Of a stretch of 64,000 nt of DNA, positions 1 through 64,000 are shown piece after piece. Origin of the DNA: Streptomyces cinnamoneus (GTDB lineage Bacteria; Actinomycetota; Actinomycetes; Streptomycetales; Streptomycetaceae); the NCBI RefSeq assembly GCF_002939475.1, contig NZ_PKFQ01000001.1, positions 5,267,001 to 5,331,000 of the forward strand, given 5' to 3'. The translations under genes and the position numbers were made by a program. Numbering within the stretch: the stretch's first letter is position 1; every line of letters starts with the position of its first letter. The notes below the pieces were generated by a model. It ran no database searches, was not told the DNA's origin, and saw only the letters and a program-made list of their open reading frames with translations.

Positions 1-2079
1 GGGGCAGACCGGGACGGATCCAACTACACCGCGCGGCACCTGCTCGTCCTCGAGGGCCTCGAAGCGGTCCGCAAGCGGCCCGGCATGTACATCGGCTCGA
101 CGGACAGCCGCGGTCTGATGCACTGCCTCTGGGAGATCATCGACAACTCCGTCGACGAGGCCCTCGGCGGGTTCTGCGACCACATCGAGGTGATCCTCCA
201 CGAGGACGGGTCGGTGGAGGTCCGCGACAACGGCCGCGGCATCCCGGTGGACGTCGAGCCCAAGACCGGGCTCTCGGGCGTCGAGGTCGTGATGACCAAG
301 CTGCACGCCGGCGGCAAGTTCGGCGGCGGCTCGTACGCCGCGTCCGGCGGTCTGCACGGCGTCGGCGCCTCCGTCGTCAACGCGCTCTCCGCGCGCCTGG
401 ACGTGGAGGTGGACCGCAACAGCCGGACCCACGCGATCAGCTTCCGGCGCGGCGTCCCCGGGATCTTCACGGAGTCGGGCCCCGACGCGCCCTTCGACCC
501 CGCCAACGGCCTCCTCAAGGGCAAGAAGGTCCCCAAGGCCCGCACCGGCACCCGCGTCCGCTACTGGGCCGACCGCCAGATCTTCCTCAAGGACGCCAAG
601 CTCTCCCTGGAGACGCTCTACGGCCGCGCCCGGCAGACCGCGTTCCTGGTGCCGGGCCTGACGATCGTCGTCCGCGACGAGCGCGAGCTCGACGGCCAGG
701 CCGTCACCGAGGAGACCTTCCGCTACGACGGCGGCATCAGCGAGTTCTGCGAGTACCTCGCCCAGGACAAGGCCGTCTGCGACGTCCTGCGGCTGTCGGG
801 TCAGGGCACCTTCAAGGAGACCGTGCCGGTCCTCGACGACCGCGGGCACATGACCCCGACCGAGGTCACCCGCGAGCTGGGCGTGGACATCGCCCTGCGC
901 TGGGGCACGGGCTACGACGCCACGGTCAAGTCCTTCGTCAACATCATCGCCACCCCCAAGGGCGGCACGCACGTGACGGGCTTCGAGCGCTCGATCACCA
1001 AGACGGTCAACGAGGTGCTGCGCTCCTCCAAGCTGCTGCGCGTGGCCGAGGACGACGTCGTCAAGGACGACGCCATGGAGGGCCTCACGGCGGTCGTCAC
1101 GGTGCGGCTGGCCGAGCCGCAGTTCGAAGGACAGACCAAGGAGGTGCTCGGCACCTCGGCGGCCTCCCGGATCGTGGCCAACGTGGTCGCCAAGGAACTC
1201 AAGGCGTTCCTGACCTCCACCAAGCGGGACGCCAAGCAGCAGGCGCGGGCCGTGCTGGAGAAGGTCGTCGCGGCGGCCCGTACCCGCATCGCGGCCCGGC
1301 AGCACAAGGAGGCCCAGCGGCGGAAGACCGCCCTCGAGTCCTCCTCGCTGCCGGCCAAGCTCGCCGACTGCCGCAGTGACGAGGTCGAGCGCAGCGAGTT
1401 GTTCATCGTCGAGGGCGACTCGGCGCTGGGCACCGCCAAGCTGGCGCGGAACTCCGAGTTCCAGGCGCTGCTGCCGATCCGAGGCAAGATCCTCAACGTT
1501 CAGAAGGCGTCGGTCTCCGACATGCTGAAGAACGCCGAGTGCGGCGCGATCATCCAGGTGATAGGGGCGGGGTCCGGCCGGACCTTCGACATCGACGCGG
1601 CGCGCTACGGCAAGGTCATCTTCCTGGCCGACGCCGATGTGGACGGCGCGCACATCCGGATCCTGCTGCTGACCCTCTTCCAGCGCTACATGCGGCCCAT
1701 GGTGGAGGAGGGCCGGGTCTTCTCCGCGGTCCCCCCGCTGCACCGGGTGGAGCTCACCCACCCCAAGAAGGGGCAGGACAAGTACATCTACACCTACTCC
1801 GACAACGAGCTGCGGCAGACGCTGCTGGAGCTGGAGCGGAAGAACATCCGCTACAAGGAGGGCATCCAGCGCTACAAGGGTCTGGGTGAGATGGACGCCG
1901 ACCAGCTCGCGGAGACCACGATGGACCCGCGCCACCGCACCCTGCGGCGGATCAACATCAGCGACCTGGAGGCGGCGGAGCGCACCTTCGACCTGCTGAT
2001 GGGCAACGAGGTCGCGCCGCGCAAGGAGTTCATCACCAACTCCGCCGCCACGCTCGACCGCTCGCGCATCGACGCCTGA
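1..2079 (+). CDS. parE: DNA topoisomerase IV subunit B (5' truncated by window edge)
   Basis: This is the ATPase and TOPRIM subunit of a type IIA topoisomerase, which relaxes and decatenates chromosomes together with the A subunit encoded at 14228-16687. The frame is open from base 1, so only a short N-terminal piece is missing. GHKL ATPase motifs are visible: DNSVDEA near 139-160, DNGRGIP near 223-245 and GLHGVGASVVNAL near 349-387. The TOPRIM part shows EGDSALG near 1411-1431, PIRGKILNV near 1474-1500 and DADVDGAHIR near 1630-1660. I call it ParE rather than GyrB because it shares a locus with a ParC-like gene, and Streptomyces usually keeps gyrB-gyrA together near the origin; that placement is remembered, not seen. 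The stop codon is TGA. Confidence 0.93.
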   Translation, partial: GADRDGSNYTARHLLVLEGLEAVRKRPGMYIGSTDSRGLMHCLWEIIDNSVDEALGGFCDHIEVILHEDGSVEVRDNGRGIPVDVEPKTGLSGVEVVMTKLHAGGKFGGGSYAASGGLHGVGASVVNALSARLDVEVDRNSRTHAISFRRGVPGIFTESGPDAPFDPANGLLKGKKVPKARTGTRVRYWADRQIFLKDAKLSLETLYGRARQTAFLVPGLTIVVRDERELDGQAVTEETFRYDGGISEFCEYLAQDKAVCDVLRLSGQGTFKETVPVLDDRGHMTPTEVTRELGVDIALRWGTGYDATVKSFVNIIATPKGGTHVTGFERSITKTVNEVLRSSKLLRVAEDDVVKDDAMEGLTAVVTVRLAEPQFEGQTKEVLGTSAASRIVANVVAKELKAFLTSTKRDAKQQARAVLEKVVAAARTRIAARQHKEAQRRKTALESSSLPAKLADCRSDEVERSELFIVEGDSALGTAKLARNSEFQALLPIRGKILNVQKASVSDMLKNAECGAIIQVIGAGSGRTFDIDAARYGKVIFLADADVDGAHIRILLLTLFQRYMRPMVEEGRVFSAVPPLHRVELTHPKKGQDKYIYTYSDNELRQTLLELERKNIRYKEGIQRYKGLGEMDADQLAETTMDPRHRTLRRINISDLEAAERTFDLLMGNEVAPRKEFITNSAATLDRSRIDA

Positions 2080-2085
2080 CCTCGG

Positions 2086-2127
2086 GGCCTGGTCCGGGCC
2101 CCTGACCTCGGGGTCCTGGCCCAGGCC
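2086..2127 (+). terminator. Possible imperfect hairpin downstream of parE
   Basis: GGCCTGG at 2086-2092 can pair with CCAGGCC at 2121-2127, and inner GGCCCC and GGGGTCC tracts can pair with mismatches. It starts just 7 bases after the parE stop and has no T-tract, as is common in Streptomyces. The pairing is imperfect, so the call is weak. Confidence 0.35.
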
Positions 2128-2144
2128 CTGACCGCGGGTCCGTG

Positions 2145-2217
2145 ACCCGTCCGCCGTCGGGCACCCGTCCGCCGTCGGGCACCCGTCCGCCGTCGGGTAC
2201 CCGTCCGGCCGTCGGGC
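2145..2217. repeat. Four tandem 18-bp repeats in the parE 3' intergenic region
   Basis: The unit ACCCGTCCGCCGTCGGGC occurs at 2145-2162, 2163-2180 and 2181-2198 (last base T), and as a 19-base copy with one extra G at 2199-2217. The repeats lie between parE and the kinase gene at 2406. They can be read as a Thr-Arg-Pro-Pro-Ser-Gly peptide, but no plausible gene contains them. They most likely arose by slippage. The rest of the 2080-2405 gap shows no gene. Confidence 0.9.
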
Positions 2218-2405
2218 ACCTGATGTCCTCCACCTCCGGGTGGAGGCGGTTCTCCACCCGCGCTCCACCCCGAACCCACCCGTACGCCGATCCCGTCCGA
2301 GGGCCGGCTGCGTACCGTCGGACGTGTCGTTGATCCGTGCCGAGGCGCGGGGCGCCCGGGCTCCGCGCGGGCGCCGGCGGACACATCCGGACGGGAGGAG
2401 ACGCG

Positions 2406-3569
2406 GTGCCGATCGAGAACTGGACCGAGTGGCCCACCCGTGAGGCGCTCTCCTCGTTGGGCGTGCCGCGCCGCCGCCAGGTGATGGCGTGGCTGATACG
2501 GCTGGGCCTGGCCGGGCTGTTCCTGTGGCAGGTGTTGCGCGAGGGCGTCTTCCGCGGGTGGGGCTTCGGGGTCCTCGCCGCCGGTGTCCTGCTCTGCGCC
2601 GTCGCCATCCGCTGCTGTTACCGCACGACGCTGGAGCGGCGCCTGTGGACGTCGGTCGGGTTGCTGGCGGTGCTGGTCGTGACGGGGGCGGCCGCGCAGG
2701 CAGGGGGGTCGCACGTCGGGGCCACCGGTGTGTGGTGCGTCGCGGCGGCCGTCGCCGTGGAGCGGCTTCCGCTGGGATACGGGCTGGCTCTCGCGGGGGT
2801 CGCCATGGGGGCGTATGCCCTGGTGAGCGAGAAGAGCGTGCCGGGCACCGCGGGGACGGTGGCCGGGGTGCTGCTCATCGGGTACGCGCTGCGGCTGGAC
2901 GAGGAGGCGCGGGGGGCCGGCTTCCGGCTGCTGGCCCAGGAGCGGGCGGCGCGCCGGGCGGAGGCGGAGTCCGCGGCGCTGGCGGAGCGGGCCCGGATCG
3001 CCCGGGAGATCCACGACGTGCTCGCCCACAGCCTCTCCGCGCAGCTCGTCCACCTGGAGGCGGCACGGCTGCTGATAGAGAGCGGGGCGGAGCGGCAGCG
3101 GGTCCTGGAGCGGGTCACGGCCGCGCGGGGGATGGCGCGGGAGGGGCTGGCGGAGACCCGCCAGGCACTGTCTGCCCTGCGCGGCGAGATGACCCGGGCG
3201 GAGGACTTCCTGCGGGAGGTGACGGCGACGGAGGGGGCACGGCTGGAGGTGACGGGGGAGGCGCGCACCCTGCCGGCGGAGGCGGGGCTGGCCGTGCGCA
3301 GAGCCGCCCAGGAGGCGCTGACCAATGTGCGCAAGCACGCTCCGGGAGCGCAGGTGGAGGTGAGATTCACCTATCTGGAGCGAGAAGTCGAGCTGTGGGT
3401 CCGTGACGGCGGGGCGCGGGCGGCGGTGGGCGGCCTGGCGGCGTCCGGAGCCGGGTACGGTCTGCTCGGGATGCGGGAGCGCGCCGAACTGCTCGGCGGC
3501 ACGCTGGAGGCCGGGCCCGCCGGCCCGGACGAGGAGGGGTTCGTGGTGTGTCTGCGGGTGCCGGCGTGA
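2406..3569 (+). CDS. NarL-type sensor histidine kinase
   Basis: This is a membrane sensor kinase of the HisKA_3/NarX-like class, 387 residues. Start GTG 2406 is chosen because GGGAGGAG lies 5 bases upstream; an earlier in-frame ATG at 2337 has no such site. Hydrophobic segments fill roughly residues 25-150, giving several membrane spans and little extracellular sensing domain. The dimerisation helix carries the phosphoacceptor in EIHDVLAHSLSAQ (His203), and a HATPase domain follows with NVRKHAPGA (N box) and GYGLLGMRERAELLGG (G box). The stop overlaps the start of the response regulator (TGATG), so the two are translationally coupled. The stimulus is unknown. Confidence 0.88.
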   Translation: MPIENWTEWPTREALSSLGVPRRRQVMAWLIRLGLAGLFLWQVLREGVFRGWGFGVLAAGVLLCAVAIRCCYRTTLERRLWTSVGLLAVLVVTGAAAQAGGSHVGATGVWCVAAAVAVERLPLGYGLALAGVAMGAYALVSEKSVPGTAGTVAGVLLIGYALRLDEEARGAGFRLLAQERAARRAEAESAALAERARIAREIHDVLAHSLSAQLVHLEAARLLIESGAERQRVLERVTAARGMAREGLAETRQALSALRGEMTRAEDFLREVTATEGARLEVTGEARTLPAEAGLAVRRAAQEALTNVRKHAPGAQVEVRFTYLEREVELWVRDGGARAAVGGLAASGAGYGLLGMRERAELLGGTLEAGPAGPDEEGFVVCLRVPA

Positions 3570-4342
3570 TGGCTGGTGGTGGTCCGAGTGGGGGGAGCGG
3601 GGCCGGCGGCCCGGGGAGCGGGGGCGACCTGGGTGGTGGGGGCGGGGCGGAGCGGAGGGCCGCGCGGGTGGTGGTCGTCGACGACCAGACCGTTGTGCGC
3701 GAGGGCATCGTGATGCTGCTGGGGCTGTTGCCCGGCATCGAGGTCGTGGGTTCGGCGGGTGACGGGCTGGAGGCGGTGCGGGTGGTCGCCGAGCAGGCCC
3801 CGGACGTGGTGCTGATGGACCTGCGGATGCCGCGCTGCGACGGAGTGGAGGCGACGCGGCGCATCCGCTCCGAGTTCCCGGGCACCCAGGTCGTGGTGCT
3901 CACCACGTACGCCGACGACGACTCGCTCTTCCCGGCGCTCCAGGCCGGAGCCCGTGGCTATCTCACCAAGGACGCCGGCGGTGACGAGATCGTCAGGGCG
4001 GTGAACCATGTGATGTCGGGGGAGGCGGGTCTGTCGCCGAAGGTGCAACTGCGGTTGCTGGAGCGTCTTTCCACGCCGGGGGCCGAGCTGTCGGCAGCCG
4101 GGCCGGCGGCGCCCCGGGAACTGCCAGACGGGCTGACCGTCCGTGAGGCGGAGGTGCTCTCCCTGGTCGCCGAAGGGCTGTCGAACGGCGAGATCGCCCG
4201 TCGCCTCCAGGTGAGCACGGCGACGGTGAAGACGCACATCAACAACCTGTTCGCCAAGACCGGGGTGCGCGACCGGGCCCAGGCGGTGCGGTACGCCTTC
4301 CGCCAAGGCATCGCGCAACCCCCGGGAACCCCCATCACCTGA
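3569..4342 (+). CDS. NarL/FixJ-family response regulator
   Basis: This is the cognate regulator of the preceding kinase, 257 residues, with its ATG overlapping that gene's TGA. The first ~33 residues are an unusual glycine/serine-rich tail (MAGGGPSGGSGAGGPGSGG) before the receiver domain. The receiver shows VVVVDDQ and phosphoacceptor Asp84 in VLMDLRMP, then the conserved Thr and Lys in VLTTYAD and LTKDAG. The C-terminal LuxR-type helix-turn-helix reads LTVREAEVLSLVAEGLSNGEIA followed by VSTATVKTHINNLFAK. It binds DNA as a dimer when phosphorylated; targets are not evident. An internal GTG start that removes the Gly-rich tail is possible but has no visible ribosome site. Confidence 0.9.
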   Translation: MAGGGPSGGSGAGGPGSGGDLGGGGGAERRAARVVVVDDQTVVREGIVMLLGLLPGIEVVGSAGDGLEAVRVVAEQAPDVVLMDLRMPRCDGVEATRRIRSEFPGTQVVVLTTYADDDSLFPALQAGARGYLTKDAGGDEIVRAVNHVMSGEAGLSPKVQLRLLERLSTPGAELSAAGPAAPRELPDGLTVREAEVLSLVAEGLSNGEIARRLQVSTATVKTHINNLFAKTGVRDRAQAVRYAFRQGIAQPPGTPIT

Positions 4343-4437
4343 TGGAGTGAACGTCCGGTGGTGAACGGCGCCGGATCTCTCCTGTCTGTCCATCCTTGGG
4401 CACGCGGCCAACGGGGTCGGCGACCGAGGAGAGTTCT

Positions 4438-4902
4438 GTGGGCAAGAGAGAAGGGCGCCGTGCCGTAACGGTTCAGCCGCCGACCGGCGCGGAGTCCCCT
4501 CATGACGCGGCCGGTATCTACCGGGAGGTCCAGCGCAGCGCCGCCTTCCGGGAAGTCCGGGGCCGATACCGCCGGTTCGTCTTCCCCGCGACCGTAGCGT
4601 TCCTCCTCTGGTACCTGGCGTATGTGCTGGCCGCGACCCTGGCGCCGGAGGTCATGGCCCGGCCCGTCATGGGCGCGCTCAACGTGGCGATGCTGGCCGG
4701 GCTCGCGCAGTTCGCCAGTACCTTCCTGCTGACCTGGGCCTACGCCCGCCATGCCCGGCTGCGGCGGGATCCGGCCGCGATGGAGCTGCGCTGGGCCGTC
4801 ACCCTGGAGACCCTGCAGGACACCCGGCCGCGCCGGCTGGAGCTCCCGGCGGGGAGGGGGCCGGCGGCGTGGCGCCCGGCCGGTGGGGGCGACGTCCGGT
4901 GA
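4438..4902 (+). CDS. DUF485 family membrane protein (symporter partner)
   Basis: This is a 154-residue protein with two membrane helices, around residues 44-66 and 78-101, in the arrangement typical of DUF485. The conserved motif FPATVAFLLWYLAYVLAATLAP is present. Start GTG 4438 follows GAGGAGA by a short spacer. DUF485 genes normally sit directly upstream of acetate/cation symporters, as here, where the stop overlaps the next start (GTGA). It probably assists assembly or activity of that symporter; the biochemical role is not established. The C-terminal ~40 residues are Arg/Pro/Gly-rich and poorly conserved in appearance. Confidence 0.85.
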   Translation: MGKREGRRAVTVQPPTGAESPHDAAGIYREVQRSAAFREVRGRYRRFVFPATVAFLLWYLAYVLAATLAPEVMARPVMGALNVAMLAGLAQFASTFLLTWAYARHARLRRDPAAMELRWAVTLETLQDTRPRRLELPAGRGPAAWRPAGGGDVR

Positions 4903-6494
4903 ACGGGGACCATCAGGGCCTTGCCCTGACCCTGTTCAGTGTCTTCGTCGTCGTGGCTCTCGCCATCAGCACGTGGTTCGGGCGGGAACGGCAGGGCACC
5001 CCTGAGGAGTTCTATGCGGGCGGCCGTCTCTTCTCTCCCATGGAGAATGGTTTCGCCATCGCCGGCGACTACATGTCCGCCGCTTCCTTCCTCGGCATCT
5101 CCGGGCTCATCGCGCTCTACGGCTACGACGGCATGCTCTACTCCGTGGGCTTCCTGGTGGCCTGGCTCGTCGTGTTGTTCCTGGTCGCCGAACTCGTCCG
5201 TAACTGCGGCCGCTTCACCCTCGCCGACGTCCTGGCCGCCCGGTTGCGCGAGAGGCCCGTACGGATCGCCGCCGGAGCCTCCTCCGTCGTCGTCTCCGTG
5301 CTCTACCTCGTCGCCCAGATGGTCGGTGCGGGGAGCCTGGTGGCCCTGCTGCTGGGCGGCACCGACGGACGGGCCCGCGGCTGGACGGTCGTCGCCGTGG
5401 GAGCGCTGATGGTCGTGTACGTCACGGTGGGAGGCATGCGGGCCACGACCTGGATCCAGATCGTCAAGGCCGTGCTGCTCATGGGCGGCACCGCCACCCT
5501 CACGGTGCTCGTGCTGGTCCGCTTCCACGGCGACGTCTCCGCCCTGCTGGGTACGGCCGCCGACCGCAGCGGCCACGGCCGGGCCTTCCTCGCGCCGGGG
5601 CTGCGCTACGGCCACGACCTCACCTCCAGGCTGGACTTCATCAGCCTGGGCCTCGCGCTCGTCCTGGGAACGGCGGGCCTGCCGCACATCCTCTCGCGCT
5701 TCTCCACGGTGCCGACCGCCCGTGCCGCCCGCCGTTCGGTGGTCTGGTCCATCGGCCTCATCGGCGGCTTCTACCTGATGACCATCGTGCTCGGCTTCGG
5801 CGCCGCGGCGGTCCTGGGCAGTGACGCCGTGCGGGCCTCCAGCGCCGCCGGCAACACGGCCGTCCCCCTGCTGGCCCTCGACCTCGGCGGAGGCGCGGGT
5901 TCCACGGGCGGAACGATCCTGTTCGCCGTCGTCGCGGCGATCGCCTTCGCCACCATCCTCGCGGTGGTCGCCGGCGTCACCCTGGCGTCCTCCGCCTCGG
6001 TCGCCCACGACCTCTACGGCACGCTGAGACGCCGCGGGGGCCGGGCGCCCCGCGACGAGGTGACGGTCGCGCGGGCGGCCGCCGCCGGCACCGGGGTGGT
6101 CGCCATCGGGCTCGGGCTGCTCGCCCAGAACCTCAACGTGGCGTTCCTGGTGGGCCTCGCCTTCGCCGTCGCCGCCTCGGCGAACCTGCCCGTGCTGCTG
6201 TACTCGCTCTTCTGGCACCGGTTCACCACCCGTGGCGCGGTGTGGTCCGTCTACGGCGGCCTCGTCCCGGCCGTGGTGCTCGTCCTGTTCTCCCCGGTCG
6301 TCTCCGGCGCGCCGGACGCCGTCTTCCCCGGACTGGACTTCCGGCTCTTCCCACTGGAGAACCCGGGCCTGGTGTCCGTACCCCTCGGTTTCCTCGCCGG
6401 CTGGGCCGGCACCGTGACCTCGCGCCAAGGCGCCGACGCCGCCGCCCACGCGGAGAGCGAGGTGCGCTCCCTCACCGGTGCCGGGGCGGCCTGA
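4899..6494 (+). CDS. actP: Sodium:solute symporter, ActP-like acetate permease
   Basis: This is a 531-residue SSS-family transporter with about 13 predicted membrane helices, likely driving uptake of acetate or another short carboxylate with a cation. The ActP signatures are EEFYAGGRLFSPMENGFAIA near residues 32-51 and the following DYMSAASFLGISGLIALYGYDG. Further conserved segments are YLVAQMVGAGSL and GTAGLPHILSRF. GTG 4899 overlaps the DUF485 stop, so the two genes form an operon. The gene converges with a CitB/CitA-like two-component pair only 24 bases downstream, which may respond to a carboxylate, but regulation of this operon by that pair is inference. Exact substrate is not provable from sequence. 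Confidence 0.85.
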   Translation: MNGDHQGLALTLFSVFVVVALAISTWFGRERQGTPEEFYAGGRLFSPMENGFAIAGDYMSAASFLGISGLIALYGYDGMLYSVGFLVAWLVVLFLVAELVRNCGRFTLADVLAARLRERPVRIAAGASSVVVSVLYLVAQMVGAGSLVALLLGGTDGRARGWTVVAVGALMVVYVTVGGMRATTWIQIVKAVLLMGGTATLTVLVLVRFHGDVSALLGTAADRSGHGRAFLAPGLRYGHDLTSRLDFISLGLALVLGTAGLPHILSRFSTVPTARAARRSVVWSIGLIGGFYLMTIVLGFGAAAVLGSDAVRASSAAGNTAVPLLALDLGGGAGSTGGTILFAVVAAIAFATILAVVAGVTLASSASVAHDLYGTLRRRGGRAPRDEVTVARAAAAGTGVVAIGLGLLAQNLNVAFLVGLAFAVAASANLPVLLYSLFWHRFTTRGAVWSVYGGLVPAVVLVLFSPVVSGAPDAVFPGLDFRLFPLENPGLVSVPLGFLAGWAGTVTSRQGADAAAHAESEVRSLTGAGAA

Positions 6495-6518
6495 ACGACC
6501 ACGCCCGCAAGACGGCCG

Positions 6519-7196
6519 TTACCGCCGTGACCAGGCGTAACGATGCTCCGGCCGGCCCGTCTCGCCGTACTTGAGCGTCAGGCTCAGCCGCCCCGACTCC
6601 TGCAGTCGCTTGAGGTAGCGCTGGGCGGTCGAACGGCTCAGGCCGGAGCGCTCCGCCACCTCGTGCGCCGACAGCGGGCACGCCGCGTCCGACAGCACCC
6701 GGCGGATCAGGTCAGCCGTGGGTGCGGAGTGGCCCTTGGGCAGGGGAGTGGTGGTGGAGGCGGTGCGCAGGGTCCCGAAGATCCGGTCGACCTGGTCCTG
6801 CCCGGCCTCCCCGGCGCCCTCGATGGTCCGGCGCAGCTGTGCGTAGGCCTCCAGCTTCACCCGCAGTCCCGGGAAGGAGAACGGCTTCACCAGGTACTGC
6901 AGGGCGCCGTAGCGCATGGCCGTCTGCACGGTGGTCACGTCGCGGGCGGCGGTGACCATGATCACGTCGGTGTGGTGGCCCAGCTGCCGGATGCGGCGGA
7001 CCAGCGACAGCCCCGTCTCGTCCGGCAGGTAGTGGTCCAGCAGGACCAGGTCGACGCCGCCCCGCTCCAGGACCGTCAGGGCGTCCGCCGCGTTGTGGGC
7101 CCGCGCCCTGACACGGAATCCCGGAATCCGGGCGACGTAGGCGGCGTTGATCTCGGCGACGCGGAAATCGTCGTCCACCACCAGGACCTCGATCAT
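6519..7196 (-). CDS. CitB/DcuR-family response regulator
   Basis: This is a 225-residue regulator of the family that controls carboxylate metabolism. The receiver domain begins MIEVLVVDDDFRVAEIN with phosphoacceptor Asp54 in VLLDHYLPDE and the conserved Lys in YLVKPFSF. The C-terminal half has a helix-turn-helix with SAHEVAERSGLSRSTAQRYL, characteristic of this family rather than of OmpR or NarL types. Its ATG overlaps the upstream kinase stop by 4 bases (ATGA), so kinase and regulator are one operon. It converges tail-to-tail with the symporter gene. Targets probably include nearby transport genes, which is inference. Confidence 0.88.
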   Translation of the reverse strand: MIEVLVVDDDFRVAEINAAYVARIPGFRVRARAHNAADALTVLERGGVDLVLLDHYLPDETGLSLVRRIRQLGHHTDVIMVTAARDVTTVQTAMRYGALQYLVKPFSFPGLRVKLEAYAQLRRTIEGAGEAGQDQVDRIFGTLRTASTTTPLPKGHSAPTADLIRRVLSDAACPLSAHEVAERSGLSRSTAQRYLKRLQESGRLSLTLKYGETGRPEHRYAWSRR

Positions 7197-8911
7197 TGGT
7201 TCACTCCTTCGAGCGGTCTCGGTGCGCGCGACGGCTCTTCCGGTCCCGGCGCTCCAGGCCGGCTCCCTTCCGGATCACGCGCTTCCCGCAGGAGCGCTTC
7301 CCCGTCCGGCCCTCGCCCGCCAAGTTCCTCCGTACGCAGGGCTTCCGGCAGTTCCACCGTGAACACCGCGCCCCCGCCCGGCCGTTCTCCCACCCGGGCC
7401 GACCCGCCGTAGCGCTCCGCGAGCCGCCGCACCAGGGACAGGCCCAGCCCACGGGGCCGGTGCGGGGCCGGCTCCTTGGTGGACCAGCCGTCGGCGAACA
7501 CCAGCTCGCGGACCTCCTCCGGGACCCCCGGCCCGTTGTCCGCGACGGTCAGGACGACCGTGGCCCCCACGGCCCGCAGCTCGACCTCCACGAAGGGGCC
7601 GGGGCAGGGGCCGGCGGCGTCCAGCGCGTTGTCCACGAGGTTCCCGAGCACGGTGACCAGGTCCCTGGGGTCCACCACCCGTTCGGGCAGACGCGTGCCC
7701 GCACTCACCCGCAGGGCCACGCCGCGCTCCGCCGCCACCGCGCTCTTGCCCACCAGCAGTGCGCTGACCAGCGGTTCCTGCACGCGCTCGGTGACCTGCT
7801 CGGCCGTGGCCCGGTGCGCTCCGGTGACCTCGGCCACGAAGTCCACCGCTTCCTCGTACATCCCCAGCTCCAGCAGGCCCAGGAGCGTGTGCAGGCGGTT
7901 GGCGTGCTCGTGGTCCTGGGCCCGCAGGGCCTCGGTCAGCCCCCGGGTGCCGTCCAGCTCCCGTCCCAGCTGCTCCAGCTCGGTACGGTCGCGCAGCGTC
8001 GCGACGGTGCCGCCGTCGGCCGTGTCCATGCGGTTGGCGACCAGCACCCGCCCGCCCGAGACGATCAGCAGGTCCTGACCGGCCACCCGCCCGGTCAGCA
8101 CCTCGGTGGTCCGTCCCGGCGGCAGCACGGCCTCCAGCGGCTGCCCGACGACGTCCGGACCCAGCCCGAGCAGGCGCCGGGCGGCGTCGTTGACCAGCCG
8201 CACCCGGCCGCGCCGGTCCAGGGCGACCACGCCCTCGCGGATGCCGTGCAGCATGGCCTCCCGCTCGTCGAGCAGCGCGGAGATCTCCGAGAGCTCGATG
8301 CCGTGGGTGCGCTTGCGCAGCCGCCACGAGAGGGCGAAGGCGGCCAGTGCCCCGGCCGCCAGCGCCGCGCCCGCGCCCACGAGGATGCCGGGCAGGGCGT
8401 GCAGCAGCAGGTCGCGCACGTCGCCGTAGGCGATGCCGACGGACACGGCGCCGACGATCGCGCCCTCGCCGTCGCGCAGCGGGACCTTGCCGCGGGCCGA
8501 GCGGCCCAGTGTGCCGCTCTCGATGCCCGTCCACTCGCGTCCGCCCAGGGCCTGCCCCGGATCGGTGCTGACGTGCCGGCCGATCTCGGCGGGGGTGGTG
8601 TGGGAGTAGCGGATGCCCCGCGTGTCGACGACGACCACGTAACTGGCGTCCGTGGCCAGCCGGATGCGTTCCGCGGCGGCCTGTACGGGGCCCTCGGGAT
8701 CGGGCGGGCCGGCCAGCACGGCGTGGGCGATGCCGGGTTGTGCGGCGGTGGCCTGGGCTATGGCCAGCGCCCGGTGCTCCGCCTGGTCGTCGAGCTGGGC
8801 GCCGAGCGGTTCGAGGAAGAGACCGGTGGCGAGCGCGGTGACGCCCGTGGTGATCACGAGCTGGACCGACAGGACGTGGGCGGAGACGCGACGGGGCCAC
8901 CGGGGGCGCAT
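7193..8911 (-). CDS. CitA/DcuS-family sensor histidine kinase
   Basis: This is a 572-residue membrane kinase. A first transmembrane helix lies near residues 11-33, followed by an extracellular sCACHE/PAS-like ligand domain to about residue 170 (including VVVVDTRGIRYSHTTP and VSVGIAYGDV) and a second helix near 171-198. A cytoplasmic PAS domain follows (AMLHGIREGVVALDRRG), then a SpoOB-type phosphoacceptor helix with DHEHANRLHTLLGLLELG (His334). The HATPase domain has NLVDNALDA and DNGPGVP. The family senses citrate, malate, fumarate and similar carboxylates. It is divergent from the ABC transporter at 9211 and overlaps its own regulator. Start ATG 8911 gives a short basic N-terminus. Confidence 0.87.
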   Translation of the reverse strand: MRPRWPRRVSAHVLSVQLVITTGVTALATGLFLEPLGAQLDDQAEHRALAIAQATAAQPGIAHAVLAGPPDPEGPVQAAAERIRLATDASYVVVVDTRGIRYSHTTPAEIGRHVSTDPGQALGGREWTGIESGTLGRSARGKVPLRDGEGAIVGAVSVGIAYGDVRDLLLHALPGILVGAGAALAAGALAAFALSWRLRKRTHGIELSEISALLDEREAMLHGIREGVVALDRRGRVRLVNDAARRLLGLGPDVVGQPLEAVLPPGRTTEVLTGRVAGQDLLIVSGGRVLVANRMDTADGGTVATLRDRTELEQLGRELDGTRGLTEALRAQDHEHANRLHTLLGLLELGMYEEAVDFVAEVTGAHRATAEQVTERVQEPLVSALLVGKSAVAAERGVALRVSAGTRLPERVVDPRDLVTVLGNLVDNALDAAGPCPGPFVEVELRAVGATVVLTVADNGPGVPEEVRELVFADGWSTKEPAPHRPRGLGLSLVRRLAERYGGSARVGERPGGGAVFTVELPEALRTEELGGRGPDGEALLREARDPEGSRPGAPGPEEPSRAPRPLEGVNQ

Positions 8912-9210
8912 GAGGGTCCCTTTCGTCTTCCTGGGGGTACGGGCGTGCTTTCCGATCTTGCGCTGGACGAGCCAGGGATGTGGACCGAACGTAGCCGGAC
9001 GATGGCCGTTTGCTATCCCCCCGTGTCACTTTCGTTGTTCTATCGCGAGCAAAACGAGCAGAACAGGCTTCGTGCGCGGAAGTCGCACAGCGGTCACAAG
9101 ACTGCCCCGGTGACGTGCGCCACTCCTAGCCTCCAGCACCGGCCGCCCCGCACGACAGACCGCGGGGACGGGGGGACGGCCGGACGACATCGGCGGCGAA
9201 AGGCGTACGG
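8912..9210. promoter_or_regulatory. Divergent control region, kinase operon / ABC transporter
   Basis: No gene lies in these 299 bases. An unusually A/T-rich pocket at 9025-9070 contains TGTTCT at 9036-9041 facing AGAACA at 9060-9065, and between them CGAGCA at 9046-9051 and 9055-9060 as a direct repeat with a 9-base period. Such a cluster would suit an operator for the adjacent CitB-like regulator, but that is inference. Confidence 0.4.
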
Positions 9211-10080
9211 ATGAACAGCGCGACCCCACGCGACACCCCACCGGACGGCGTCCCGGCGATCGAACTGCGCGGTGCGAGCAAGACCTTCCGCACGCCCTCG
9301 GGCGCGCGGCACACGGCCGTCCGCGATCTCGATCTCAGCGTGGCCCAGGGCGAGTTCGTCGCCGTCGTCGGCCCGACCGGATGCGGAAAGTCCACCACGC
9401 TCACCCTGGTGAGCGGCCTGGAGGAGCCCTCCGAGGGCCACGTCCTCATCGGCGGGGAGCCCGTCCGGGGCATCAGGCCCGAGGTCGGCTTCGTCTTCCA
9501 GCAGGACGCCGTCTTCCCCTGGCGGACGGTGCTGTCCAACGTGATGGCGGGGCCGCGCTTCCGCGGCGTGCCGAAGGCCGAGGCGCGCGAGCGGGCCCGT
9601 GACTGGCTCGGCCGGGTGGGCCTCGCGGCCTTCGCGGACCGGTACCCCCACCAGCTCTCCGGCGGCCAGCGCAAGCGCGTCGCGCTCGCGCAGACCTTCG
9701 TCAACGACCCCCGGATCCTGCTCATGGACGAGCCGTTCTCGGCCCTCGACGTGCAGACCCGGGCCCTGATGTCGGACGAACTCCTCGACCTGTGGGGCGG
9801 ATCGCGCCCCGGCGCGCGCGAGGACTGCGCCCCTCCCGCCTCCGTCGTCTTCGTCACCCACGACCTGGAGGAAGCCATCGCGCTGGCCGACAAGGTCGTG
9901 GTGATGACCGCGGGCCCGGCCACCGTCAAGGAGATCTTCCCCATCCGGCTGCCGCGCCCGCGCAAGGTCGAATCGGTGCGTCTGGAGCCCGAGTTCATCG
10001 ACATCTACCGCGAGATCTGGTCCTCCCTCGGCGAGGAAGTCCGCATCACCCGTGAGAGGGGTGCCTCCCGTGTCGCTTGA
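9211..10080 (+). CDS. ABC transporter ATPase, SsuB/TauB type
   Basis: This is a 289-residue cytoplasmic ATP-binding subunit of an importer of the nitrate/sulfonate/taurine class. Visible motifs are Walker A GPTGCGKST, a Q-loop in FVFQQDAVFPWRTVLSNV, signature LSGGQRKRVALAQ, Walker B ILLMDEPFSALD and the switch His in VVFVTHDLEEAIALAD. Start ATG 9211 follows GAAAGG by a normal spacer. It is the first gene of a three-gene operon (ATPase, permease, binding protein). Its 3' end overlaps the permease start. Confidence 0.9.
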   Translation: MNSATPRDTPPDGVPAIELRGASKTFRTPSGARHTAVRDLDLSVAQGEFVAVVGPTGCGKSTTLTLVSGLEEPSEGHVLIGGEPVRGIRPEVGFVFQQDAVFPWRTVLSNVMAGPRFRGVPKAEARERARDWLGRVGLAAFADRYPHQLSGGQRKRVALAQTFVNDPRILLMDEPFSALDVQTRALMSDELLDLWGGSRPGAREDCAPPASVVFVTHDLEEAIALADKVVVMTAGPATVKEIFPIRLPRPRKVESVRLEPEFIDIYREIWSSLGEEVRITRERGASRVA

Positions 10081-10945
10081 GTCCGCAGAGTCCGTCGGCG
10101 CCCCCACGGCCCTGAGCACGGTCAAGGGCCTGACCGAAGCCCGCGCGAAGGCCGCCCGCAACCGCAGGCTGCTGGTCCTCGGCGCCCGCGTGCTCCTCCT
10201 CGCCGCGCTGCTCACGACCTGGGAGGTCCTCGCCCGCACCAAGACGATCGACCCGTTCAACTTCTCGATGCCGTCGAAGATCTGGGACCAGATCGTGCAG
10301 TGGACGACGCACGGCACCACCCACGGCTCGCTCGGCCGGCAGATCTGGGTCACGCTGTACGAGGCGCTGGTCGGCTGGGGTGTCGGGGTGACGGCGGGCG
10401 TGGTCCTCGGCATCACGCTCGGCCGCGTCCGCTTCCTCGCCGACGTCCTCGGCCCGTTCATCAAGGTGCTCAACGCCCTGCCCAGGATCGTCCTCGCGCC
10501 GATCTTCATCATCTGGTTCGGCCTGGGCCCCGAGTCCAAGATCGCCTCGGCCGTGGTGCTGGTCTTCTTCCCCGTCTTCTTCAACGCCTTCCAGGGCGCC
10601 CGCGAGGTGGACCGCAACCTGGTCGCCAACGCCCGCATCCTGGGTGCCGGCGACCGCCGGGTGACCCTCCAGGTCGTCGTCCCGGCCGCCACCTCCTGGA
10701 TCTTCACCAGCCTGCACGTCAGCTTCGGCTTCGCCCTCATCGGCGCGATCGTCGGCGAGTTCATCGGCGCCTCCGAGGGCATCGGGCTGCTCGTCGCCGA
10801 GTCGCAGGGGACCTTCAACGCCGCCGGCGTCTACGCGGCGATGGCCATCCTCGCCGCCGTCGCGCTCCTCGCCGAGGGCCTGCTGACCTTCGCGGAGAAG
10901 CGGCTCTTCCGCTGGAAGCCCGGCTCGCCCGGCGGAGAGCACTGA
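10070..10945 (+). CDS. ABC transporter permease, SsuC/TauC type
   Basis: This is a 291-residue inner-membrane subunit with about six hydrophobic segments. The BPD-type permease coupling loop reads ARILGAGDRRVTLQVVVPAA near the middle. The preferred start is GTG 10070, which has GAGAGGGG 8 bases upstream and overlaps the ATPase stop; in-frame GTG codons at 10052 and 10061 are alternatives. Length and layout match sulfonate/nitrate-type permeases. Confidence 0.88.
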   Translation: MSLESAESVGAPTALSTVKGLTEARAKAARNRRLLVLGARVLLLAALLTTWEVLARTKTIDPFNFSMPSKIWDQIVQWTTHGTTHGSLGRQIWVTLYEALVGWGVGVTAGVVLGITLGRVRFLADVLGPFIKVLNALPRIVLAPIFIIWFGLGPESKIASAVVLVFFPVFFNAFQGAREVDRNLVANARILGAGDRRVTLQVVVPAATSWIFTSLHVSFGFALIGAIVGEFIGASEGIGLLVAESQGTFNAAGVYAAMAILAAVALLAEGLLTFAEKRLFRWKPGSPGGEH

Positions 10946-11014
10946 GGACATGCCCGCGAACGCACCGATCCGCACCACCACCGCCCGACTCCGATCCGAC
11001 CGTAAGGAACGAAG

Positions 11015-12073
11015 ATGCGTACGTTCGGCAAGCTCGCCAAGACCTCCGCGACGGCCGTCGCCGGCGTGATGTGCCTCGCCCTGTCCGGCTGTGCCGACGA
11101 CTCGTCGGCCAACAGCCCGGGCAAGCACGAGGAGGCGCTCAAGGGCGACACCGTCAAGATCATGGTCGGTGGCCTGGACAAGGTCATCTACCTGCCCGCG
11201 GTCCTCACCCAGCAGCTCGGCTACTTCAAGGACGAGGGAGTGAACGTCAGGCTGCTGAGCGAGCCGGCGGGCGTCCAGGCCACCACCTCCCTCGTCGCCG
11301 GTGACGTCCAGGGCGTCGTCGGCTTCTACGACCACACCCTCGACCTCCAGGCCAAGGGCAAGCAGGTGGAGTCCGTGGTCCAGCTGGCCCAGACGCCGGG
11401 GGAGGTGGAGGTCGTCTCCAAGGAGGCGGCGGGCGAGATCAGCTCGCCCAAGGACTTCAAGGGCAAGAAGCTCGGCGTCACCGGGCTGGGCTCCTCCACC
11501 GACTTCCTGACGAAGTACCTGGCGGTCAAGAACGGCGTCCAGGTCGGCGACGTCACCCCGGTGGCCGTCGGCGCCGGCCAGACGTTCATCTCCGCGCTCC
11601 AGCAGGGATCCATCGACGGGGGCATGACCACCGACCCGACCGTCGCCCAGGTCGTGGCGAAGGACCTCGGCAAGGTCCTCGTCGACATGCGCACCCCCGA
11701 GGGCTCCAAGGCCGCGCTCGGCGGGCTCTACCCCTCCTCCAGCCTCTACATGAACACCGGTTGGGTCGACGGCCACAAGGAGACCGCCCAGAAGCTCGCC
11801 AACGCCCTGGTCAAGACCCTGAAGTGGATGTCGGAGCACTCGCCCGAGGAGATCGCGGCCAAGATGCCCGAGGACTACGCCAAGGGCGGCAAGGAGCTGT
11901 ACGTCCGCTCGATCGAGAGCACGCTGCCGATGTTCACCAAGGACGGCGTGATGCCCGCCGACGGCCCCAAGACCGTCCACGAGGTGCTCAGGTCCTTCAA
12001 CCCCGCCATCAAGAACGCCTCGCTGGACCTGGAGAAGACCTACACCACGGAGTTCGTGAAGCGGGCCGGCTGA
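11015..12073 (+). CDS. ABC transporter substrate-binding lipoprotein (SsuA/THI5-like)
   Basis: This is a 352-residue lipoprotein. A signal peptide ends in the lipobox LSGC near residues 23-26, so the mature protein is anchored by Cys26. The fold is the NMT1/THI5/SsuA class, recognisable from IYLPAVLTQQLGYFKDEGV, a TSLVAGDVQGVVG segment and GKKLGVTGLGSSTDF. AAGGAAC precedes the ATG. Candidate substrates for this class include aliphatic sulfonates, nitrate, and pyrimidine precursors of thiamine; nothing in the sequence decides. It is the last gene of the operon and converges with the ferredoxin-like gene. Confidence 0.87.
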   Translation: MRTFGKLAKTSATAVAGVMCLALSGCADDSSANSPGKHEEALKGDTVKIMVGGLDKVIYLPAVLTQQLGYFKDEGVNVRLLSEPAGVQATTSLVAGDVQGVVGFYDHTLDLQAKGKQVESVVQLAQTPGEVEVVSKEAAGEISSPKDFKGKKLGVTGLGSSTDFLTKYLAVKNGVQVGDVTPVAVGAGQTFISALQQGSIDGGMTTDPTVAQVVAKDLGKVLVDMRTPEGSKAALGGLYPSSSLYMNTGWVDGHKETAQKLANALVKTLKWMSEHSPEEIAAKMPEDYAKGGKELYVRSIESTLPMFTKDGVMPADGPKTVHEVLRSFNPAIKNASLDLEKTYTTEFVKRAG

Positions 12074-12095
12074 GGGGCGTCCGCGGCCCGGGGGG

Positions 12096-13001
12096 TCACG
12101 GCAGGGGCGTGACGGCGACGACGTCCATCCGGGCCGGAGTGCCGAGCGCCCTGCCGCAGCTCTCCGGGCGGGGCGGCTCGGCGGCGCCCTGCTCGACCTC
12201 CACCCGCCAGGCGCGGCCGTCGGTGTGGGAGACCGTCACGCTCCAGCGCGGGCCGGCCCCCAGGGTCCCGGTGACGTCCAGGGCGTCGGCCCCCTCCTCA
12301 CCGGTCAGCGCCCGCACCGCCAGCTCGGCCGCCTGGCCCGGACGCTCCCAGGCCGAGCGGCCGCGGCAGTTCGCGGTCGTGATCCGACCCTCGCGCGCCG
12401 CCTCAAGCACCTCCTTCACCGCCTGCGCGGTCGCCCGCCCGTAGGCGTAGCCGTACGGCAGGACGAAGAGGGTGGGCGCGAAGCGGTGACCACCGATGTG
12501 GGTGACCTCCCAGGCCTCGGTGCCGCCGGAAGCGGCCAGCTCGGCGGCGAGCGGCCGCCCGAGCAGCGCACAGCACCGGTCGCGCTTGCCGTTGGTGCAC
12601 ACCAGGGCCAGCGGCTCGCCCTCGTAGGCCTCCCACAGCCCGCCGTGCTCGCCGGCACCCAGCGCCCCGAGGTCCAGCTCCAGCAACGACGCCGGGTCCG
12701 AGACGCGCGTGGTGCGGATCCATGAACGGCCCGGAGCGGTGTGCGCGACGAAGATCCGCTGCGTGGCCGGCTCGTGGCAGTCGGCGTGCCGGCCCGGACG
12801 GCGGATGAGCGCGACGCGGACGCCCGTGCCCTCGGCCGCCGCGCCCAAGGCCCGGCCGACGGCCGGGGCGAGATGGCTGGAGGTGAGGGCGTCGGCGCCC
12901 CACGGGCCGGGCTGCTCGATCAACAGCCACGTCCGGGCGGGCGCGGCCGTGCCGGCCAGCGGCTCGGTCAACAGTCGGGAGGCGGTCGCGCACGTGCTCA
13001 C
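12096..13001 (-). CDS. Sucrase/ferredoxin-like protein (thioredoxin-like [2Fe-2S])
   Basis: This is a 301-residue protein of the Suc_Fer-like family, which carries a thioredoxin-fold [2Fe-2S] ferredoxin domain. The cluster-binding motif CTNGKRDRCCALLG and the following THIGGHRFAPT are both present, with an additional N-terminal Cys in VSTCATASRLL. The GTG at 13001 is chosen as start. It is directly abutted by an iron box at 13002-13020, so the start lies at the very edge of the operator. The role is probably electron transfer in iron metabolism or siderophore handling, which is inference from the iron box. It is divergent from a CobW-family gene. Confidence 0.82.
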   Translation of the reverse strand: MSTCATASRLLTEPLAGTAAPARTWLLIEQPGPWGADALTSSHLAPAVGRALGAAAEGTGVRVALIRRPGRHADCHEPATQRIFVAHTAPGRSWIRTTRVSDPASLLELDLGALGAGEHGGLWEAYEGEPLALVCTNGKRDRCCALLGRPLAAELAASGGTEAWEVTHIGGHRFAPTLFVLPYGYAYGRATAQAVKEVLEAAREGRITTANCRGRSAWERPGQAAELAVRALTGEEGADALDVTGTLGAGPRWSVTVSHTDGRAWRVEVEQGAAEPPRPESCGRALGTPARMDVVAVTPLP

Positions 13002-13020
13002 GTAGGTGAGCCTAACCTGA
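13002..13020 (-). promoter_or_regulatory. Iron box (DmdR/DtxR operator)
   Basis: Read on the reverse strand the 19 bases are TCAGGTTAGGCTCACCTAC. I recall the Streptomyces iron-box consensus as TTAGGTTAGGCTCACCTAA; only the second and last bases differ. It sits immediately upstream of the ferredoxin-like gene start and 141 bases before the CobW-like gene, so Fe-bound DmdR would block the former and perhaps the latter. Confidence 0.85.
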
Positions 13021-13161
13021 CCGGGCCGCCCGTGGCATCCGGAGGTCTGCCGGCCGCGGGCGGTGACCGCCGCGGGCCCTCCTATCCTGGAGCGGACCCG
13101 GACCGGGCAGCAGGGCTCCAAGGCCGTCCGCCCGTTCCCGACCGACGACGGAGGCGCTCCC

Positions 13162-14223
13162 TTGGCCAAGCGACAGATCCCGGTCATCGTTCTCGCGGGC
13201 TTTCTCGGCTCCGGCAAGACGACGCTGCTCAACCACCTGCTGGCCAGAAGCGGGGGCAGCCGGATCGGGGCCGTCGTCAACGACTTCGGCAAGATCGAGA
13301 TTGACGCGATGACCGTCGCCGGCCAGGTCGACTCCATGGTCTCGCTGGGCAACGGCTGCCTGTGCTGCGCCGTCGACACCAGCGAGCTGGACGGGTTCCT
13401 GGACCGGCTCTCGCGCCCCGCGGCCCGCATCGACGTCATCGTCATCGAGGCCAGTGGGCTGGCGGAGCCGCAGGAGATCATCCGGATGATCCTGGCCAGC
13501 GAGAACAAGAGCATCGTCTACGGCGGGCTGGTCGAGGTCGTCGACGCGGCCGAGTTCTCCGCCGTCCGGGCCACGCACCCGGAACTGGACCGGCACGTGG
13601 CCATCGCCGACCTCGTCGTCCTCAACAAGGCCGACCGGATCGGGGACGAGGAGCGCGAGAGCCTGCTCGGGACGCTCGCGGAGCTGGCGCCCGGGACGCC
13701 GGTCGTCCCGGTGTCGTACGGCCGGATCGACCCCGAGCTGCTCTTCGACCGCAAGCCCCGGGAGGACCACCGGGAGGCCGTCCGGCAGCTCACCTTCGAG
13801 GACCTCGGCGCGGACGAGAGCGCGTGCTCGTCAGACGACGGGCACGATCACGGCCACGGCTGCGGGCATCTGCACGCCGCCTACGAGAGCGTCGAATTCA
13901 TATCCGAGACCCCCATGAACCCGCGCCGGCTGATGGAGTTCCTCGACGGCCGGCCGGCGGGGCTCTACCGCATCAAGGGGTTCGTCCACTTCGGAGTGAA
14001 GGGCCACCGGCAGAAGTTCACCCTGCATGCCGTCGGCGATTTCCTGCGGTTCTACCGGTCGGCGTGGGCGCGCTCCGAGGAGCGCGCCACCCGCCTCGTC
14101 ATGATCGGCAGGGGCATCGACGCCCGGGCCCTGACGGACGGGCTCGAAGCCTGCCGGGACCTCGCACCGCAGGACGCCGGGCCCGACAGCATGTGGGGCG
14201 TCCTGCGGTACGCGCGGTCCTGA
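13162..14223 (+). CDS. CobW/COG0523-family metal-associated GTPase
   Basis: This is a 353-residue G3E P-loop GTPase, a probable metallochaperone or metal insertase. Walker A GFLGSGKTTLLNHLL lies at the N-terminus and the family metal-binding motif GCLCCAV around residues 69-75. VVLNKADRIGD gives base specificity. A His-rich linker, DDGHDHGHGCGHLH, lies near residues 226-245, before the CobW C-terminal domain (YRIKGFVHFG). Start TTG 13162 is chosen because ACGGAGG is 7 bases upstream and the protein then begins as usual just before the P-loop; an in-frame GTG at 13063 would add 33 unusual residues. It shares an upstream region with an iron box. The metal is unknown. Confidence 0.88.
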   Translation: MAKRQIPVIVLAGFLGSGKTTLLNHLLARSGGSRIGAVVNDFGKIEIDAMTVAGQVDSMVSLGNGCLCCAVDTSELDGFLDRLSRPAARIDVIVIEASGLAEPQEIIRMILASENKSIVYGGLVEVVDAAEFSAVRATHPELDRHVAIADLVVLNKADRIGDEERESLLGTLAELAPGTPVVPVSYGRIDPELLFDRKPREDHREAVRQLTFEDLGADESACSSDDGHDHGHGCGHLHAAYESVEFISETPMNPRRLMEFLDGRPAGLYRIKGFVHFGVKGHRQKFTLHAVGDFLRFYRSAWARSEERATRLVMIGRGIDARALTDGLEACRDLAPQDAGPDSMWGVLRYARS

Positions 14224-14227
14224 GGGC

Positions 14228-16687
<2,460 letters not shown>

Positions 16688-16926
16688 CGCGGCTGCGGCT
16701 CCTTCGATCGATTGCCGTGGCGGGGTCTGACGCCGACCATTGTGGACCGCTCCACTGACAACCCCGACCGCGACCCGTCCGGGAGGCGTCCGGCGGGTCG
16801 GGAACTTCGCCAGACACCGGCGCGCTTGCATACAGTGACAGCACTGTTCATCACGCGGTTCGCCGCGCGTCATCACGCGAGATCCCGGGCGGCACCGCGA
16901 GATCTCAAGAGATCGAAGGGACGTAC

Positions 16927-18285
16927 ATGCCCATGGGTCACACGGCCACGCAACAGGCCGGTTCCGGCGGCCTGACAGCGACGGAGCACCGCCTGGCCAA
17001 TGGCCTGCGGGTCGTGCTCTCCGAGGACCATCTGACCCCGGTCGCGGCCGTCTGCCTCTGGTACGACGTCGGTTCGCGCCACGAGGTCAAGGGCCGCACC
17101 GGCCTCGCCCACCTCTTCGAGCACCTGATGTTCCAGGGCTCGGCGCAGGTCAAGGGCAACGGCCACTTCGAGCTGGTGCAGGGGGCGGGCGGCTCGCTCA
17201 ACGGCACCACCAGCTTCGAGCGCACCAACTACTTCGAGACCATGCCCGCCCACCAGCTGGAGCTGGCCCTGTGGCTCGAAGCCGACCGGATGGGCTCGCT
17301 GCTGACCGCGCTGGACGAGGAGTCCATGGAGAACCAGCGCGACGTCGTCAAGAACGAGCGCCGCCAGCGGTACGACAACGTGCCCTATGGCACGGCCTTC
17401 GAGAAGCTGACGGCCATGGCCTACCCCGACGGCCACCCGTACCACCACACGCCGATCGGCTCCATGGCCGACCTGGACGCCGCCTCCCTGGAGGACGCGC
17501 GGAACTTCTTCCGCACGTACTACGCGCCCAACAACGCCGTCCTCTCCGTCGTCGGCGACATCGACCCCGAGCGGACGCTCGCCTGGATCGAGAAGTACTT
17601 CGGCTCCATCCCGGGCCACGACGGCAAGCAGCCCCCGCGCGACGGCACCCTCCCCGACACCATCGGCGAGGAGCTGCGCGAGGTCGTCCGCGAGGAGGTG
17701 CCCTCCCGCGCCCTGATGGCCGCCTACCGCCTCCCGCACGACGGCACGCGCGAGGGCGACGCCGCCGACCTGGCCCTCACCATCCTCGGCGGCGGCGAGT
17801 CCTCCCGCCTCCACAACCGCCTGGTCCGGCACGACCGCTCCGCCGTCGCCGCCGGCTTCGGCCTGCTGCGCCTGGCCGGCGCCCCCTCCCTGGGCTGGCT
17901 GGACGTCAAGGCGTCCGGCGGCGTCGAGGTGCCCGACATCGAGAGTGCCGTCGACGAGGAGCTGGCCCGCTTCGCCCTGGAGGGGCCCACCCCCCAGGAG
18001 ATGGAGCGTGCCCAGGCCCAGCTGGAGCGCGAGTGGCTGGACCGGCTCGCCACCGTCAGCGGACGGGCCGACGAACTGTGCCGCTTCGCCGTGCTGTTCG
18101 GCGACCCGCAGCTCGCCCTGACCGCGGTGCACCGCGCCCTGGACATCACCCCGGAGGAGGTGCAGGCCGTCGCCAAGGCCCGGCTGCACCCCGCCAACCG
18201 CGCCGTGCTGGTGTACGAGCCGACCTCGCCCCAGGCGGACGCCGACGCCACCGGCAAGAACGAGGAAGAGGAGACGGCAAAGTGA
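16927..18285 (+). CDS. M16-family zinc metallopeptidase (catalytic subunit)
   Basis: This is a 452-residue pitrilysin-like peptidase. The inverted zinc motif is [11 protein letters not shown] (HxxEH) near residues 63-67, with the distal Glu supplied by a segment such as [13 protein letters not shown]. Start ATG 16927 follows GATCGAAGGGACGT. The stop overlaps the start of a second M16 gene without a zinc site (GTGA), an arrangement typical of bacterial heterodimeric M16B proteases in which only one subunit is catalytic. There is no obvious signal peptide, so it is probably cytoplasmic. Function may be peptide clearance or processing of signal peptides; substrate unknown. Confidence 0.9.
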
Positions 18286-19697
18286 GCGACGCCGTAGCCG
18301 CGAGCACCCCGGAGACCGCAGGCCCTTCGATGGAATTCCACCCCCAGCCCCAGCCCGGCCTGCCGAGCCCCTGGGACTTCCCCGCCCCCGAGCGCGGCCA
18401 GCTCCCCAACGGCCTCACCGTGCTGCGCTGCCACCGCCCGGGCCAGCAGGTCGTCGCCGTCGAGGTCGTCCTGGACGCCCCCCTGGACGCCGAGCCCGAG
18501 GGCCTGGACGGCGTCGCCACGATCATGGCGCGCGCCTTCTCCGAGGGCACCGACAAGCTCAGCGCCGAGGACTTCACCGCCGAGCTGGAGCGCTGCGGCG
18601 CCACCCTGGACGCGCACGCCGACCACCCGGGCGTCCGGGTCTCGCTGGAGGTCCCGGCCTCCCGCCTGCCCAAGGCCCTCGGCCTGCTCGCGGACGCCCT
18701 GCGCGCCCCGGCCTTCCCGGACAACGAGGTGGAACGCCTCGTGCTCAACCGCCTGGACGAGATCCCGCACGAGCTGGCCAACCCCGCCCGGCGCGCCGCC
18801 ATGGCCCTGGCCGCCGAGCTCTTCCCGGCCGGCACGCGCATGTCCCGGCCGCGCCAGGGCAGCCAGGAGACCGTCGAGCGCATCGACGCCGCCGCGGTGC
18901 GGGCCTTCTACGAGGCCCACGTCCGCCCCGCCGCCGCGACCGTCGTGGTCGTCGGCGACTTCACCGGCGTCGATCTCGACCACGCCCTGGCCGAGTCCCT
19001 GGGTGCCTGGACCGGTGGCCCGGCCGAGCCCCGGCCCATGCCGGCCATCAGCACGGAGGACGCCGGCCGCGTCGTCATCGTCGACCGCCCCGGCGCCGTC
19101 CAGACCCAGCTGCTGCTGGGCCGCGTCGGCACCGACCGGCACGACCGCGCCTGGCCCGCCCAGGTGCTCGGCACCTACTGCCTCGGCGGCACCCTGACCT
19201 CCCGTCTGGACCGGGTGCTGCGTGAGGAGAAGGGCTACACCTACGGCGTGCGGGCCTTCTGCCAGGCGCTGCGCTCCGCGCCCGACGGCACGGGCCTCGG
19301 GATGGTGGCCGTCAGCGGCTCCGTGGACACCCCCAACACGGGCCCGGCGCTGGAGGACCTCTGGGGAGTGCTGCGCACCCTGGCGGCCGAGGGCCTGACC
19401 GAGGCCGAGCGGGACGTGGCCGTGCAGAACCTGGTCGGCGTCGCCCCGCTGAAGTACGAGACGGCGGCGGCCGTCGCGGGCACCTTCGCGGACCAGGTCG
19501 AGCAGTACCTGCCGGACGACTACCAGGCGGGGCTGTACGAACGCCTCGCGGAGACCGGCACGGTGGAGGCCACCGCGGCCGTCGTGAACGCCTTCCCGGC
19601 CGACCGGCTCGTCACGGTCCTCGTGGGCGACGCGGCCGAGATCGCCGAGCCTGTCAAGGCGCTGGGGATCGGCCCGGTGACGGTCGTCTCCGCCTGA
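18282..19697 (+). CDS. M16-family peptidase-like protein (non-catalytic partner)
   Basis: This is a 471-residue M16 homologue in which the HxxEH position is replaced (ARAFSEGTDKLSAEDF), so it cannot bind catalytic zinc in the usual way. It retains the C-terminal REEKGYTYGVRA motif that contributes substrate-binding Arg/Tyr residues in the non-catalytic subunit of M16B enzymes. Start GTG 18282 overlaps the stop of the catalytic subunit gene, implying coupled translation in 1:1 ratio. The first ~35 residues are a Pro-rich extension. A strong hairpin terminates the operon at 19733-19774. Confidence 0.88.
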   Translation: MSDAVAASTPETAGPSMEFHPQPQPGLPSPWDFPAPERGQLPNGLTVLRCHRPGQQVVAVEVVLDAPLDAEPEGLDGVATIMARAFSEGTDKLSAEDFTAELERCGATLDAHADHPGVRVSLEVPASRLPKALGLLADALRAPAFPDNEVERLVLNRLDEIPHELANPARRAAMALAAELFPAGTRMSRPRQGSQETVERIDAAAVRAFYEAHVRPAAATVVVVGDFTGVDLDHALAESLGAWTGGPAEPRPMPAISTEDAGRVVIVDRPGAVQTQLLLGRVGTDRHDRAWPAQVLGTYCLGGTLTSRLDRVLREEKGYTYGVRAFCQALRSAPDGTGLGMVAVSGSVDTPNTGPALEDLWGVLRTLAAEGLTEAERDVAVQNLVGVAPLKYETAAAVAGTFADQVEQYLPDDYQAGLYERLAETGTVEATAAVVNAFPADRLVTVLVGDAAEIAEPVKALGIGPVTVVSA

Positions 19698-19732
19698 CGG
19701 GCGCTCAACAGCACTGAGGCGCTCCGGCGCAC

Positions 19733-19774
19733 AAGGGAGACGCGTGGGCTCGTTGAGGCCCACGCGTCTCCCTT
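19733..19774 (+). terminator. Hairpin terminator of the M16 operon
   Basis: There is a perfect 17-bp stem (19733-19749 with 19758-19774) closing an 8-base loop, starting 36 bases after the M16 stop. The stem begins with AA and ends with TT. No long T-tract follows. Confidence 0.9.
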
Positions 19775-19889
19775 ATGTCCAATTTCATGTAGTGGTTGCA
19801 CGTTGGTCGTGTGGCGTACGTCATAAAATCCCAGTTCTGTTTGCCGTTCGAATCTGACGCCGATTAGCGTCAGTGCGGCAGTCCGTCAG

Positions 19890-20064
19890 ATCGGAGCCGC
19901 AACCGCGGCCCCGGATTGTCATCGCCGAGTTCCCGAGGCGCGAGCCGAGGGGAGCCGGGGACCCAAACGTCCCTGGGGTGAATCGGAGCCCTCTCACGAG
20001 GGATCCGTAGGAGACCTTCCTGCTCCGAACCCGTCAGCTAACCCGGTAGGCGAGAAGGAAGGAA
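19890..20064 (+). ncRNA. c-di-AMP (ydaO/yuaA-type) riboswitch
   Basis: The leader of the M23 peptidase gene carries the conserved blocks of the ydaO class: GGGGACCCAAAC near 19955-19968, GGGGTGAATC near 19976-19985, GTAGGAGACCTTCCTGC near 20008-20024 and GAACCCGTCAGCTAACC near 20027-20043, followed by GGTAGGCGAGAAGGAAGG. In this class c-di-AMP binding switches gene expression off, usually by premature termination. Exact ends are approximate. A separate small hairpin (CTGACGC...GCGTCAG, 19854-19873) lies just upstream. In Streptomyces this riboswitch is known ahead of cell-wall hydrolase genes, which fits its position 17 bases before an M23 gene. Confidence 0.93.
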
Positions 20065-20080
20065 AGGATCGGCGACAGCC

Positions 20081-20887
20081 ATGTCGTTCACCCGTCCCAG
20101 CGGGAAGCACCGTCGTCCCAGCCGTGCCGTGCGCGTCAGCGCCAACGTGGCGGGCATAGCCACCCTGACGGCGGCCGGCGTCGTCGCGGGTGTCGCGGCC
20201 CCGGCCTTCGCCGCCTCCGGCGACGACTCCCAGCGCCCCGAGGACACGGGCCTGACGCAGGCCATCGTCATGGGCGACGTCATGGCGGACACCATCGACG
20301 CCCAGGCCGAGACCCAGCGCAGCGCCGCCGACGAGGCCGCCGCCCGGTCCCACGCCGAGGCCGCGGCCAAGCAGAAGGCCGCCGACGTCAAGCAGCGCTA
20401 CGAAGAGGCCAAGCGCAAGCTTGAGGAGGAGCGCGAGGCCAAGGAGCGCGCCGCCCGCGAGGAGGAGCGCAAGCGCCTCAACACCTTCGTGATGCCGATC
20501 ACCGGCTCCTACGTCTCCACCTCCTACAAGGCCTCCAGTGGCCTGTGGTCCTCCGGCAGCCACACCGGCGTGGACTTCCACGCCGACTCGGGTACCTCGG
20601 TGCACGCGGTGGGCGCGGGCACGATCGTCGAGGCCGGCTGGGGCGGCGCCTACGGCAACAACGTCGTCATCAAGCACAACGACGGCACCTACACGCAGTA
20701 CGGCCACCTGCTGACCATCGAGGTGTCCGTCGGCCAGTCCGTCACCGCCGGCCAGGAGATCGGCGTCTCGGGCGCCACGGGCAACGTCACCGGCCCGCAC
20801 CTGCACTTCGAGGCCCGCACCGGCGCCACCTACGGCACCGACATCGACCCGGTCGCCTACCTGCGCTCCCACGGCGTCGACATCTGA
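20081..20887 (+). CDS. M23-family secreted peptidoglycan endopeptidase
   Basis: This is a 268-residue LytM-type cell-wall hydrolase. A basic N-terminus and hydrophobic stretch end in AFA at residue 44, a probable signal cleavage site. Residues ~70-130 are a charged Ala/Glu/Lys-rich coiled coil (VKQRYEEAKRKLEEEREAKE). The C-terminal domain has the zinc-site motifs SHTGVDFHAD (His161, Asp165) and PHLHFEA (His240, His242). It probably cleaves peptide cross-bridges during growth or sporulation. Expression should be controlled by the upstream c-di-AMP riboswitch. It is monocistronic, with a hairpin terminator at 20925-20952. Confidence 0.92.
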   Translation: MSFTRPSGKHRRPSRAVRVSANVAGIATLTAAGVVAGVAAPAFAASGDDSQRPEDTGLTQAIVMGDVMADTIDAQAETQRSAADEAAARSHAEAAAKQKAADVKQRYEEAKRKLEEEREAKERAAREEERKRLNTFVMPITGSYVSTSYKASSGLWSSGSHTGVDFHADSGTSVHAVGAGTIVEAGWGGAYGNNVVIKHNDGTYTQYGHLLTIEVSVGQSVTAGQEIGVSGATGNVTGPHLHFEARTGATYGTDIDPVAYLRSHGVDI

Positions 20888-20924
20888 GGTCCGCACGCCG
20901 CGGATTTCCACCCGGAAGCCTTCC

Positions 20925-20952
20925 GAAGACCCCGGCCACGGCCGGGGTCTTC
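20925..20952 (+). terminator. Hairpin terminator of the M23 peptidase gene
   Basis: A perfect 12-bp stem, GAAGACCCCGGC paired with GCCGGGGTCTTC, closes a 4-base loop (CACG) 38 bases after the stop. Confidence 0.9.
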
Positions 20953-21047
20953 GCGTTGTCACGGCCGGGCGCGCCGGTGTCCGGGCGGGCTGGCCAAAAG
21001 GCGTCCACCGCCCGGGACGAGCCATCGGAAATCTCCGGGCATTGCCC

Positions 21048-21053
21048 TAGAGT
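21048..21053 (+). promoter_or_regulatory. -10 element for a leaderless GntR transcript
   Basis: TAGAGT ends 6 bases before the GTG start at 21060, placing the transcription start at or next to the start codon. No ribosome-binding site is present. Confidence 0.6.
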
Positions 21054-21059
21054 CGCCTC

Positions 21060-21761
21060 GTGAACGGCGACCGTGAGGGCAGAGGCGAAAGCGGCCGTAT
21101 TTCGACGCACGCCGTGTGCACGGCAATTCGCGACGACATCGTCTCGGGTGTGCTCCCGCCGGGCGGCCGGCTCGTCGAGGAAATCCTCGCCCGCCGCTAC
21201 GGGGTCTCCCGGGTGCCCGTGCGCGAAGCCCTGCGCACCCTCGCCTCCGAGGGATTCGTGATCATCCGCCGGAACGCCGGGGCCTGCGTGGCCGAGCCCT
21301 CCGAGCAGGAGGCGGCCGACCTGCTCGACGTGCGCGCCCTGCTGGAGCCCCTGGGGGCCGCCCGGGCGGCCCAGCGCCGTACGGAGGCGCACCTGAAGGT
21401 CCTGCGCGGCCTGGTGCGCCTGGGTCAGGACCGGGCCCGCACGGGGCGGGTGGGCGACCTGCGCCCGCTCGCCGACTGGTTCGACGAGACCCTCGCCCAG
21501 GCGTCCGGCAGCCCCAGCCTGGCCACGCTTCTCACCCAGCTGCGCCGCAAGATCGCCTGGGTGTACGCGGCCGAGCCGTCACCGCGGCCCACGGTGGACT
21601 GGGAAACCTGCGGGGCCCTGGTGGACGCCGTGGCCCGGCGCGACGCCGAGCGCGCCGGGTCGCTCGCCGCCGTCCGTGCGCAGCGCTCCCCCGGCGCCTA
21701 CCGGCTGCACCGGCCGGGACGCGCGAAACGTGTCGTCAACACAGCCGGCGCGCGGCCTTAA
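21060..21761 (+). CDS. GntR-family (FCD/FadR-type) transcriptional regulator
   Basis: This is a 233-residue regulator. The N-terminal winged helix-turn-helix is typical GntR: IRDDIVSGVLPPGGRLVEEI, then YGVSRVPVREALRTLASEGF, in residues ~20-75. The C-terminal all-helical domain (DLLDVRALLEPLGAARAAQ onward) matches the FCD effector domain of the FadR subfamily but is shorter at its end. Ligand and targets are unknown. Start GTG 21060 lacks a ribosome site and is probably leaderless. It lies upstream of ptsH, which is on the opposite strand and is followed by a hairpin. Confidence 0.88.
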   Translation: MNGDREGRGESGRISTHAVCTAIRDDIVSGVLPPGGRLVEEILARRYGVSRVPVREALRTLASEGFVIIRRNAGACVAEPSEQEAADLLDVRALLEPLGAARAAQRRTEAHLKVLRGLVRLGQDRARTGRVGDLRPLADWFDETLAQASGSPSLATLLTQLRRKIAWVYAAEPSPRPTVDWETCGALVDAVARRDAERAGSLAAVRAQRSPGAYRLHRPGRAKRVVNTAGARP

Positions 21762-21817
21762 CAACGACCCGCTATTACTGGGGAAACAGGCCGGGAAATC
21801 GTGGCGGTTTCCGGTCG

Positions 21818-21857
21818 GCGCGCCGTGTGCGGACCACCGATTCCGCACACGGCGCGC
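21818..21857 (+). terminator. Hairpin terminator after the GntR gene
   Basis: A perfect 16-bp stem (21818-21833 with 21842-21857) closes an 8-base loop, 56 bases after the GntR stop. The very GC-rich stem contains the core GCCGTGTGCGGA. It could act in both directions between GntR and ptsH. Confidence 0.85.
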
Positions 21858-21878
21858 GCCACCGAGTACGGCGGACGC

Positions 21879-21942
21879 GACGCGCGGAGCGCAAACATGA
21901 CGCGCGGTATGGACATCGCGCGCGGTCAATCGTGACGCGCGG
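21879..21942. repeat. Three copies of GACGCGCGG in the GntR-ptsH gap
   Basis: GACGCGCGG occurs at 21879-21887, 21899-21907 and 21934-21942, with the related TCGCGCGCGGTC between the last two. The rest of the 308-base gap 21762-22069 holds only the hairpin at 21818-21857. The copies could be binding sites or simple CG-rich noise. Confidence 0.5.
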
Positions 21943-22069
21943 CAGGAAAGCGGCGTCGAAAAGCGCGCCCTGCGACGCCTGAAACACGTGACGGGGCCGC
22001 GGCGGTCCGAAAGCGGCCGCCACGGCCCCGCGTGCCGTCCCGCCCGCCGCGAAGGGCGGGACGAAGAGG

Positions 22070-22351
22070 TCAGACGGTCTCGGGGAGCTCCTCGAGCCCC
22101 TCGGCGACCAGCTTGGCCAGACGGTCGAGCGCGGCCTCGGCACCCTCCGCCTCGGTGGCGAGGACGATCTCCTCGCCGCCCTGGGCGCCCAGGCCCAGCA
22201 CCGCGAGCATCGAGGCGGCGTTGACGGGGGTGCCGTCGGCCTTGGCGATCGTCACGGGGACGCCGGCGGCCGTCGCCGCACGGACGAAGATCGACGCGGG
22301 CCGGGCGTGCAGGCCCTCGGCCCAGCCGACGTTTACGCGGCGCTCAACCAT
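22070..22351 (-). CDS. ptsH: Phosphocarrier protein HPr of the sugar phosphotransferase system
   Basis: This is a 93-residue cytosolic phosphocarrier that passes phosphate from enzyme I to the EIIA domains of sugar PTS permeases. The active site is GLHARPAS with His15. The region usually holding regulatory Ser46 reads NAASMLAVLGLGA with Ser47. Start ATG 22351 is chosen over the longer frame because GAAGGG lies 7 bases upstream and the family begins at this point. A near-perfect DasR operator lies 26 bases upstream of the start codon, in keeping with known control of ptsH by the N-acetylglucosamine-responsive repressor DasR in Streptomyces. Confidence 0.95.
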   Translation of the reverse strand: MVERRVNVGWAEGLHARPASIFVRAATAAGVPVTIAKADGTPVNAASMLAVLGLGAQGGEEIVLATEAEGAEAALDRLAKLVAEGLEELPETV

Positions 22352-22376
22352 GGTGTTGCCCTTCAAGTCGATATTG

Positions 22377-22392
22377 GTTGTCTAGACCATTG
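22377..22392 (-). promoter_or_regulatory. DasR-responsive element (dre) upstream of ptsH
   Basis: On the reverse strand the core reads AATGGTCTAGACAA; the dre core is TGGTCTAGACCA, so 11 of 12 core bases match. It lies between ptsH and the divergently transcribed acetyltransferase gene, closer to ptsH. DasR bound here would repress ptsH until glucosamine-6-phosphate releases it. Confidence 0.88.
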
Positions 22393-22493
22393 TGGCACGC
22401 GGCGCGCGATGCCCGTGCGCGGCCTGCGCGCGGGCGGCTCCGGCGGCTCCCGCCGCCCCGGGCGCCGCCGGTCCCGCTGTCGGTGCCCGGCCT

Positions 22494-22499
22494 TACGCT
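22494..22499 (+). promoter_or_regulatory. -10 element for a leaderless acetyltransferase transcript
   Basis: TACGCT ends 6 bases before ATG 22506, with no ribosome site between, so the transcript probably starts at the ATG. Confidence 0.6.
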
Positions 22500-22505
22500 G
22501 GCCCC

Positions 22506-25322
22506 ATGCAGATGCCGCCCGAGCACGTGTACCCGGCCCACTGGGAAGCCGACGTCGTGCTGCGCGACGGCGGCACGGCGCAGATCCGCCCCATCGCCCC
22601 GGACGACGCGCAGCGTCTGGTCAGCTTCTACGAGCAGGTCTCGGACGAGTCCAAGTACTACCGCTTCTTCGCCCCCTACCCCCGGCTCTCCGACCGGGAC
22701 GTGCACCGCTTCACCCACCACGACTACGTGGACCGCGTGGGCCTGGCCGCCACCGTCGGCGGCGAGTTCATCGCGACCGTGCGCTACGACCGCATCGACG
22801 CGCGCGGCCTGCCGGCCTCCTCCCCGGCCGACGAGGCCGAGGTGGCCTTCCTCGTCCAGGACGCCCACCAGGGCAGAGGCGTGGCCTCCGCCCTCCTGGA
22901 GCACATCGCGGCGGTGGCCCGCGAGCGCTCGATCCGGCGCTTCGCCGCCGAGGTGCTGCCGGCCAACACCAAGATGATCAAGGTGTTCACGGACGCCGGC
23001 TACACCCAGAAGCGCAGCTTCGAGGACGGCGTCGTCCGCCTCGAACTCGACCTGGAACCCACCGACAGGTCCCTCGCCGTCCAGCGCGCCCGCGAGCAGC
23101 GCGCCGAGGCCCGCTCCGTGCGGAGGCTGCTCGCCCCCGGCTCCGTCGCGGTCGTCGGCACCGGCCGCGAGCCCGGCGGCATGGGCCGCACCGTGCTGCG
23201 CAACCTCCTCGCCGGCGGCTACACCGGCCGTGTGTACGCGGTCAACAGGGCGTTCCCCGAGGGCCCTTCGACGCTGGAACCCGAGGGCGTCCCGGCCCAC
23301 CGCTCCGTCCTGGGCATCGAGGACCCCGTCGACCTCGCCGTCGTCGCGGTGCCGGCGGCGCAGGTGCCATCCGTCGTCGCCGACTGCGGTGAGCACGGCG
23401 TCCAGGGCCTCGTCGTCCTCTCCGCCGGATACGCGGAGAGCGGGCAGGAGGGCCGCGACCGCCAGCGCGAGCTGGTCCGCCAGGCCCGTTCGTACGGGAT
23501 GCGCCTCATCGGCCCCAACGCCTTCGGCCTGATCAACACCGCCGCCGGCGTCCGGCTCAACGCCTCCCTGTCGCCCGAGCTGCCCGCCGCCGGGCGGGTC
23601 GGCCTCTTCAGCCAGTCCGGCGCGATCGGCATCGCCCTCCTGGGCGGACTGCACCGGCGGGCCGCCGGCCTCGTCGGCATCTCGACCTTCGTCTCCGCCG
23701 GGAACCGCGCGGACCTCTCCGGCAACGACTTCCTCCAGTACTGGCACGACGACCCCGACACGGACGTCGCGCTGATGTACCTGGAGTCCCTCGGCAACCC
23801 CCGGAAGTTCACGCGCCTGGCCAAGCGCACGGCGGCCCGCAAGCCGCTCGTCGTCGTCAAGGGCGCCCGGCACGGCGCCGTCGCCGCGCCCACAGGGCAC
23901 GCCGTGCCCACCACCCGCATCCCCGACGCCACCGTCTCCGACCTGCTGCGCCAGGCCGGCGTCATCCGCGTCGACACCGTGACCGAACTGGCCGACGTGG
24001 GACTGCTGCTGGCCTCCCAGCCGCTGCCCGCCGGCCCGCGCGTGGCCATCCTCGGCAACTCCGAGTCCCTCGCCCTGCTCACGTACGACGCCGTGCTGAC
24101 CGAAGGGCTGCGCCCCCAGCCCCCGCGTGACCTGACCACGGCCGCCGCGCCCGCCGACTTCCGCGCCGCCCTCGCCGAGGCCCTCGCCGACCGCTCCTGC
24201 GACGCCGTGGTCGTCACGGCCATCCCCTGGGTCGGCGACGCCTCGGCGGCGGACCTGGCCGCCGCCCTGCGCGAGGCGGTCGCCCGGTCCCGGGCCGCGA
24301 AGCCCGTGTCCGTCGTCCACCTGGAGATCCCGGGCCTCGCGGAAGCCCTGGCCGCCCCGCTGCCGGACGAGGGCGGTCCGGCGGAGAGCCGCCCCGAGGC
24401 CGGGGGAGAGGCCGCCGAAGCCCCCGCCCCCGCCGTCCGGATACCGGCCTATCCGGCCGCCGAGCGCGCCGTGCGGGCCCTCGCCGAGGCCGTCCGGTAC
24501 GCGCAATGGCGCCGCCAGGCCGCCGACCCCGGGCGCGTGCCCGAGTACGAGGACATCGACGAGGCCGGAGCCGCCGCCGACATCGGCGTGCTGCTGGAGG
24601 CGCACGGCGCGACCCCGGGCACGGGCCCGCGCCGGGCCGTCACCCTCTCCGCCGCCGACACCCAGCGCCTCCTCGCCCGGTACGGCATCGCCGTCCTGCC
24701 CGCGCTGCCCGCCCCCGACCCCGACGGCGCGGTGCGGGCCGCCCGCCGCCTCGGCTTCCCCGTCGCCCTCAAGCCCACCGCGCCGCACCTGCGGCACCGC
24801 GCCGACCTCGGCGGCGTCCGGCTCGACCTCGGCACCGAGAGCGAACTGCGCCGGGCCTACGCCGAATTGACCGAACTGCTCGGCAAGCCCGAGGAGACCC
24901 GGCTCGTCGTCCAGTCGATGGCCCCCCGCGGGGTGGACACCGTCGTCCGGGCCGCCATCGACCCGGCGGCCGGCGCCGTGCTGTCCTTCGGGCTGGCCGG
25001 CGCCCCCTCCCTGCTGCTCGGCGACACCGCCCACCGTCTCGTCCCGGCCACCGACCGGGACGTCTCCGACCTGATCCGCTCGATCCGCACCGCGCCCCTG
25101 CTCTTCGGCTGGCGCGGCTCCACCCCGGTGGACACCCCCGCCCTGGAGGAACTGCTGCTGCGCGTCTCCCGCCTGGTCGACGACCACCCGGAGGTCGTCG
25201 GCGCGGACCTCGAGCCCGTGATCGTCGCCCCGCACGGAGTGCACATCCTGGGCGCCTCCATACGTCTCGCCCCACCGCCCGCCAGGACGGACCTCGGCCC
25301 GCGCAGCCTGCCGCACTACTAG
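22506..25322 (+). CDS. GNAT domain fused to NDP-forming acyl-CoA synthetase domains (Pat-like lysine acetyltransferase)
   Basis: This is a 938-residue protein. Residues ~20-185 are a GNAT acetyltransferase with the acetyl-CoA loop QDAHQGRGVASALL. Then come the CoA-binding Rossmann domain (VAVVGTGREPGGMGRTVLRNLL), succinyl-CoA-synthetase-like domains (LFSQSGAIGIALLGG) and a C-terminal ATP-grasp-like domain (AGAVLSFGLAGAPSLLLGD). The GNAT-first order matches PatA of S. lividans, which acetylates acyl-CoA synthetases; E. coli Pka has the reverse order. Where catalytic synthetases show SHTGALAG, this protein has GHAVPTTR, so synthetase activity is doubtful and the module may only sense acyl-CoA. 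Start ATG 22506 appears leaderless. Confidence 0.87.
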   Translation: MQMPPEHVYPAHWEADVVLRDGGTAQIRPIAPDDAQRLVSFYEQVSDESKYYRFFAPYPRLSDRDVHRFTHHDYVDRVGLAATVGGEFIATVRYDRIDARGLPASSPADEAEVAFLVQDAHQGRGVASALLEHIAAVARERSIRRFAAEVLPANTKMIKVFTDAGYTQKRSFEDGVVRLELDLEPTDRSLAVQRAREQRAEARSVRRLLAPGSVAVVGTGREPGGMGRTVLRNLLAGGYTGRVYAVNRAFPEGPSTLEPEGVPAHRSVLGIEDPVDLAVVAVPAAQVPSVVADCGEHGVQGLVVLSAGYAESGQEGRDRQRELVRQARSYGMRLIGPNAFGLINTAAGVRLNASLSPELPAAGRVGLFSQSGAIGIALLGGLHRRAAGLVGISTFVSAGNRADLSGNDFLQYWHDDPDTDVALMYLESLGNPRKFTRLAKRTAARKPLVVVKGARHGAVAAPTGHAVPTTRIPDATVSDLLRQAGVIRVDTVTELADVGLLLASQPLPAGPRVAILGNSESLALLTYDAVLTEGLRPQPPRDLTTAAAPADFRAALAEALADRSCDAVVVTAIPWVGDASAADLAAALREAVARSRAAKPVSVVHLEIPGLAEALAAPLPDEGGPAESRPEAGGEAAEAPAPAVRIPAYPAAERAVRALAEAVRYAQWRRQAADPGRVPEYEDIDEAGAAADIGVLLEAHGATPGTGPRRAVTLSAADTQRLLARYGIAVLPALPAPDPDGAVRAARRLGFPVALKPTAPHLRHRADLGGVRLDLGTESELRRAYAELTELLGKPEETRLVVQSMAPRGVDTVVRAAIDPAAGAVLSFGLAGAPSLLLGDTAHRLVPATDRDVSDLIRSIRTAPLLFGWRGSTPVDTPALEELLLRVSRLVDDHPEVVGADLEPVIVAPHGVHILGASIRLAPPPARTDLGPRSLPHY

Positions 25323-25324
25323 GG

Positions 25325-25419
25325 GGTGTCCGACGGGTCAGCACGGGCCCTGCGGAGCCCGGCACGGCACCTCGCTGCGTTGTCGCATCAGCCGAGGACG
25401 CCCGGCGGTGTCCGACGGG
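25325..25419. repeat. Duplicated 13-mer in the acetyltransferase/DUF5998 gap
   Basis: GGTGTCCGACGGG occurs at 25325-25337 and 25407-25419, flanking a stretch containing ACCTCGCTGCGTTGTCGCAT. That inner phrase resembles fragments I recall scattered between Streptomyces genes, so this may be a dispersed-repeat remnant. No open frame or transposase is present in the gap 25323-25459. Confidence 0.4.
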
Positions 25420-25447
25420 GCCCGGCAGCCGGACTCCGTACGCCCCG

Positions 25448-25453
25448 TAGGAT
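25448..25453 (+). promoter_or_regulatory. -10 element for a leaderless DUF5998 transcript
   Basis: TAGGAT ends 6 bases before ATG 25460; there is no ribosome-binding site, so a leaderless start is likely. Confidence 0.6.
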
Positions 25454-25459
25454 GGGCGT

Positions 25460-26047
25460 ATGGCGAAGACCGGTACGACGACCCAGGGGCTGCGCGCGGC
25501 CATCGAGCGCAGTGGCTACTACCCGGCTCTCGTGGCCGAGGCGGTGGAGGCCGCGGTGGGCGGGGAGCCGGTCGTGTCGTACCTGGTCCACCAGGAGACG
25601 ACCTTCGACTCCAACGAGGTGCGCCGGCACGTGACGGTCCTCGTCCTGACCAGCACCCGATTCATCGTCAGCCACACCGACGAGCAGGCCGCCGACGGCA
25701 CCTCCCCGTCGCCCTACGCCACGACCTCCACGGAGTCGGTCAAGCTGGACCGCATCTCCTCCGTGGTGCTCAGCCGCGTCGTCGCCAACCCCGAGGCCTA
25801 CACCCCGGGCACCCTGCCCCGCGAGGTCGTCCTCACCATCGGCTGGGGCGCCGTGTCCCGCATCGACCTGGAGCCCGCCGCCTGCGGCGACCCCAACTGC
25901 GACGCCGACCACGGCTACACCGGCTCCTCCACGGCCGACGACCTGAGCCTGCGTGTCAGCGAGGCCGGTGACGGCCCCGACACCGTCCGCCAGGCCCTCG
26001 CCTTCGCCCAGGCCCTCTCCGAGGCGACCGTGGCGACCGCCCGCTGA
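25460..26047 (+). CDS. DUF5998 family protein
   Basis: This is a 195-residue soluble protein, conserved in actinobacteria by recollection and of unknown function. It begins MAKTGTTTQGLRAAIERSGYYP, has a central beta-rich segment (VVSYLVHQETTFDSNEVRRH, LTSTRFIVSHTDE) and a Cys pair in EPAACGDPNCDADHGYTG that could bind a metal. No signal peptide or membrane helix is seen. The stop overlaps the ATG of the phosphodiesterase gene (TGATG), and thymidine kinase follows, so the three probably form one transcript starting at a leaderless promoter. Confidence 0.8.
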   Translation: MAKTGTTTQGLRAAIERSGYYPALVAEAVEAAVGGEPVVSYLVHQETTFDSNEVRRHVTVLVLTSTRFIVSHTDEQAADGTSPSPYATTSTESVKLDRISSVVLSRVVANPEAYTPGTLPREVVLTIGWGAVSRIDLEPAACGDPNCDADHGYTGSSTADDLSLRVSEAGDGPDTVRQALAFAQALSEATVATAR

Positions 26048-27267
26048 TGTCCGGATCATCCGCCGGCCCCACGGCCGCAGGCGCGGCCTGGCACGACCCG
26101 GTCCCGCTCGACCCCCGCTCCGCCCCGCTGCCCCGTTACGGCACCGGATCGCTCGCCGATCTCCTGCCGACCGTCGCGGCCGGCCTCGGCGTCCCGGGCC
26201 TGTCCGCGGGCATGGAGCTGGCGCCCGCCGACCGCGTCTGCGTCTTCCTGATCGACGGCCTCGGCTGGGAGCTGCTGCGCGCCCACCCCGCCGAGGCGCC
26301 CTTCCTGCACTCGCTGCTGTCCACCTCCATGAACGGCACCGGGACGCCCATGACGGCGGGCTTCCCGTCCACCACCGCCACCTCGCTGGCCTCGGTCGGC
26401 ACCGGTCTGCCCCCCGGCGCCCACGGCCTGCCCGGCTACACCGTCGCCGACCCGGCCACCGGAGCGCTGATGAACCAGCTGCGCTGGCGCCCGTGGACCG
26501 ACCCGCACGCCTGGCAGCCGTACCCCACCGTCTTCCAGCTCGCCGACGCGGCGGGCATCGCCACCTGCCAGGTCTCCGCGCCCGACTTCCAGCACACCCC
26601 GCTGACGAAGATCGCACTGAGTGGCGGCACGTTCCACGGCCGCCTCTCCGGCGAGGAGCGGATGGACCTCGCCGCCGACCGGCTCGGCGCCGCGGACCGC
26701 TCGCTCGTCTACACCTACTACAGCGAGGTCGACGGCAAGGGCCACCGCTTCGGCGTGGACTCCGAGGAATGGCGCGGCCAGCTGATGTACGTGGACCTGC
26801 TCGCCCAGCGCCTGGCGGAGCAGCTGCCGCCGCGCTCCGCGCTGTACGTCACCGCCGACCACGGAATGATCGACATCCCGTTCGACCCCGAGTCGCGCAT
26901 CGACTTCGACGAGGACTGGGAGCTGCGCGCCGGAGTGGCGCTGCTCGGCGGCGAGGCCCGGGCCCGCCACGTCTACGCCGTGCCCGGCGCGGCCTCCGAC
27001 GTGCTGGCCGTGTGGCGCGAGGTGCTCGGCGAGCAGATGTGGGTCGCGGGACGCGACGAGGCGATCGAGGCCGGCTGGTTCGGCCCGCCCGGCGAGGGCG
27101 TCGACGACCGGGTCTACGCGCGCATCGGCGACGTCGTCGCCGCCGCCCGGGACGACGTGGCGATCGTGGCGACCGAGACCGAGCCGAACGAATCGACGAT
27201 GGTCGGGCTGCACGGCTCCATGACGCCCGTCGAGCAGCTGGTGCCGCTCCTCGAAGTCCGCTCCTGA
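26047..27267 (+). CDS. Alkaline-phosphatase superfamily phosphodiesterase / nucleotide pyrophosphatase
   Basis: This is a 406-residue enzyme of the type I phosphodiesterase/nucleotide pyrophosphatase family. The metal-binding Asp lies in VCVFLIDGLGWELL, the nucleophile region is AGFPSTTATSLAS (Thr within PSTTA), and further metal ligands lie in YYSEVDGKGHRFG and YVTADHGMIDIPF. No signal peptide is evident, so it appears cytoplasmic, unlike secreted relatives. It is translationally coupled to DUF5998 and is followed 59 bases later by tdk. The substrate could be a nucleotide or nucleotide-sugar; this is not determinable here. Confidence 0.87.
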   Translation: MSGSSAGPTAAGAAWHDPVPLDPRSAPLPRYGTGSLADLLPTVAAGLGVPGLSAGMELAPADRVCVFLIDGLGWELLRAHPAEAPFLHSLLSTSMNGTGTPMTAGFPSTTATSLASVGTGLPPGAHGLPGYTVADPATGALMNQLRWRPWTDPHAWQPYPTVFQLADAAGIATCQVSAPDFQHTPLTKIALSGGTFHGRLSGEERMDLAADRLGAADRSLVYTYYSEVDGKGHRFGVDSEEWRGQLMYVDLLAQRLAEQLPPRSALYVTADHGMIDIPFDPESRIDFDEDWELRAGVALLGGEARARHVYAVPGAASDVLAVWREVLGEQMWVAGRDEAIEAGWFGPPGEGVDDRVYARIGDVVAAARDDVAIVATETEPNESTMVGLHGSMTPVEQLVPLLEVRS

Positions 27268-27326
27268 AGCGCGCTTCCCCCCTCTTTCCGACCGCCCCCC
27301 GACAAACGAAAGGCATTGGCCTTCCC

Positions 27327-27995
27327 ATGCCCGAGCTGGTGTTCTTCTCCGGAACGATGGACTGTGGAAAGAGCACCCTCGCTCTGCAGATCGAGCACAA
27401 CCGCTCGGCCCGGGGACTCCAGGGCATGATCTTCACCCGCAACGACCGTGCGGGCGAGGGGAAGCTGTCGTCGCGCCTCGGGCTGGTCACCGACTCGGTG
27501 GAGGCGAGCGAGGAGCTCGACTTCTACGCGCACCTCGTCGGGCACCTGTCCTCGGGCGGCCGGGCGGACTATGTGATCTGCGACGAGGCGCAGTTCCTCA
27601 CCCCCGAGCAGATAGACCAGCTGGCCCGGATCGTCGACGACCTCGAACTCGACGTCTTCGCCTTCGGGATCACCACCGACTTCCGCACCAAGCTCTTCCC
27701 CGGCTCCCGGCGCCTGGTCGAACTCGCCGACCGTGTGGAGGTGCTCCAGGTCGAGGCGCTGTGCTGGTGCGGGGCACGGGCCACGCATAACGCCCGTACG
27801 ATCGGCGGACAGATGGTCGTCGAGGGCGAACAGGTCGTCGTCGGTGACGTCAACCAGCCGGAGACCGTCGTCGGTTACGAGGTGCTGTGCCGGCGCCACC
27901 ACCGCCGCCGGCTGACGGCGGCCGCGGCCCGGGCGGCCGCCCTGTCGCCGGACGTGCTGCCCGTGGACCCGGAGGTCCGGCTCGCGGGCCGGTGA
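27327..27995 (+). CDS. tdk: Thymidine kinase
   Basis: This is a 222-residue type II thymidine kinase, which phosphorylates salvaged thymidine to dTMP with ATP. The P-loop is SGTMDCGKSTLALQIE, the DEAQ catalytic motif is VICDEAQFL, and substrate-binding FGITTDFRTKLFPGS follows. The structural zinc site is formed by LCWCGAR and VLCRRHH. Start ATG 27327 gives the canonical MPELVFFSG N-terminus; the upstream GAAAGG is rather distant. It is last in a probable operon and converges with the VOC gene 9 bases away. Together with dut at 42196 it serves thymidylate supply. Confidence 0.93.
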   Translation: MPELVFFSGTMDCGKSTLALQIEHNRSARGLQGMIFTRNDRAGEGKLSSRLGLVTDSVEASEELDFYAHLVGHLSSGGRADYVICDEAQFLTPEQIDQLARIVDDLELDVFAFGITTDFRTKLFPGSRRLVELADRVEVLQVEALCWCGARATHNARTIGGQMVVEGEQVVVGDVNQPETVVGYEVLCRRHHRRRLTAAAARAAALSPDVLPVDPEVRLAGR

Positions 27996-28004
27996 GCGGA
28001 CCGG

Positions 28005-28802
28005 TCAGGGCTCCGTCCGCACCAGCGTGAAGACCGCCCCCTCCGGGTCCGCGACCGTCACCGCCGTGCCGGCCGACGTCCCGTGCGGGGCGTCGAGCAC
28101 GCGCCCGCCCAGCTCCGTGACCCGCCGGGCCGCGGCGGCGGGATCCGCCACCGCGAAGTACGTCATCCAGTGCGGACTGCGCAGCTCGGGCCCCACGCCC
28201 TTGATCGCGGCGACCGGTCGCCCCTTCACGTACAGCGTGTGCGTCTCCGCCCCGACCGAGCCGGTGGCCTTGGTCTCGTAGCCGAACAGGCCGCGGTAGA
28301 ACTTCAGCACGGTGGACGCCTCATGGGTCACCAGTTCGTGCCAGACGGGTGTGCCGGGCGTACCCACCCGCCGCGGACCGGGGAAGGCCTGCCCCTGCCA
28401 CACGCCGAAGAGCGCGCCCGCAGGGTCGGCCGCCAGGACGAGGCGGCCCGCCTCCTCGGCCGCCAGCGGGCCCACGCCGACCGTGCCGCCGGCGCAGTGG
28501 ATCCAGTCCGCGCACACATCCGCGTCGTCGCTCGCCAGATAGGTGGTCCACGCGCCCGCGAGTTGACGGTCCGGCGGCAGGCCCCCGATTCCGGCCACGT
28601 CGCGGCCGTCGAGCGTGGCCCGTACATACGGGCCCAGTTGGCGCGGGCCGGGGCTGTAGTACGACCAGCCGAACAGCCCGCTGTAGAACTCCTCGATGGC
28701 CTCCAGGTCGTGCACCAGCAGGCTGGTCCAGCAAGGAGTGCCCGGTGTGTGGCGCCGGGTCTCCTCCTCGCGCGGCTCGGAGGATCCCCATACCTCGGTC
28801 AT
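28005..28802 (-). CDS. Two-domain VOC (glyoxalase/bleomycin-resistance-like) protein
   Basis: This is a 265-residue protein with two tandem VOC modules, about residues 18-135 and 143-262. Each begins with a similar strand (TPCWTSLLVHDLEAIEEFYS and TPVWHELVTHEASTVLKFYR) and each has a FYxGLFG(W/Y) motif. Such duplicated VOC proteins include dioxygenases, isomerases and drug-binding proteins; metal ligands cannot be assigned with confidence here. Start ATG 28802 follows GAGGAGAG. It is divergent from the sulfurtransferase gene. Function unknown beyond family. Confidence 0.82.
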   Translation of the reverse strand: MTEVWGSSEPREEETRRHTPGTPCWTSLLVHDLEAIEEFYSGLFGWSYYSPGPRQLGPYVRATLDGRDVAGIGGLPPDRQLAGAWTTYLASDDADVCADWIHCAGGTVGVGPLAAEEAGRLVLAADPAGALFGVWQGQAFPGPRRVGTPGTPVWHELVTHEASTVLKFYRGLFGYETKATGSVGAETHTLYVKGRPVAAIKGVGPELRSPHWMTYFAVADPAAAARRVTELGGRVLDAPHGTSAGTAVTVADPEGAVFTLVRTEP

Positions 28803-28974
28803 CGTCACTCTCTCCTCGGGCCGACGTGCTCGGACCATCGTGGGTGGTTCCCGGGTTCCGGCAGGAGCATGCCCTAGTTCGCGTTCCGCATCGGTGACCG
28901 CGTCGTCGCCGTCCAGTATCGATCAGCATCGCGGCGTCTGGCCAGGGGGCCGTTCGGCGCAACGGCGACTACGT

Positions 28975-28980
28975 CAGGAT
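28975..28980 (+). promoter_or_regulatory. -10 element for a leaderless sulfurtransferase transcript
   Basis: CAGGAT ends 7 bases before ATG 28988; this supports ATG 28988 over the in-frame ATG at 28979, which overlaps the element itself. Confidence 0.5.
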
Positions 28981-28987
28981 GGGGGAC

Positions 28988-29827
28988 ATGGACGCCATCA
29001 TCAGCGCAACGCAATGGGCGAGCGAGTCGGCTGGGGAGCGGCCGCCGACCCTCCTGGACATCCGCTGGCAGCTCGGGGGACCGCCGGGACGGCCGGAGTA
29101 CGAGGCCGGGCACATCCCCGGGGCGGTGTACGTGGACCTCGACACGGAACTCGCGGGGCCGGCGGGGCGCCGGGGCCGTCATCCCCTGCCGGACACCGGG
29201 GAGTTCGGCGCCGCCATGCGCCGGGCGGGGGTGTGCGCGGACCGTCCGGTCGTCGTCTACGACGGCGGTCAGGGCTGGGCGGCCGCCCGTGCCTGGTGGT
29301 TGCTGCGCTGGGCGGGTCACCGGGACGTACGCGTCCTGGACGGCGGGCTCGCGGCGTGGACCGCGCGGGGCGGCGAACTGGCGTCCGGGGCGGCGAAGCC
29401 GGTGACGGAGGGCGACTTCACGCCGTCCCCCGGCGCGCTGCCGCTCCTGGACGCGGACGGTGCGGCGGCGCTGGCGCGCCGGGGCGTGCTGCTCGACGCG
29501 CGGGCGGGGGAGCGCTACCGCGGAGAGGTGGAACCGATCGACCCGGTCGCCGGCCACATCCCCGGTGCGGTCTCGGCGCCCACGACGGAGAACGTGACGG
29601 CTGACGGCCACTTCCGGCCGCCGGGCGAACTCGCCGGGCGGTTCGCCGCTCTGGGCGCGGTGCCCGGCGCGGAGGTCGGGGTCTACTGCGGCTCCGGGGT
29701 CTCCGGTGCGCACGAGGTGCTGGCGCTGGCGGTGGCGGGCGTTCCGGCGGCGCTGTACGCGGGGTCGTGGAGCGAGTGGTCGGCCGACCCGCAGCGTCCG
29801 GTGGCGACGGGGGCGCAGCCGGGCTGA
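28988..29827 (+). CDS. Rhodanese-type sulfurtransferase (thiosulfate or 3-mercaptopyruvate)
   Basis: This is a 279-residue cytoplasmic protein with two rhodanese domains. The inactive N-terminal domain carries YEAGHIPGAVYVDLDTEL and VVYDGGQGWAAARAWWLLRW. The catalytic C-terminal domain carries VAGHIPGAVSAPTTEN and the active-site loop YCGSGVSGAHEVLAL with nucleophilic Cys. The CGSGVSG loop is nearer to 3-mercaptopyruvate sulfurtransferases than to thiosulfate enzymes (CRKGVT), but specificity is not certain. Start ATG 28988 is chosen from the -10 position. Confidence 0.9.
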   Translation: MDAIISATQWASESAGERPPTLLDIRWQLGGPPGRPEYEAGHIPGAVYVDLDTELAGPAGRRGRHPLPDTGEFGAAMRRAGVCADRPVVVYDGGQGWAAARAWWLLRWAGHRDVRVLDGGLAAWTARGGELASGAAKPVTEGDFTPSPGALPLLDADGAAALARRGVLLDARAGERYRGEVEPIDPVAGHIPGAVSAPTTENVTADGHFRPPGELAGRFAALGAVPGAEVGVYCGSGVSGAHEVLALAVAGVPAALYAGSWSEWSADPQRPVATGAQPG

Positions 29828-29848
29828 CGCCCGGCCACGGCCCCGCCC

Positions 29849-30907
29849 TCAGTCCTGTTTCTTGCGGCGGGTGCCGAAGACGATCTCGTCCCAGCTGGGG
29901 ACCGCCGCGCGCCGGCCGGGGCGGACGCCGTCCGCCTCGGCCTGGCGGTCGGTGGTGCCGATCAGGCGGTCGCGGTGACCGGCCACCGAGCGCGGCATCA
30001 GCACGTCCGCGTACGCGGAGCCCGCGCTCGCTGCCGGAGCCGGCGGCTCCGCGACGTCGGCCTCCTCGGCCGCCGGGTCGGAGGCCGGCGGGGGGACCGT
30101 GGGCGTGGTGTCGGGGACGACCATGTCGCCCCGGAAGCTGGGCACCGCTTCGAGCAGGCTCGTCAGCGAGTCCCGCTCCTTCTCCCGGGGACCCGGGTCC
30201 TCCGGCGAGGAGGCCGCGGAGGGTACCTCCGCCTCGGTGGGAGCGGTCTGCCGGTCGGCCGACCGGTCCAGCGGCCGGTCGCGGGGCAGGCGGGCGATCC
30301 GCGGCACGAACGGGAAGCTGGGCTCGGGCGTGTCGTCGGTCTCGCCGATCAGCGCCCGCGCCTCGTCGTCCAGCGCCTGTACGATCCGGCGCGGCGGGTC
30401 GTACGTCCAGCTCGCCGCGCGCGGCTCACCGGAGGCGCGGTAGACGAGCAGGACCTCCCAGGTGCCGTCGTCGCGGCGCCAGGAGTCCCACTGCGCGGTG
30501 TCCTTGTCGGCTCCGCGCAGGACCAGGCGTTCCGCGACGGCCTCGCCGAGCGGTGGGCCGCCGGCGTTCTCGCCGGGGCGTCGTACGGGTGTCTTGCGGG
30601 CCCGCTCGGCCATGAAGGCGCGTTCGGCGAGCACGGGGCCCTCGAACCGCCGGACCCGCTCCACGGGGATGCCCGCGAGCTGCGCGACCTCCTCCGCCGA
30701 CGCTCCGGCCCGGATGCGGGCCTGGATGTCGCGGGGGCGGAGGTGGCTCTCCACCTCGATCTCGATCTGGCCGAGACGCGCACGGTCGTTGCGCACGGCG
30801 GCACGCAGCCGCTCGTCGATGGGAAGCGTGTACTCCGTGCTGTCCGCAGCTTTGAGCACCAGCCGTGTGCCGTCGTTGGAGACTGCCACGACACGCAGTT
30901 CGGGCAT
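29849..30907 (-). CDS. sepH: Cell division protein SepH (DUF3071)
   Basis: This is a 352-residue actinobacterial regulator of FtsZ assembly. The N-terminal DUF3071 domain begins MPELRVVAVSNDGTRLVLK and includes a helix-turn-helix-like segment, RPRDIQARIRAGASAEEVAQ followed by AGIPVERVRRFEGPVLAERA. A long disordered acidic and Pro-rich region follows residue ~200, ending in the conserved tail VPSWDEIVFGTRRKKQD. Start ATG 30907 is set by GGGAGG upstream; the longer frame has no family counterpart. SepH binds FtsZ directly and stimulates protofilament assembly at septa. It is divergent from a membrane protein gene at 31293. Confidence 0.93.
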   Translation of the reverse strand: MPELRVVAVSNDGTRLVLKAADSTEYTLPIDERLRAAVRNDRARLGQIEIEVESHLRPRDIQARIRAGASAEEVAQLAGIPVERVRRFEGPVLAERAFMAERARKTPVRRPGENAGGPPLGEAVAERLVLRGADKDTAQWDSWRRDDGTWEVLLVYRASGEPRAASWTYDPPRRIVQALDDEARALIGETDDTPEPSFPFVPRIARLPRDRPLDRSADRQTAPTEAEVPSAASSPEDPGPREKERDSLTSLLEAVPSFRGDMVVPDTTPTVPPPASDPAAEEADVAEPPAPAASAGSAYADVLMPRSVAGHRDRLIGTTDRQAEADGVRPGRRAAVPSWDEIVFGTRRKKQD

Positions 30908-31292
30908 GGGGACCTCCCGGGTGGTGCCTGCCGACGTCACCTGCGTCGCTGCTTCCGCTAGTCGAGTGTGGCCTGCCCGGGTAGCAGCCTGCCACAACAT
31001 TGCCGAGTTGACGGGGCGAGAGCCGCCCGGGCCCCTTTACCCGTTGGATCCGGGCGACCGGACGGGATGATTGGGGCCAGGGCTCGCCACAGTACTCCAT
31101 TCGGGCCACTGGGCGTGGATCGGCGCGCCAGCGAAGTTCACCGGGACAAGAGAGTTGAAATGCGCCCCTTGAGGGGGGTGCCTGTCCCTTGCGTGGTGAA
31201 GTTCACACAATCGCCTGATTCGGAACTGTTCGTTAGGCTCGAATGTCTCTTCTGGCTACAAGAGGGACTGAAGGGACCAACAGAGGCTGGAG
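30908..31292. promoter_or_regulatory. Divergent intergenic region, sepH / membrane protein
   Basis: No gene was found in 385 bases. Notable are a direct repeat GAAGTTCAC at 31133-31141 and 31198-31206, and similar ACAAGAG...GAA phrases near 31147-31159 and 31258-31271. GTTAGGCT near 31231-31238 could be a -10 for the rightward gene. The section 31120-31270 is markedly more A/T-rich than its surroundings, as expected for a promoter region. Confidence 0.4.
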
Positions 31293-32354
31293 ATGGACGA
31301 CAAAGGCGAAAGCGACGCAAAAACCAAGGGCAAGCGCCTTGACTTGAGTGTCGCGCAGGTCGCCGGCAGCGCCCTGGCGGCGGTGGTCGCCGCCCTCCTC
31401 GCGGGCAAACTCGGCGTCTACGGCACGGTGATCGGTGCCGGGGTCGTCAGTGTGGTGGCCACCACGGGTGGCACGCTTTTTCACCACCTGTTCAAGCGTA
31501 CGGGTGAACAGATCCGTGAGGTGACGGTCCAGGGGGAGCCCCGGCTCCGCCAGGTTCCGCTGCGCGAGGCCGGCCGTGCCGTCGGCCGCGCACGCGCCGG
31601 CGGCGCTGCTGCGGCCGCCTCGCCCGACGCGGCGGCGCGGGGTCACCGTGCCGCTCCGGACCGTGCGCGCCTCGACGAGACGCGCATGCTGCCGACGGCC
31701 GAGGATGCGACGCGACGTCTGCACCAGGCGTCCCAGCCGGGCGCAAGCCCGGCGCAATCAGAGGCGCACGCCGGTGCATACACCGGCGCGCATGATCACG
31801 CACGCTTCGACGCGTATCCCGGCGACTACTCCGAGGAGTATTCGCACGGCACGACCCACGGCACCCGGCTGCGCGGCTGGAAGCGGCCGCTGCTGGCCGC
31901 CGGGGCCGTCTTCGTCCTGGCGATGGGCACGGTGACGGCCGTGGAGCTGGTCTCCGGATCCAGCGCGGACGGCAGCAAGGACGGCACGACGGTCAGCCGC
32001 CTGTTCCAGCCGGACAAGCAGGAGGAGAAGCAGGACCCGCCCTCGCACACGCCCGGTCCGCACCACTCGCCCGGCGGCGGCCAGGAGCCCGGCGACGAGC
32101 CGACGCCCACCCCCGGCGCCTCGCGGCCCGGCGGCGGGGCGGACGGGCGGTCCCCGAGCCCCGGGCCCTCCTCGTCCTCCGGCGGCGGCTCCCAGCAGTC
32201 GCCGGGTCCGACGCCCGCCCCCAGCGGGTCGCCGGACGGCGGCAAGGGCACCGACGAGGGCAAGGGCGGCCCGTCCGGCGCCCCGGCGACCGGGTCCGCC
32301 CCGCCGCCGCAGGGCCAGAACGCCGCGGCGGGCACGGGTACCACCACCTCCTAG
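31293..32354 (+). CDS. Membrane protein with Pro/Gly/Ser-rich C-terminal tail, unknown function
   Basis: This is a 353-residue protein I do not recognise as a named family. Residues ~20-65 form two hydrophobic segments with many Gly and Val (VAGSALAAVVAALLAGKLGV and VIGAGVVSVVATTGGTLFHH). A third helix near residues 195-215 (RPLLAAGAVFVLAMGTVTAV) carries the chain back across the membrane. The last ~125 residues are low-complexity Pro/Gly/Ser/Thr, probably extracytoplasmic and wall-spanning. Start ATG 31293 follows GGCTGGAG. It neighbours sepH divergently, so a role in envelope or division is a thought only. Confidence 0.75.
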   Translation: MDDKGESDAKTKGKRLDLSVAQVAGSALAAVVAALLAGKLGVYGTVIGAGVVSVVATTGGTLFHHLFKRTGEQIREVTVQGEPRLRQVPLREAGRAVGRARAGGAAAAASPDAAARGHRAAPDRARLDETRMLPTAEDATRRLHQASQPGASPAQSEAHAGAYTGAHDHARFDAYPGDYSEEYSHGTTHGTRLRGWKRPLLAAGAVFVLAMGTVTAVELVSGSSADGSKDGTTVSRLFQPDKQEEKQDPPSHTPGPHHSPGGGQEPGDEPTPTPGASRPGGGADGRSPSPGPSSSSGGGSQQSPGPTPAPSGSPDGGKGTDEGKGGPSGAPATGSAPPPQGQNAAAGTGTTTS

Positions 32355-32356
32355 GG

Positions 32357-32381
32357 GCGCCCGGACCCGCGGGCCGGGCGC
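32357..32381. terminator. Bidirectional hairpin between convergent genes
   Basis: GCGCCCGG at 32357-32364 pairs with CCGGGCGC at 32374-32381; the loop contains the self-complementary CCCGCGGG. It begins 3 bases after the membrane protein stop and lies 5 bases from the end of the oxidase gene on the other strand. Confidence 0.75.
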
Positions 32382-32385
32382 GGGG

Positions 32386-33711
32386 TCACTCGCCCAGGAC
32401 GCGCCGCAGGTAGTCGTTGCCGAAGACGCGGTGCGGGTCCAGCCGGTCCCGCACCGCGGCGAACTCCCCGAAGCGGGGGTAGACCCCGGCCAGGTACTCC
32501 GCGTCGCGGCTGTGCAGCTTGCCCCAGTGGGGCCGGCCCCCGTGGGCCAGCATGATCTGCTCGGCGGCGGTGAAGTACGCCCGGTGCGGAGTGCCCCGGT
32601 ACATGTGCACCGCGATGTAGGCGGTGTCCCGCCCGGAGGCGGTGGACAGCGGGATGTCGTCCGCCGGGGCGGTCCGGACCTCCACGGGGAAGCCGATCCG
32701 CAGTCCCTTGCGTTCGATCATCGCCCGCAGCTCCCGCAGAGCCGCCGTGGCCGCGGCCCGCGGCAGGGCGTACTCCATCTCCAGGAAGCGGACCCTGCGG
32801 GGGCTGGTGAAGACCCTGTGCGGCACGTCCGTGTAGGTGCGGGCCGACAGGGCGCGGCTGGAGAGCCTGGCGATGCCGGGGACGGCGGCGGGCACGGCCC
32901 GGCCGAGCGCGCACACGGCCCCGAACAGCCCGTTGGAGAGCAGTTCGTCCTCCACCCAGGCGCTGACGCGGCCGGCCGGCGCGGCGGGGCCGGCGCTGCG
33001 GTTGTTGCGCTTGGTGGTGCAGCTGTCGGTGTGGGGGAACCAGTAGAACTCGAAGTGCTCGTTTTCGGCGACCAGTTGTTCGAATTCGCTCGTCACCCGG
33101 CCGAAGGGCATCGGCTCCTCCCGGGCCCTGAGCAGGAACTCCGGCTCCACCGCGAAGGTGAGGGCGGTGATCACGCCCAGCGCGCCGAGCCCCACCCGGG
33201 CCGCGGCGAAGACGTCCGGGTTCTCGACCGCCGAGCAGGTGAGCACCGAGCCGTCGGCCGTCACCAGCTCCAGGCCGCGGAGCTGGGCGGCGATCGCCCC
33301 CGAGTCGCGGCCCGTGCCGTGGGTGCCGGTGCTGACGGCCCCGGAGACCGTCTGCTCCATGATGTCGCCCATGTTCGTCAGCGACAGGCCGCGGGCGGAC
33401 AACGTCTCGTTCAGCCGCCGGAGCGTGGTGCCCGCGGCGACCGTGACCGTACCGGCGTCGCGGTCGACCGCCCGGACGCCCGTCAGCCGCTCGGGCCGTA
33501 TCAGCAGGCCGTCCGTGGCGGCGGCGGTGGTGAAGGAGTGGCCGGTGCCCACGGCCTTCACCTTCAGGCCGTCCGCGGCGGCCCGGGCGACCGCCTCCGC
33601 CAGCTCCTCCGTCGTGGCCGGGGCGACGGTCCCCGCCGGCCGGACCGTGACGTTCCCCGCCCAGTTACGCCATGCACCGCTCGCTCGCGCCGTCCGTGTC
33701 GTCGCCGTCAT
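32386..33711 (-). CDS. FAD-linked sugar-1,4-lactone oxidase (D-arabinono-1,4-lactone oxidase family)
   Basis: This is a 441-residue VAO-type flavoprotein, the family of D-arabinono-, gulono- and xylitol/alditol oxidases. The FAD-binding N-terminal domain shows VKAVGTGHSFTTAAATDGLL and LTNMGDIMEQTVSGAVSTGTHG. The C-terminal ALO domain shows the conserved HGGRPHWGKLH near the end. Whether flavin is covalent is uncertain: covalent members have a His where this protein has GTGHSF. Start ATG 33711 overlaps the upstream MFS gene by 47 bases, so both are probably cotranscribed. Substrate unknown. Confidence 0.87.
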   Translation of the reverse strand: MTATTRTARASGAWRNWAGNVTVRPAGTVAPATTEELAEAVARAAADGLKVKAVGTGHSFTTAAATDGLLIRPERLTGVRAVDRDAGTVTVAAGTTLRRLNETLSARGLSLTNMGDIMEQTVSGAVSTGTHGTGRDSGAIAAQLRGLELVTADGSVLTCSAVENPDVFAAARVGLGALGVITALTFAVEPEFLLRAREEPMPFGRVTSEFEQLVAENEHFEFYWFPHTDSCTTKRNNRSAGPAAPAGRVSAWVEDELLSNGLFGAVCALGRAVPAAVPGIARLSSRALSARTYTDVPHRVFTSPRRVRFLEMEYALPRAAATAALRELRAMIERKGLRIGFPVEVRTAPADDIPLSTASGRDTAYIAVHMYRGTPHRAYFTAAEQIMLAHGGRPHWGKLHSRDAEYLAGVYPRFGEFAAVRDRLDPHRVFGNDYLRRVLGE

Positions 33712-34915
33712 CCCTGACAACCCCCACCCGCTCAGGCGCCGGCCGGAGCCGGCGGTACCCGAGGAACGCGCCGGCGGCCGCGAGCACTCCCGCCGCGCCG
33801 GGCACCGTGTACCCCGCTGCGGCACCGGAGGCGTCCACCACCCAGCCGGCGGCGGACGAGCCCAGCGCCACGCCGACCGCGAGCCCGGTGCTCGTCCAGG
33901 TCATGCCCTCGGTCAGCTTCGCGCGCGGTACGTACTGCTCGACGAGGGCCATGGTGGTGACCATCGTCGGCGCGATGGACAGGCCCGCGACAAAGAGCGC
34001 CACGGCCAGGAACGGCAGGTTCCCGACCAGTTGGAGGGGGATCATACTCACGGCCATCGCACACACGCCCAGAACCCAGCGGCGGGCGGGATCGCCCTTC
34101 AGGTGCAGCAGCCCGAAGACGGCCCCCGCCAGGCAGGACCCCAGCGCGTACACGGCCAGCACCAGGCTCGACGCGGCCTTGTGGCCCTGCTCCTCGGCGA
34201 AGGCCACGGTCACGACGTCCACCGCGCCGAAGATGGCGCCCGTGGCCACGAAGGTCACCACCAGCACCTGGAGCCCCGGCGAGCGGAGCGCGGAACCACC
34301 GCCGTGGTCCGCGCGCGGCCGCGGCACGGGCTCCGTGGCCCGCTGCGACGTCAGCCAGAACACCCCGGCCGCCAGGAAGCAGCCGGCCAGCAGCGGGCCC
34401 GCCTCGGGGAACCACGCCGTGGACAGCCCGATCGACAGGATCGGCCCGACGATGAAGACCACCTCGTCGATCACCGACTCGGCGGAGTACGCCGTGTGCA
34501 GTTCCCGCGGGGAGCCCTCGTACAGCGCCGCCCACCGGGCCCGCACCATGGCGCCGACGCTCGGCACGCAGCCCGTGACCGCGGCGAAGACGAAGAGCGT
34601 CCAGTCCGGCCAGCGCTGCTGCGCGCTGAGCAGCAGCCCCGCCACGGCGACGAGCGCGATCACCGTCGCCGGGCGGACCACCCGGCGCTGTCCGTACCGG
34701 TCGACCAGCCGCGAGATCTGCGGGCCCACGGCGGCGGCCGAGATTGCGAGCGTCGCGGAGACGGCGCCGGCCAGCCCGTACCGGCCGGTGATCTGCGAGA
34801 TCATCGTGACGATGCCGATGCCCAGCATGGACAGCGGCATCCGGCCGAGGAAGCCGGCCGCGGAGAAGCCCTTGGCGCCGGGAACGGCGAACACCGCACG
34901 GTACGGACTGGACAA
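33665..34915 (-). CDS. MFS transporter
   Basis: This is a 416-residue major facilitator with about 12 hydrophobic helices. Short loops such as LVDRYGQRRVVRPAT, between helices 2 and 3, are the family's motif A. The TTG start at 34915 has GGGAG 7 bases upstream. The C-terminus (GVVRDDGDDTDGASERCMA) is hydrophilic and overlaps the start of the lactone oxidase gene by 47 bases in another frame. It is likely a drug or metabolite exporter; substrate not evident. Confidence 0.85.
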   Translation of the reverse strand: MSSPYRAVFAVPGAKGFSAAGFLGRMPLSMLGIGIVTMISQITGRYGLAGAVSATLAISAAAVGPQISRLVDRYGQRRVVRPATVIALVAVAGLLLSAQQRWPDWTLFVFAAVTGCVPSVGAMVRARWAALYEGSPRELHTAYSAESVIDEVVFIVGPILSIGLSTAWFPEAGPLLAGCFLAAGVFWLTSQRATEPVPRPRADHGGGSALRSPGLQVLVVTFVATGAIFGAVDVVTVAFAEEQGHKAASSLVLAVYALGSCLAGAVFGLLHLKGDPARRWVLGVCAMAVSMIPLQLVGNLPFLAVALFVAGLSIAPTMVTTMALVEQYVPRAKLTEGMTWTSTGLAVGVALGSSAAGWVVDASGAAAGYTVPGAAGVLAAAGAFLGYRRLRPAPERVGVVRDDGDDTDGASERCMA

Positions 34916-35046
34916 CGACGGCTCCCAGCGGGTCGGGACGAGGGGATGGGGACGAGGGTGCCGTAAGGGATGTAGGTGGCTGATACAGCTTACGGGGGCA
35001 CATGCGTGCGGCGCACCGGCATTTCCTGACTGTCAGTGGCTGGTGG

Positions 35047-35052
35047 CAGGAT
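35047..35052 (+). promoter_or_regulatory. -10 element for a leaderless ferrochelatase transcript
   Basis: CAGGAT ends 7 bases before ATG 35060; no ribosome site lies between. Confidence 0.5.
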
Positions 35053-35059
35053 CGGACGC

Positions 35060-36187
35060 ATGTCGGATCAGCCAGCCCACGCCCCCTACGACGCCCTGCT
35101 GTTGCTCTCCTTCGGCGGGCCCGAGGGTCCGGACGACGTGGTCCCGTTCCTGGAGAACGTGACCCGTGGCCGCGGCATCCCCCGCGAGCGGCTCCAGGAG
35201 GTCGGGCAGCACTACTTCCTCTTCGGCGGCGTCAGCCCGATCAACGGCCAGAACCGCGAGCTGCTGGCCGCGCTGCGCGCCGAGTTCGCCGCCCACGGCA
35301 CGGACCTGCCCGTCTACTGGGGCAACCGCAACTGGGCGCCGTACCTGACCGACACCCTGCGCCAGCTCGTGGCCGACGGGCACCGCCGCGTCCTGACCCT
35401 GGCCACCAGCGCCTACGCCTCCTACTCCGGCTGCCGGCAGTACCGCGAGAACCTGGCCGACGCGCTGGCCGCGCTGGAGGCCGAGGGGCTGCCCCTGCCG
35501 CGCGTCGACAAGCTGCGCCACTACTTCAACCACCCCGGCTTCGTGCGCCCCATGGTCGACGCGACCCTCGCCGCGCTCGCCGAGCTGCCCGAGGAGGCCC
35601 GGCAGGGGGCCCACCTCGCCTTCACCACGCACTCCATCCCCACGGCCGCCGCGGACGCCTCCGGTCCGGCCGGGGACCACGGCGACGGCGGCGCGTACGT
35701 CGCCGAGCACCTGGACGTCGCCCGCCTGATCGCCGACGCCGTGCGCGCGGAGACCGGCGTCGAGCGGCCCTGGCGCCTGGTCTACCAGTCGCGCAGCGGC
35801 GCGCCGCACGTCCCCTGGCTCGAGCCCGACGTCTGCGACCACCTGGAGGCCGTCCGGGCCGAGGGCGCGAGCGGCGTCGTCATGGTGCCGATCGGCTTCG
35901 TCTCGGACCACATGGAGGTCAAGTACGACCTCGACACCGAGGCCACGGCCAAGGCGGCCGAGCTGGGCCTGCCGGTGGCGCGGGCCGCCACGGTGGGGGC
36001 CGACCCCCGCTTCGCCGCCGCCGTCCGCGAGCTGGTGCTGGAGCGCGCCGCGAGCGAGCGCGGCGAGCGGCCCGAGCGCTGCGCGCTGGGCGCCCTCGGC
36101 CCCTCCCACGACCGGTGCCCCGTCGGCTGCTGCCCGGCACGGTCCCCCCGCCCGGCCGCCGCCGGCGCCGACAGCCCGTACGCGTAA
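35060..36187 (+). CDS. hemH: Ferrochelatase / coproporphyrin ferrochelatase with [2Fe-2S] cysteines
   Basis: This is a 375-residue enzyme inserting iron into porphyrin; the actinobacterial branch (CpfC) acts on coproporphyrin III. Conserved segments are [20 protein letters not shown], the active-site His in [11 protein letters not shown], and [20 protein letters not shown]. Cysteines suited to the actinobacterial [2Fe-2S] cluster are present: one in [11 protein letters not shown] and three near the C-terminus in [11 protein letters not shown], with another in RCALGALG. Start ATG 35060 appears leaderless. An IMPase-like gene follows 14 bases later, probably in the same operon. Confidence 0.93.
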
Positions 36188-36201
36188 GGAGACCCCACCC
36201 C

Positions 36202-37014
36202 GTGAACGACACCCTGAAGGCCGAACTGAAGGCCGAACTGCTGGCCGTGGCCCTCGAAGCGGCCGAGCGCGCCGGCACCCTGCTGCGCGACGGCCGCCCC
36301 GCCGACCTGGGCGTGGCCGCCACGAAGACCAGCCCCATCGACGTCGTCACCGAGATGGACATCGCCGCCGAGAAGCTGATCACCGGCTTCCTCGCCGAGC
36401 GCCGCCCCGCCGACGGCCTGCTGGGGGAGGAGGGCGCCAGCAGCGAGGGGTCCAGCGGGGTGCGGTGGGTGATCGACCCGATCGACGGCACCGTCAACTA
36501 CCTCTACGGACTGCCCTCCTGGGCGGTGTCCATCGCCGCCGAGATCGACGGCGAGGCGGTCGTGGGGGTCGTCGCCGCGCCGATGCGCGGGGAGACCTAT
36601 CGCGCGGTGCTCGGCGAGGGGGCCTTCGCCGGGGACCGGCGACTGGCCGTGCGGCCCACGCCCGCGCTGGAGCAGGCGCTCATCGGCACCGGCTTCGGCT
36701 ATCTGACCGCCCGGCGGGCCGCTCAGGCGGAGGTGCTGCGCTCCCTGCTGCCCGAGGTGCGCGACATCCGGCGCGGCGGGTCGGCGGCGATCGATCTCTG
36801 TGACGTGGCCTGCGGCCGCCTCGACGGGTACTACGAGCGCGGGCTCAACCCCTGGGACTTCGCGGCGGGCGCGCTGATCGCGCGCGAGGCCGGCGCCCTC
36901 ACCGGCGGCCGGCCCGGGGAGCCCGCGTCCGGCGAGCTGACGGTGGCGGCGCCGCAGGGCCTCTTCGCGCCGCTCCAGGCCCGCCTGGAGGATCTGGGGG
37001 CCTGGCACGACTAG
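36202..37014 (+). CDS. Inositol monophosphatase-family phosphatase
   Basis: This is a 270-residue Mg-dependent phosphatase. Metal-binding motifs are seen in order: LLGEEG (Glu), WVIDPIDGTVNYLYGLPSWA (motif A) and ERGLNPWDFAAGALIAREAG (motif B). Start GTG 36202 follows AAGGAGACC at a good distance. Streptomyces members include inositol-1-phosphatases for phosphatidylinositol and mycothiol synthesis and histidinol phosphatases; the sequence does not separate these. Probably cotranscribed with hemH. Confidence 0.9.
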   Translation: MNDTLKAELKAELLAVALEAAERAGTLLRDGRPADLGVAATKTSPIDVVTEMDIAAEKLITGFLAERRPADGLLGEEGASSEGSSGVRWVIDPIDGTVNYLYGLPSWAVSIAAEIDGEAVVGVVAAPMRGETYRAVLGEGAFAGDRRLAVRPTPALEQALIGTGFGYLTARRAAQAEVLRSLLPEVRDIRRGGSAAIDLCDVACGRLDGYYERGLNPWDFAAGALIAREAGALTGGRPGEPASGELTVAAPQGLFAPLQARLEDLGAWHD

Positions 37015-37069
37015 GACACGACTGGGGCGCGGCCAGGGCGGCCGCAGCGTCCGTACACGTACACGCACG

Positions 37070-37100
37070 GGTGCCCCGGCGCGGATCGCGCCGGGGCACC
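37070..37100. terminator. Hairpin between the IMPase gene and a convergent small ORF
   Basis: A 14-bp perfect stem (37070-37083 with 37087-37100) closes a 3-base loop. It sits 56 bases after the IMPase stop and 16 bases from the end of the reverse-strand gene, so it can serve both. Confidence 0.85.
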
Positions 37101-37115
37101 GTCGTGCGGGGAGGG

Positions 37116-37283
37116 TCAGGCCGCGCTGATGTGCACGCCGTGCTCGGCGGCCAGGCGGTGGAGGTCCTCCAGCTCCGCCTGCTCGACGTCGGCGAGAAAG
37201 TCGTCGCCCGTCCGGCGGGCGTGGTCGAGGTCGGACCGGGTGCTCTCTATGCGCTGCAGAATGCCGGCGGTGAACGCGTCCAT
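37116..37283 (-). CDS. Small hypothetical protein (55 aa)
   Basis: This is a 55-residue helical, charged protein beginning MDAFTAGILQRIESTRSDLD and ending EHGVHISAA. No membrane segment or known motif is seen. Start ATG 37283 has GAGGGGG 9 bases upstream. Codon use and a hairpin at its 3' side support a real gene. The acidic/basic heptad pattern (ESTRSDLDHARRTGDDFLAD) suggests a short coiled coil or helical hairpin. Function unknown. Confidence 0.72.
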   Translation of the reverse strand: MDAFTAGILQRIESTRSDLDHARRTGDDFLADVEQAELEDLHRLAAEHGVHISAA

Positions 37284-37581
37284 GGTGCTGGGCCCCCTCG
37301 TCGTGGGTAGGCGGCACGGGGGTGTGCCACGGCGAAAACGATCACGAGCATGCTGTTCCGCGTACGCGGAGGCGTACGGGGAAGCGTGATCGCGGGTGTG
37401 CAGTCGTCTTCCCCACCCCCGTCCGGTGGGAAACCTACGACCTGCGAGCGATCCGGAATCCCTTCCCACCTGGCCGGCCCCCGCCCCTTACGGCCGGTTT
37501 ATCGACTTCCGAGGCAGGATGGTGTGACCCACCGGGGTCATCGAGCCTGCCCACAGGGGCACAACAGGAAGGATCAACGCC

Positions 37582-38235
37582 GTGCGCGTACTCGTCGTCG
37601 AGGACGAGCAGCTGCTCGCAGACGCCGTAGCCACCGGACTGCGCCGGGAGGCCATGGCCGTCGACGTCGTGTACGACGGGGCCGCCGCCCTGGAGCGCAT
37701 CGCCGTCAACGACTACGACGTCATCGTGCTCGACCGGGACCTGCCCGCCGTCCACGGTGACGACGTGTGCCGCAAGGTCGTCGAGCTCGGCATCCCCACC
37801 CGCGTCCTGATGCTGACCGCCTCGGGCGACGTCAGCGACCGGGTGGAGGGCCTGGAGATCGGCGCCGACGACTACCTCCCCAAGCCGTTCGCCTTCAGCG
37901 AGCTGACGGCGCGCGTGCGGGCCCTGGGCCGGCGCACGACCGTCGCCCTCCCGCCCGTCCTGGAGCGGGCCGGCATCAAGCTCGACCCCAACCGCCGCGA
38001 GGTCTTCCGCGACGGCCGGGAGGTCCAGCTGGCGCCGAAGGAGTTCGCCGTGCTGGAGGTGCTCATGCGCAGCGAGGGCGCCGTGGTCTCGGCCGAGCAG
38101 CTGCTGGAGAAGGCCTGGGACGAGAACACCGACCCGTTCACCAACGTCGTACGGGTCACGGTCATGACGCTGCGCCGCAAGCTCGGCGAGCCCCCGGTGA
38201 TCGTCACCGTCCCCGGCTCCGGATACCGGATCTGA
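37582..38235 (+). CDS. cutR: OmpR-family response regulator CutR
   Basis: This is a 217-residue regulator whose sequence I recognise as CutR of S. lividans/S. coelicolor. The receiver domain starts MRVLVVEDEQLLADAVATGL, with phosphoacceptor Asp51 in IVLDRDLP and Lys in YLPKPFAFSE. The winged helix-turn-helix follows from residue ~125, with the recognition helix region NVVRVTVMTLRRKLG. Start GTG 37582 has GGAAGGA upstream. cutS follows 6 bases after the stop. In S. lividans, CutRS was first linked to copper metabolism and actinorhodin control; later work ties it to secretion stress and glucose. That is recollection. Confidence 0.92.
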   Translation: MRVLVVEDEQLLADAVATGLRREAMAVDVVYDGAAALERIAVNDYDVIVLDRDLPAVHGDDVCRKVVELGIPTRVLMLTASGDVSDRVEGLEIGADDYLPKPFAFSELTARVRALGRRTTVALPPVLERAGIKLDPNRREVFRDGREVQLAPKEFAVLEVLMRSEGAVVSAEQLLEKAWDENTDPFTNVVRVTVMTLRRKLGEPPVIVTVPGSGYRI

Positions 38236-38241
38236 CCCGCC

Positions 38242-39522
38242 ATGCCTCCCGCCCCCACACCCCCCACGCCCCCGGCCCCCCAGGCGGGCGCCGGGACCAC
38301 GCTGCCCCCCAAGCCCACCTGGGACCCGCGCCAGCCGGTGGTGCGCCCCTTCCCGTGGCTGCGCCCCACCATCCGCATACGGCTCACCCTGCTCTACGGC
38401 GGGATGTTCCTGATGGCCGGCGTGCTGCTGCTGACGATCATCTATCTGCTGGCCGCCAACGCCCTCAACGACGGCAGCCACCCGCTGATCAGGCTGGTGG
38501 AGGGTAGTCAGGTCCAGGTCAACGGCAATTCCTGCCCGGGCCTGGCGTCCACCTCCCTCACCCGCGACGACGCCAACCGCATCCTCGGGGACTGCATGGC
38601 CGATCAGCGCGCGCGGGCCCTGGAGTCGCTGCTGCGGCGCTCCCTGATGGCGCTCATGGGCCTCGCCGTGATCGCCTTCGCCTTCGGCTACGCCATGGCG
38701 GGCCGGGTCCTCTCGCCGCTCGGCAAGATCACCCGCACCGCCCGCCGGGTGGCCGGCACGGACCTGTCCCGGCGCATCGAACTGGGTGGGCCGGACGACG
38801 AGTTGAAGGAGCTCTCGGACACCTTCGACGAGATGCTCGACCGCCTGGAACGGGCCTTCACCGCCCAGCAGCGATTCGTGGCCAACGCCTCGCACGAACT
38901 GCGCACGCCGCTGGCGATCAACCGCACGCTCCTGGAGGTCACCCTCTCCGATCCCGGCGCCTCCCCGGAGCTGCAGCAGCTCGGCAAGACGCTGCTGGCC
39001 ACCAACGAGCGCAGCGAGCAGCTCGTGGAGGGCCTGCTGCTGCTCGCCCGCAGCGACAACGAGATCGTCGACCGCAAGCCCGTGGACCTGGCCGAGGTGG
39101 CCTCCCGGGCGCTGGACCAGACGCGTTCCGAGGCCCAGACCAAGGGCGTCGAGTTGCGGGGCACCCGTCAGCCCGCGGTGGTCCAGGGCAACGGCGTCCT
39201 GCTGGAGCGCATCGCGCTCAACCTCGTGCAGAACGCCGTGCGGTACAACACCCCCGACGGCTGGGTGGAGGTCACGACCCAGACCCAGCCGGGCCAGGCT
39301 GTGCTGGTGGTGGAGAACACCGGCCCGGTCGTGCCGGCCTACGAGGTGGACAACATATTCGAGCCGTTCCGCCGGCTGCGCACGGAGCGTACGGGCAGTG
39401 ACAAGGGCGTGGGTCTGGGACTGTCCATCGTCCGCTCGGTCGCCCGGGCGCACGGCGGGCGGATCACCGCCGAGCCGCGCGAGGGAGGAGGCCTGGTCAT
39501 GAGGGTCGTGCTGCCCGCGTGA
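38242..39522 (+). CDS. cutS: Sensor histidine kinase CutS
   Basis: This is a 426-residue membrane kinase partner of CutR. A Pro-rich N-terminal ~45 residues precedes transmembrane helix 1 (LTLLYGGMFLMAGVLLLTII). A short extracellular loop of ~55 residues contains two cysteines (SCPGLAS and GDCMADQ), a possible redox-sensing disulfide. Helix 2 follows (RSLMALMGLAVIAFAFGYAM), then a HAMP domain, HisKA with His218 in NASHELRTPLAINRTLLEV, and HATPase with NLVQNAVRYN and GVGLGLSIVRSVA. Start ATG 38242 lies just behind the cutR stop. Confidence 0.92.
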   Translation: MPPAPTPPTPPAPQAGAGTTLPPKPTWDPRQPVVRPFPWLRPTIRIRLTLLYGGMFLMAGVLLLTIIYLLAANALNDGSHPLIRLVEGSQVQVNGNSCPGLASTSLTRDDANRILGDCMADQRARALESLLRRSLMALMGLAVIAFAFGYAMAGRVLSPLGKITRTARRVAGTDLSRRIELGGPDDELKELSDTFDEMLDRLERAFTAQQRFVANASHELRTPLAINRTLLEVTLSDPGASPELQQLGKTLLATNERSEQLVEGLLLLARSDNEIVDRKPVDLAEVASRALDQTRSEAQTKGVELRGTRQPAVVQGNGVLLERIALNLVQNAVRYNTPDGWVEVTTQTQPGQAVLVVENTGPVVPAYEVDNIFEPFRRLRTERTGSDKGVGLGLSIVRSVARAHGGRITAEPREGGGLVMRVVLPA

Positions 39523-39930
39523 GCGAGGCGTGCGGGACTCTGCGAGAATGGGCGCTCACGGGTTCGCTTTGGGCGGAATTTTCATGGTCCGCCCAGTCCT
39601 TTGGATCTGTGTGATCGATCACATGCGCCGAGTTCCGGCCATCTACTCTCCGTGACCGAGGTCCTTCGGGGATCGCCTGAAAAATGGGGGTTTTCGGGGG
39701 TCCTGATCACGGGAAGTACACGTGATGGCATGACCGCGCACGGCTTCACGGCCGTGTACGGTCCCCATCGCCACCCATCCCGATCACCTCTTCAGGTGTG
39801 CGGTTGGGTGTCGATTGAGTAACAGACCTTGATGTGAGGCAAAATCTCCGCCTCGGGTCGGGCACAAGTCCGGCCTCTCACGCGTTACGTGCGCTGGAGA
39901 CACCGCAGACACCCAGAGGGGGAGAGCGAC
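39523..39930. promoter_or_regulatory. 408-bp gap between cutS and the DUF4193 gene, with a 14-bp palindrome
   Basis: No convincing gene was found; a 73-codon frame at 39601-39822 lacks a ribosome site and family features. TGTGATCGATCACA at 39610-39623 is a perfect palindrome resembling a CRP/FNR-type half-site pair. Further GATCAC copies occur near 39704 and 39783. A GAAAA...TTTTC inverted repeat lies at about 39678-39694. The region is A/T-richer than average and probably contains the promoter and operators of the DUF4193 gene. Confidence 0.5.
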
Positions 39931-40227
39931 ATGGCAACGGACTACGACACCCCACGCAAGACCGACGATGACGTCAACGAGGACAGCATCGAGGAACTGA
40001 AGTCCCGGCGGAACGACAAGTCGGCCTCGTCGGTCGACATCGACGACTTCGAGGCGGCGGAGGGCATGGAACTGCCCGGCGCCGACCTTTCCAACGAGGA
40101 GTTGTCCGTCCGGGTCCTGCCCCGGCAGGCGGACGAGTTCACGTGCATGAGCTGCTTCCTCGTTCACCACCGCAGCCAGCTGGCCGGCGAGAAGAACGGT
40201 CAGCCGATCTGCCGCGACTGCGAGTGA
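39931..40227 (+). CDS. DUF4193 zinc-ribbon protein
   Basis: This is a 98-residue acidic protein of a family I know only from actinobacteria. The N-terminal part is acidic and likely disordered (DDDVNEDSIEELKSRR). The C-terminus has a CxxC pair, FTCMSCFLVH, and a second CRDCE at the end, forming a zinc ribbon. Start ATG 39931 has GGGGGAGAG upstream. A long regulatory gap precedes it and another conserved gene follows 14 bases later. Members of this family are often very highly expressed; the molecular role is unknown. Confidence 0.88.
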   Translation: MATDYDTPRKTDDDVNEDSIEELKSRRNDKSASSVDIDDFEAAEGMELPGADLSNEELSVRVLPRQADEFTCMSCFLVHHRSQLAGEKNGQPICRDCE

Positions 40228-40241
40228 GGCGAGGGTCTGCC

Positions 40242-41063
40242 ATGGCAGGCTCGACCCCGTTCCGGAAGCGGCGCTCCCGGCAGCCCGAGCCGACCAACGG
40301 GCTCGCCGAGGGCGCATCCGGCGGCCAGGCCGGCACCGCGCCCGGCCGGAACGTCGAGCGAGGCCGCAGGGCCTCGCTCGCCTCCGCCGTGGGCCGTGGC
40401 GCCGGCTGGGCCGGTGACACGGTGATGAAGGGCGGCCGGGGGGCGAGGGCGGGTCTGACCGTCGTCGCCGACCGGATCGTCGTGAACGCCCCGCGCATCC
40501 CCGTGCGCGACCTCGCGACCCTCCGCGCCCAGTTCCCCGGCCTCGGCCCGGAGGAGCTCGCGGACAAGCTGGTGGCCGGCGCCGTCCACGGCACCTCGAC
40601 CGTGGGTGCCGGCATCGGGGCGGCGGCCATGCTGCCCGTACCGCCCGCCATCCCCGCCGAGCTGGCGGCGGAGATCATCGGCGTCGCCGCCGTGGAGTTC
40701 AAGATGATCGCCGAGCTCCACGAGGTCTACGGCCGGCGGGCGCCCGGCACGGTCCGCCAGCGGGCCACCGCCTATCTCGGCGCCTGGGCCGAGGAACGGG
40801 GCATCGACGTCACGTCCCCCATGACCGTCAACGCGGCCCTCGGCGGCCAGCTCCGGCGCGAGCTGCGCCAGCGCGTCCTCAAGCGCACGTTCCGCAGCCT
40901 GCCGAACGTCGCACCCTTCATGATCGGCGCAACCGTCGGCGCGATGATCAACCGCCGCGACACCCGGCGGCTCGCCGAGCGGGTCCGCCGGGACCTGCGC
41001 AGCCGGCAGGTCGCCTGGGACGACCTCCCCGAATCCCCCGACGAGGGCCTGGGCCTCGCCTAG
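40242..41063 (+). CDS. Conserved hypothetical protein, possible EcsC-like helical domain
   Basis: This is a 273-residue protein. The first ~75 residues are basic and low complexity. Residues ~85-235 are helical, with a glycine- and alanine-rich hydrophobic stretch (STVGAGIGAAAMLPVPPAIP) and another near the end (LPNVAPFMIGATVGAMINRR). This pattern resembles EcsC-family membrane-associated proteins but I cannot confirm it. Start ATG 40242 has GAGGCGAGGG upstream. It is close behind the DUF4193 gene, probably cotranscribed. Confidence 0.75.
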   Translation: MAGSTPFRKRRSRQPEPTNGLAEGASGGQAGTAPGRNVERGRRASLASAVGRGAGWAGDTVMKGGRGARAGLTVVADRIVVNAPRIPVRDLATLRAQFPGLGPEELADKLVAGAVHGTSTVGAGIGAAAMLPVPPAIPAELAAEIIGVAAVEFKMIAELHEVYGRRAPGTVRQRATAYLGAWAEERGIDVTSPMTVNAALGGQLRRELRQRVLKRTFRSLPNVAPFMIGATVGAMINRRDTRRLAERVRRDLRSRQVAWDDLPESPDEGLGLA

Positions 41064-41111
41064 ACCCCCCTCCGGGCCCCTTCCACGGCCCTTCCGGCAC
41101 CGGCCCCGGCG

Positions 41112-41555
41112 TCAGGCCCGGACGGCCGTGAGGGCGGCGGCCAGCAGCTCGGGATGGCGGGTGGAGAGGTAGACGTAGGGCGTGGGGTCCGCCGGGTCCG
41201 TGACCTCGATCCGCACCGCGGTGGGCACGTAGCCGCGCAGCAGCATGAACGCGCGGGTGTCGGCCTTGTGGGTGCGCCAGGCCCGCGCCTCCTCCGCGTC
41301 CAGCACCTCGGGCGCGCCCAGCGCCTCCAGGGGGATCCGCGCGTCGCCCGCGACGAGGGCGCCGCCCACCACCCGGATGCGGACCGAGCCGTACGAACTC
41401 ACCGCGACGGCGGCGAGCGCCCCGCCGCCGATCAACCCGCCGAGCATCGGCAGGGTGCCCAGCGGCAGCAGGATCAACGCCATGGCGATCCCGGCGAGAA
41501 CCGCGATGAACCACCAGGAACGGGGCGCGGTCAGGCGTTCTTCGTAAGGCTGCAT
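41112..41555 (-). CDS. DUF3093 membrane protein
   Basis: This is a 147-residue protein beginning MQPYEERLTAPRSWW, the hallmark of DUF3093, followed by two membrane helices (residues ~15-33 and 37-54). A cytoplasmic beta-rich PH-like domain ends in PYVYLSTRHPELLAAAL. Start ATG 41555 has no clear ribosome site; CAAGCT lies 7 bases upstream on the reverse strand, so it may be leaderless. It is divergent from the thioesterase gene and adjacent to dut, a common actinobacterial grouping. Function unknown. Confidence 0.87.
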   Translation of the reverse strand: MQPYEERLTAPRSWWFIAVLAGIAMALILLPLGTLPMLGGLIGGGALAAVAVSSYGSVRIRVVGGALVAGDARIPLEALGAPEVLDAEEARAWRTHKADTRAFMLLRGYVPTAVRIEVTDPADPTPYVYLSTRHPELLAAALTAVRA

Positions 41556-41600
41556 GCGCACAAGCTTGGCACGGACGGGACCGGGTGCGTCCGGCGCGGG

Positions 41601-41606
41601 TAAGGT
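41601..41606 (+). promoter_or_regulatory. -10 element for a leaderless thioesterase/dut transcript
   Basis: TAAGGT ends 8 bases before GTG 41615, with no ribosome-binding site between. Confidence 0.5.
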
Positions 41607-41614
41607 CAGCCCCT

Positions 41615-42199
41615 GTGAGTGGACGAACAACAGCGCTGACACCGCCGGCCGACGCCGGGCCGCCGGTGCGGCACCCCGAGGCCCCCGCACCGGGCGAGAT
41701 CATCGGGTCGCACTACGAGTACTGCTTCGGCTGCGGCGGCGGCGTGGCGCACGGACTGCACCTGGAGACGCGGGCCGGCGAGGGCGTGAACGTCACCGCC
41801 GAGTTCACGGTCAGGGAGGCCCACCAGGGCGCCCCCGGCCTCGCGCACGGCGGTGTGCTGGCCACGGCCCTGGACGAGACGCTCGGCTCGCTGGGCTGGA
41901 TGCTGCGGGTGATCGCGGTGACCGGCCGGCTGGAGACGGACTTCCTGCGCCCGGTGCCGGTGGGCACCGAACTGCACCTGACCGCCGAGGCGGTCGCGGT
42001 GCACCGCCGCAAGATCTACTGCACGGCCACCGGCCGCATCGGCGGCCCCGACGGGCCGGTCGCGGTGCACGCGAACGCGATGTTCGTCGAGGTCAAGATC
42101 GACCACTTCATCGACAACGGCCGCAAGGAAGAGATCCAGGCGGTCATGGCGGACCCCGACCAGGTGAAGGTCGCGCGCGCATTCGAGGTGAACCCGTGA
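41615..42199 (+). CDS. PaaI-family hotdog thioesterase
   Basis: This is a 194-residue protein with a single hotdog fold. EYCFGCGGGVAHGLHLETR near residue 44 carries a Cys pair typical of this actinobacterial subgroup. The catalytic-type segment is GAPGLAHGGVLATALDETLG with the HGG(V/A) motif and Asp. It probably hydrolyses acyl-CoA thioesters; substrate unknown. The stop overlaps the dut GTG (GTGA), so the two are coupled. The start GTG 41615 is placed from the -10 position; the first ~30 residues are Pro-rich and unconserved in appearance. Confidence 0.85.
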   Translation: MSGRTTALTPPADAGPPVRHPEAPAPGEIIGSHYEYCFGCGGGVAHGLHLETRAGEGVNVTAEFTVREAHQGAPGLAHGGVLATALDETLGSLGWMLRVIAVTGRLETDFLRPVPVGTELHLTAEAVAVHRRKIYCTATGRIGGPDGPVAVHANAMFVEVKIDHFIDNGRKEEIQAVMADPDQVKVARAFEVNP

Positions 42200-42696
42200 G
42201 CCGTCAGCCCGTCGACGTACTCATCCGCCGGGTCGACCCCGAGGTGCCCCTTCCCTCCTACGGTCACCCCGGCGACGCCGGATGCGACCTGGTGACCACC
42301 GAGGCCGCCGAGCTGGCGCCCGGTGAGCGGATGGTCCTGCCCACCGGCATCTCGATCGCGCTGCCCGACGGGTACGCCGCGTTCGTCCACCCCCGATCGG
42401 GTCTCGCCGCCCGGTGCGGGGTGTCCATGGTCAATGCCCCGGGCACCATCGATGCCGGGTACCGTGGAGAGATCAAGGTGATTGTGGTCAATCTGGACCC
42501 GCGCGAGAGCGTGCGGTTCGAGCGGTTCGACCGCGTCGCCCAATTGGTTGTCCAGCAGGTCGAGAGGGTCCGCTTCCACGAGGTGGCGGAACTTCCCGGC
42601 TCGGCGCGGGCCGAAGGGGGCTTCGGGTCCACCGGTGGCCACGCTGCCGTGGGGAATGGATTCGCTTCGGTCGCCTGCGACCGGGAAGGACAGTGA
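42196..42696 (+). CDS. dut: dUTP diphosphatase
   Basis: This is a 166-residue trimeric dUTPase, which converts dUTP to dUMP and pyrophosphate. All five motifs are visible: HPGDAGCDLVTTE (1), VHPRSGLAAR (2), GTIDAGYRGEIKVIVVN (3), FDRVAQLVVQ (4) and the flexible C-terminal arm GGFGSTGGH (5). About 20 extra residues follow motif 5. Start GTG 42196 overlaps the thioesterase stop. A DUF3710 gene follows immediately, a conserved actinobacterial neighbour. Confidence 0.95.
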   Translation: MSRQPVDVLIRRVDPEVPLPSYGHPGDAGCDLVTTEAAELAPGERMVLPTGISIALPDGYAAFVHPRSGLAARCGVSMVNAPGTIDAGYRGEIKVIVVNLDPRESVRFERFDRVAQLVVQQVERVRFHEVAELPGSARAEGGFGSTGGHAAVGNGFASVACDREGQ

Positions 42697-42697
42697 C

Positions 42698-43480
42698 GTG
42701 TTCGGTCGTCGCCGCAAGCGCAGCGAGGACGTCGTCGAGAGTGCCGACCGCCTCGACGACGTGACCTCCGAGAAGTCGGACGGGGACGCCCTCGCCGACG
42801 AGGACGCACACACCGCGGCCGAGAGCCGGATCCGGCTGGAGCCGGGCCCGCGCCCGGACGGGCCGTGGGACGTCTCCGAGGTCCGCGACCCGGCCGAGGG
42901 CCGGGTGGACCTGGGCGGACTGTTCGTGCCCGGTGTCGAGGGCATGGAACTGCGGGTCGAGGTCGCCGGTGACGCCATCGTCGCCGCGACCGTGGTGCTG
43001 CGCGACAGCGCGGTGCAGCTCCAGGCGTTCGCCGCGCCCAAGCGCGAGGGCATCTGGTCCGAGGTCCGCGAGGAGATCGCGGGTGGCATCACCCAGCAGG
43101 GCGGTGTCGTGGACGAGGTCGAGGGCCCCCTCGGCTGGGAGCTGCGGGCCCAGGTGCCCGTGGCGCTGCCCGACGGCACGCAGGGCGTGCAGCTCGTGCG
43201 CTTCGTCGGCTGTGACGGGCCGCGCTGGTTCCTGCGCGGTGTGATCTCCGGCCAGGGCGCGGTGCAGCCCCAGACCGCCGGGCTGCTGGAGCAGATCTTC
43301 CGGGACACCGTCGTCGTGCGCGGCGAGTCCCCGATGGCGCCCCGCGACCCGATCGTCCTCAAGCTGCCCGAGGACGCCCAGATGGTGGCCGAGGGCCTCC
43401 AGCAGGAGGAGCAGGGCTCGCGCTTCGCCGGCGGTGTGGACCGCCTCCAGCGCGGCCCGGAGACCACCGAGGTCCGCTGA
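42698..43480 (+). CDS. DUF3710 family protein
   Basis: This is a 260-residue protein. A basic start, MFGRRRKRSEDVVESADRLD, is followed by an acidic linker. The conserved domain begins about residue 50 (GPWDVSEVRDPAEGRVDLGG) and continues to VVVRGESPMAPRDPIVLKLP. It has no membrane segment or catalytic motif. Start GTG 42698 has GGGAAGGA 7 bases upstream, just after dut. It is widely linked to dut in actinobacteria; role unknown. Confidence 0.88.
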   Translation: MFGRRRKRSEDVVESADRLDDVTSEKSDGDALADEDAHTAAESRIRLEPGPRPDGPWDVSEVRDPAEGRVDLGGLFVPGVEGMELRVEVAGDAIVAATVVLRDSAVQLQAFAAPKREGIWSEVREEIAGGITQQGGVVDEVEGPLGWELRAQVPVALPDGTQGVQLVRFVGCDGPRWFLRGVISGQGAVQPQTAGLLEQIFRDTVVVRGESPMAPRDPIVLKLPEDAQMVAEGLQQEEQGSRFAGGVDRLQRGPETTEVR

Positions 43481-43554
43481 GCGGACACCGCCGCGCATCT
43501 TCCGGGAGGGGCCGCCGCCCGATGGCCCCCTCACCGGCCGGAATACGACGTTTC

Positions 43555-43591
43555 GCTGGGCCGGAACTCGCACTGCGAGTTCCGGCCCAGC
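43555..43591 (+). terminator. 18-bp hairpin between the DUF3710 gene and kdp
   Basis: The 18 bases 43555-43572 are exactly complementary to 43574-43591 around a single central base, giving a stem of about 16 bp with a tiny loop, 74 bases after the DUF3710 stop. It probably terminates the dut operon. Downstream, 43620-43740 forms the kdp leader, with related phrases CCGTCAAAGGGGCGC and GCGTCAACAAGGGCC about 38 bases apart. Confidence 0.85.
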
Positions 43592-43740
43592 GGCGTTTCC
43601 GCAGGTCTTCGCCGGGCGCGTATGGATCCCGTCAAAGGGGCGCTAATGGCCGTAAGGGAGGCGTCAACAAGGGCCGTACGGAGCGGCGGCGGATGTTTCC
43701 TCAAGAGGTCCGTTCATCCGAACCTCTCTAGGAGCACACG

Positions 43741-43824
43741 ATGGCCGACGTGGCCTTCGTCGTCACCACGATCGCGGTCTTCGCGCTGGTGGCTCTCGTC
43801 GCCAAGGGGGTGACGAAGCTGTGA
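43741..43824 (+). CDS. 27-residue membrane peptide upstream of kdpF
   Basis: ATG 43741 opens a frame encoding [20 protein letters not shown] plus AKGVTKL: one hydrophobic helix with a basic C-terminus. AGGAGCAC lies immediately upstream of the start. The stop overlaps the GTG of kdpF (GTGA), so the two are coupled. It resembles kdpF in size and topology but lacks the KdpF ending, so it is either a second small Kdp subunit or a regulatory small membrane protein. I recall similar short frames before kdpF in other Streptomyces but cannot verify this. Confidence 0.72.
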
Positions 43825-43910
43825 CCGCCGAGAACGTCGTCGGCCTGGTCGTGGCCGTCGCCCTGCTGGGCTACCTGATCCTCGCCCTCGTCTTCCCGGA
43901 GAGGTTCTGA
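43821..43910 (+). CDS. kdpF: Potassium-transporting ATPase small subunit KdpF
   Basis: This is a 29-residue single-helix protein ([20 protein letters not shown] then LALVFPERF). The ending LVFPE(R/K)F is the KdpF hallmark. KdpF stabilises the KdpABC complex. GTG 43821 overlaps the preceding small ORF, and kdpA starts 8 bases after the stop. Confidence 0.92.
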
Positions 43911-43918
43911 CGTCGCAC

Positions 43919-45610
43919 ATGAGCCCCGTTCTCTCCGGAGCCCTCCAGCTCACCGCTCTCGTCGCGGCACTGGCGCTGTCCTACCGCCCGCTGGGCGACT
44001 ACATGGCCCGCGTCTACAGCTCCGAAAAACACCTGCGCCCCGAGAAGTGGATATACCGCCTGATCGGTGCCGACCCCAGAGCTGAAATGCGCTGGCCCGC
44101 CTATCTGCGCGGCGTCCTCGCGTTCTCGGCCGTCAGCGTCCTCTTCCTCTACCTGCTCCAGCGGGTCCAGGGCGCGCTGCCCAAGGCGCTGTCGCTCGGC
44201 TTCTCCTCGATCAGCCCGGACCAGGCGTTCAACACCGCCGCCTCGTTCGTGGCCAACACCAACTGGCAGTCGTACTCCGGCGAGCAGGCCATGGGCCACG
44301 CCGTGCAGACGCTCGGCCTGGCGGTCCAGAACTTCGTCTCCGCTGCCGTCGGCATGGCCGTCGCCGTGGCGCTCGTACGGGGCTTCGCCCGTTCCCGCAC
44401 CGGCGAACTGGGCAACTTCTGGGCCGACCTGGTCCGCGGCACGGTCCGCGTCCTGATCCCGCTCTCCGTCGTCGGCGCGCTGGTGCTCGTCGCGTGCGGC
44501 GCTATCCAGAACTTCGCCGGCATCCACGACATCGGTCAGCTGACCGGCGGCACCCAGCAGGTCAACGGCGGCGCGGTGGCCTCGCAGGAGGTCATCAAGG
44601 AACTCGGCACCAACGGCGGCGGCTACTTCAACGCCAACTCCGCCCACCCGTTCGAGAACCCCAACGCCTTCACCAACCTCTTCGAGATCTTCCTGATCCT
44701 CGTCATCCCCTTCGCCCTGACGCGGACCTTCGGCAAGCTCGTCGGCAACGTCAGGCAGGGCTACGCGATCCTGGCCACGATGGGCCTGATCTGGCTCGGT
44801 TTCACCGCGCTGATGATGTGGACGGAGTACGCCCACCACGGTGCGGCGCTCCAGGCCGCGGGCGGCGCGATGGAGGGCAAGGAGCAGCGCTTCGGCGTCG
44901 GCGCCTCCGCGATCTTCGCGACCTCCACCACCCTCACGTCGACCGGCGCGGTGGACTCCTTCCACTCGTCCTTCACCGGCCTCGGCGGCGGCGTCGCCCT
45001 GCTCGGGATGATGCTCGGCGAGATCGCGCCCGGCGGCGTCGGCTCCGGCCTCTACGGCATGCTGGTCATGGCGGTCATCGCGGTCTTCATCGCGGGTCTG
45101 ATGGTCGGCCGGACGCCCGAGTACCTCGGCAAGAAGATCGGCACCCGCGAGATCAAGCTCGCCGCGTGCTACATCCTCATCACCCCGACCCTGGTGCTGG
45201 GCTTCACCGCCCTGTCCATGGCGCTGTCCACGCCGCCGGACTCGATCCTCAACGGCGCGGCGAACTCGGTGCACGACAGCGGGGCCCACGGCTTCTCCGA
45301 GGTCCTCTACGCCTTCACCTCCGGCGCCAACAACAACGGCTCCGCCTTCGCCGGCCTGAACGCCAACACGCAGTGGTACAACACCACGATCGGCCTCGCC
45401 ATGCTGCTCGGCCGCTTCCTGCCGATGGTCTTCGTGCTGGCGCTCGCGGGCTCGCTCGCCGAGCAGAAGCCCGTACCCGAGACGGCGGGCACCCTGCGCA
45501 CCGAGAAGCCGCTTTTCGCGGGCCTCCTCGTCGGCGCGATCCTGATCATCACCGGCTTGACCTACTTCCCGGCCCTGGCCCTCGGCCCGATGGCGGAGGG
45601 ACTCTCATGA
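43919..45610 (+). CDS. kdpA: Potassium-transporting ATPase subunit A
   Basis: This is the 563-residue potassium-channel-like subunit of the high-affinity KdpFABC pump. Selectivity-filter-type segments are present: [48 protein letters not shown] and [17 protein letters not shown]. About ten membrane helices are expected. Start ATG 43919 follows kdpF by 8 bases, and the stop overlaps the kdpB ATG (ATGA). Length matches the family. Confidence 0.96.
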
Positions 45611-47715
45611 GCACGACCACCCCTGTCCGCACCGAGCCCGAGGGCCCCGCGGACGACCGTCCCCAGGGCGGCGAGGAGCACGGCCGGGTCTCCGGCGGCC
45701 TCTTCGACCCGGCCCAGCTGCTGAAGTCCCTCCCGGACGCCTTCCGCAAGCTCGACCCCCGGGTGATGGTCAAGTCCCCGGTGATGTTCGTCGTCCTGAT
45801 CGGCTCGGTGGTCACCACCGCCCTGGCGCTCCGGCACCCCGGCGAGTGGTTCGGCTGGGCGATCACGGTCTGGCTCTGGCTGACCGTCCTCTTCGCCAAC
45901 CTCGCCGAGGCCGTCGCCGAGGGCCGCGGCAAGGCCCAGGCGGACACCCTGCGCAAGGCCAAGACCGACACGGTGGCCCGGCGCCTGAACGGCGACACCG
46001 AGGAGTCGGTGCCCGGCACCGAGCTGCGCGTGGGCGACCTCGTCGTCTGCGAGGCCGGCGACGTCATCCCGGGTGACGGCGACGTCGTCGAAGGGGTGGC
46101 CTCCGTCGACGAGTCGGCCATCACGGGCGAGTCGGCCCCCGTCATCCGCGAGTCGGGCGGTGACCGCTCGGCGGTCACCGGCGGCACCAAGGTGCTGTCC
46201 GACCGCATCGTCATCAAGATCACGACGAAGCCGGGCGAGACCTTCATCGACCGGATGATCAACCTGGTCGAGGGCGCCGCCCGCCAGAAGACGCCGAACG
46301 AGATCGCGCTCAACATCCTGCTCGCCTCGCTCACCATCGTCTTCCTGCTGGCCGTCATCACCCTCCAGCCGTTCGCGATCTACGCGGGCGCCGAGCAGTC
46401 GATGATCATCCTGGCGGCGTTGCTCGTCTGCCTCATCCCGACCACCATCGGGGCGCTGCTCTCCGCCATCGGCATCGCGGGCATGGACCGGCTCGTCCAG
46501 CGCAACGTCCTGGCGATGTCCGGACGGGCGGTCGAGGCGGCGGGCGACGTCTCGACGCTGCTGCTCGACAAGACCGGCACCATCACCTACGGCAACCGCC
46601 AGGCGTCGGAGTTCGTGCCCGTCAAGGGCACGATGGCCGCCGAGGTCGCGGACGCCGCCCAGCTGTCCTCGCTGGCCGACGAGACGCCCGAGGGCCGCTC
46701 GATCGTCGTCCTCGCCAAGGAGAAGTACGGCTTGCGCGAGCGCCACGAGGGCGAGCTCGTCGGCGCCGAGTGGGTGCCCTTCACCGCCCAGACCCGTATG
46801 TCGGGCGTCGACGTGGAGGGCCGCAAGGTCCGCAAGGGCGCGACCGGTTCGGTCATCGCCTGGGTCGAGGAGCAGGGCGGCACCGTCGCCGAGGACGCCC
46901 GCAAGCTCACCGACGACATCTCGCAGGCCGGCGGCACCCCGCTGCTCGTCGCTCTGGAAGACGACAAGGGCGCACGCGTCCTGGGCGTCATCCACCTCAA
47001 GGACGTCGTCAAGGAGGGCATGCGCGAGCGCTTCGACGAACTGCGTGCCATGGGCATCAAGACCGTCATGATCACGGGGGACAACCCGCTGACGGCCAAG
47101 GCCATCGCGGAGGAGGCCGGCGTCGACGACTTCCTCGCCGAGGCCACGCCCGAGGACAAGATGGCCCTCATCAAGCGCGAGCAGGCCGGCGGCAAGCTCG
47201 TGGCGATGACCGGCGACGGTACGAACGACGCGCCCGCGCTCGCCCAGGCGGACGTCGGCGTGGCCATGAACACCGGCACCTCGGCCGCCAAGGAGGCCGG
47301 GAACATGGTGGACCTGGACTCCAACCCCACCAAGCTCATCGAGATCGTCGAGATCGGCAAGCAGCTGCTCATCACGCGCGGCGCCCTGACGACCTTCTCG
47401 ATCGCCAACGACGTGGCGAAGTACTTCGCCATCATCCCGGCGATGTTCGCGGTGGCCTACCCGGGCCTGGACAAGCTCAACGTCATGGGCCTGACCTCGC
47501 CGGAGTCGGCGATCCTGTCGGCCGTCATCTTCAACGCGCTGATCATCGTGGCCCTGGTGCCGCTCGCCCTCAAGGGCGTCCGCTACCGCCCGATGAGCGC
47601 GGACAGCATGCTCCGCCGCAACCTCGGCATCTACGGACTGGGCGGCCTCATCGCCCCGTTCATCGGCATCAAGCTCATCGACATGCTCATCTCCCTCATC
47701 CCTGGCATCGGGTGA
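45607..47715 (+). CDS. kdpB: Potassium-transporting ATPase subunit B (P-type ATPase)
   Basis: This is the 702-residue P-type ATPase subunit that powers KdpFABC. The phosphorylated Asp321 is in [13 protein letters not shown]. The actuator motif is [11 protein letters not shown] (TGES), the nucleotide domain includes RKGATGSV, and the hinge motif is [18 protein letters not shown]. The N-terminal ~45 residues are a hydrophilic extension beyond the E. coli form. ATG 45607 overlaps the kdpA stop; kdpC follows 7 bases after the end. Confidence 0.96.
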
Positions 47716-47722
47716 CGTCACC

Positions 47723-48376
47723 ATGAACAACTCCGTCAGCAACACGGCCCGCCTGCTGGGTGCGGGGCTGCGCGCCCTGCTCGTCCTCACGGTGGTCTGC
47801 GGGGTGATCTACCCCCTGGTGGTCACCGGCATCGCGCAGGCGGTCTTCCACGACAAGGCCAACGGTTCGGAGGTGACGGTGGACGGCAAGTCCGTCGGCT
47901 CCGAGCGGCTCGGCCAGAGCTACAACCTTGCGGACCGGCAGGACAAGGACGGCAACCCGCTGCCGGACCCGAGGTTCTTCCAGCCGCGGGTCTCGGCGGC
48001 CGGGGCCAACACCGAGAACACCCAGTACAAGATCGTGGTGTCGGGCGCGTCCAACCTCGCCGCCGACAGCAAGGTCCTGCTGAAGTCCGTCGAGCAGCGC
48101 CGCGCGGATGTCGCCGCCTTCAACGGCGTCCGGCCGTCGTCGGTGCCGGTGGACGCCCTGACGGCCTCGGCCTCCGGGCTCGACCCGGACATCTCACCGG
48201 AGTACGCCCGCCTCCAGGCGGCGCGCGTCGCCAAGGCCAACGGCCTGCCGCAGGGCGCGGTCGACCGGCTCGTCGAGGACCACGTCGACGGACGGATCCT
48301 GGGCTTCATGGGCGAGGAGCGCGTCAACGTCCTGAAGCTGAACGTGGCGCTCCAGAAGCTGGCGGCCAAGGGCTAG
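47723..48376 (+). CDS. kdpC: Potassium-transporting ATPase subunit C
   Basis: This is a 217-residue accessory subunit with one N-terminal membrane helix (LRALLVLTVVCGVIYPLVVT). The conserved motifs FFQPRVSAAG, GLDPDISPEYARLQAARVA and ILGFMGEERVNVLKLNVAL follow. It is the last gene of kdpFABC, closed by a 13-bp hairpin at 48412-48442. Confidence 0.95.
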   Translation: MNNSVSNTARLLGAGLRALLVLTVVCGVIYPLVVTGIAQAVFHDKANGSEVTVDGKSVGSERLGQSYNLADRQDKDGNPLPDPRFFQPRVSAAGANTENTQYKIVVSGASNLAADSKVLLKSVEQRRADVAAFNGVRPSSVPVDALTASASGLDPDISPEYARLQAARVAKANGLPQGAVDRLVEDHVDGRILGFMGEERVNVLKLNVALQKLAAKG

Positions 48377-48411
48377 GGGAACGGGCCGAGGGCCCCGCGG
48401 CCGTCACGGAG

Positions 48412-48442
48412 ACAGGCCGGGCACCGCGTGTGCCCGGCCTGT
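48412..48442 (+). terminator. Hairpin terminator of kdpFABC
   Basis: A perfect 13-bp stem (48412-48424 with 48430-48442) closes the 5-base loop CGCGT, 36 bases after the kdpC stop. It isolates the potassium operon from the methyltransferase leader that follows. Confidence 0.88.
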
Positions 48443-48505
48443 CCGGCGTCGTGCCCTTGGGGTACAGTTCCGGTTGACCGCAAGAACGATCTTGCCGTCA
48501 CGTCC

Positions 48506-48632
48506 GGTGAACGACCGAGGAGGTGAGACCCATTACCGCTGTAGCAGGCTGGGTGCTCTCCTGTCACGGTCCGACGGTTCACCACGGATAGGTGAACCGG
48601 GAGAGCGCCCTTCGGTCATCCGAAAGGCTCTC
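48506..48632 (+). promoter_or_regulatory. Candidate attenuator leader with competing hairpins
   Basis: GTTCACC at 48577-48583 can pair either with upstream GGTGAAC at 48506-48512 or, extended to 8 bp, with downstream GGTGAACC at 48591-48598. These two structures exclude each other. A third hairpin (48601-48615 with 48620-48632, one internal mismatch/bulge) buries GAAAGG, the ribosome site of the methyltransferase starting at 48633. The short upstream ORF 48523-48591 ends inside the loop of the second hairpin. TACAGT at 48463-48468 is a possible -10. This is the architecture of ribosome-stalling translational attenuators such as erm leaders. Confidence 0.65.
48523..48591 (+). CDS. Short leader ORF (19-22 codons) upstream of the methyltransferase
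   Basis: Reading from GTG 48523 the peptide is MRPITAVAGWVLSCHGPTVH followed by HG and TAG. The complete anti-16S complement AGGAGGTGA spans 48518-48526 and overlaps that GTG, too close for normal initiation. The in-frame ATT at 48532 is 8 bases from AGGAGG, an ideal distance, so a rare AUU start giving 19 residues is possible. The peptide has no known domain and is probably a regulatory leader whose translation changes the folding of the mRNA. Confidence 0.6.
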   Translation: MRPITAVAGWVLSCHGPTVHHG

Positions 48633-49436
48633 ATGTCCGCTTCCCTCACCGCCCCTTCCCTTTCCGCCCTCGTCGCCAGGCTGCGCGCCGCCGGCTGTGT
48701 CTTCGCCGAGGACGAGGCGGACCTGATCGCCTCCACCGCGGCGTCACCCGCCGAGGCCGAGGCCATGGCGGACCGCCGGGCCGCCGGACTGCCGCTCGAA
48801 CACGTCCTCGGCTGGGCCGCGTTCTGCGGCCTGCGCATAGCCGTGGACCAGGGCGTCTTCGTCCCCCGCCGCCGCACCGAGTTCCTCGCCGGCCACGCCC
48901 TCGCGCTCACCCGGCCGGGAGCCGTCGTCCTCGACCTGTGCTGCGGCACCGGTGCGCTCGGCGCGGCGGTCGCCGCCGCCGTGCCCGCCGTGGAGCTGCA
49001 CGCCGCCGACATCGACCCGGCGGCGGTGCGCTGCGCCCGCCGCAACGTCCCCGACCACGTCGGCCGCGTGTACGAGGGCGACCTCTACGCGCCCCTGCCC
49101 GCCACGCTGCGGGGCCGCGTCGACGTGCTGGTCGCCAACGGGCCGTACGTGCCGACCGAGGCGATCGGGCTCCTGCCCCCCGAGGCCCGTGACCACGAAC
49201 CCCTGGTCGCGCTCGACGGCGGTGCCGACGGCCTCGACGTCCAGCGCCGCGTGACCGCCGAGGCGGCGCGGTGGCTGGCGCCCGGCGGCGCCCTGCTCGT
49301 CGAGACCAGCGAGCGACAGGCACAGCGCACGGCCGAGCTCTTCACGGACCACGGCCTGACGCCGCGGATCGTCACGTGCGACGACCTGTACGCCACCGTC
49401 GTCGTCGGCGAGTTGAGAAAAACGCCTGCGCGCTGA
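48633..49436 (+). CDS. PrmC-related putative protein-(glutamine-N5) methyltransferase
   Basis: This is a 267-residue S-adenosylmethionine-dependent methyltransferase of the PrmC-related group (the family I recall as TIGR03704). The helical N-terminal domain is followed by VPRRRTEFLAGHAL, motif I VVLDLCCGTGALGAAVA, and the substrate motif VLVANGPYVPTEAIGLLPPE. In true PrmC release-factor methylases the motif is NPPY; here it is NGPY, and its target is unknown. Start ATG 48633 is chosen because GAAAGG lies 6 bases upstream, inside a hairpin. It has its own leader and is convergent with an aminoglycoside acetyltransferase. Plausible substrates are a ribosomal protein, release factor or rRNA-associated factor. 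Confidence 0.85.
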   Translation: MSASLTAPSLSALVARLRAAGCVFAEDEADLIASTAASPAEAEAMADRRAAGLPLEHVLGWAAFCGLRIAVDQGVFVPRRRTEFLAGHALALTRPGAVVLDLCCGTGALGAAVAAAVPAVELHAADIDPAAVRCARRNVPDHVGRVYEGDLYAPLPATLRGRVDVLVANGPYVPTEAIGLLPPEARDHEPLVALDGGADGLDVQRRVTAEAARWLAPGGALLVETSERQAQRTAELFTDHGLTPRIVTCDDLYATVVVGELRKTPAR

Positions 49437-49539
49437 CGCGCGTTGACGCCACACGGTGAGCCAGTGGCATCAACCTGGCCGGGGAACGGTGCGCGTCACG
49501 CGGCCCGGTGGGGCGTGACCGGCCCGGCCGGCGGTCCGC

Positions 49540-50079
49540 TCACCACACGTCGCCCGGCCGCCAGTCGCACGTCAGCTCCCCGTCCAGGTCGACGTCCACG
49601 CCAGGAACCGGCATCACATAGATGCAGCCGTCCTCCTCCGCCGTGCGTTCGACGCCGGTCGGGGCGAGGACGGAGGCCGGGCCCCGCCACAGCCGCCAGC
49701 CGCGGCCCGTGTACAGCGGGACCGCCTCGTCGGAGGCGCCCAGGGCGCCCAGTTGGTACCCGCCGTCGCGCAGGACGCGCTCCAGGGCCGCCATCACGGT
49801 CGAGCCGTGGCCTTGGCGGCGGCGGTCGGCGCGGACGGCCACGGCCTCCACGTAGCCCGTGCGCAGCGCGCGCCCGCCGTGCAGCAGACGGCGCTGCACC
49901 AGCGAGCCGTGGGCGATCAGCTCACCGGCGTCGTGGACCAGCGCGTGGACGCCGCAGAGGGTGTGGTCCCAGTCCTCGTCCGTGAAGTCGCCCTCGAAGG
50001 CGTCGTCCATCAGGGCCCGGACGGCCGCCAGCTCGGCGGCGGTGAGGGCGGAGGTGTGGGCGGTGCGCAGCTCGGTCAT
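49540..50079 (-). CDS. aac(2')-I: Aminoglycoside 2'-N-acetyltransferase, AAC(2')-I family
   Basis: This is a 179-residue GNAT enzyme with clear end-to-end resemblance to mycobacterial AAC(2')-I enzymes: DDAFEGDFTDEDWDHTLCGV, QRRLLHGGRALRTGYVEAVA, the acetyl-CoA loop VRADRRRQGHGSTVM, LGALGASDEAVPLYTGRGW and the ending ELTCDWRPGDVW. It transfers acetyl to the 2'-amino group of aminoglycosides such as gentamicin and kanamycin B; in mycobacteria a cell-wall role is also suspected. Start ATG 50079 follows GAGG by 6 bases. It lies in reverse orientation between the methyltransferase and kdpD. Confidence 0.9.
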   Translation of the reverse strand: MTELRTAHTSALTAAELAAVRALMDDAFEGDFTDEDWDHTLCGVHALVHDAGELIAHGSLVQRRLLHGGRALRTGYVEAVAVRADRRRQGHGSTVMAALERVLRDGGYQLGALGASDEAVPLYTGRGWRLWRGPASVLAPTGVERTAEEDGCIYVMPVPGVDVDLDGELTCDWRPGDVW

Positions 50080-50341
50080 GGCGTCCTCACGTCGGGGGCG
50101 GACCCGGGCGGCGCCATTGTGCCCGGGTCGCTCACGCGTGCGCACGGGATTTCCGCCCACGGCCCGCCCCCGCAGGACACGGCCGCGGGCGTCAGGACCG
50201 CGTCAATACCTGCCGCCTGAGCGACCCCGGCCCCATTTGTCCGAATCCTTGGCCGTAAGGTCGACCGTACGCGGCAGTGTGGCACCTCAGGACGGAGCAC
50301 CGACCCGAACGCCGTCGCGACTCGTGAAAGACAATGGGGCC

Positions 50342-52894
50342 ATGGGACGCGGGAACCTTCGCATCTACCTCGGCGCGGCGCCGGGCGTCGGAAAGACCTA
50401 CGCCATGCTCTCCGAGGCGCACCGGCGGACGGAGCGCGGCACCGACGTCGTCGTCGGCTTCGTGGAGCACCACGGCCGGCCGCGCACCGAGGTCATGCTC
50501 CACGGCCTGGAGGAAGTGCCCCGCCGCGAGCTGACCTACCGCGACTCGTGCTTCACGGAGATGGACGTCGACGCCGTCCTCGCCCGCCGCCCGGCCGTCG
50601 CCCTCGTGGACGAGCTGGCGCACACCAACGTCCCCGGCTCGCGCAACACCAAGCGCTGGCAGGACGTCGAGGAACTGCTCCAGGCCGGCATCGACGTCGT
50701 CTCCACGGTCAACATCCAGCACCTGGAGTCGCTGGGCGACGTCGTCGAATCGATCACGGGCGTACGGCAGCGCGAGACCGTGCCCGACGAGATCGTGCGC
50801 CGCGCGGACCAGATAGAGCTGGTCGACATGTCGCCGCAGGCACTGCGCCGGCGGATGGCCCACGGCAACATCTACAAGCCGGACAAGGTCGACGCCGCCC
50901 TCTCCAACTACTTCCGTCCCGGCAACCTCACCGCGCTGCGCGAGCTGGCCCTGCTGTGGACGGCCGACCGCGTCGACGAGTACCTGCGGCAGTACCGCAC
51001 CGACCACAGCGTCTCCACCATCTGGCACGCCCGCGAGCGCATCGTCGTCGGCCTGACCGGCGGCCCCGAGGGACGTACGCTCATCCGCCGCGCAGCCCGC
51101 ATGGCCGCCAAGGGCTCGGGCAGCGAGATCCTCGCCGTCTACATCGCCCGCAGCGACGGCCTGACCTCCGCCTCCCCGAAGGAGCTGGCGGTCCAGCGCA
51201 CCCTGGTCGAGGACCTGGGCGGCACGTTCCACCACGTCATCGGGGACGACGTGCCGGCCTCGCTGCTGGAGTTCGCCCGCGGGGTCAACGCCACCCAGAT
51301 CGTGCTGGGCTCCAGCCGCCGCAAGACCTGGCAGTACGTCTTCGGACCCGGCGTGGGCGCGACCGTGGCCCGCGACTCCGGCCCCGACCTCGACGTGCAC
51401 ATCGTCACGCACGAGGAGGTCGCCAAGGGCCGCGGCCTGCCCGTGGCGCGCGGCGCCCGGCTGAGCCGGGGCCGGACCGTGGCCGGCTGGCTGGTCGGCG
51501 TCGGCGGCCCGGCGCTGCTCAGCCTGATGCTGACGCTCGTCGTCCCCGACCTCGGGCTCGCCAACGACATGCTGCTGTTCCTGACCGCGACGGTCGGGGC
51601 GGCCCTGCTCGGCGGCGCGTTCCCGTCGCTGGCCTCGGCGGCCTTCGGCTCGCTCCTGCTGAACTACTACTTCGTCGAACCCGTCCACCAGTGGACGATC
51701 ACCGACACCAAGAACATCGTCGCCATCACGATATTCGTCCTCGTCGCGATCTCCGTCGCGTCGGTCGTCGACGTGGCGGCGCGCCGCACCCACCAGGCGG
51801 CCCGGCTGCGCGCCGAGTCGGAGATACTCTCCTTCCTCGCCGGCAGCGTCCTGCGCGGCGAGACCAGCCTGGACGCCCTGCTGGAGAGGGTCCGCGAGAC
51901 CTTCGGCATGGAGTCCGTGGCCCTGCTGGAACGCGCCAGCGAGGTCGACCCCTGGACCTGTGCGAGCAGCGTCGTGACCACCGACGGCAAGCCGCTGCTG
52001 CGCCCCGACGACGCCGACGTGGAAATGCCGGTGGGCGACAACCTGGCGCTCGCCCTGTCCGGCCGGGTGCTGCCCGCCGAGGACCGGCGCGTGCTCGCCG
52101 CCTTCGCCGCCCAGGCCGCGGTGGTCCTGGACCGCCAGCGGCTGGTGGGGGAGGCCGAGCGGGCCCAGGAGCTCGCCGAGGGCAACCGCATCCGCACCGC
52201 CCTCCTCGCGGCCGTCAGCCACGACCTGCGCACCCCGCTCGCCGCCATCAAGGCCGCCGTCACCTCCCTGCGCTCGGACGACGTGGCCTGGTCGGAGGAG
52301 GACGAGGCCGAGCTGCTGGCCGGCATCGAGGACGGCGCCGACCGCCTCGACCACCTCGTCGGCAACCTGCTCGACATGTCCCGGCTCCAGACCGGCACCG
52401 TGACCCCGCTGATCAGGGAGATCGACCTGGACGAGGTCGTCCCGATGGCCCTGGGCGGGGTGCCCGAGGGCAGCGTCACCCTGGACATCCCGGAGACGCT
52501 GCCCATGGTCGCCGTCGACCCCGGCCTGCTGGAGCGCAGTGTCGCCAACATCGTCGAGAACGCCGTCAAGTACAGCCCCGGCGGAACGCCCGTCCTCGTC
52601 GCCGCCAGCGCCCTGGGCGACCGCGTCGAGCTCAGGGTCGCCGACCGGGGGCCCGGCGTGCCCGACAGCGCCAAGGACCGGATCTTCGAGCCGTTCCAGC
52701 GCTACGGGGACGCGCCGCGCGGTGCCGGGGTCGGGCTCGGCCTCGCCGTCGCGCGCGGCTTCGCCGGGGCCATGGGCGGCACCCTGGCCGCCGAGGACAC
52801 CCCCGGTGGCGGCATGACCATGGTGCTGACGCTGCGGGCCGCGGCCGGCCGGCCGCCCGTGCGCGCGGACCTCCCGGCCCAGATCACGACGTGA
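50342..52894 (+). CDS. kdpD: Osmosensitive potassium sensor histidine kinase KdpD
   Basis: This is an 850-residue sensor kinase. The N-terminal KdpD domain has a P-loop (LGAAPGVGKTYAMLSEAHRR), then VDELAHTNVPGSRNTKRWQD, to about residue 210. A universal-stress-protein-like domain fills ~235-365, which in other bacteria binds c-di-AMP. Four clustered membrane helices (DUF4118) lie about 375-480, followed by a GAF-like domain. HisKA has His627 in AAVSHDLRTPLAAIKAAV, and HATPase has NIVENAVKYSPGG and GVGLGLAVARGFAG. Start ATG 50342 is the family start. kdpE follows 118 bases later. Confidence 0.95.
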   Translation: MGRGNLRIYLGAAPGVGKTYAMLSEAHRRTERGTDVVVGFVEHHGRPRTEVMLHGLEEVPRRELTYRDSCFTEMDVDAVLARRPAVALVDELAHTNVPGSRNTKRWQDVEELLQAGIDVVSTVNIQHLESLGDVVESITGVRQRETVPDEIVRRADQIELVDMSPQALRRRMAHGNIYKPDKVDAALSNYFRPGNLTALRELALLWTADRVDEYLRQYRTDHSVSTIWHARERIVVGLTGGPEGRTLIRRAARMAAKGSGSEILAVYIARSDGLTSASPKELAVQRTLVEDLGGTFHHVIGDDVPASLLEFARGVNATQIVLGSSRRKTWQYVFGPGVGATVARDSGPDLDVHIVTHEEVAKGRGLPVARGARLSRGRTVAGWLVGVGGPALLSLMLTLVVPDLGLANDMLLFLTATVGAALLGGAFPSLASAAFGSLLLNYYFVEPVHQWTITDTKNIVAITIFVLVAISVASVVDVAARRTHQAARLRAESEILSFLAGSVLRGETSLDALLERVRETFGMESVALLERASEVDPWTCASSVVTTDGKPLLRPDDADVEMPVGDNLALALSGRVLPAEDRRVLAAFAAQAAVVLDRQRLVGEAERAQELAEGNRIRTALLAAVSHDLRTPLAAIKAAVTSLRSDDVAWSEEDEAELLAGIEDGADRLDHLVGNLLDMSRLQTGTVTPLIREIDLDEVVPMALGGVPEGSVTLDIPETLPMVAVDPGLLERSVANIVENAVKYSPGGTPVLVAASALGDRVELRVADRGPGVPDSAKDRIFEPFQRYGDAPRGAGVGLGLAVARGFAGAMGGTLAAEDTPGGGMTMVLTLRAAAGRPPVRADLPAQITT

Positions 52895-53012
52895 GACCGG
52901 GTGCCGTCACCCGGCCCCAGGCGGCGCCGGCGGCCGCGGTGGTACCGAACGAACCGGATCCAGCAGCCGGGCCCCGAGGCGGGGCCGGCACGAACGACGA
53001 AGGTGGTCCAGC

Positions 53013-53702
53013 ATGAACCGGGTGCTCGTGGTGGATGACGAGCCGCAGATCGTCCGCGCTCTCGTGATCAACCTGAAGGCGCGGAAGTACGAGGTCGACG
53101 CCGCGCCCGACGGCGCCACCGCCCTCCAGCTCGCCGCCGCGCGCCACCCCGACGTGGTCATCCTCGACCTCGGTCTGCCCGACATGGACGGCGTCGAGGT
53201 GATCAAGGGCCTGCGGGGCTGGACCCGGGTGCCGATCCTGGTGCTGTCGGCCCGGCACACCTCGGACGAGAAGGTCGAGGCCCTCGACGCCGGCGCCGAC
53301 GACTACGTCACCAAGCCGTTCGGCATGGACGAGCTGCTCGCCAGACTCCGCGCCGCGGTGCGCCGGGCGGAGCCGACGGGGCCCTCGGCCGCCGGCGACG
53401 ACGCCATCGTCGAGACGGAGGCCTTCACGGTCGACCTCGCGGCGAAGAAGGTCAACCGCGGCGGCAAGGACGTGCGGCTCACGCCGACCGAGTGGCACCT
53501 GCTGGAGGTGCTCGTCCGCAATACGGGCCGTCTCGTGAGCCAGAAGCAGCTGTTGCAGGAGGTCTGGGGCCCGTCGTACGGGACGGAGACGAACTACCTG
53601 CGGGTCTACATGGCGCAGCTGCGGCGGAAGCTGGAGCAGGACCCCTCCCACCCGGCGCACTTCATTACGGAGCCGGGGATGGGATACCGGTTCGAGGGGT
53701 GA
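53013..53702 (+). CDS. kdpE: Response regulator KdpE
   Basis: This is a 229-residue OmpR-family regulator that activates kdpFABC under potassium limitation. The receiver domain begins MNRVLVVDDEPQIVRALVIN, with phosphoacceptor Asp52 in VVILDLGLPDMDG and Lys in YVTKPFGMDE. The winged-helix domain ends in YLRVYMAQLRRKLEQDPSHP and the typical FITEPGMGYRFEG. Start ATG 53013 has CGAAGGTGG upstream. It is separated from its target operon by the methyltransferase and AAC(2') genes. Confidence 0.95.
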   Translation: MNRVLVVDDEPQIVRALVINLKARKYEVDAAPDGATALQLAAARHPDVVILDLGLPDMDGVEVIKGLRGWTRVPILVLSARHTSDEKVEALDAGADDYVTKPFGMDELLARLRAAVRRAEPTGPSAAGDDAIVETEAFTVDLAAKKVNRGGKDVRLTPTEWHLLEVLVRNTGRLVSQKQLLQEVWGPSYGTETNYLRVYMAQLRRKLEQDPSHPAHFITEPGMGYRFEG

Positions 53703-53774
53703 GGGTGCGGCCGGGGGTCCGGGGCGGCATGGGCGTTCGAAGGCGACCCGGGCAGACGGCGGGCCCGGCCCCGG

Positions 53775-53780
53775 TACGCT
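53775..53780 (+). promoter_or_regulatory. -10 element for a leaderless OB-fold gene transcript
   Basis: TACGCT ends 6 bases before ATG 53787 with no ribosome site between. Confidence 0.6.
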
Positions 53781-53786
53781 GGGTAC

Positions 53787-54185
53787 ATGAGCGCCGTACC
53801 CCGTTCCGAGAAGCCGACCGGCCGCTTTCGCCGGATGCTGGACCGGCTGTCCACCTCCCAGGAGGAGCTGCGCGACGCCGAGCTTCAGCAGGACGCGGAG
53901 GCGACGGGCTGCACGAAGATATGTGACTGCGACGATCGTCAGATCGTCAAGGTCACCGGCACGCTGCGGACCGTCACGCTGCGGCCGCGCGCCGGGGTGC
54001 CCGCGCTGGAGGCCGAGCTGTTCGACGGCTCGGCCGCACTCGACGTCGTCTGGCTGGGGCGCCGCTCCATAGCCGGGATAGAGCCCGGCCGTAAGCTGAT
54101 CGCCTCCGGCCGGATCTCCATGAGCCGCGGCCGGCGGGTGCTGTTCAATCCCCGATACGAACTCCGACCGCTCGGACAGGAGTAG
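53787..54185 (+). CDS. OB-fold nucleic-acid-binding protein
   Basis: This is a 132-residue protein with a single OB fold of the tRNA-anticodon-binding type (RecG/DnaE-like), spanning about residues 42-125. Visible strands are VKVTGTLRTVTLRPR, ALEAELFDGSAALDVVWLGR and KLIASGRISMSRGRRVLFNP. A short acidic and helical N-terminus carries GCTKICDCDDRQ, whose three Cys might bind a metal. Start ATG 53787 looks leaderless. A DUF3159 gene starts 3 bases after the stop, so the two are cotranscribed. Target nucleic acid unknown. Confidence 0.85.
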   Translation: MSAVPRSEKPTGRFRRMLDRLSTSQEELRDAELQQDAEATGCTKICDCDDRQIVKVTGTLRTVTLRPRAGVPALEAELFDGSAALDVVWLGRRSIAGIEPGRKLIASGRISMSRGRRVLFNPRYELRPLGQE

Positions 54186-54188
54186 CCG

Positions 54189-54938
54189 TTGCCGTCTCAC
54201 GACAAGCCGACGGACCCGCAGACGACGCACAGCGCGGACTCGCGCGCGGCCACCGAAGCCGCCCTGTTCGAGGCATTCGGCGGGGTCCGGGGCATGGTGG
54301 AGACCACCGTTCCCGGCCTGGTCTTCGTCGCCGTCTACACGGTCAAGCGGGACATCCACGTCGCCGCGATCGCCGCCCTCGGCCTCTCCCTGGTGCTGGG
54401 GATCGCGCGGCTGGTGCGCAAGGACACCCTCAAGCACGCCTTCAGCGGCGTCTTCGGGGTCGCCTTCGGCGCCGTCTTCGCGATGATGTCCGGCGATGCC
54501 AAGAACTTCTACCTGCCCGGCATGCTCTACACGCTGGGACTGGCCATCGCCTACATCGTCACGTCGATCGCCGGCTACCCCCTGCTGGGCCTGATCCTCG
54601 GCCCGGTGTTCAAGGAGAACCTCTCCTGGCGCACCCGCAACCCCGGACGCAAGGTCGCGTACACCAAGGCCAGCTGGGCCTGGGGGCTGATCCTGCTCGC
54701 GAAGTCGGCCGTGCTCTTCCCGCTGTACTGGTGGGGTGACGCCACCCAGCTGGGCTGGGTCAAGGTGGCCCTCGGTATCCCGCCGATGCTGCTCTCGGTC
54801 TATCTGACCTGGATCTTCCTGGCCAAGGCGCCGCCGCCGATCGACGTGTTCGCCGAGATGGAGGCCGCCGAGGCCGCCGAACGCGAGAGGAAGGCGGAGA
54901 GGGAGCGCGTCGCGCAGCCCCAGCCGCCGAGCTACTGA
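54189..54938 (+). CDS. DUF3159 membrane protein
   Basis: This is a 249-residue integral membrane protein with about six helices between residues ~35 and 225. The conserved start FEAFGGVRGMVETTVPGLVF and the YPLLGLILGPVFKENLSWRT region mark DUF3159, an actinobacterial family of unknown function. TTG start 54189 has CAGGAG a few bases upstream. The C-terminal tail is charged and helical (EAAEAAERERKAERERVAQP). Its conserved closeness to TrkA genes here hints at ion transport, but this is only context. Confidence 0.87.
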   Translation: MPSHDKPTDPQTTHSADSRAATEAALFEAFGGVRGMVETTVPGLVFVAVYTVKRDIHVAAIAALGLSLVLGIARLVRKDTLKHAFSGVFGVAFGAVFAMMSGDAKNFYLPGMLYTLGLAIAYIVTSIAGYPLLGLILGPVFKENLSWRTRNPGRKVAYTKASWAWGLILLAKSAVLFPLYWWGDATQLGWVKVALGIPPMLLSVYLTWIFLAKAPPPIDVFAEMEAAEAAERERKAERERVAQPQPPSY

Positions 54939-54950
54939 GACGCGCGGCAC

Positions 54951-55013
54951 GAGGACGACAAGCGGAAGGCCCCGGGAACCGACTGGTCCCGGGGCCTTCC
55001 GCTTGTCGTCCTC
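54951..55013. terminator. 27-bp perfect hairpin between convergent DUF3159 and TrkA genes
   Basis: Bases 54951-54977 are perfectly complementary to 54987-55013, closing a 9-base loop. It starts 12 bases after the DUF3159 stop and ends 26 bases from the end of the TrkA gene, so it should stop transcription from both sides. It is the longest perfect stem seen in the window. Confidence 0.92.
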
Positions 55014-55039
55014 GCCGTCGGCGTCCGCCGTCGGCCGCG

Positions 55040-55720
55040 TCACTCGGACGCGGCGTCCTCGCGGCGTACCGAGAGCAGGTCCTCCAGCTGCTCCTCGCGC
55101 GCCGGGGACGCCACGAACAGCAGCTCGTCACCGGCTTCGAGGGCGTCCTCGCGGTTCGGGGTGAGGACGCGGTTGCCACGGATGATCGTGACCAGGGAGG
55201 TGTCCTCCGGCCAGTCGACGTCGCCGACCCGGGTGCCGGCCAGCGCCGCCTCGGGCGGCAGGGTCAGCTCCACGAGGTTGGCGTCGCCCTGGCTGAAGCG
55301 CAGCAGGCGCACCAGGTCGCCGACGCTCACGGCCTCCTCGACCAGCGCGGACATCAGACGCGGGGTGGAGACGGCGACGTCCACGCCCCAGGCCTCGTTG
55401 AACAGCCACTCGTTCTTCGGGTTGTTCACCCGGGCCACGACGCGGGGAACCCCGTACTCGGTCTTGGCCAGCAGCGACACGACGAGGTTGACCTTGTCGT
55501 CACCGGTGGCAGCGATCACCACGTTGCAGCGCTGCAGCGCCGCCTCGTCGAGCGAGGTGATCTCGCACGCGTCGGCCAGCAGCCACTCGGCCAGCGGCAC
55601 CCGCTCCACCGAGATGGCGGACGGCGCCTTGTCGATGAGCAGGACCTCGTGCCCGTTCTCCAGCAGCTCGCCCGCGATGGAACGGCCGACGGCCCCCGCA
55701 CCAGCGATAGCAACCCTCAT
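55040..55720 (-). CDS. trkA: TrkA-family potassium uptake regulatory protein (second of pair)
   Basis: This is a 226-residue cytoplasmic RCK protein that gates a potassium channel or transporter. The N-terminal NAD-binding Rossmann domain begins MRVAIAGAGAVGRSIAGELL (GxGxxG) and includes DACEITSLDEAAL. The C-terminal RCK_C domain follows from about residue 140 (ANLVELTLPPEAALAGTRV). Start ATG 55720 overlaps the stop of the upstream TrkA gene by 4 bases. RCK_C domains can bind c-di-AMP; here that is inference. Confidence 0.9.
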   Translation of the reverse strand: MRVAIAGAGAVGRSIAGELLENGHEVLLIDKAPSAISVERVPLAEWLLADACEITSLDEAALQRCNVVIAATGDDKVNLVVSLLAKTEYGVPRVVARVNNPKNEWLFNEAWGVDVAVSTPRLMSALVEEAVSVGDLVRLLRFSQGDANLVELTLPPEAALAGTRVGDVDWPEDTSLVTIIRGNRVLTPNREDALEAGDELLFVASPAREEQLEDLLSVRREDAASE

Positions 55721-56385
55721 CGGTGCGCCTCCTCGGGCCCCTGCGAGAACGCCGCCTCGACCTTCTCGACCTCGTCGGTGCGCATCATCGCGTGCACCAG
55801 ATCGCCTTCCTGCAGCACCGTCGCCGACGTCGGCAGGATGGCCTCGCCCAGCCGGGTGATGAACGCGACCCGCACGCCGGTCTCCTCCTGGAGCAGGCTC
55901 ACCTTCTGGCCCACCCAGGCCTCGGCCACGGGCACCTCGGCGAGCTGGACGCCACCGCTGGGGTCGCGCCACAGCGGCTCCGCGCCGGACGGCAGCAGGC
56001 GGCGCAGCATCTGGTCCGCGGTCCACCGGACGGTGGCCACGGTGGGGATGCCCAGCCGCTGGTAGACCTCGGCGCGGCGGGGGTCGTAGATGCGGGCCGC
56101 CACGTTCTGCACGCCGAACATCTCGCGCGCCACCCGGGCCGCGATGATGTTGGAGTTGTCGCCGCTGCTCACCGCGGCGAACGCGCCGGCCTCCTCGATG
56201 CCCGCCTCACGCAGGGTGTCCTGGTCGAAGCCGACCCCCGTCACCCGGCGGCCGCCGAACCCGGAGCCGAGGCGCCGGAAGCTCGTCGGGTCCTGGTCGA
56301 TCACGGCGACCGTGTGACCTTGCTGTTCGAGGGTCTGGGCGAGGGCCGAGCCCACCCGCCCGCACCCCATGATCACGATGTGCAC
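55717..56385 (-). CDS. trkA: TrkA-family potassium uptake regulatory protein (first of pair)
   Basis: This is a 222-residue RCK protein. The Rossmann domain begins MHIVIMGCGRVGSALAQTLE, with an acidic ribose-binding residue after VAVIDQDPTSF. The middle has VARIYDPRRAEVYQRLGIPT and the C-terminal RCK_C domain follows (VQLAEVPVAEAWVGQKVSLL). Start GTG 56385 is the family start. Tandem TrkA genes probably make a heteromeric gating ring. No TrkH/KtrB channel gene is adjacent; a KimA-like permease lies beyond the conservon at 63507. Confidence 0.9.
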   Translation of the reverse strand: MHIVIMGCGRVGSALAQTLEQQGHTVAVIDQDPTSFRRLGSGFGGRRVTGVGFDQDTLREAGIEEAGAFAAVSSGDNSNIIAARVAREMFGVQNVAARIYDPRRAEVYQRLGIPTVATVRWTADQMLRRLLPSGAEPLWRDPSGGVQLAEVPVAEAWVGQKVSLLQEETGVRVAFITRLGEAILPTSATVLQEGDLVHAMMRTDEVEKVEAAFSQGPEEAHR

Positions 56386-56682
56386 GACGCTTACCCCATA
56401 CTCCGGATTACCGCGTTGACCTGCACAGACACCCTGCTCACATCTTCCTTTTCCGGCTCACGGCCCCACGGGAGGCTCCTCGTGGGTACGACGCGACGCG
56501 CCCACGGGACGTCTGTCCCCGCCGGCGCACGTCACCACCGTATCCGTAACCCTTCCCGCACCGGGCGCCCGGACCGCCGTCCGGGCCCGTGGGCCGTCGC
56601 CGGGCCTGAAAGCGGGCCGTAGCGGTCACCCAGTGTGTCCGGACGGCGGGCACAGCGTCCGAGCGGATGATCAAGGAGGTGC

Positions 56683-57393
56683 TTGAATGCCCCGATGACG
56701 GAAACCCTCGATCCTTCCTGCGCCTCCCTCGGCCTCCGCGTCCTGAACGTCTTCCGCGGCACCTCCGGCGGGGGCGGCAACCCGCTCGGCGTGGTGACGA
56801 ACGGGGCCGCCTGCCCCGGCGAGGAGCGGCGCCGCGCCCTGGCCGCCCGGCTCGGCTACAGCGAGACGATCTTCATCGACGACGCCGAGCGCGGAGTGGT
56901 GGACATCCACACCCCCAGCGTCCGGCTGCCCTTCGCGGGCCACCCCCTGGTGGGCGCCGCCTGGCTGCTCGGCCCCGGGGTGAGCGTCCTGCGCCCGCCG
57001 GCCGGCGAGGTGGCCGTGCGCCGCGAGGGCGAGGTGATCTGGGTGCGCGGGCGCGCCGAGTGGGCCCCGGGCCGGCGCACCGAGCAGTACGGATCGGTGG
57101 CCGAGGTCGACGCGCTGCCCGCGCCGCCGCCGGGGGAGGGCTGGCTCTACGCCTGGGCCTGGCAGGACGAGAAGGCGGGCGTGGTGCGGGCGCGGGGCTT
57201 CCCGCGCCGCGGCGACTCCGTCGTGGAGGACGAGGCGACGGGGGCGTCGGCGCTGGTGCTGACGGACGAGCTGGGGCGCCCCCTCGACATCCGGCAGGGC
57301 GTGGCGTCGCGGATCCTGACCCGCCCGCACGCCGACGGCACGATCGAGCTGGGCGGCACGGTCGCGCCGGCGGGCCCGGCGCCGGCGGTGTGA
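56683..57393 (+). CDS. PhzF-family isomerase/epimerase-like protein
   Basis: This is a 236-residue PhzF-fold protein (phenazine biosynthesis/diaminopimelate-epimerase-like). Conserved parts are LRVLNVFRGTSGGGGNPLGV, GYSETIFIDD, IHTPSVRLPFAGHPLVGAAW and the second-lobe DEATGASALVLTDELGRPLDI. The catalytic Glu usually in (S)E(T/S)xF is present (SETIF). Start TTG 56683 has AAGGAGG 5 bases upstream; the in-frame ATG at 56695 is an alternative. It is shorter than typical members (~260-290). The reaction is unknown. It is divergent from the TrkA pair. Confidence 0.82.
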   Translation: MNAPMTETLDPSCASLGLRVLNVFRGTSGGGGNPLGVVTNGAACPGEERRRALAARLGYSETIFIDDAERGVVDIHTPSVRLPFAGHPLVGAAWLLGPGVSVLRPPAGEVAVRREGEVIWVRGRAEWAPGRRTEQYGSVAEVDALPAPPPGEGWLYAWAWQDEKAGVVRARGFPRRGDSVVEDEATGASALVLTDELGRPLDIRQGVASRILTRPHADGTIELGGTVAPAGPAPAV

Positions 57394-57742
57394 GCGCCGC
57401 GGGCGGGGTCCGCCGGGAGCCGCGGATGGCCGGATCCGGCCGGTCCGACGGGCCGCCGCGGGTGGCCGGTCCTCGCCCGCCGCGCCGCAGTCGGCGCGAC
57501 GCCGCCGGTCAGGGCGCCGACGGGTGAGCGGGCTGGTCCGCCCCGTCGAAGAGGTGGACAGACCATGGGCGTAAGTCTGTTCGGTATTCGTGACGAAGAT
57601 CGGACACACTGTCATCTGCGTGGTTAGGATGATCCGCGTATTCCGCTTCCGGACGGGACGTCAGGACGCCGACCTGTCCCTTTGACCCAGCCACCGCTGG
57701 GAGGTGCCCCCAGCGCATGCCCCCTTCGTCCAAGAGGAATTG
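57394..57742. other. 349-bp gap upstream of the conservon
   Basis: No gene was found. The left 150 bases are very GC-rich. From about 57560 the composition becomes more A/T-rich, and TTAGGAT near 57625-57631 is a possible -10 for the conservon, leaving a leader of about 110 bases. AAGAGGAAT just before 57743 is the ribosome site. Confidence 0.5.
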
Positions 57743-59350
57743 ATGTCACATCACATAACGGAGGCGGTGATCTGGTGCCTGGCCCTCGCGCTGATCGTCG
57801 TCGCGGTCCTGCTGGCGCGCCAGCGGACGATCACCGACGGAGTGCGCAGGCGCGTCGCCCAGCTCGAAGAGAGCCTGCGGGCGCGTGACGAGGAGGTCGG
57901 CCACCTGGTCGGCGTCCGGCTGCCGGCGGTGGCGGACGCCGTCAGCCAGGAAGTGCCGCTGCCCGGACCGCTCGACGAGCGGCTCGCGGGCACCGCCTTC
58001 GCCCAGCACCTCCAGTCCGTGATGGACCTGTTCGCCCGGGCCGTCGAGAAGGCGCAGGCCCGCGCCGACCAGTCGGCCAAGGCCGCGCTCAAGGCGTCGA
58101 TGCGCGCCCTCCAGGGGCTGGCGCACGAACAGCAGCTCGCCATCTCCGAGATGCAGGACCGGCACGACAATCCGGACGTGCTCCGCGACCTGCTGGAGAT
58201 CGACCACGCCAACTCCCAGTTCGGCCGCCGTGCCCAGGCCATCGCCGTGCTCTGCGGCTCCTGGCCCGGCCGGCAGCGCGTCGCCTCCCCGCTCACCGAC
58301 GTGGTCCGGGGCGCCACCTCCCGCATCCGCGACTACCGCCGCGTCCGCGTGCACGGCGGCCAGGAGGACCTGGCCATCGTCAGCCGGGCCGTGGAGCCCG
58401 TGGTCCTCGCCGTCGCCGAGCTGCTCGACAACGCCGCACGCCACTCCCAGCCCAACACCACGGTCGAGGTCAGCCTCCAGCCCGTGCACAACGGCGCCTG
58501 CGTCGTCATCGACGACGCAGGGGTCGGCATGGACGGCCAGGAAGTGCAGCAGGCCGTCGCGATGCTCTCCGGCCGGCGGCCCGTGGACGTCTCCCGCCTC
58601 GGCGACCCCCCGCAGTTCGGCTTCCCGGTCATCGGCGTGCTCGCGGCGCGCTACGGCTTCAGCGTCTCGGTCGACACGCGCTCGCCCTACGGCGGTGTGC
58701 GGGCCGTCCTCTTCCTGCCCAGCGCCCTGCTGACCCAGCTGGAGATCGACGGGCCCAGCACCGCCCCGCTGGGCGGCCGCAACCGCGCCGCCCACGGCCC
58801 CGCCGCCGCGCCACGCCAGCCCGCCCGTACGCATGACGCCCGGCCGCACGCCCGCCCCGAGCGGACCCACGCCCCCGCGGAGCGGGCGCCCCAGCCCCGT
58901 CCGGCGGACGACGCCGCCCCGGCCGCCGCCCCGGACCCGGACGTCCCGAGCGCCCCGGCCGCCCCGCCCGTGATCGGCTCCACGGCCGGCGGACTGCCCA
59001 AGCGCCGCCGCCGGCAGCCCGGAGCGGGCCCGCGCAGCAGGCCCTCGGCGCCGCTGCCCGGCGACATCCCCAAGGAGCGCACGGCCGAGGAGACCGCCCG
59101 GCGCATGGGCGCGTTCGCGCGCGGCACCCGGTCCGGCCGGACCGGCAACCACCCTCTTCCGCACCTCCCTCACCACTCCGGCGGCCAGGCCACCGGACCG
59201 CGGCCCCAGGACCCCGGCCCCGCCCGGGGCCACGGCGGCCCGCCGTCCGGCCAGGTCCCCGGACAGCCGCCCGGCAGCCAGGCATTCCCCCCTCCGCCCG
59301 GTGCCTTCGGCCCCACCCCCGCAGAAGACGAAGGGAACCCGCACGCGTGA
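57743..59350 (+). CDS. Conservon sensor ATPase (CvnA-like histidine-kinase-type protein)
   Basis: This is a 535-residue protein, first of a conservon. One membrane helix (TEAVIWCLALALIVVAVLLA) anchors it at the N-terminus, followed by a long coiled coil. The HATPase domain has ELLDNAARHSQPNT (N box), VVIDDAGVGMDG and FGFPVIGVLAARYGFSVSVD. No standard phosphoacceptor His motif was identified, as expected for the family. The C-terminal ~185 residues are disordered Pro/Arg/His-rich. ATG 57743 has AAGAGGAAT upstream. The stop overlaps the next gene. It probably acts as a membrane-tied partner for the small GTPase below, in GPCR-like complexes by recollection of the cvn literature. Confidence 0.87.
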   Translation: MSHHITEAVIWCLALALIVVAVLLARQRTITDGVRRRVAQLEESLRARDEEVGHLVGVRLPAVADAVSQEVPLPGPLDERLAGTAFAQHLQSVMDLFARAVEKAQARADQSAKAALKASMRALQGLAHEQQLAISEMQDRHDNPDVLRDLLEIDHANSQFGRRAQAIAVLCGSWPGRQRVASPLTDVVRGATSRIRDYRRVRVHGGQEDLAIVSRAVEPVVLAVAELLDNAARHSQPNTTVEVSLQPVHNGACVVIDDAGVGMDGQEVQQAVAMLSGRRPVDVSRLGDPPQFGFPVIGVLAARYGFSVSVDTRSPYGGVRAVLFLPSALLTQLEIDGPSTAPLGGRNRAAHGPAAAPRQPARTHDARPHARPERTHAPAERAPQPRPADDAAPAAAPDPDVPSAPAAPPVIGSTAGGLPKRRRRQPGAGPRSRPSAPLPGDIPKERTAEETARRMGAFARGTRSGRTGNHPLPHLPHHSGGQATGPRPQDPGPARGHGGPPSGQVPGQPPGSQAFPPPPGAFGPTPAEDEGNPHA

Positions 59351-59781
59351 ACGACCACATGAACAAAGAGCTCGGCTGGATGCTCGACGAGGTCGTGAAG
59401 ATGCCGGAGGCCCGGCACGCCATCCTCCTCTCCGCCGACGGCATGCTGCGCGCCCACTCCCAGGGCATCGACCGCGACGAGGCGGAGCGCCAGGCCGCCG
59501 CCCTCTCCGGCCTGCAGTCCATCAGCCGCTCCACCGCCGAGTTCTGCACCCACCCCCACCACCAGGACAGCCCCTGGCGGCAGACGCTCATCGAGTTCGC
59601 GCACGGCTACGTCTTCCTCATCGCCGCCGGCCCCGGCGCCTACCTCGCGGTCTCCGCGGGCGAGGACGTCGACATGGAAGCCGTCACCTACCGCATGCAG
59701 AAGACCGTCGACCGCCTCGGCAAGGAACTGGTCAGCCCGCCCCGGCAGGACGCCTGGCAGGGCCCGGGCAGCCCGGCATGA
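59347..59781 (+). CDS. Roadblock/LC7-domain protein (CvnB-like)
   Basis: This is a 144-residue roadblock protein, second conservon gene, probably acting as a GTPase-activating partner of the downstream Ras-like protein. The fold is visible from LGWMLDEVVKMPEARHAILL, SADGMLRAHSQGIDR and FLIAAGPGAYLAVSAGEDVD. GTG 59347 overlaps the CvnA stop; an internal ATG at 59359 is possible. The stop overlaps the CvnC start. Confidence 0.9.
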   Translation: MNDHMNKELGWMLDEVVKMPEARHAILLSADGMLRAHSQGIDRDEAERQAAALSGLQSISRSTAEFCTHPHHQDSPWRQTLIEFAHGYVFLIAAGPGAYLAVSAGEDVDMEAVTYRMQKTVDRLGKELVSPPRQDAWQGPGSPA

Positions 59782-60140
59782 CACCGCCCGCGTCGCGGCG
59801 CGACAAAGGGCTGGTACGCCCGTACGTCGTCACCGAGGGCCGGTCGCACCCCACGCGCAACACCTTTGACCTGGTCACCCTCGTCATGGCGCACGGCGAC
59901 CGGCCGCTCGGCGGGCTCAGCCCCGAAAAGCGCGCGCTCATGGAACTCTGCCTCGGCGGCGCCCTGTCCGTCGCCGAGATCGCCGGCCACCTGATGCTGC
60001 CCGTCAGTGTCACCAAGGTGCTGCTCGGCGATCTCGTGGACAGCGGCCACCTCACCACCCGGGCCCCCATCCCCTCGGCACAGCTGCCCGAGGCCCAGAT
60101 CCTCCAGGAGGTGCTCGATGGACTCCGTGCTCGCCTCTGA
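59778..60140 (+). CDS. DUF742 protein (CvnC-like)
   Basis: This is a 120-residue protein, third conservon gene. The DUF742 signature LVRPYVVTEGRSHPTRNTFD is followed by a winged-helix-like region, LSPEKRALMELCLGGALSVA then HLMLPVSVTKVLLGDLVDSG, and the ending LLxxVLDGLRARL-like tail (LQEVLDGLRARL). ATG 59778 overlaps the CvnB stop. Its last 23 bases overlap the GTPase gene. Confidence 0.9.
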   Translation: MTPPASRRDKGLVRPYVVTEGRSHPTRNTFDLVTLVMAHGDRPLGGLSPEKRALMELCLGGALSVAEIAGHLMLPVSVTKVLLGDLVDSGHLTTRAPIPSAQLPEAQILQEVLDGLRARL

Positions 60141-60720
60141 CGGAGACCTCTATCTGCCCCGGACCGTGCGCACCGCCGCCAAGATCCTCGTCGTCGGGCA
60201 CTTCGCCGTCGGCAAGACCACCTTCGTCGGCTCGCTGTCGGAGATCCGCCCGCTGCGTACCGAGGAGACGATGACGCAGGCCGGGGCGCTCGTCGACGAC
60301 CTGGCCGGCATCGACGGCAAGACCACCACGACCGTCGCCATGGACTTCGGCCGGCTCACGCTCAGCGACAGCCTCGTCCTCTACCTCTTCGGCGCCCCCG
60401 GCCAGCAGCGCTTCACCCGGCTCTGGCAGGACATGACCCGGGGCGCGCTCGGCGCCCTCGTGCTCGCCGACACCCGGCGGCTGGAGCAGTCCTTCGACGT
60501 CATGGGGCTGCTGGAGGAGCACGGGCTGCCCTACGCGGTGGCGGTCAACCACTTCGACGGCGCCCCGGTCCACCCCGAGGAGGAGATCCGCGAGGCCCTC
60601 GACCTGCTCCCCGAGACCCCGCTGATCACCTGCGACGCCCGCGACCGGATCTCCTCCACCCGCGCGCTCATCACGCTCGTCGAGTACCTCAGCACCCGCA
60701 CCGCCCAGGAGCCCGTGTGA
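60118..60720 (+). CDS. Conservon small Ras-like GTPase (CvnD-like, MglA-type)
   Basis: This is a 200-residue GTP-binding protein, fourth conservon gene. The P-loop is VGHFAVGKTTFVGSLSEI, switch I follows with the TTTTVAMDFGRL segment, switch II is YLFGAPGQQRFTRLWQDM, and base specificity comes from VAVNHFDGA (N-x-x-D variant NHFD) and TCDARDR. Start ATG 60118 lies within the DUF742 gene. The stop overlaps the first P450 start (GTGTGA). It should cycle between GDP and GTP under control of the roadblock and ATPase partners. Confidence 0.92.
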   Translation: MDSVLASDGDLYLPRTVRTAAKILVVGHFAVGKTTFVGSLSEIRPLRTEETMTQAGALVDDLAGIDGKTTTTVAMDFGRLTLSDSLVLYLFGAPGQQRFTRLWQDMTRGALGALVLADTRRLEQSFDVMGLLEEHGLPYAVAVNHFDGAPVHPEEEIREALDLLPETPLITCDARDRISSTRALITLVEYLSTRTAQEPV

Positions 60721-62207
60721 CCTACCGCCCCGACGCCGGCCCCCTGCCGCCCGCCGCCCCGCCGCCGGGCTGTCCGGCCCACCGGGCGCACGGGCCGGCG
60801 ACGCCGCTGTACGGGCCCGACTTCGCCGCGGACCCCCACGCCGTCTACCGGCGGCTGCGGGAGCAGGGGCCCGCGGCCCCCGTGGAGCTGGCGCCCCGGG
60901 TGCGGGCCACCCTCGTCACCGACTACCGGGCCGCGCTCGAAGTGCTGCGCAGCCCGGAACGGTTCGCCAAGGACGCCCGCCGCTGGCGGGCGCTGGCCGA
61001 GGGCCGCGTCGAGGCGGACAACCCGGTCGTGCCGATGATGGCCTACCGGCCCAACTGCCTGTTCTCCGACGGCGACGACCACCGCCGCTACCGCCAGGCC
61101 GTCGACGACAGCCTCGCCCGCATCGACCCCAACGCCCTGCGGGGCTACGTCGAGCGCAGCGCCGACAGCCTCATCGACCGCTTCACCACCCTGGGTGAGG
61201 CCGACCTTCTCGGCTCGTACGCCAAGGTCCTGCCGCTGCTCGTCTTCCAGCAGCTCTTCGGCTGCCCGCCCGAGCTGGGCGACCGGCTCGTCGAGGGCTT
61301 CTCCGGCATCTTCGACGGCGTCGACGCGGAACGGGCCGACGCGCTCATCACCAGCAGCCTCCTGGAGCTCATCGCCCTCAAACGCCGGCAGCCCGGCGCC
61401 GACGTCACCTCCTGGCTGATGGCCCATCCGGTCCAGCTCGACGACGAGGAGATGCTCCACCAGCTCGTCGTCCTCATCGGCGCCGGCACCGAGCCCCAGC
61501 AGAACCTCATCGCCAACGCGCTGCGGCTGCTGCTCTCCGACGACCGCTTCGCCGGCGACCTGGCCGGCGGCAGCATGCCCGTCGAGGACGCCCTCGACGA
61601 GGTCCTCTGGCTCGACCCGCCGATGGCCAACTACGCGGTCCACTACCCGACGGCCGACCTCGACTTCGGGGGCGTGCCGCTGAACGCCGGCGAGCCCGTC
61701 GTCGTCAGCTTCGCCGCCGCCAACACCGATCCCGCCCTGAGCTCCGGCCGCCGCACCGGCAACCGCGCCCACCTCGCCTGGAGCGCGGGCCCGCACCACT
61801 GCCCCGCCAAGGACCCGGCCCGGCTCATCGCGGCGACCGCCGTGGAGAAGCTCCTGGACCGGCTCCCCGACCTCGAGCTGGCCGTCCCCGCCGACCGGCT
61901 GGTGTGGCGCCCCGGCCCCTTCCACCGCGCCCTCACCGCCCTGCCCGTGCGCTTCCCGCCCGTCCCCGTGCCCGTGGCGGCGCCCGCGCCCGCCCACCCC
62001 GGCACCCAGCCGTCCCCACTCGACCGGCCGGCCGCACCCCCGTCCGCCCCCGGCCCGACCCCTGGAGAGAGCCGATGGAACGTCCGACCTGTCCCGTCGC
62101 CATCGACCCCGCCGGCCGTGACATCCACGGCGAGGCAGCCCGCATCCGCGCCCACGGCCCGGCGGTCCCCGTGGAGCTTCCTGGTGGCGTGGTGGCATGG
62201 TCGGTGA
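60717..62207 (+). CDS. Cytochrome P450, CYP157-like, lacking EXXR
   Basis: This is a 496-residue P450, fifth gene of the conservon. The haem-ligand loop is HLAWSAGPHHCPAKDPARLI with the axial Cys. The I-helix reads LVVLIGAGTEPQQNLIANAL, with Pro in place of the usual Thr. The K-helix reads ALDEVLWLDPP, so the normally invariant EXXR is EVLW. This matches the CYP157 family of Streptomyces conservons, known for losing EXXR. Residues from about 415 form a ~80-residue Pro/Ala/Ser-rich tail ending SFLVAWWHGR, which overlaps the second P450 gene by 133 bases. Activity is uncertain. Confidence 0.88.
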   Translation: MTYRPDAGPLPPAAPPPGCPAHRAHGPATPLYGPDFAADPHAVYRRLREQGPAAPVELAPRVRATLVTDYRAALEVLRSPERFAKDARRWRALAEGRVEADNPVVPMMAYRPNCLFSDGDDHRRYRQAVDDSLARIDPNALRGYVERSADSLIDRFTTLGEADLLGSYAKVLPLLVFQQLFGCPPELGDRLVEGFSGIFDGVDAERADALITSSLLELIALKRRQPGADVTSWLMAHPVQLDDEEMLHQLVVLIGAGTEPQQNLIANALRLLLSDDRFAGDLAGGSMPVEDALDEVLWLDPPMANYAVHYPTADLDFGGVPLNAGEPVVVSFAAANTDPALSSGRRTGNRAHLAWSAGPHHCPAKDPARLIAATAVEKLLDRLPDLELAVPADRLVWRPGPFHRALTALPVRFPPVPVPVAAPAPAHPGTQPSPLDRPAAPPSAPGPTPGESRWNVRPVPSPSTPPAVTSTARQPASAPTARRSPWSFLVAWWHGR

Positions 62208-63319
62208 ACGGCCAGGCGCTGCTGAAGCGCCTGCTCACCGACCCGCGCGTCTCCAAGGACCCGCGCCGGCACTGGCCCGCCTGGGCCGCCGGCGAGATCT
62301 CCCCCGAATGGCCCCTCTACACCTGGGTCGCGGTGCGGAACATGTTCACCGCCTACGGCAGCGAGCACAAAAGGCTCCGCACCCTCGTCTCCAAGGCCTT
62401 CACCGCCCGCCGCACCGCCGCCCTGCGCCCCCGCGTCGAACAGATGACCGTCGACCTCCTCGACGGCCTCGCGGCCACGCCGCCCGGTGAGGTCGTCGAC
62501 CTGCGCGAGGCCTACGCCTACCCCATCCCCATCCAGGTGATCTGCGAGCTGTTCGGCGTCGACGACGAGGAGACCCGCGAGGGCCTGCGCCACTGCGTCG
62601 ACTCGATCTTCCACACCTCGGCCACGCCCGACGAGGTCACCGCCACCTACGCCGAGCTGTACCGGCTCCTGGGCGGCCTCGTCGCCGCCAAGCGCGAACA
62701 GCCCGGCGACGACATGACCAGCGTCCTGATCTCCGCGCGCGACGACGACACCCCCTCGGACGGCACCCAGCTGACCGAGCAGGAGCTCGTCGACACCCTC
62801 CTCCTCATGATCGGCGCCGGTCACGAGACCACCGTCAACCTCCTCGACAACGCCATCCACGCCCTGCTCACCCACCCCGAGCAGCTCGCCCACGTCCGCG
62901 AGGGCAGGGCCGGCTGGGGCGACGTGATCGAGGAGACGCTGCGCGCCCAGGCGCCCGTCGCCAACCTGCCCCTGCGCTACGCCGTGGAGGACATCGAGCT
63001 CGACGGCGGGGTGACCCTCCGCAAGGGCGACGCGATCCTCGCCTCGTACGCCGCCGCGGGCCACGACCCGGCGCTCTACGGTGACGACGGAGCCCGTTTC
63101 GATGTGAGACGTGCCACCAAGGAACACCTCTCCTTCGGGCACGGCGTCCACTTCTGCCTGGGCGCCCCGCTGGCCCGCCTGGAGGCGGGCATCGCGCTGC
63201 CCGCGCTCTTCGCACGCTTCCCCGGCATGGCGCTCGCCGTGGCCCCCGACGAACTGCGTCAGGTGGACTCTTTCATCTCCAACGGCCACCGGACGCTGCC
63301 GGTGCGGCTCCGGCCGTGA
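62075..63319 (+). CDS. Cytochrome P450, CYP154-like
   Basis: This is a 414-residue soluble P450, the last conservon gene. The canonical motifs are all present: I-helix MIGAGHETTVNLL, K-helix ETLR (EXXR) in VIEETLRAQAP, and haem loop SFGHGVHFCLGAPLARLE. Start ATG 62075 has GGAGAG 6 bases upstream and lies inside the preceding P450 reading frame. CYP154 enzymes accompany CYP157 in conservons and hydroxylate macrolides, steroids or other hydrophobic compounds in vitro. The substrate here is unknown. The 3' end overlaps the first unit of a tandem repeat. Confidence 0.92.
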   Translation: MERPTCPVAIDPAGRDIHGEAARIRAHGPAVPVELPGGVVAWSVNGQALLKRLLTDPRVSKDPRRHWPAWAAGEISPEWPLYTWVAVRNMFTAYGSEHKRLRTLVSKAFTARRTAALRPRVEQMTVDLLDGLAATPPGEVVDLREAYAYPIPIQVICELFGVDDEETREGLRHCVDSIFHTSATPDEVTATYAELYRLLGGLVAAKREQPGDDMTSVLISARDDDTPSDGTQLTEQELVDTLLLMIGAGHETTVNLLDNAIHALLTHPEQLAHVREGRAGWGDVIEETLRAQAPVANLPLRYAVEDIELDGGVTLRKGDAILASYAAAGHDPALYGDDGARFDVRRATKEHLSFGHGVHFCLGAPLARLEAGIALPALFARFPGMALAVAPDELRQVDSFISNGHRTLPVRLRP

Positions 63320-63383
63320 GACGGACCACTTGCCGGCCGTGAGACGGACCGCTCGCCGGCCGGCCGTGAGACGGACCACTTGC
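63311..63383. repeat. Three 23-bp tandem repeats spanning the P450 stop codon
   Basis: The unit CGGCCGTGAGACGGACCACT plus TGC lies at 63311-63333, a variant (GCTCGC ending) at 63334-63356, and a copy identical to the first at 63361-63383 after 4 extra bases. The first unit contains the TGA of the P450 gene, so the repeat arose by duplication of that gene's 3' end. It is followed directly by a terminator hairpin. Confidence 0.92.
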
Positions 63384-63390
63384 TTTACCC

Positions 63391-63423
63391 GCCCGGCGCC
63401 GTCCTCCCAGGTCGGCGCCGGGC
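63391..63423 (+). terminator. Hairpin terminator of the conservon operon
   Basis: GCCCGGCGCC at 63391-63400 pairs with GGCGCCGGGC at 63414-63423 around a 13-base loop, followed by TTCTTAA. Confidence 0.88.
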
Positions 63424-63493
63424 TTCTTAACGCGCCCTTAACGGATCCCGGGCCCTTCGGGTAGCCGGGTGGGCGACATCGATACCGAACCCT

Positions 63494-63499
63494 TACGAT
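63494..63499 (+). promoter_or_regulatory. -10 element for a leaderless permease transcript
   Basis: TACGAT ends 7 bases before GTG 63507; there is no ribosome-binding site. Confidence 0.6.
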
Positions 63500-63506
63500 C
63501 CTCTGC

Positions 63507-64000
63507 GTGTCCAAACTGACCGACCTGCCGAAACGGATCCTCATCGGCCGGGCGCTGCACAGCAACAAGCTCGGGGAGACCCTGCTCCCCAAGCGCATCG
63601 CCCTGCCGGTCTTCGCCTCCGACCCGCTCTCCTCCGTGGCGTACGCGCCGGGCGAAGTGCTGCTCGTCCTCTCCGCGGCAGGCGTGTCCGCCTACCACTT
63701 CAGCCCGTGGATCGCCGTGGCGGTCGTGGTGCTGATGTTCACGGTGGTCGCCTCGTACCGCCAGAACGTCCACGCCTACCCCAGCGGCGGTGGCGACTAC
63801 GAGGTCGCCAACGTCAACCTCGGCCCCAAGGCCGGCCTCACCGTCGCCAGCGCCCTGCTCGTCGACTACGTCCTGACCGTCGCGGTCTCCATCGCCTCCG
63901 GCATCGAGAACCTCGGCTCCGCCATCCCCTTCGTCGTCGAGCACAAGACGGCCTGCGCCATCGCGGTCATCGTCCTGCTCACCCTGATGAACCTGCGCGG
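63507..64000 (+). CDS. APC-superfamily permease, KimA-like (3' truncated by window edge)
   Basis: The first ~164 residues of a membrane transporter are present. It starts MSKLTDLPKRILIGRALHSN, then LPVFASDPLSSVAYAPGEVL, SYRQNVHAYPSGGGDYEVAN and LLVDYVLTVAVSIASGIENL. These blocks follow the order and wording of B. subtilis KimA (YdaO), a potassium importer controlled by c-di-AMP, and also of related amino-acid permeases. A potassium role fits the nearby trkA pair and kdp genes, but an amino-acid substrate cannot be excluded. The GTG start is set by the -10 element; the protein should continue well beyond base 64000. Confidence 0.82.
   Translation, partial: MSKLTDLPKRILIGRALHSNKLGETLLPKRIALPVFASDPLSSVAYAPGEVLLVLSAAGVSAYHFSPWIAVAVVVLMFTVVASYRQNVHAYPSGGGDYEVANVNLGPKAGLTVASALLVDYVLTVAVSIASGIENLGSAIPFVVEHKTACAIAVIVLLTLMNLR

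Follow-up and report, generated by a model that had tools for sequence, protein, structure and literature searches.

The gene of a PrmC-related methyltransferase in Streptomyces cinnamoneus was found to lie behind a leader that, on comparative evidence, represents an apparently undescribed and widely conserved class of actinomycete translational attenuators. Sequence comparison supports the regulatory architecture well and points with moderate confidence to the direction of the switch. The leader probably functions as a ribosome-responsive, erm-like translational attenuator, which would switch on once ribosomes are detained at the leader start or close to it. More speculatively, the methyltransferase itself may protect the ribosome.

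The methyltransferase and its gene

The window, that is, the whole stretch of DNA analyzed, comprised 64,000 nt of S. cinnamoneus (GCF_002939475.1, NZ_PKFQ01000001.1 positions 5,267,001-5,331,000, forward strand), and all positions given below are counted within it. The methyltransferase gene (48633-49436, + strand) encodes a protein of 267 aa, which matched the PrmC_rel_meth family TIGR03704 (E 6.9e-120) with 399.2 bits, above the curated cut-off of 248.8. The score against PrmC (TIGR03534) was 183.9 bits, under the cut-off of 199.1. Judged by these profiles, the protein is a full, HemK-like member of TIGR03704, a family annotated only as putative, and its homology to HemK is clear. Whereas PrmC/HemK carries NPPY at the catalytic site, this motif was absent here, being NGPY in the window and mostly NAPY or NVPY in the relatives, and the true PrmC of the same genome is encoded at another place. 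The catalytic Asn of N-x-P-Y was replaced by Ser (SAPY, SPPY) in several relatives, the methyltransferases of L040, L044, L050, L066 and L086. Within 47723-52894, the gene is flanked on the same strand by likely kdpC (ending at 48376) and likely kdpD (about 50300-52894), and a small acetyltransferase-like ORF lies on the opposite strand at 49540-50160.

Organization of the leader

The leader elements all lie on the + strand, in a region (48463-48633) which folds better than shuffled sequences (z = -3.6, none of 200 shuffles being as good). The original prediction had described an ORF of 19-22 codons with a full Shine-Dalgarno (SD) sequence, and such an ORF was indeed present. The SD, AGGAGGTGA (9 nt, 48518-48526), is followed in frame by an ORF (48532-48591) extending from ATT at 48532 to TAG at 48589-48591 and encoding ITAVAGWVLSCHGPTVHHG, which has 19 codons, or 22 when counted from a GTG within the SD. 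The ORF contains no ATG, and the non-canonical ATT is its likely start codon. The sequence AGGAGGTGA was found in 84 of 133 methyltransferase leaders and AGGAGGTGG in 27.

Four segments were recognized in the alignment, of which segment 2 pairs with 3, 3 with 4, and 2 with 1. Segment 1, GAGACCC (48525-48531), is located between the leader SD and the leader start and can pair with segment 2, GGGTGCTCTC (48551-48560), 95.9% of the cells being paired in alignment A1. Segment 3, GAGAGCGCCC (48601-48610), can pair with either segment 2 or segment 4. Segment 4, CCGAAAGGCTCTC (48620-48632), was paired with segment 3 in 91.7% of the cells, with AU/GC exchanges, and holds the ribosome site GAAAGG (48622-48627), confirmed ahead of the ATG at 48633. 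Between segments 2 and 3 lies a hairpin around the stop codon (48575-48599), with arms CGGTTCACC (48575-48583) and GGTGAACCG (48591-48599), whose two helices were 83% and 68% paired with several changes on both sides. The leader stop had been placed within the loop of this hairpin; the TAG is actually at the junction of the loop and the 3' arm.

A consensus promoter scan gave no match at the leader. The hexamer TACAGT (48463-48468) fits TANNNT and may be a -10 element, a weak assignment lacking a good -35; among the methyltransferase leaders, TANNNT occurred some 19-40 nt ahead of the leader model, its position varying from one leader to another. A perfect inverted repeat, GCAAGA-ACGA-TCTTGC (48480-48495), lies downstream of the putative promoter and upstream of the leader as a possible operator or 5' hairpin, and by eye it was not conserved among relatives.

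Distribution and target genes

A search with the window DNA found a match in 151 of 199 genomes of the genus. The leader accompanied genes of relatives in Streptomyces, Kitasatospora, Actinomadura, Nonomuraea, Microtetraspora, Crossiella, Rhodococcus, Saccharopolyspora, Arthrobacter and others, and was not found with the Paenibacillus and Brevibacillus relatives of the protein. From 56 methyltransferase leaders a covariance model was built, which matched 92 of 297 sampled actinomycete genomes, covering 32 of 114 genera with up to five copies per genome, and had no match in the sample of other classes of the phylum. As a second model, built from leaders of other genes (sister leaders), also recovered the methyltransferase leaders, both sets belong to one class. 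The leader precedes at least five families. Besides the methyltransferase (TIGR03704), they include rifampin monooxygenase (NF033145, E 4.5e-249), GNAT acetyltransferase, a patatin-like protein and an alpha/beta hydrolase, about 243-254 aa long, that has an esterase structure among its relatives. A second copy in the same genome (C1:110570-110709; L002, L184) starts with ATG, encodes MKAVSVWVLPPFVTVGD and lies ahead of a GNAT acetyltransferase gene. In plasmid records, too, the leader lay ahead of genes, whose annotations were rox, alpha/beta hydrolase and GNAT.

The rifampin monooxygenases behind leaders L187, L190, L194, L197 and L264 often have about 35-40 N-terminal residues resembling the leader-controlled hydrolase, as if the rox gene had been fused behind the control region of the hydrolase. 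Leader control of TIGR03704 genes is not universal in actinomycetes, because some of these genes lack the leader; L052, L056, L067, L094, L070, L072 and L080 adjoin or overlap the end of an upstream ORF.

No Rfam covariance model matched the leader up to E = 1, and the leader was absent from the S. lividans attenuator table. The open literature searched contained no description of the leader, of TIGR03704 in connection with antibiotics, or of a rifamycin-associated element of this kind; a prior description in a subscription journal is possible.

Translation of the leader ORF

Frame 0 was defined by the triplet 8 nt after AGGAGG, and a stop was scored when located at most 25 nt upstream of segment 3. 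Under this definition, 119 of the 133 methyltransferase leaders had a stop in frame 0, versus 30 and 11 in the other two frames. Seventeen leaders lack one nucleotide before segment 2, and 15 of them nonetheless stop in frame by various means (binomial 1e-8, taking as reference how often leaders without the shift stop in that frame). About 13 frame changes were placed on the tree, with the frame-specific stop retained throughout. Together with the conserved 9-nt SD, these comparisons are good evidence that the ORF is translated from the start of the element, providing the short leader ORF with its own SD that is typical of erm-type control.

Because the frame-specific stop was kept through these frame changes, the comparison shows that the peptide past about codon 3 is not what selection keeps. 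Neither a conserved stalling peptide nor conserved stalling codons were found in the methyltransferase leaders, in which the frame shifts alter the peptide from about codon 4; the peptide is conserved only within groups of ATG/GTG leaders (WVLP). An amino-acid attenuator was also considered and rejected. A Trp codon is nearly invariant in the ATG/GTG leaders (43/44), but in the methyltransferase leaders this position mostly encodes Arg or Trp and occasionally Gly, so that no single regulatory amino acid is indicated. The distance from the start codon to segment 2 was 18-20 nt in 130 of 133 leaders. Since this spacing is kept and the frame and peptide are not, arrest at initiation or during very early elongation is the more likely trigger, over a peptide-specific stall.

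Conservation at the RNA level was strong through segment 2, whatever the frame. This feature, along with the lack of an Rfam family, would suit a riboswitch-like RNA whose structure recognizes a ligand or protein and in which the ORF is incidental; the retention of the stop through about 13 frame changes and the 9-nt SD argue instead for translation, and we regard such an RNA as very improbable.

The start triplets of the 133 methyltransferase leaders were ATT (97), ATC (26), GTT (3), GTC (2), CTG (1), ATG (1) and GTG (1), two of the 133 being probably misregistered by one base. While ATT and ATC dominate here, with ATG or GTG in only 2, 58 of 67 sister leaders have ATG or GTG at that place (ATG 35, GTG 23, ATC 6). 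This bias would suit a sensor of the initiation state, in which the leader, by way of its ATT/ATC codon, would report how active IF3 is or how faithful initiation is, and not the presence of antibiotics; weaker discrimination would lead to more leader starts, and the methyltransferase would be made. A precedent exists in Streptomyces, where infC starts with ATC and sigR with GTC, and IF3 was shown to repress sigR translation (PMC5472188). On the other hand, the sister leaders share the architecture with canonical starts, so that the switch can do without a non-canonical one, and 132 of the 133 methyltransferase leaders have an in-frame GTG within the SD, though initiation at a codon overlapping its own SD, which leaves no room for another, is unlikely. 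Such a sensor is therefore possible but not favored. It is rather doubtful that the methyltransferase branch in particular reads the initiation state through a required AUU/AUC start and that its enzyme is an undescribed translation-stress or drug-modifying enzyme.

Alternative pairing of the segments

Comparison of the leader across genomes found the covariation expected of an erm-like attenuator with mutually exclusive stems, and the leader and its hairpins proved to be conserved. In the methyltransferase leaders, column 101, in segment 3, covaried with columns 49 and 135 (101/49: UA 24, CG 15; 101/135: AU 19, GC 18). One position of segment 3 and its partners in segments 2 and 4 formed the triple U-A-U in 27 of 128 leaders and C-G-C in 24. 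Each of the two pairs was Watson-Crick in 80 of 128 leaders, a number reached by none of 2000 shuffles (means 48 and 55). On the protein tree, joint changes occurred on 13 branches for segments 3 and 2 and on 11 for segments 3 and 4, versus 4.2 and 4.5 expected. Segment 3 thus covaries with both partners, one of the resulting stems lying over the ribosome site of the gene. No covariation was detected for the stem of segments 1 and 2, as segment 1 is nearly invariant in the alignment; because of this, their pairing is proposed from complementarity.

The original prediction of competing hairpins over the ribosome site of the gene therefore held, with conservation and covariation in more than 120 methyltransferase leaders, but the conserved segments are not those it had named. 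The conserved competition, absent from that prediction, sets the pairing of GGGTGCTCTC (48551-48560) with GAGAGCGCCC (48601-48610) against GAGACCC (48525-48531) and CCGAAAGGCTCTC (48620-48632). A GTTCACC segment had been thought to choose between two GGTGAAC copies. Both copies exist (48506-48512 and 48591-48597), but their competition is not conserved: only 1 of 32 scorable leaders had an upstream sequence exactly complementary to the hairpin arm, so that pairing with the upstream copy at 48506-48512 is probably due to chance. That switch was rejected, the upstream copy being peculiar to the window sequence.

The covarying alternatives of segment 3 would be needless in a simple reinitiation or coupling device, in which the leader ORF delivers ribosomes to the gene or melts its ribosome-site hairpin irrespective of any signal. 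Leader genes near structural genes are common in Actinobacteria and were proposed to raise expression (PMC4833913); the leader stop here is about 41 nt upstream of the ATG of the gene, past the 10-11 bp peak of that proposal, and coupling of this kind seems unlikely. Control at the level of transcription, with the stem of segments 3 and 4 acting as a terminator, would resemble the attenuation by uORFs reported for Streptomyces wblC, lmrC and are5sc (PMC7157823, PMC8546547, PMC12421871). A terminator scan found none and no U-tract follows the hairpin, which runs across the ribosome site up to the ATG, making a terminator quite unlikely.

Proposed mechanism and energetics

In erm, cat and other resistance genes, leader ribosomes that stall open such structures. 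For the translational attenuator favored here, segment 1 at rest would pair with segment 2, closing over the start of the leader ORF, and segment 3 would pair with segment 4, hiding the GAAAGG site of the methyltransferase. With ATT or ATC as its start, a class of codon that IF3 selects against, the leader would have low basal ribosome occupancy. If a ribosome is halted at the leader start or on the first codons, it would cover segment 1, and segment 2, once freed, would pair with segment 3, releasing segment 4 and allowing translation of the methyltransferase.

The two states were forced in silico in 128 methyltransferase leaders, and the cost of opening the ribosome site of the gene was computed. 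The median cost was 13.3 kcal/mol in the 1:2 state and 10.3 kcal/mol in the 2:3 state, the site being easier to open in the latter for 98 leaders and harder for 16. Folding with and without a ribosome footprint agreed in part with the original prediction. A footprint at the leader start made the 2:3 pairing cheaper in 92 of 128 methyltransferase leaders and 59 of 66 sister leaders, but the unpaired probability of the SD did not rise with a ribosome parked on the leader and gave no clear signal, whereas the opening energies did. In the RNA of the window itself, the stable state is already that of the 2:3 fold (P = 0.95), and a small hairpin encloses the SD of the gene whichever state is formed. 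The calculations consequently lend the switch moderate thermodynamic support, since the SD unpaired probability shows no effect and the window RNA already adopts the 2:3 fold.

Promoters and inducing signal

The WblC site is GAAAWY, 3 nt upstream of the -35, and its regulon is induced by translation-targeting antibiotics (PMC7157823). A WblC-type motif, GAAA-N3..6-TTG, was found upstream of 20 of 67 sister leaders, with 0.24 expected from shuffles. Among the methyltransferase leaders, a promoter of the WblC/WhiB7 type was seen in 1 of 135, and that of the window leader is not of this type. Lincosamide, streptogramin A and pleuromutilin (LSAP) antibiotics are reported to arrest ribosomes on the start codons of the Streptomyces are5sc and tiaA uORFs (PMC12421871). 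Given the WblC-type promoters of the sister leaders and the known arrest of Streptomyces uORFs at the start codon, translation-inhibiting antibiotics are most likely the inducing signal. The sister copies ahead of rifampin monooxygenase and GNAT genes, many with WblC/WhiB7-type promoters, were counted for this antibiotic link. Rifampin monooxygenase acts on an inhibitor of RNA polymerase, not of the ribosome, and its presence among the targets means that other signals are possible.

Relation to known systems and significance

The leader shares with the erm and cat attenuators an ORF with a strong SD, four mutually exclusive segments and a ribosome site of the gene that would be hidden at rest. 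It differs from them in that the peptide and frame are not conserved, the start is not ATG and segment 1 lies between the SD and the start codon; a response to drugs is presumed. With the uORF attenuators of wblC (whiB7), tiaA, are5sc and lmrC it has in common the actinobacterial hosts and the short uORFs, to which are5sc and tiaA add start-codon arrest (PMC12421871) and several sister leaders a WblC-type promoter, whereas wblC, are5sc and lmrC were described as transcriptional attenuators and differ in sequence and target genes. The IF3-controlled infC (ATC) and sigR (GTC) use the same class of start codon (PMC5472188); there the regulated protein itself starts at this codon, while here the leader ORF does.

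These findings point to a common and testable control element for five families of actinomycete genes about which little is understood; one of them, a known rifampin-resistance enzyme, has this leader on plasmids too. Genes known to use non-canonical start codons for regulation are few (infC, sigR), and a leader ORF would join them on account of its conserved start. The element predicts the conditions under which its target genes are turned on, and may thereby offer a route to the function of the PrmC-like methyltransferase (TIGR03704).

Follow-up and report, generated by a model that had tools for sequence, protein, structure and literature searches.

A conserved Trp-rich C-terminal tip in CYP157A-type conservon P450s and its overlap with the start of CYP154

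Cytochromes P450 of the CYP157 family are abundant in Streptomyces and are often counted among enzymes (PMC7369989). Their link to conservons has been published, together with the occurrence of EVLW in place of EXXR in CYP157A2 (S. avermitilis) and Svu023 (S. virginiae) and of EQSLW in CYP157C (PMC3599690). In a 2026 paper, P450 accessories of conservons were termed CvnE and found to accompany CvnA proteins without a sensor domain, and CvnE11 was modelled onto the HATPase domains of CvnA11 (PMC13343842); judging by its title, Komatsu 2006, cited in that paper, describes the conservon proteins as a membrane-associated complex. What the conservon P450s do has been a question for about 20 years. 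CYP157C1, which lacks EXXR, is said to have been found by Rupasinghe in 2006 to show a normal P450 CO spectrum all the same.

Two kinds of described gene overlap are also close to the case presented here. In bacterial overprinted genes, the second frame of an existing gene becomes protein-coding (PMC4683798, PMC5810103), as would apply to the tail of the CYP157 studied here, and unidirectional overlaps formed by stop loss (PMC3887535) resemble the CYP157/CYP154 pair in their same-strand arrangement and probable origin. Unlike these examples, the CYP157 case extends an old gene at its C-terminus and is kept in more than 30 genomes, and an inversion that has occurred in nature lifts the constraint. 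In the literature searched, no paper joining CYP157, CYP154C and the overlap was found. The conserved tail tip and its overlap with CYP154 are new here; EVLW and P450-type CvnE proteins were known already.

A CYP157A-type P450 as the fifth conservon gene

The window analysed is a 64,000-nucleotide stretch of Streptomyces cinnamoneus DNA, and all features described below lie on its forward (+) strand. The gene at 60717..62207 has a GTG start and encodes a CYP157A-type P450 (CvnE accessory) of 496 amino acids. It directly follows cvnABCD as the fifth conservon gene and overlaps cvnD by 4 nt. The four genes before it encode a CvnA-type histidine-kinase-like protein with one N-terminal TM segment (57743..59350; Pfam PF02518, HATPase), the Roadblock/LC7 protein CvnB (59347..59781; PF03259), the DUF742 protein CvnC (59778..60140; PF05331, E=5e-37) and the small Ras-like GTPase CvnD (60118..60720; PF03029 and GTPase matches), and these four Pfam matches bear out the conservon setting that was originally predicted. 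The hydropathy of CvnA, taken over the open reading frame from 57704, peaks at residues 14-40, that is, at the N-terminus counted from the ATG at 57743. No sensor domain was found in CvnA by Pfam, and its single TM-like segment (peak at residue 20 of the open reading frame) leaves no extracytoplasmic room. Downstream lies a CYP154-type P450 (62075..63319) with ETLR as an intact EXXR, AGHETT and FGHGVHFCLG, whose best PDB match is CYP154A1 (1odo; E=4e-132, with the alignment starting at residue 8). The CYP157 gene thus resembles the described CvnE accessories in its fifth position after cvnABCD and in its sensor-less CvnA, and by this analogy a regulatory role would be plausible; no C-terminal or amphipathic element is mentioned in the text on CvnE (PMC13343842), unlike the tail found here.

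Homology of the CYP157 protein to P450s was detected by phmmer against PDB (E=1e-40), all of the Foldseek matches listed were P450s (TMt up to 0.86, to CYP154C2), and the P450 core was well predicted by AlphaFold2; PF00067 was not reached in the Pfam search. Assignment to the CYP157A type is based on the P450 fold, the axial Cys, the EVLW motif and the linkage to a conservon and CYP154. The K-helix (DALDEVLWLDPP) carries E295-V-L-W298 (61599..61610, residues 295-298) where EXXR is expected, and its alignment with ETLR of the downstream CYP154 is ungapped. A displaced EXXR, which would have contradicted the original prediction, was looked for and not found in the K-helix; the only E..R of the whole protein is E75VLR, far off. 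The I-helix reads AGTEP (61482..61496, residues 256-260), in which the acid E259 is retained and the alcohol is replaced by P260, giving E-P as the acid-alcohol pair, again as predicted. The haem loop, WSAGPHHCPA (61779..61808, residues 355-364), had been regarded as kept, which is true of Cys362; the Gly of CxG is replaced by Ala, and the loop is only partly conserved. An alignment gap shows that CYP154 and solved P450s have a longer segment ahead of this loop.

W298 was invariant across 43 homologues, exceeding E295, which varies to D. Across 130 aligned rows, the residue at this position is mostly W (81 ExxW, 14 QxxW, 13 DxxW, plus a small number of other forms); ExxR occupies the same K-helix position in only two rows. 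The loss of EXXR in this CYP157 is established; the family itself is not new, and its identity and its association with CYP154 and conservons, correctly recognized at the outset, were already in the literature (PMC3599690, PMC13343842). CYP157A2 and Svu023 are like the window protein in having EVLW for EXXR, a Cys loop that is not strictly GxxxCxG, and conservon and CYP154 neighbours. They differ from it in that a Trp-rich C-terminal helix and dual coding with CYP154 are unreported for them in the literature searched. It should be noted that two CYP157-like conservon P450s adjoining CYP154 (L118 and L121) have an intact EXXR (EVLR), with EVLH in close relatives, and thus the loss of the motif is not universal in the wider family.

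The tail and its Trp-rich tip

A Pro-rich tail of about 80 residues had been noticed in the original prediction. It consists of 83 residues (414-496) after F413 in the last P450 strand, and the Pro-rich character holds for its linker; the conserved Trp tip and a 133-nt overlap with CYP154 had been missed. The linker (61956..62171, residues 414-485) is Pro/Ala-rich and predicted to be disordered, with pLDDT about 35-55, and in tailed homologues it contains 24% Pro and 18.5% Ala. It is followed by the C-terminal amphipathic peptide WSFLVAWWHGR and the stop codon (62172..62207), with a predicted helix at residues 486-493. AlphaFold2 placed a helix exactly on these residues with low confidence (pLDDT about 54). 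The window tip (PWSFLVAWWHGR, then the stop) has counterparts in its relatives such as WSSLAAWWRGQ, GWARLLAWWRGE, GSWWSGFLSWWKV and GWWSSFLDVFRV.

The loci compared came from about 20 genomes and 80 contig loci, and the contig scan was partly seeded with the tail peptide, so that the following counts are not prevalences in nature: at least two Trp residues were present in the final 14 residues of 87 of the 99 tailed homologues, whereas in a background set of 371 other C-termini encoded by the same DNA the proportion was 0.8%. Tips were scored by aromatic counts, which replaced a fixed regular expression that missed 10 loci with an inverted CYP154; in most of these the spacing of the tip is shifted by one (GWAARLLAWWRGE). 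The helical hydrophobic moment (muH) was 0.68 for the tip, versus 0.23 for the linker and 0.35 for tailless relatives, and the net charge of the tip in tailed homologues was +2.4. For the window tip alone muH is 0.55, a value that exceeds roughly 95% of the background. As judged from this conservation, the C-terminal tip of CYP157 is under selection.

Similar tips also occur at a greater distance. Conservon P450s of the EQSLW/EQVLW type have them without CYP154, and across clades (WWSGFLSWWKV, WWSSFLDVFRV, SWWRSLTRWLRRR) only the spacing and the amphipathic, basic-aromatic character are shared. One of these is a same-genome paralogue (L002, G000:C1:1043661-1045019), a conservon P450 with EQVLW and the tip SWWRSLTRWLRRR; no CYP154 was found in the flank examined. 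On the other hand, neither a Trp tip nor a long overlap was present in any of 18 CYP157-CYP154 pairs outside the EVLW clade, which indicates that a conservon P450 can do without the tail. Confinement of the tail to conservons was considered and rejected, given the tips without a conservon in the L084 and L142 types. The former, from Actinoallomurus spadix, is an EVLW-type (AVLW) P450 with the tip RWMRTLVGWWRGQ and no conservon genes detected within 11 kb. The latter belongs to a separate P450 group (L139, L141, L142 and L144) with NRVVM in the K-helix, EXXR absent and the tip SLWRYLTGLIRGGR; no conservon genes were found around its members, and the L142 P450 is flanked by an FAD-oxidase-like and an MFS-like open reading frame. 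In addition, the CYP157 of S. philanthi bv. triangulum (L078) has a frameshift in the tail and has lost the Trp tip, possibly through symbiont decay.

Possible role of the tail and the haem domain

We consider it about evenly balanced whether CYP157A-type CvnE is a haem-thiolate protein of the P450 fold whose tail helix tethers it to the membrane beside CvnA and which gives an input to CvnA. Its P450 domain would have given up the ERR triad and the oxygen-activation pair, and a flexible Pro/Ala linker would join it to the short Trp-rich amphipathic C-terminal helix. This helix could anchor CYP157 on the inner face of the membrane near the membrane-bound CvnA, and the haem domain would most likely feed a ligand or haem-state signal to CvnA and not work as an ordinary monooxygenase. 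That CYP157 binds the membrane, forms a complex with CvnA and has a regulatory function is our inference. A conserved C-terminal tether would offer a concrete and quickly testable handle on the role of conservon P450s.

FtsA and MinD carry C-terminal amphipathic membrane-targeting sequences. The CYP157 tip is like both in that a short amphipathic helix of basic/aromatic character ends the chain, and like FtsA in that the helix stands behind a variable linker. It differs from them in being carried by a P450 and in being unusually rich in Trp, and its membrane binding is a prediction here.

The tip may instead serve to dock onto a partner protein, such as the HATPase domain of CvnA, CvnB/CvnD or a redox partner, a reading that we regard as possible if on the unlikely side. 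Docking motifs are usually built in this way, as a short conserved C-terminal peptide that follows a disordered stretch, and the modelling of CvnE on CvnA HATPase domains (PMC13343842) agrees with this reading. However, because what is conserved between clades is only the spacing and the amphipathic basic-aromatic character, and because similar tips are found in P450s without nearby conservon genes (L084, L142), a membrane surface appears to suit the tip better than a specific pocket.

Somewhat more doubtful is the reading of the protein as a CYP157A monooxygenase of the ordinary kind, for whose function the exchange of the EXXR Arg for Trp would be inconsequential and whose tail would only tune its location or its coupling to CYP154. 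The well-predicted core, the retained haem Cys and the customary classing of this abundant family with enzymes (PMC7369989) are consistent with such an activity, and CYP157 may still be a classical catalyst. But EXXR and the acid-alcohol Thr are both gone, the meander ahead of the Cys loop is shorter than its CYP154 counterpart, W298 is invariant and the operon has no redox partner gene. A domain without EXXR and without this Thr, held on a flexible membrane arm near CvnA, would be more in keeping with a sensor or modulator than with a classical monooxygenase.

The overlap with CYP154 and its history

The end of the CYP157 tail and the start of CYP154 overlap by 133 nt in different frames (62075..62207). 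Within this overlap, the CYP154 box V33-E-L-P-G-G-V-V-A-W-S-V44 (62171..62206) is read in the other frame as the CYP157 peptide and its stop. The open frame alone was rejected as evidence for dual coding; when CYP154 was recoded synonymously, the frame stayed open in 77% of the trials, and the tip motif appeared in 8%. The codons of the box were more informative. Pro36 of CYP154 is encoded by CCT (62180-62182), a codon that makes up 1.7% of Pro codons; it is used at this residue in 31 of the 33 overlap loci, and none of the 20 other conserved Pro columns has it more than twice. At Leu35, CTG was found in none of the 33 and CTT in 12, and CTG is used at least five times at all 41 other conserved Leu columns of CYP154. 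The last Val/Ile codon of the box forms the CYP157 stop in 33 of 33, as GTG, GTA (seven loci) or ATA (five loci), of which GTA and ATA are rare; the remaining Val codons of the box are nearly always GTG. Shared ancestry alone is insufficient for this pattern, because the same genomes serve as the control at the other columns. No dip in synonymous diversity was observed over the overlap as a whole (0.73 in codons 2-44 versus 0.66-0.92 elsewhere), and this undiminished diversity suggests that the constraint is limited to the tip and the stop and does not extend to the linker. On the basis of the site-specific synonymous constraint, it is well supported that the 133-nt overlap is dual-coding.

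A comparison with rearranged loci is possible in 25 relatives, in which CYP154 (66-71% identical) is inverted and lies tail to tail with CYP157. In the box of the inverted genes, CCT was found in 0 of 25, CTG in 10 and the stop-forming codon in four; the V-x-L-P core is retained and the codon choices are lost. The difference in CCT at Pro36 between overlap loci and the inverted plus non-overlapping loci gave a Fisher P of 1e-17. The tip was kept in nearly all inverted loci, with a mean identity of 0.75 versus 0.18 for the linker. By these counts, the codon constraint was released after the inversion of CYP154 while the CYP157 peptide persists. The overlap thus offers an unusually clean natural experiment on bacterial overprinting, in which the CYP157 peptide appears to dictate codon choice in CYP154 and the constraint vanishes where CYP154 is inverted and the peptide stays.

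The tip is also retained in a further clade, where CYP157 is followed by a different P450. This P450 (26-34% identical to CYP154, FGGGxHYCxG type) lies behind a gap of about 100-350 nt (L071-L074, L076, L079, L082, L086, L092-L095 and L099). Loss of CYP154 in the scabies-type clade was also considered and rejected, CYP154 being inverted there. As a general rule, the partnership with CYP154 that was originally suggested is weakened, since CYP157A with its tail also occurs with CYP154 inverted, replaced or absent. On the tree, the overlap loci are basal in the EVLW clade, the inverted and replaced loci are nested, and the inversion is a single change; a single clade of all overlap loci was rejected (p-AU 2.6e-5). 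The trees thus place the overlap earlier than the inversion of CYP154.

The tail would have arisen when the CYP157 frame lost its old stop and read into the start of CYP154. In the shifted frame, VELPGGVVAW of CYP154 reads W-S-[SF]-L-x-x-W-W (W-x-x-L-x-x-W-W), a peptide that was perhaps captured ready-made, after which selection may have maintained both readings; the tail outlived the inversion or replacement of CYP154. Because the tip of the window clade is made from CYP154 DNA, the tips of the distant EQSLW/EQVLW conservon P450s were probably gained independently. Our broadest proposal is tentative and put at less than even: a de novo membrane anchor overprinted on a neighbouring P450 gene, with an independent origin in CYP157C-like proteins (EQSLW/EQVLW), and EXXR-less conservon P450s as membrane-tethered haem sensors for G-protein-linked kinases.

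A DNA or RNA element close to where CYP154 begins, in place of a second protein frame, is a very improbable cause of the CCT/CTT/ATA pattern. The constraint does fall inside codons 1 to 44, a region in which signals for translation may operate, and bulk synonymous diversity is not lower there. However, the constraint falls precisely on the codons from which the other frame takes its W, L, WW and stop, it is the peptide in CYP157 and not the DNA that persists after inversion or loss of CYP154, and the V-x-L-P core, but not the codons, is preserved in the inverted CYP154 genes. Less probable still is a decaying pseudoenzyme or an overlong-ORF artefact of annotation; high G+C would indeed mostly leave the shifted frame open by chance, but the core invariants, the tip and stop conserved over all overlap loci and the tip in nearly all inverted ones speak against it.

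Finally, a 2-nt difference in the linker of one locus (L030, 5001-7571; S. triculaminicus JCM 4242) places CYP157 and CYP154 in one open frame. This may be a natural fusion or an assembly error, and the two genes are unfused in its close relative L041.
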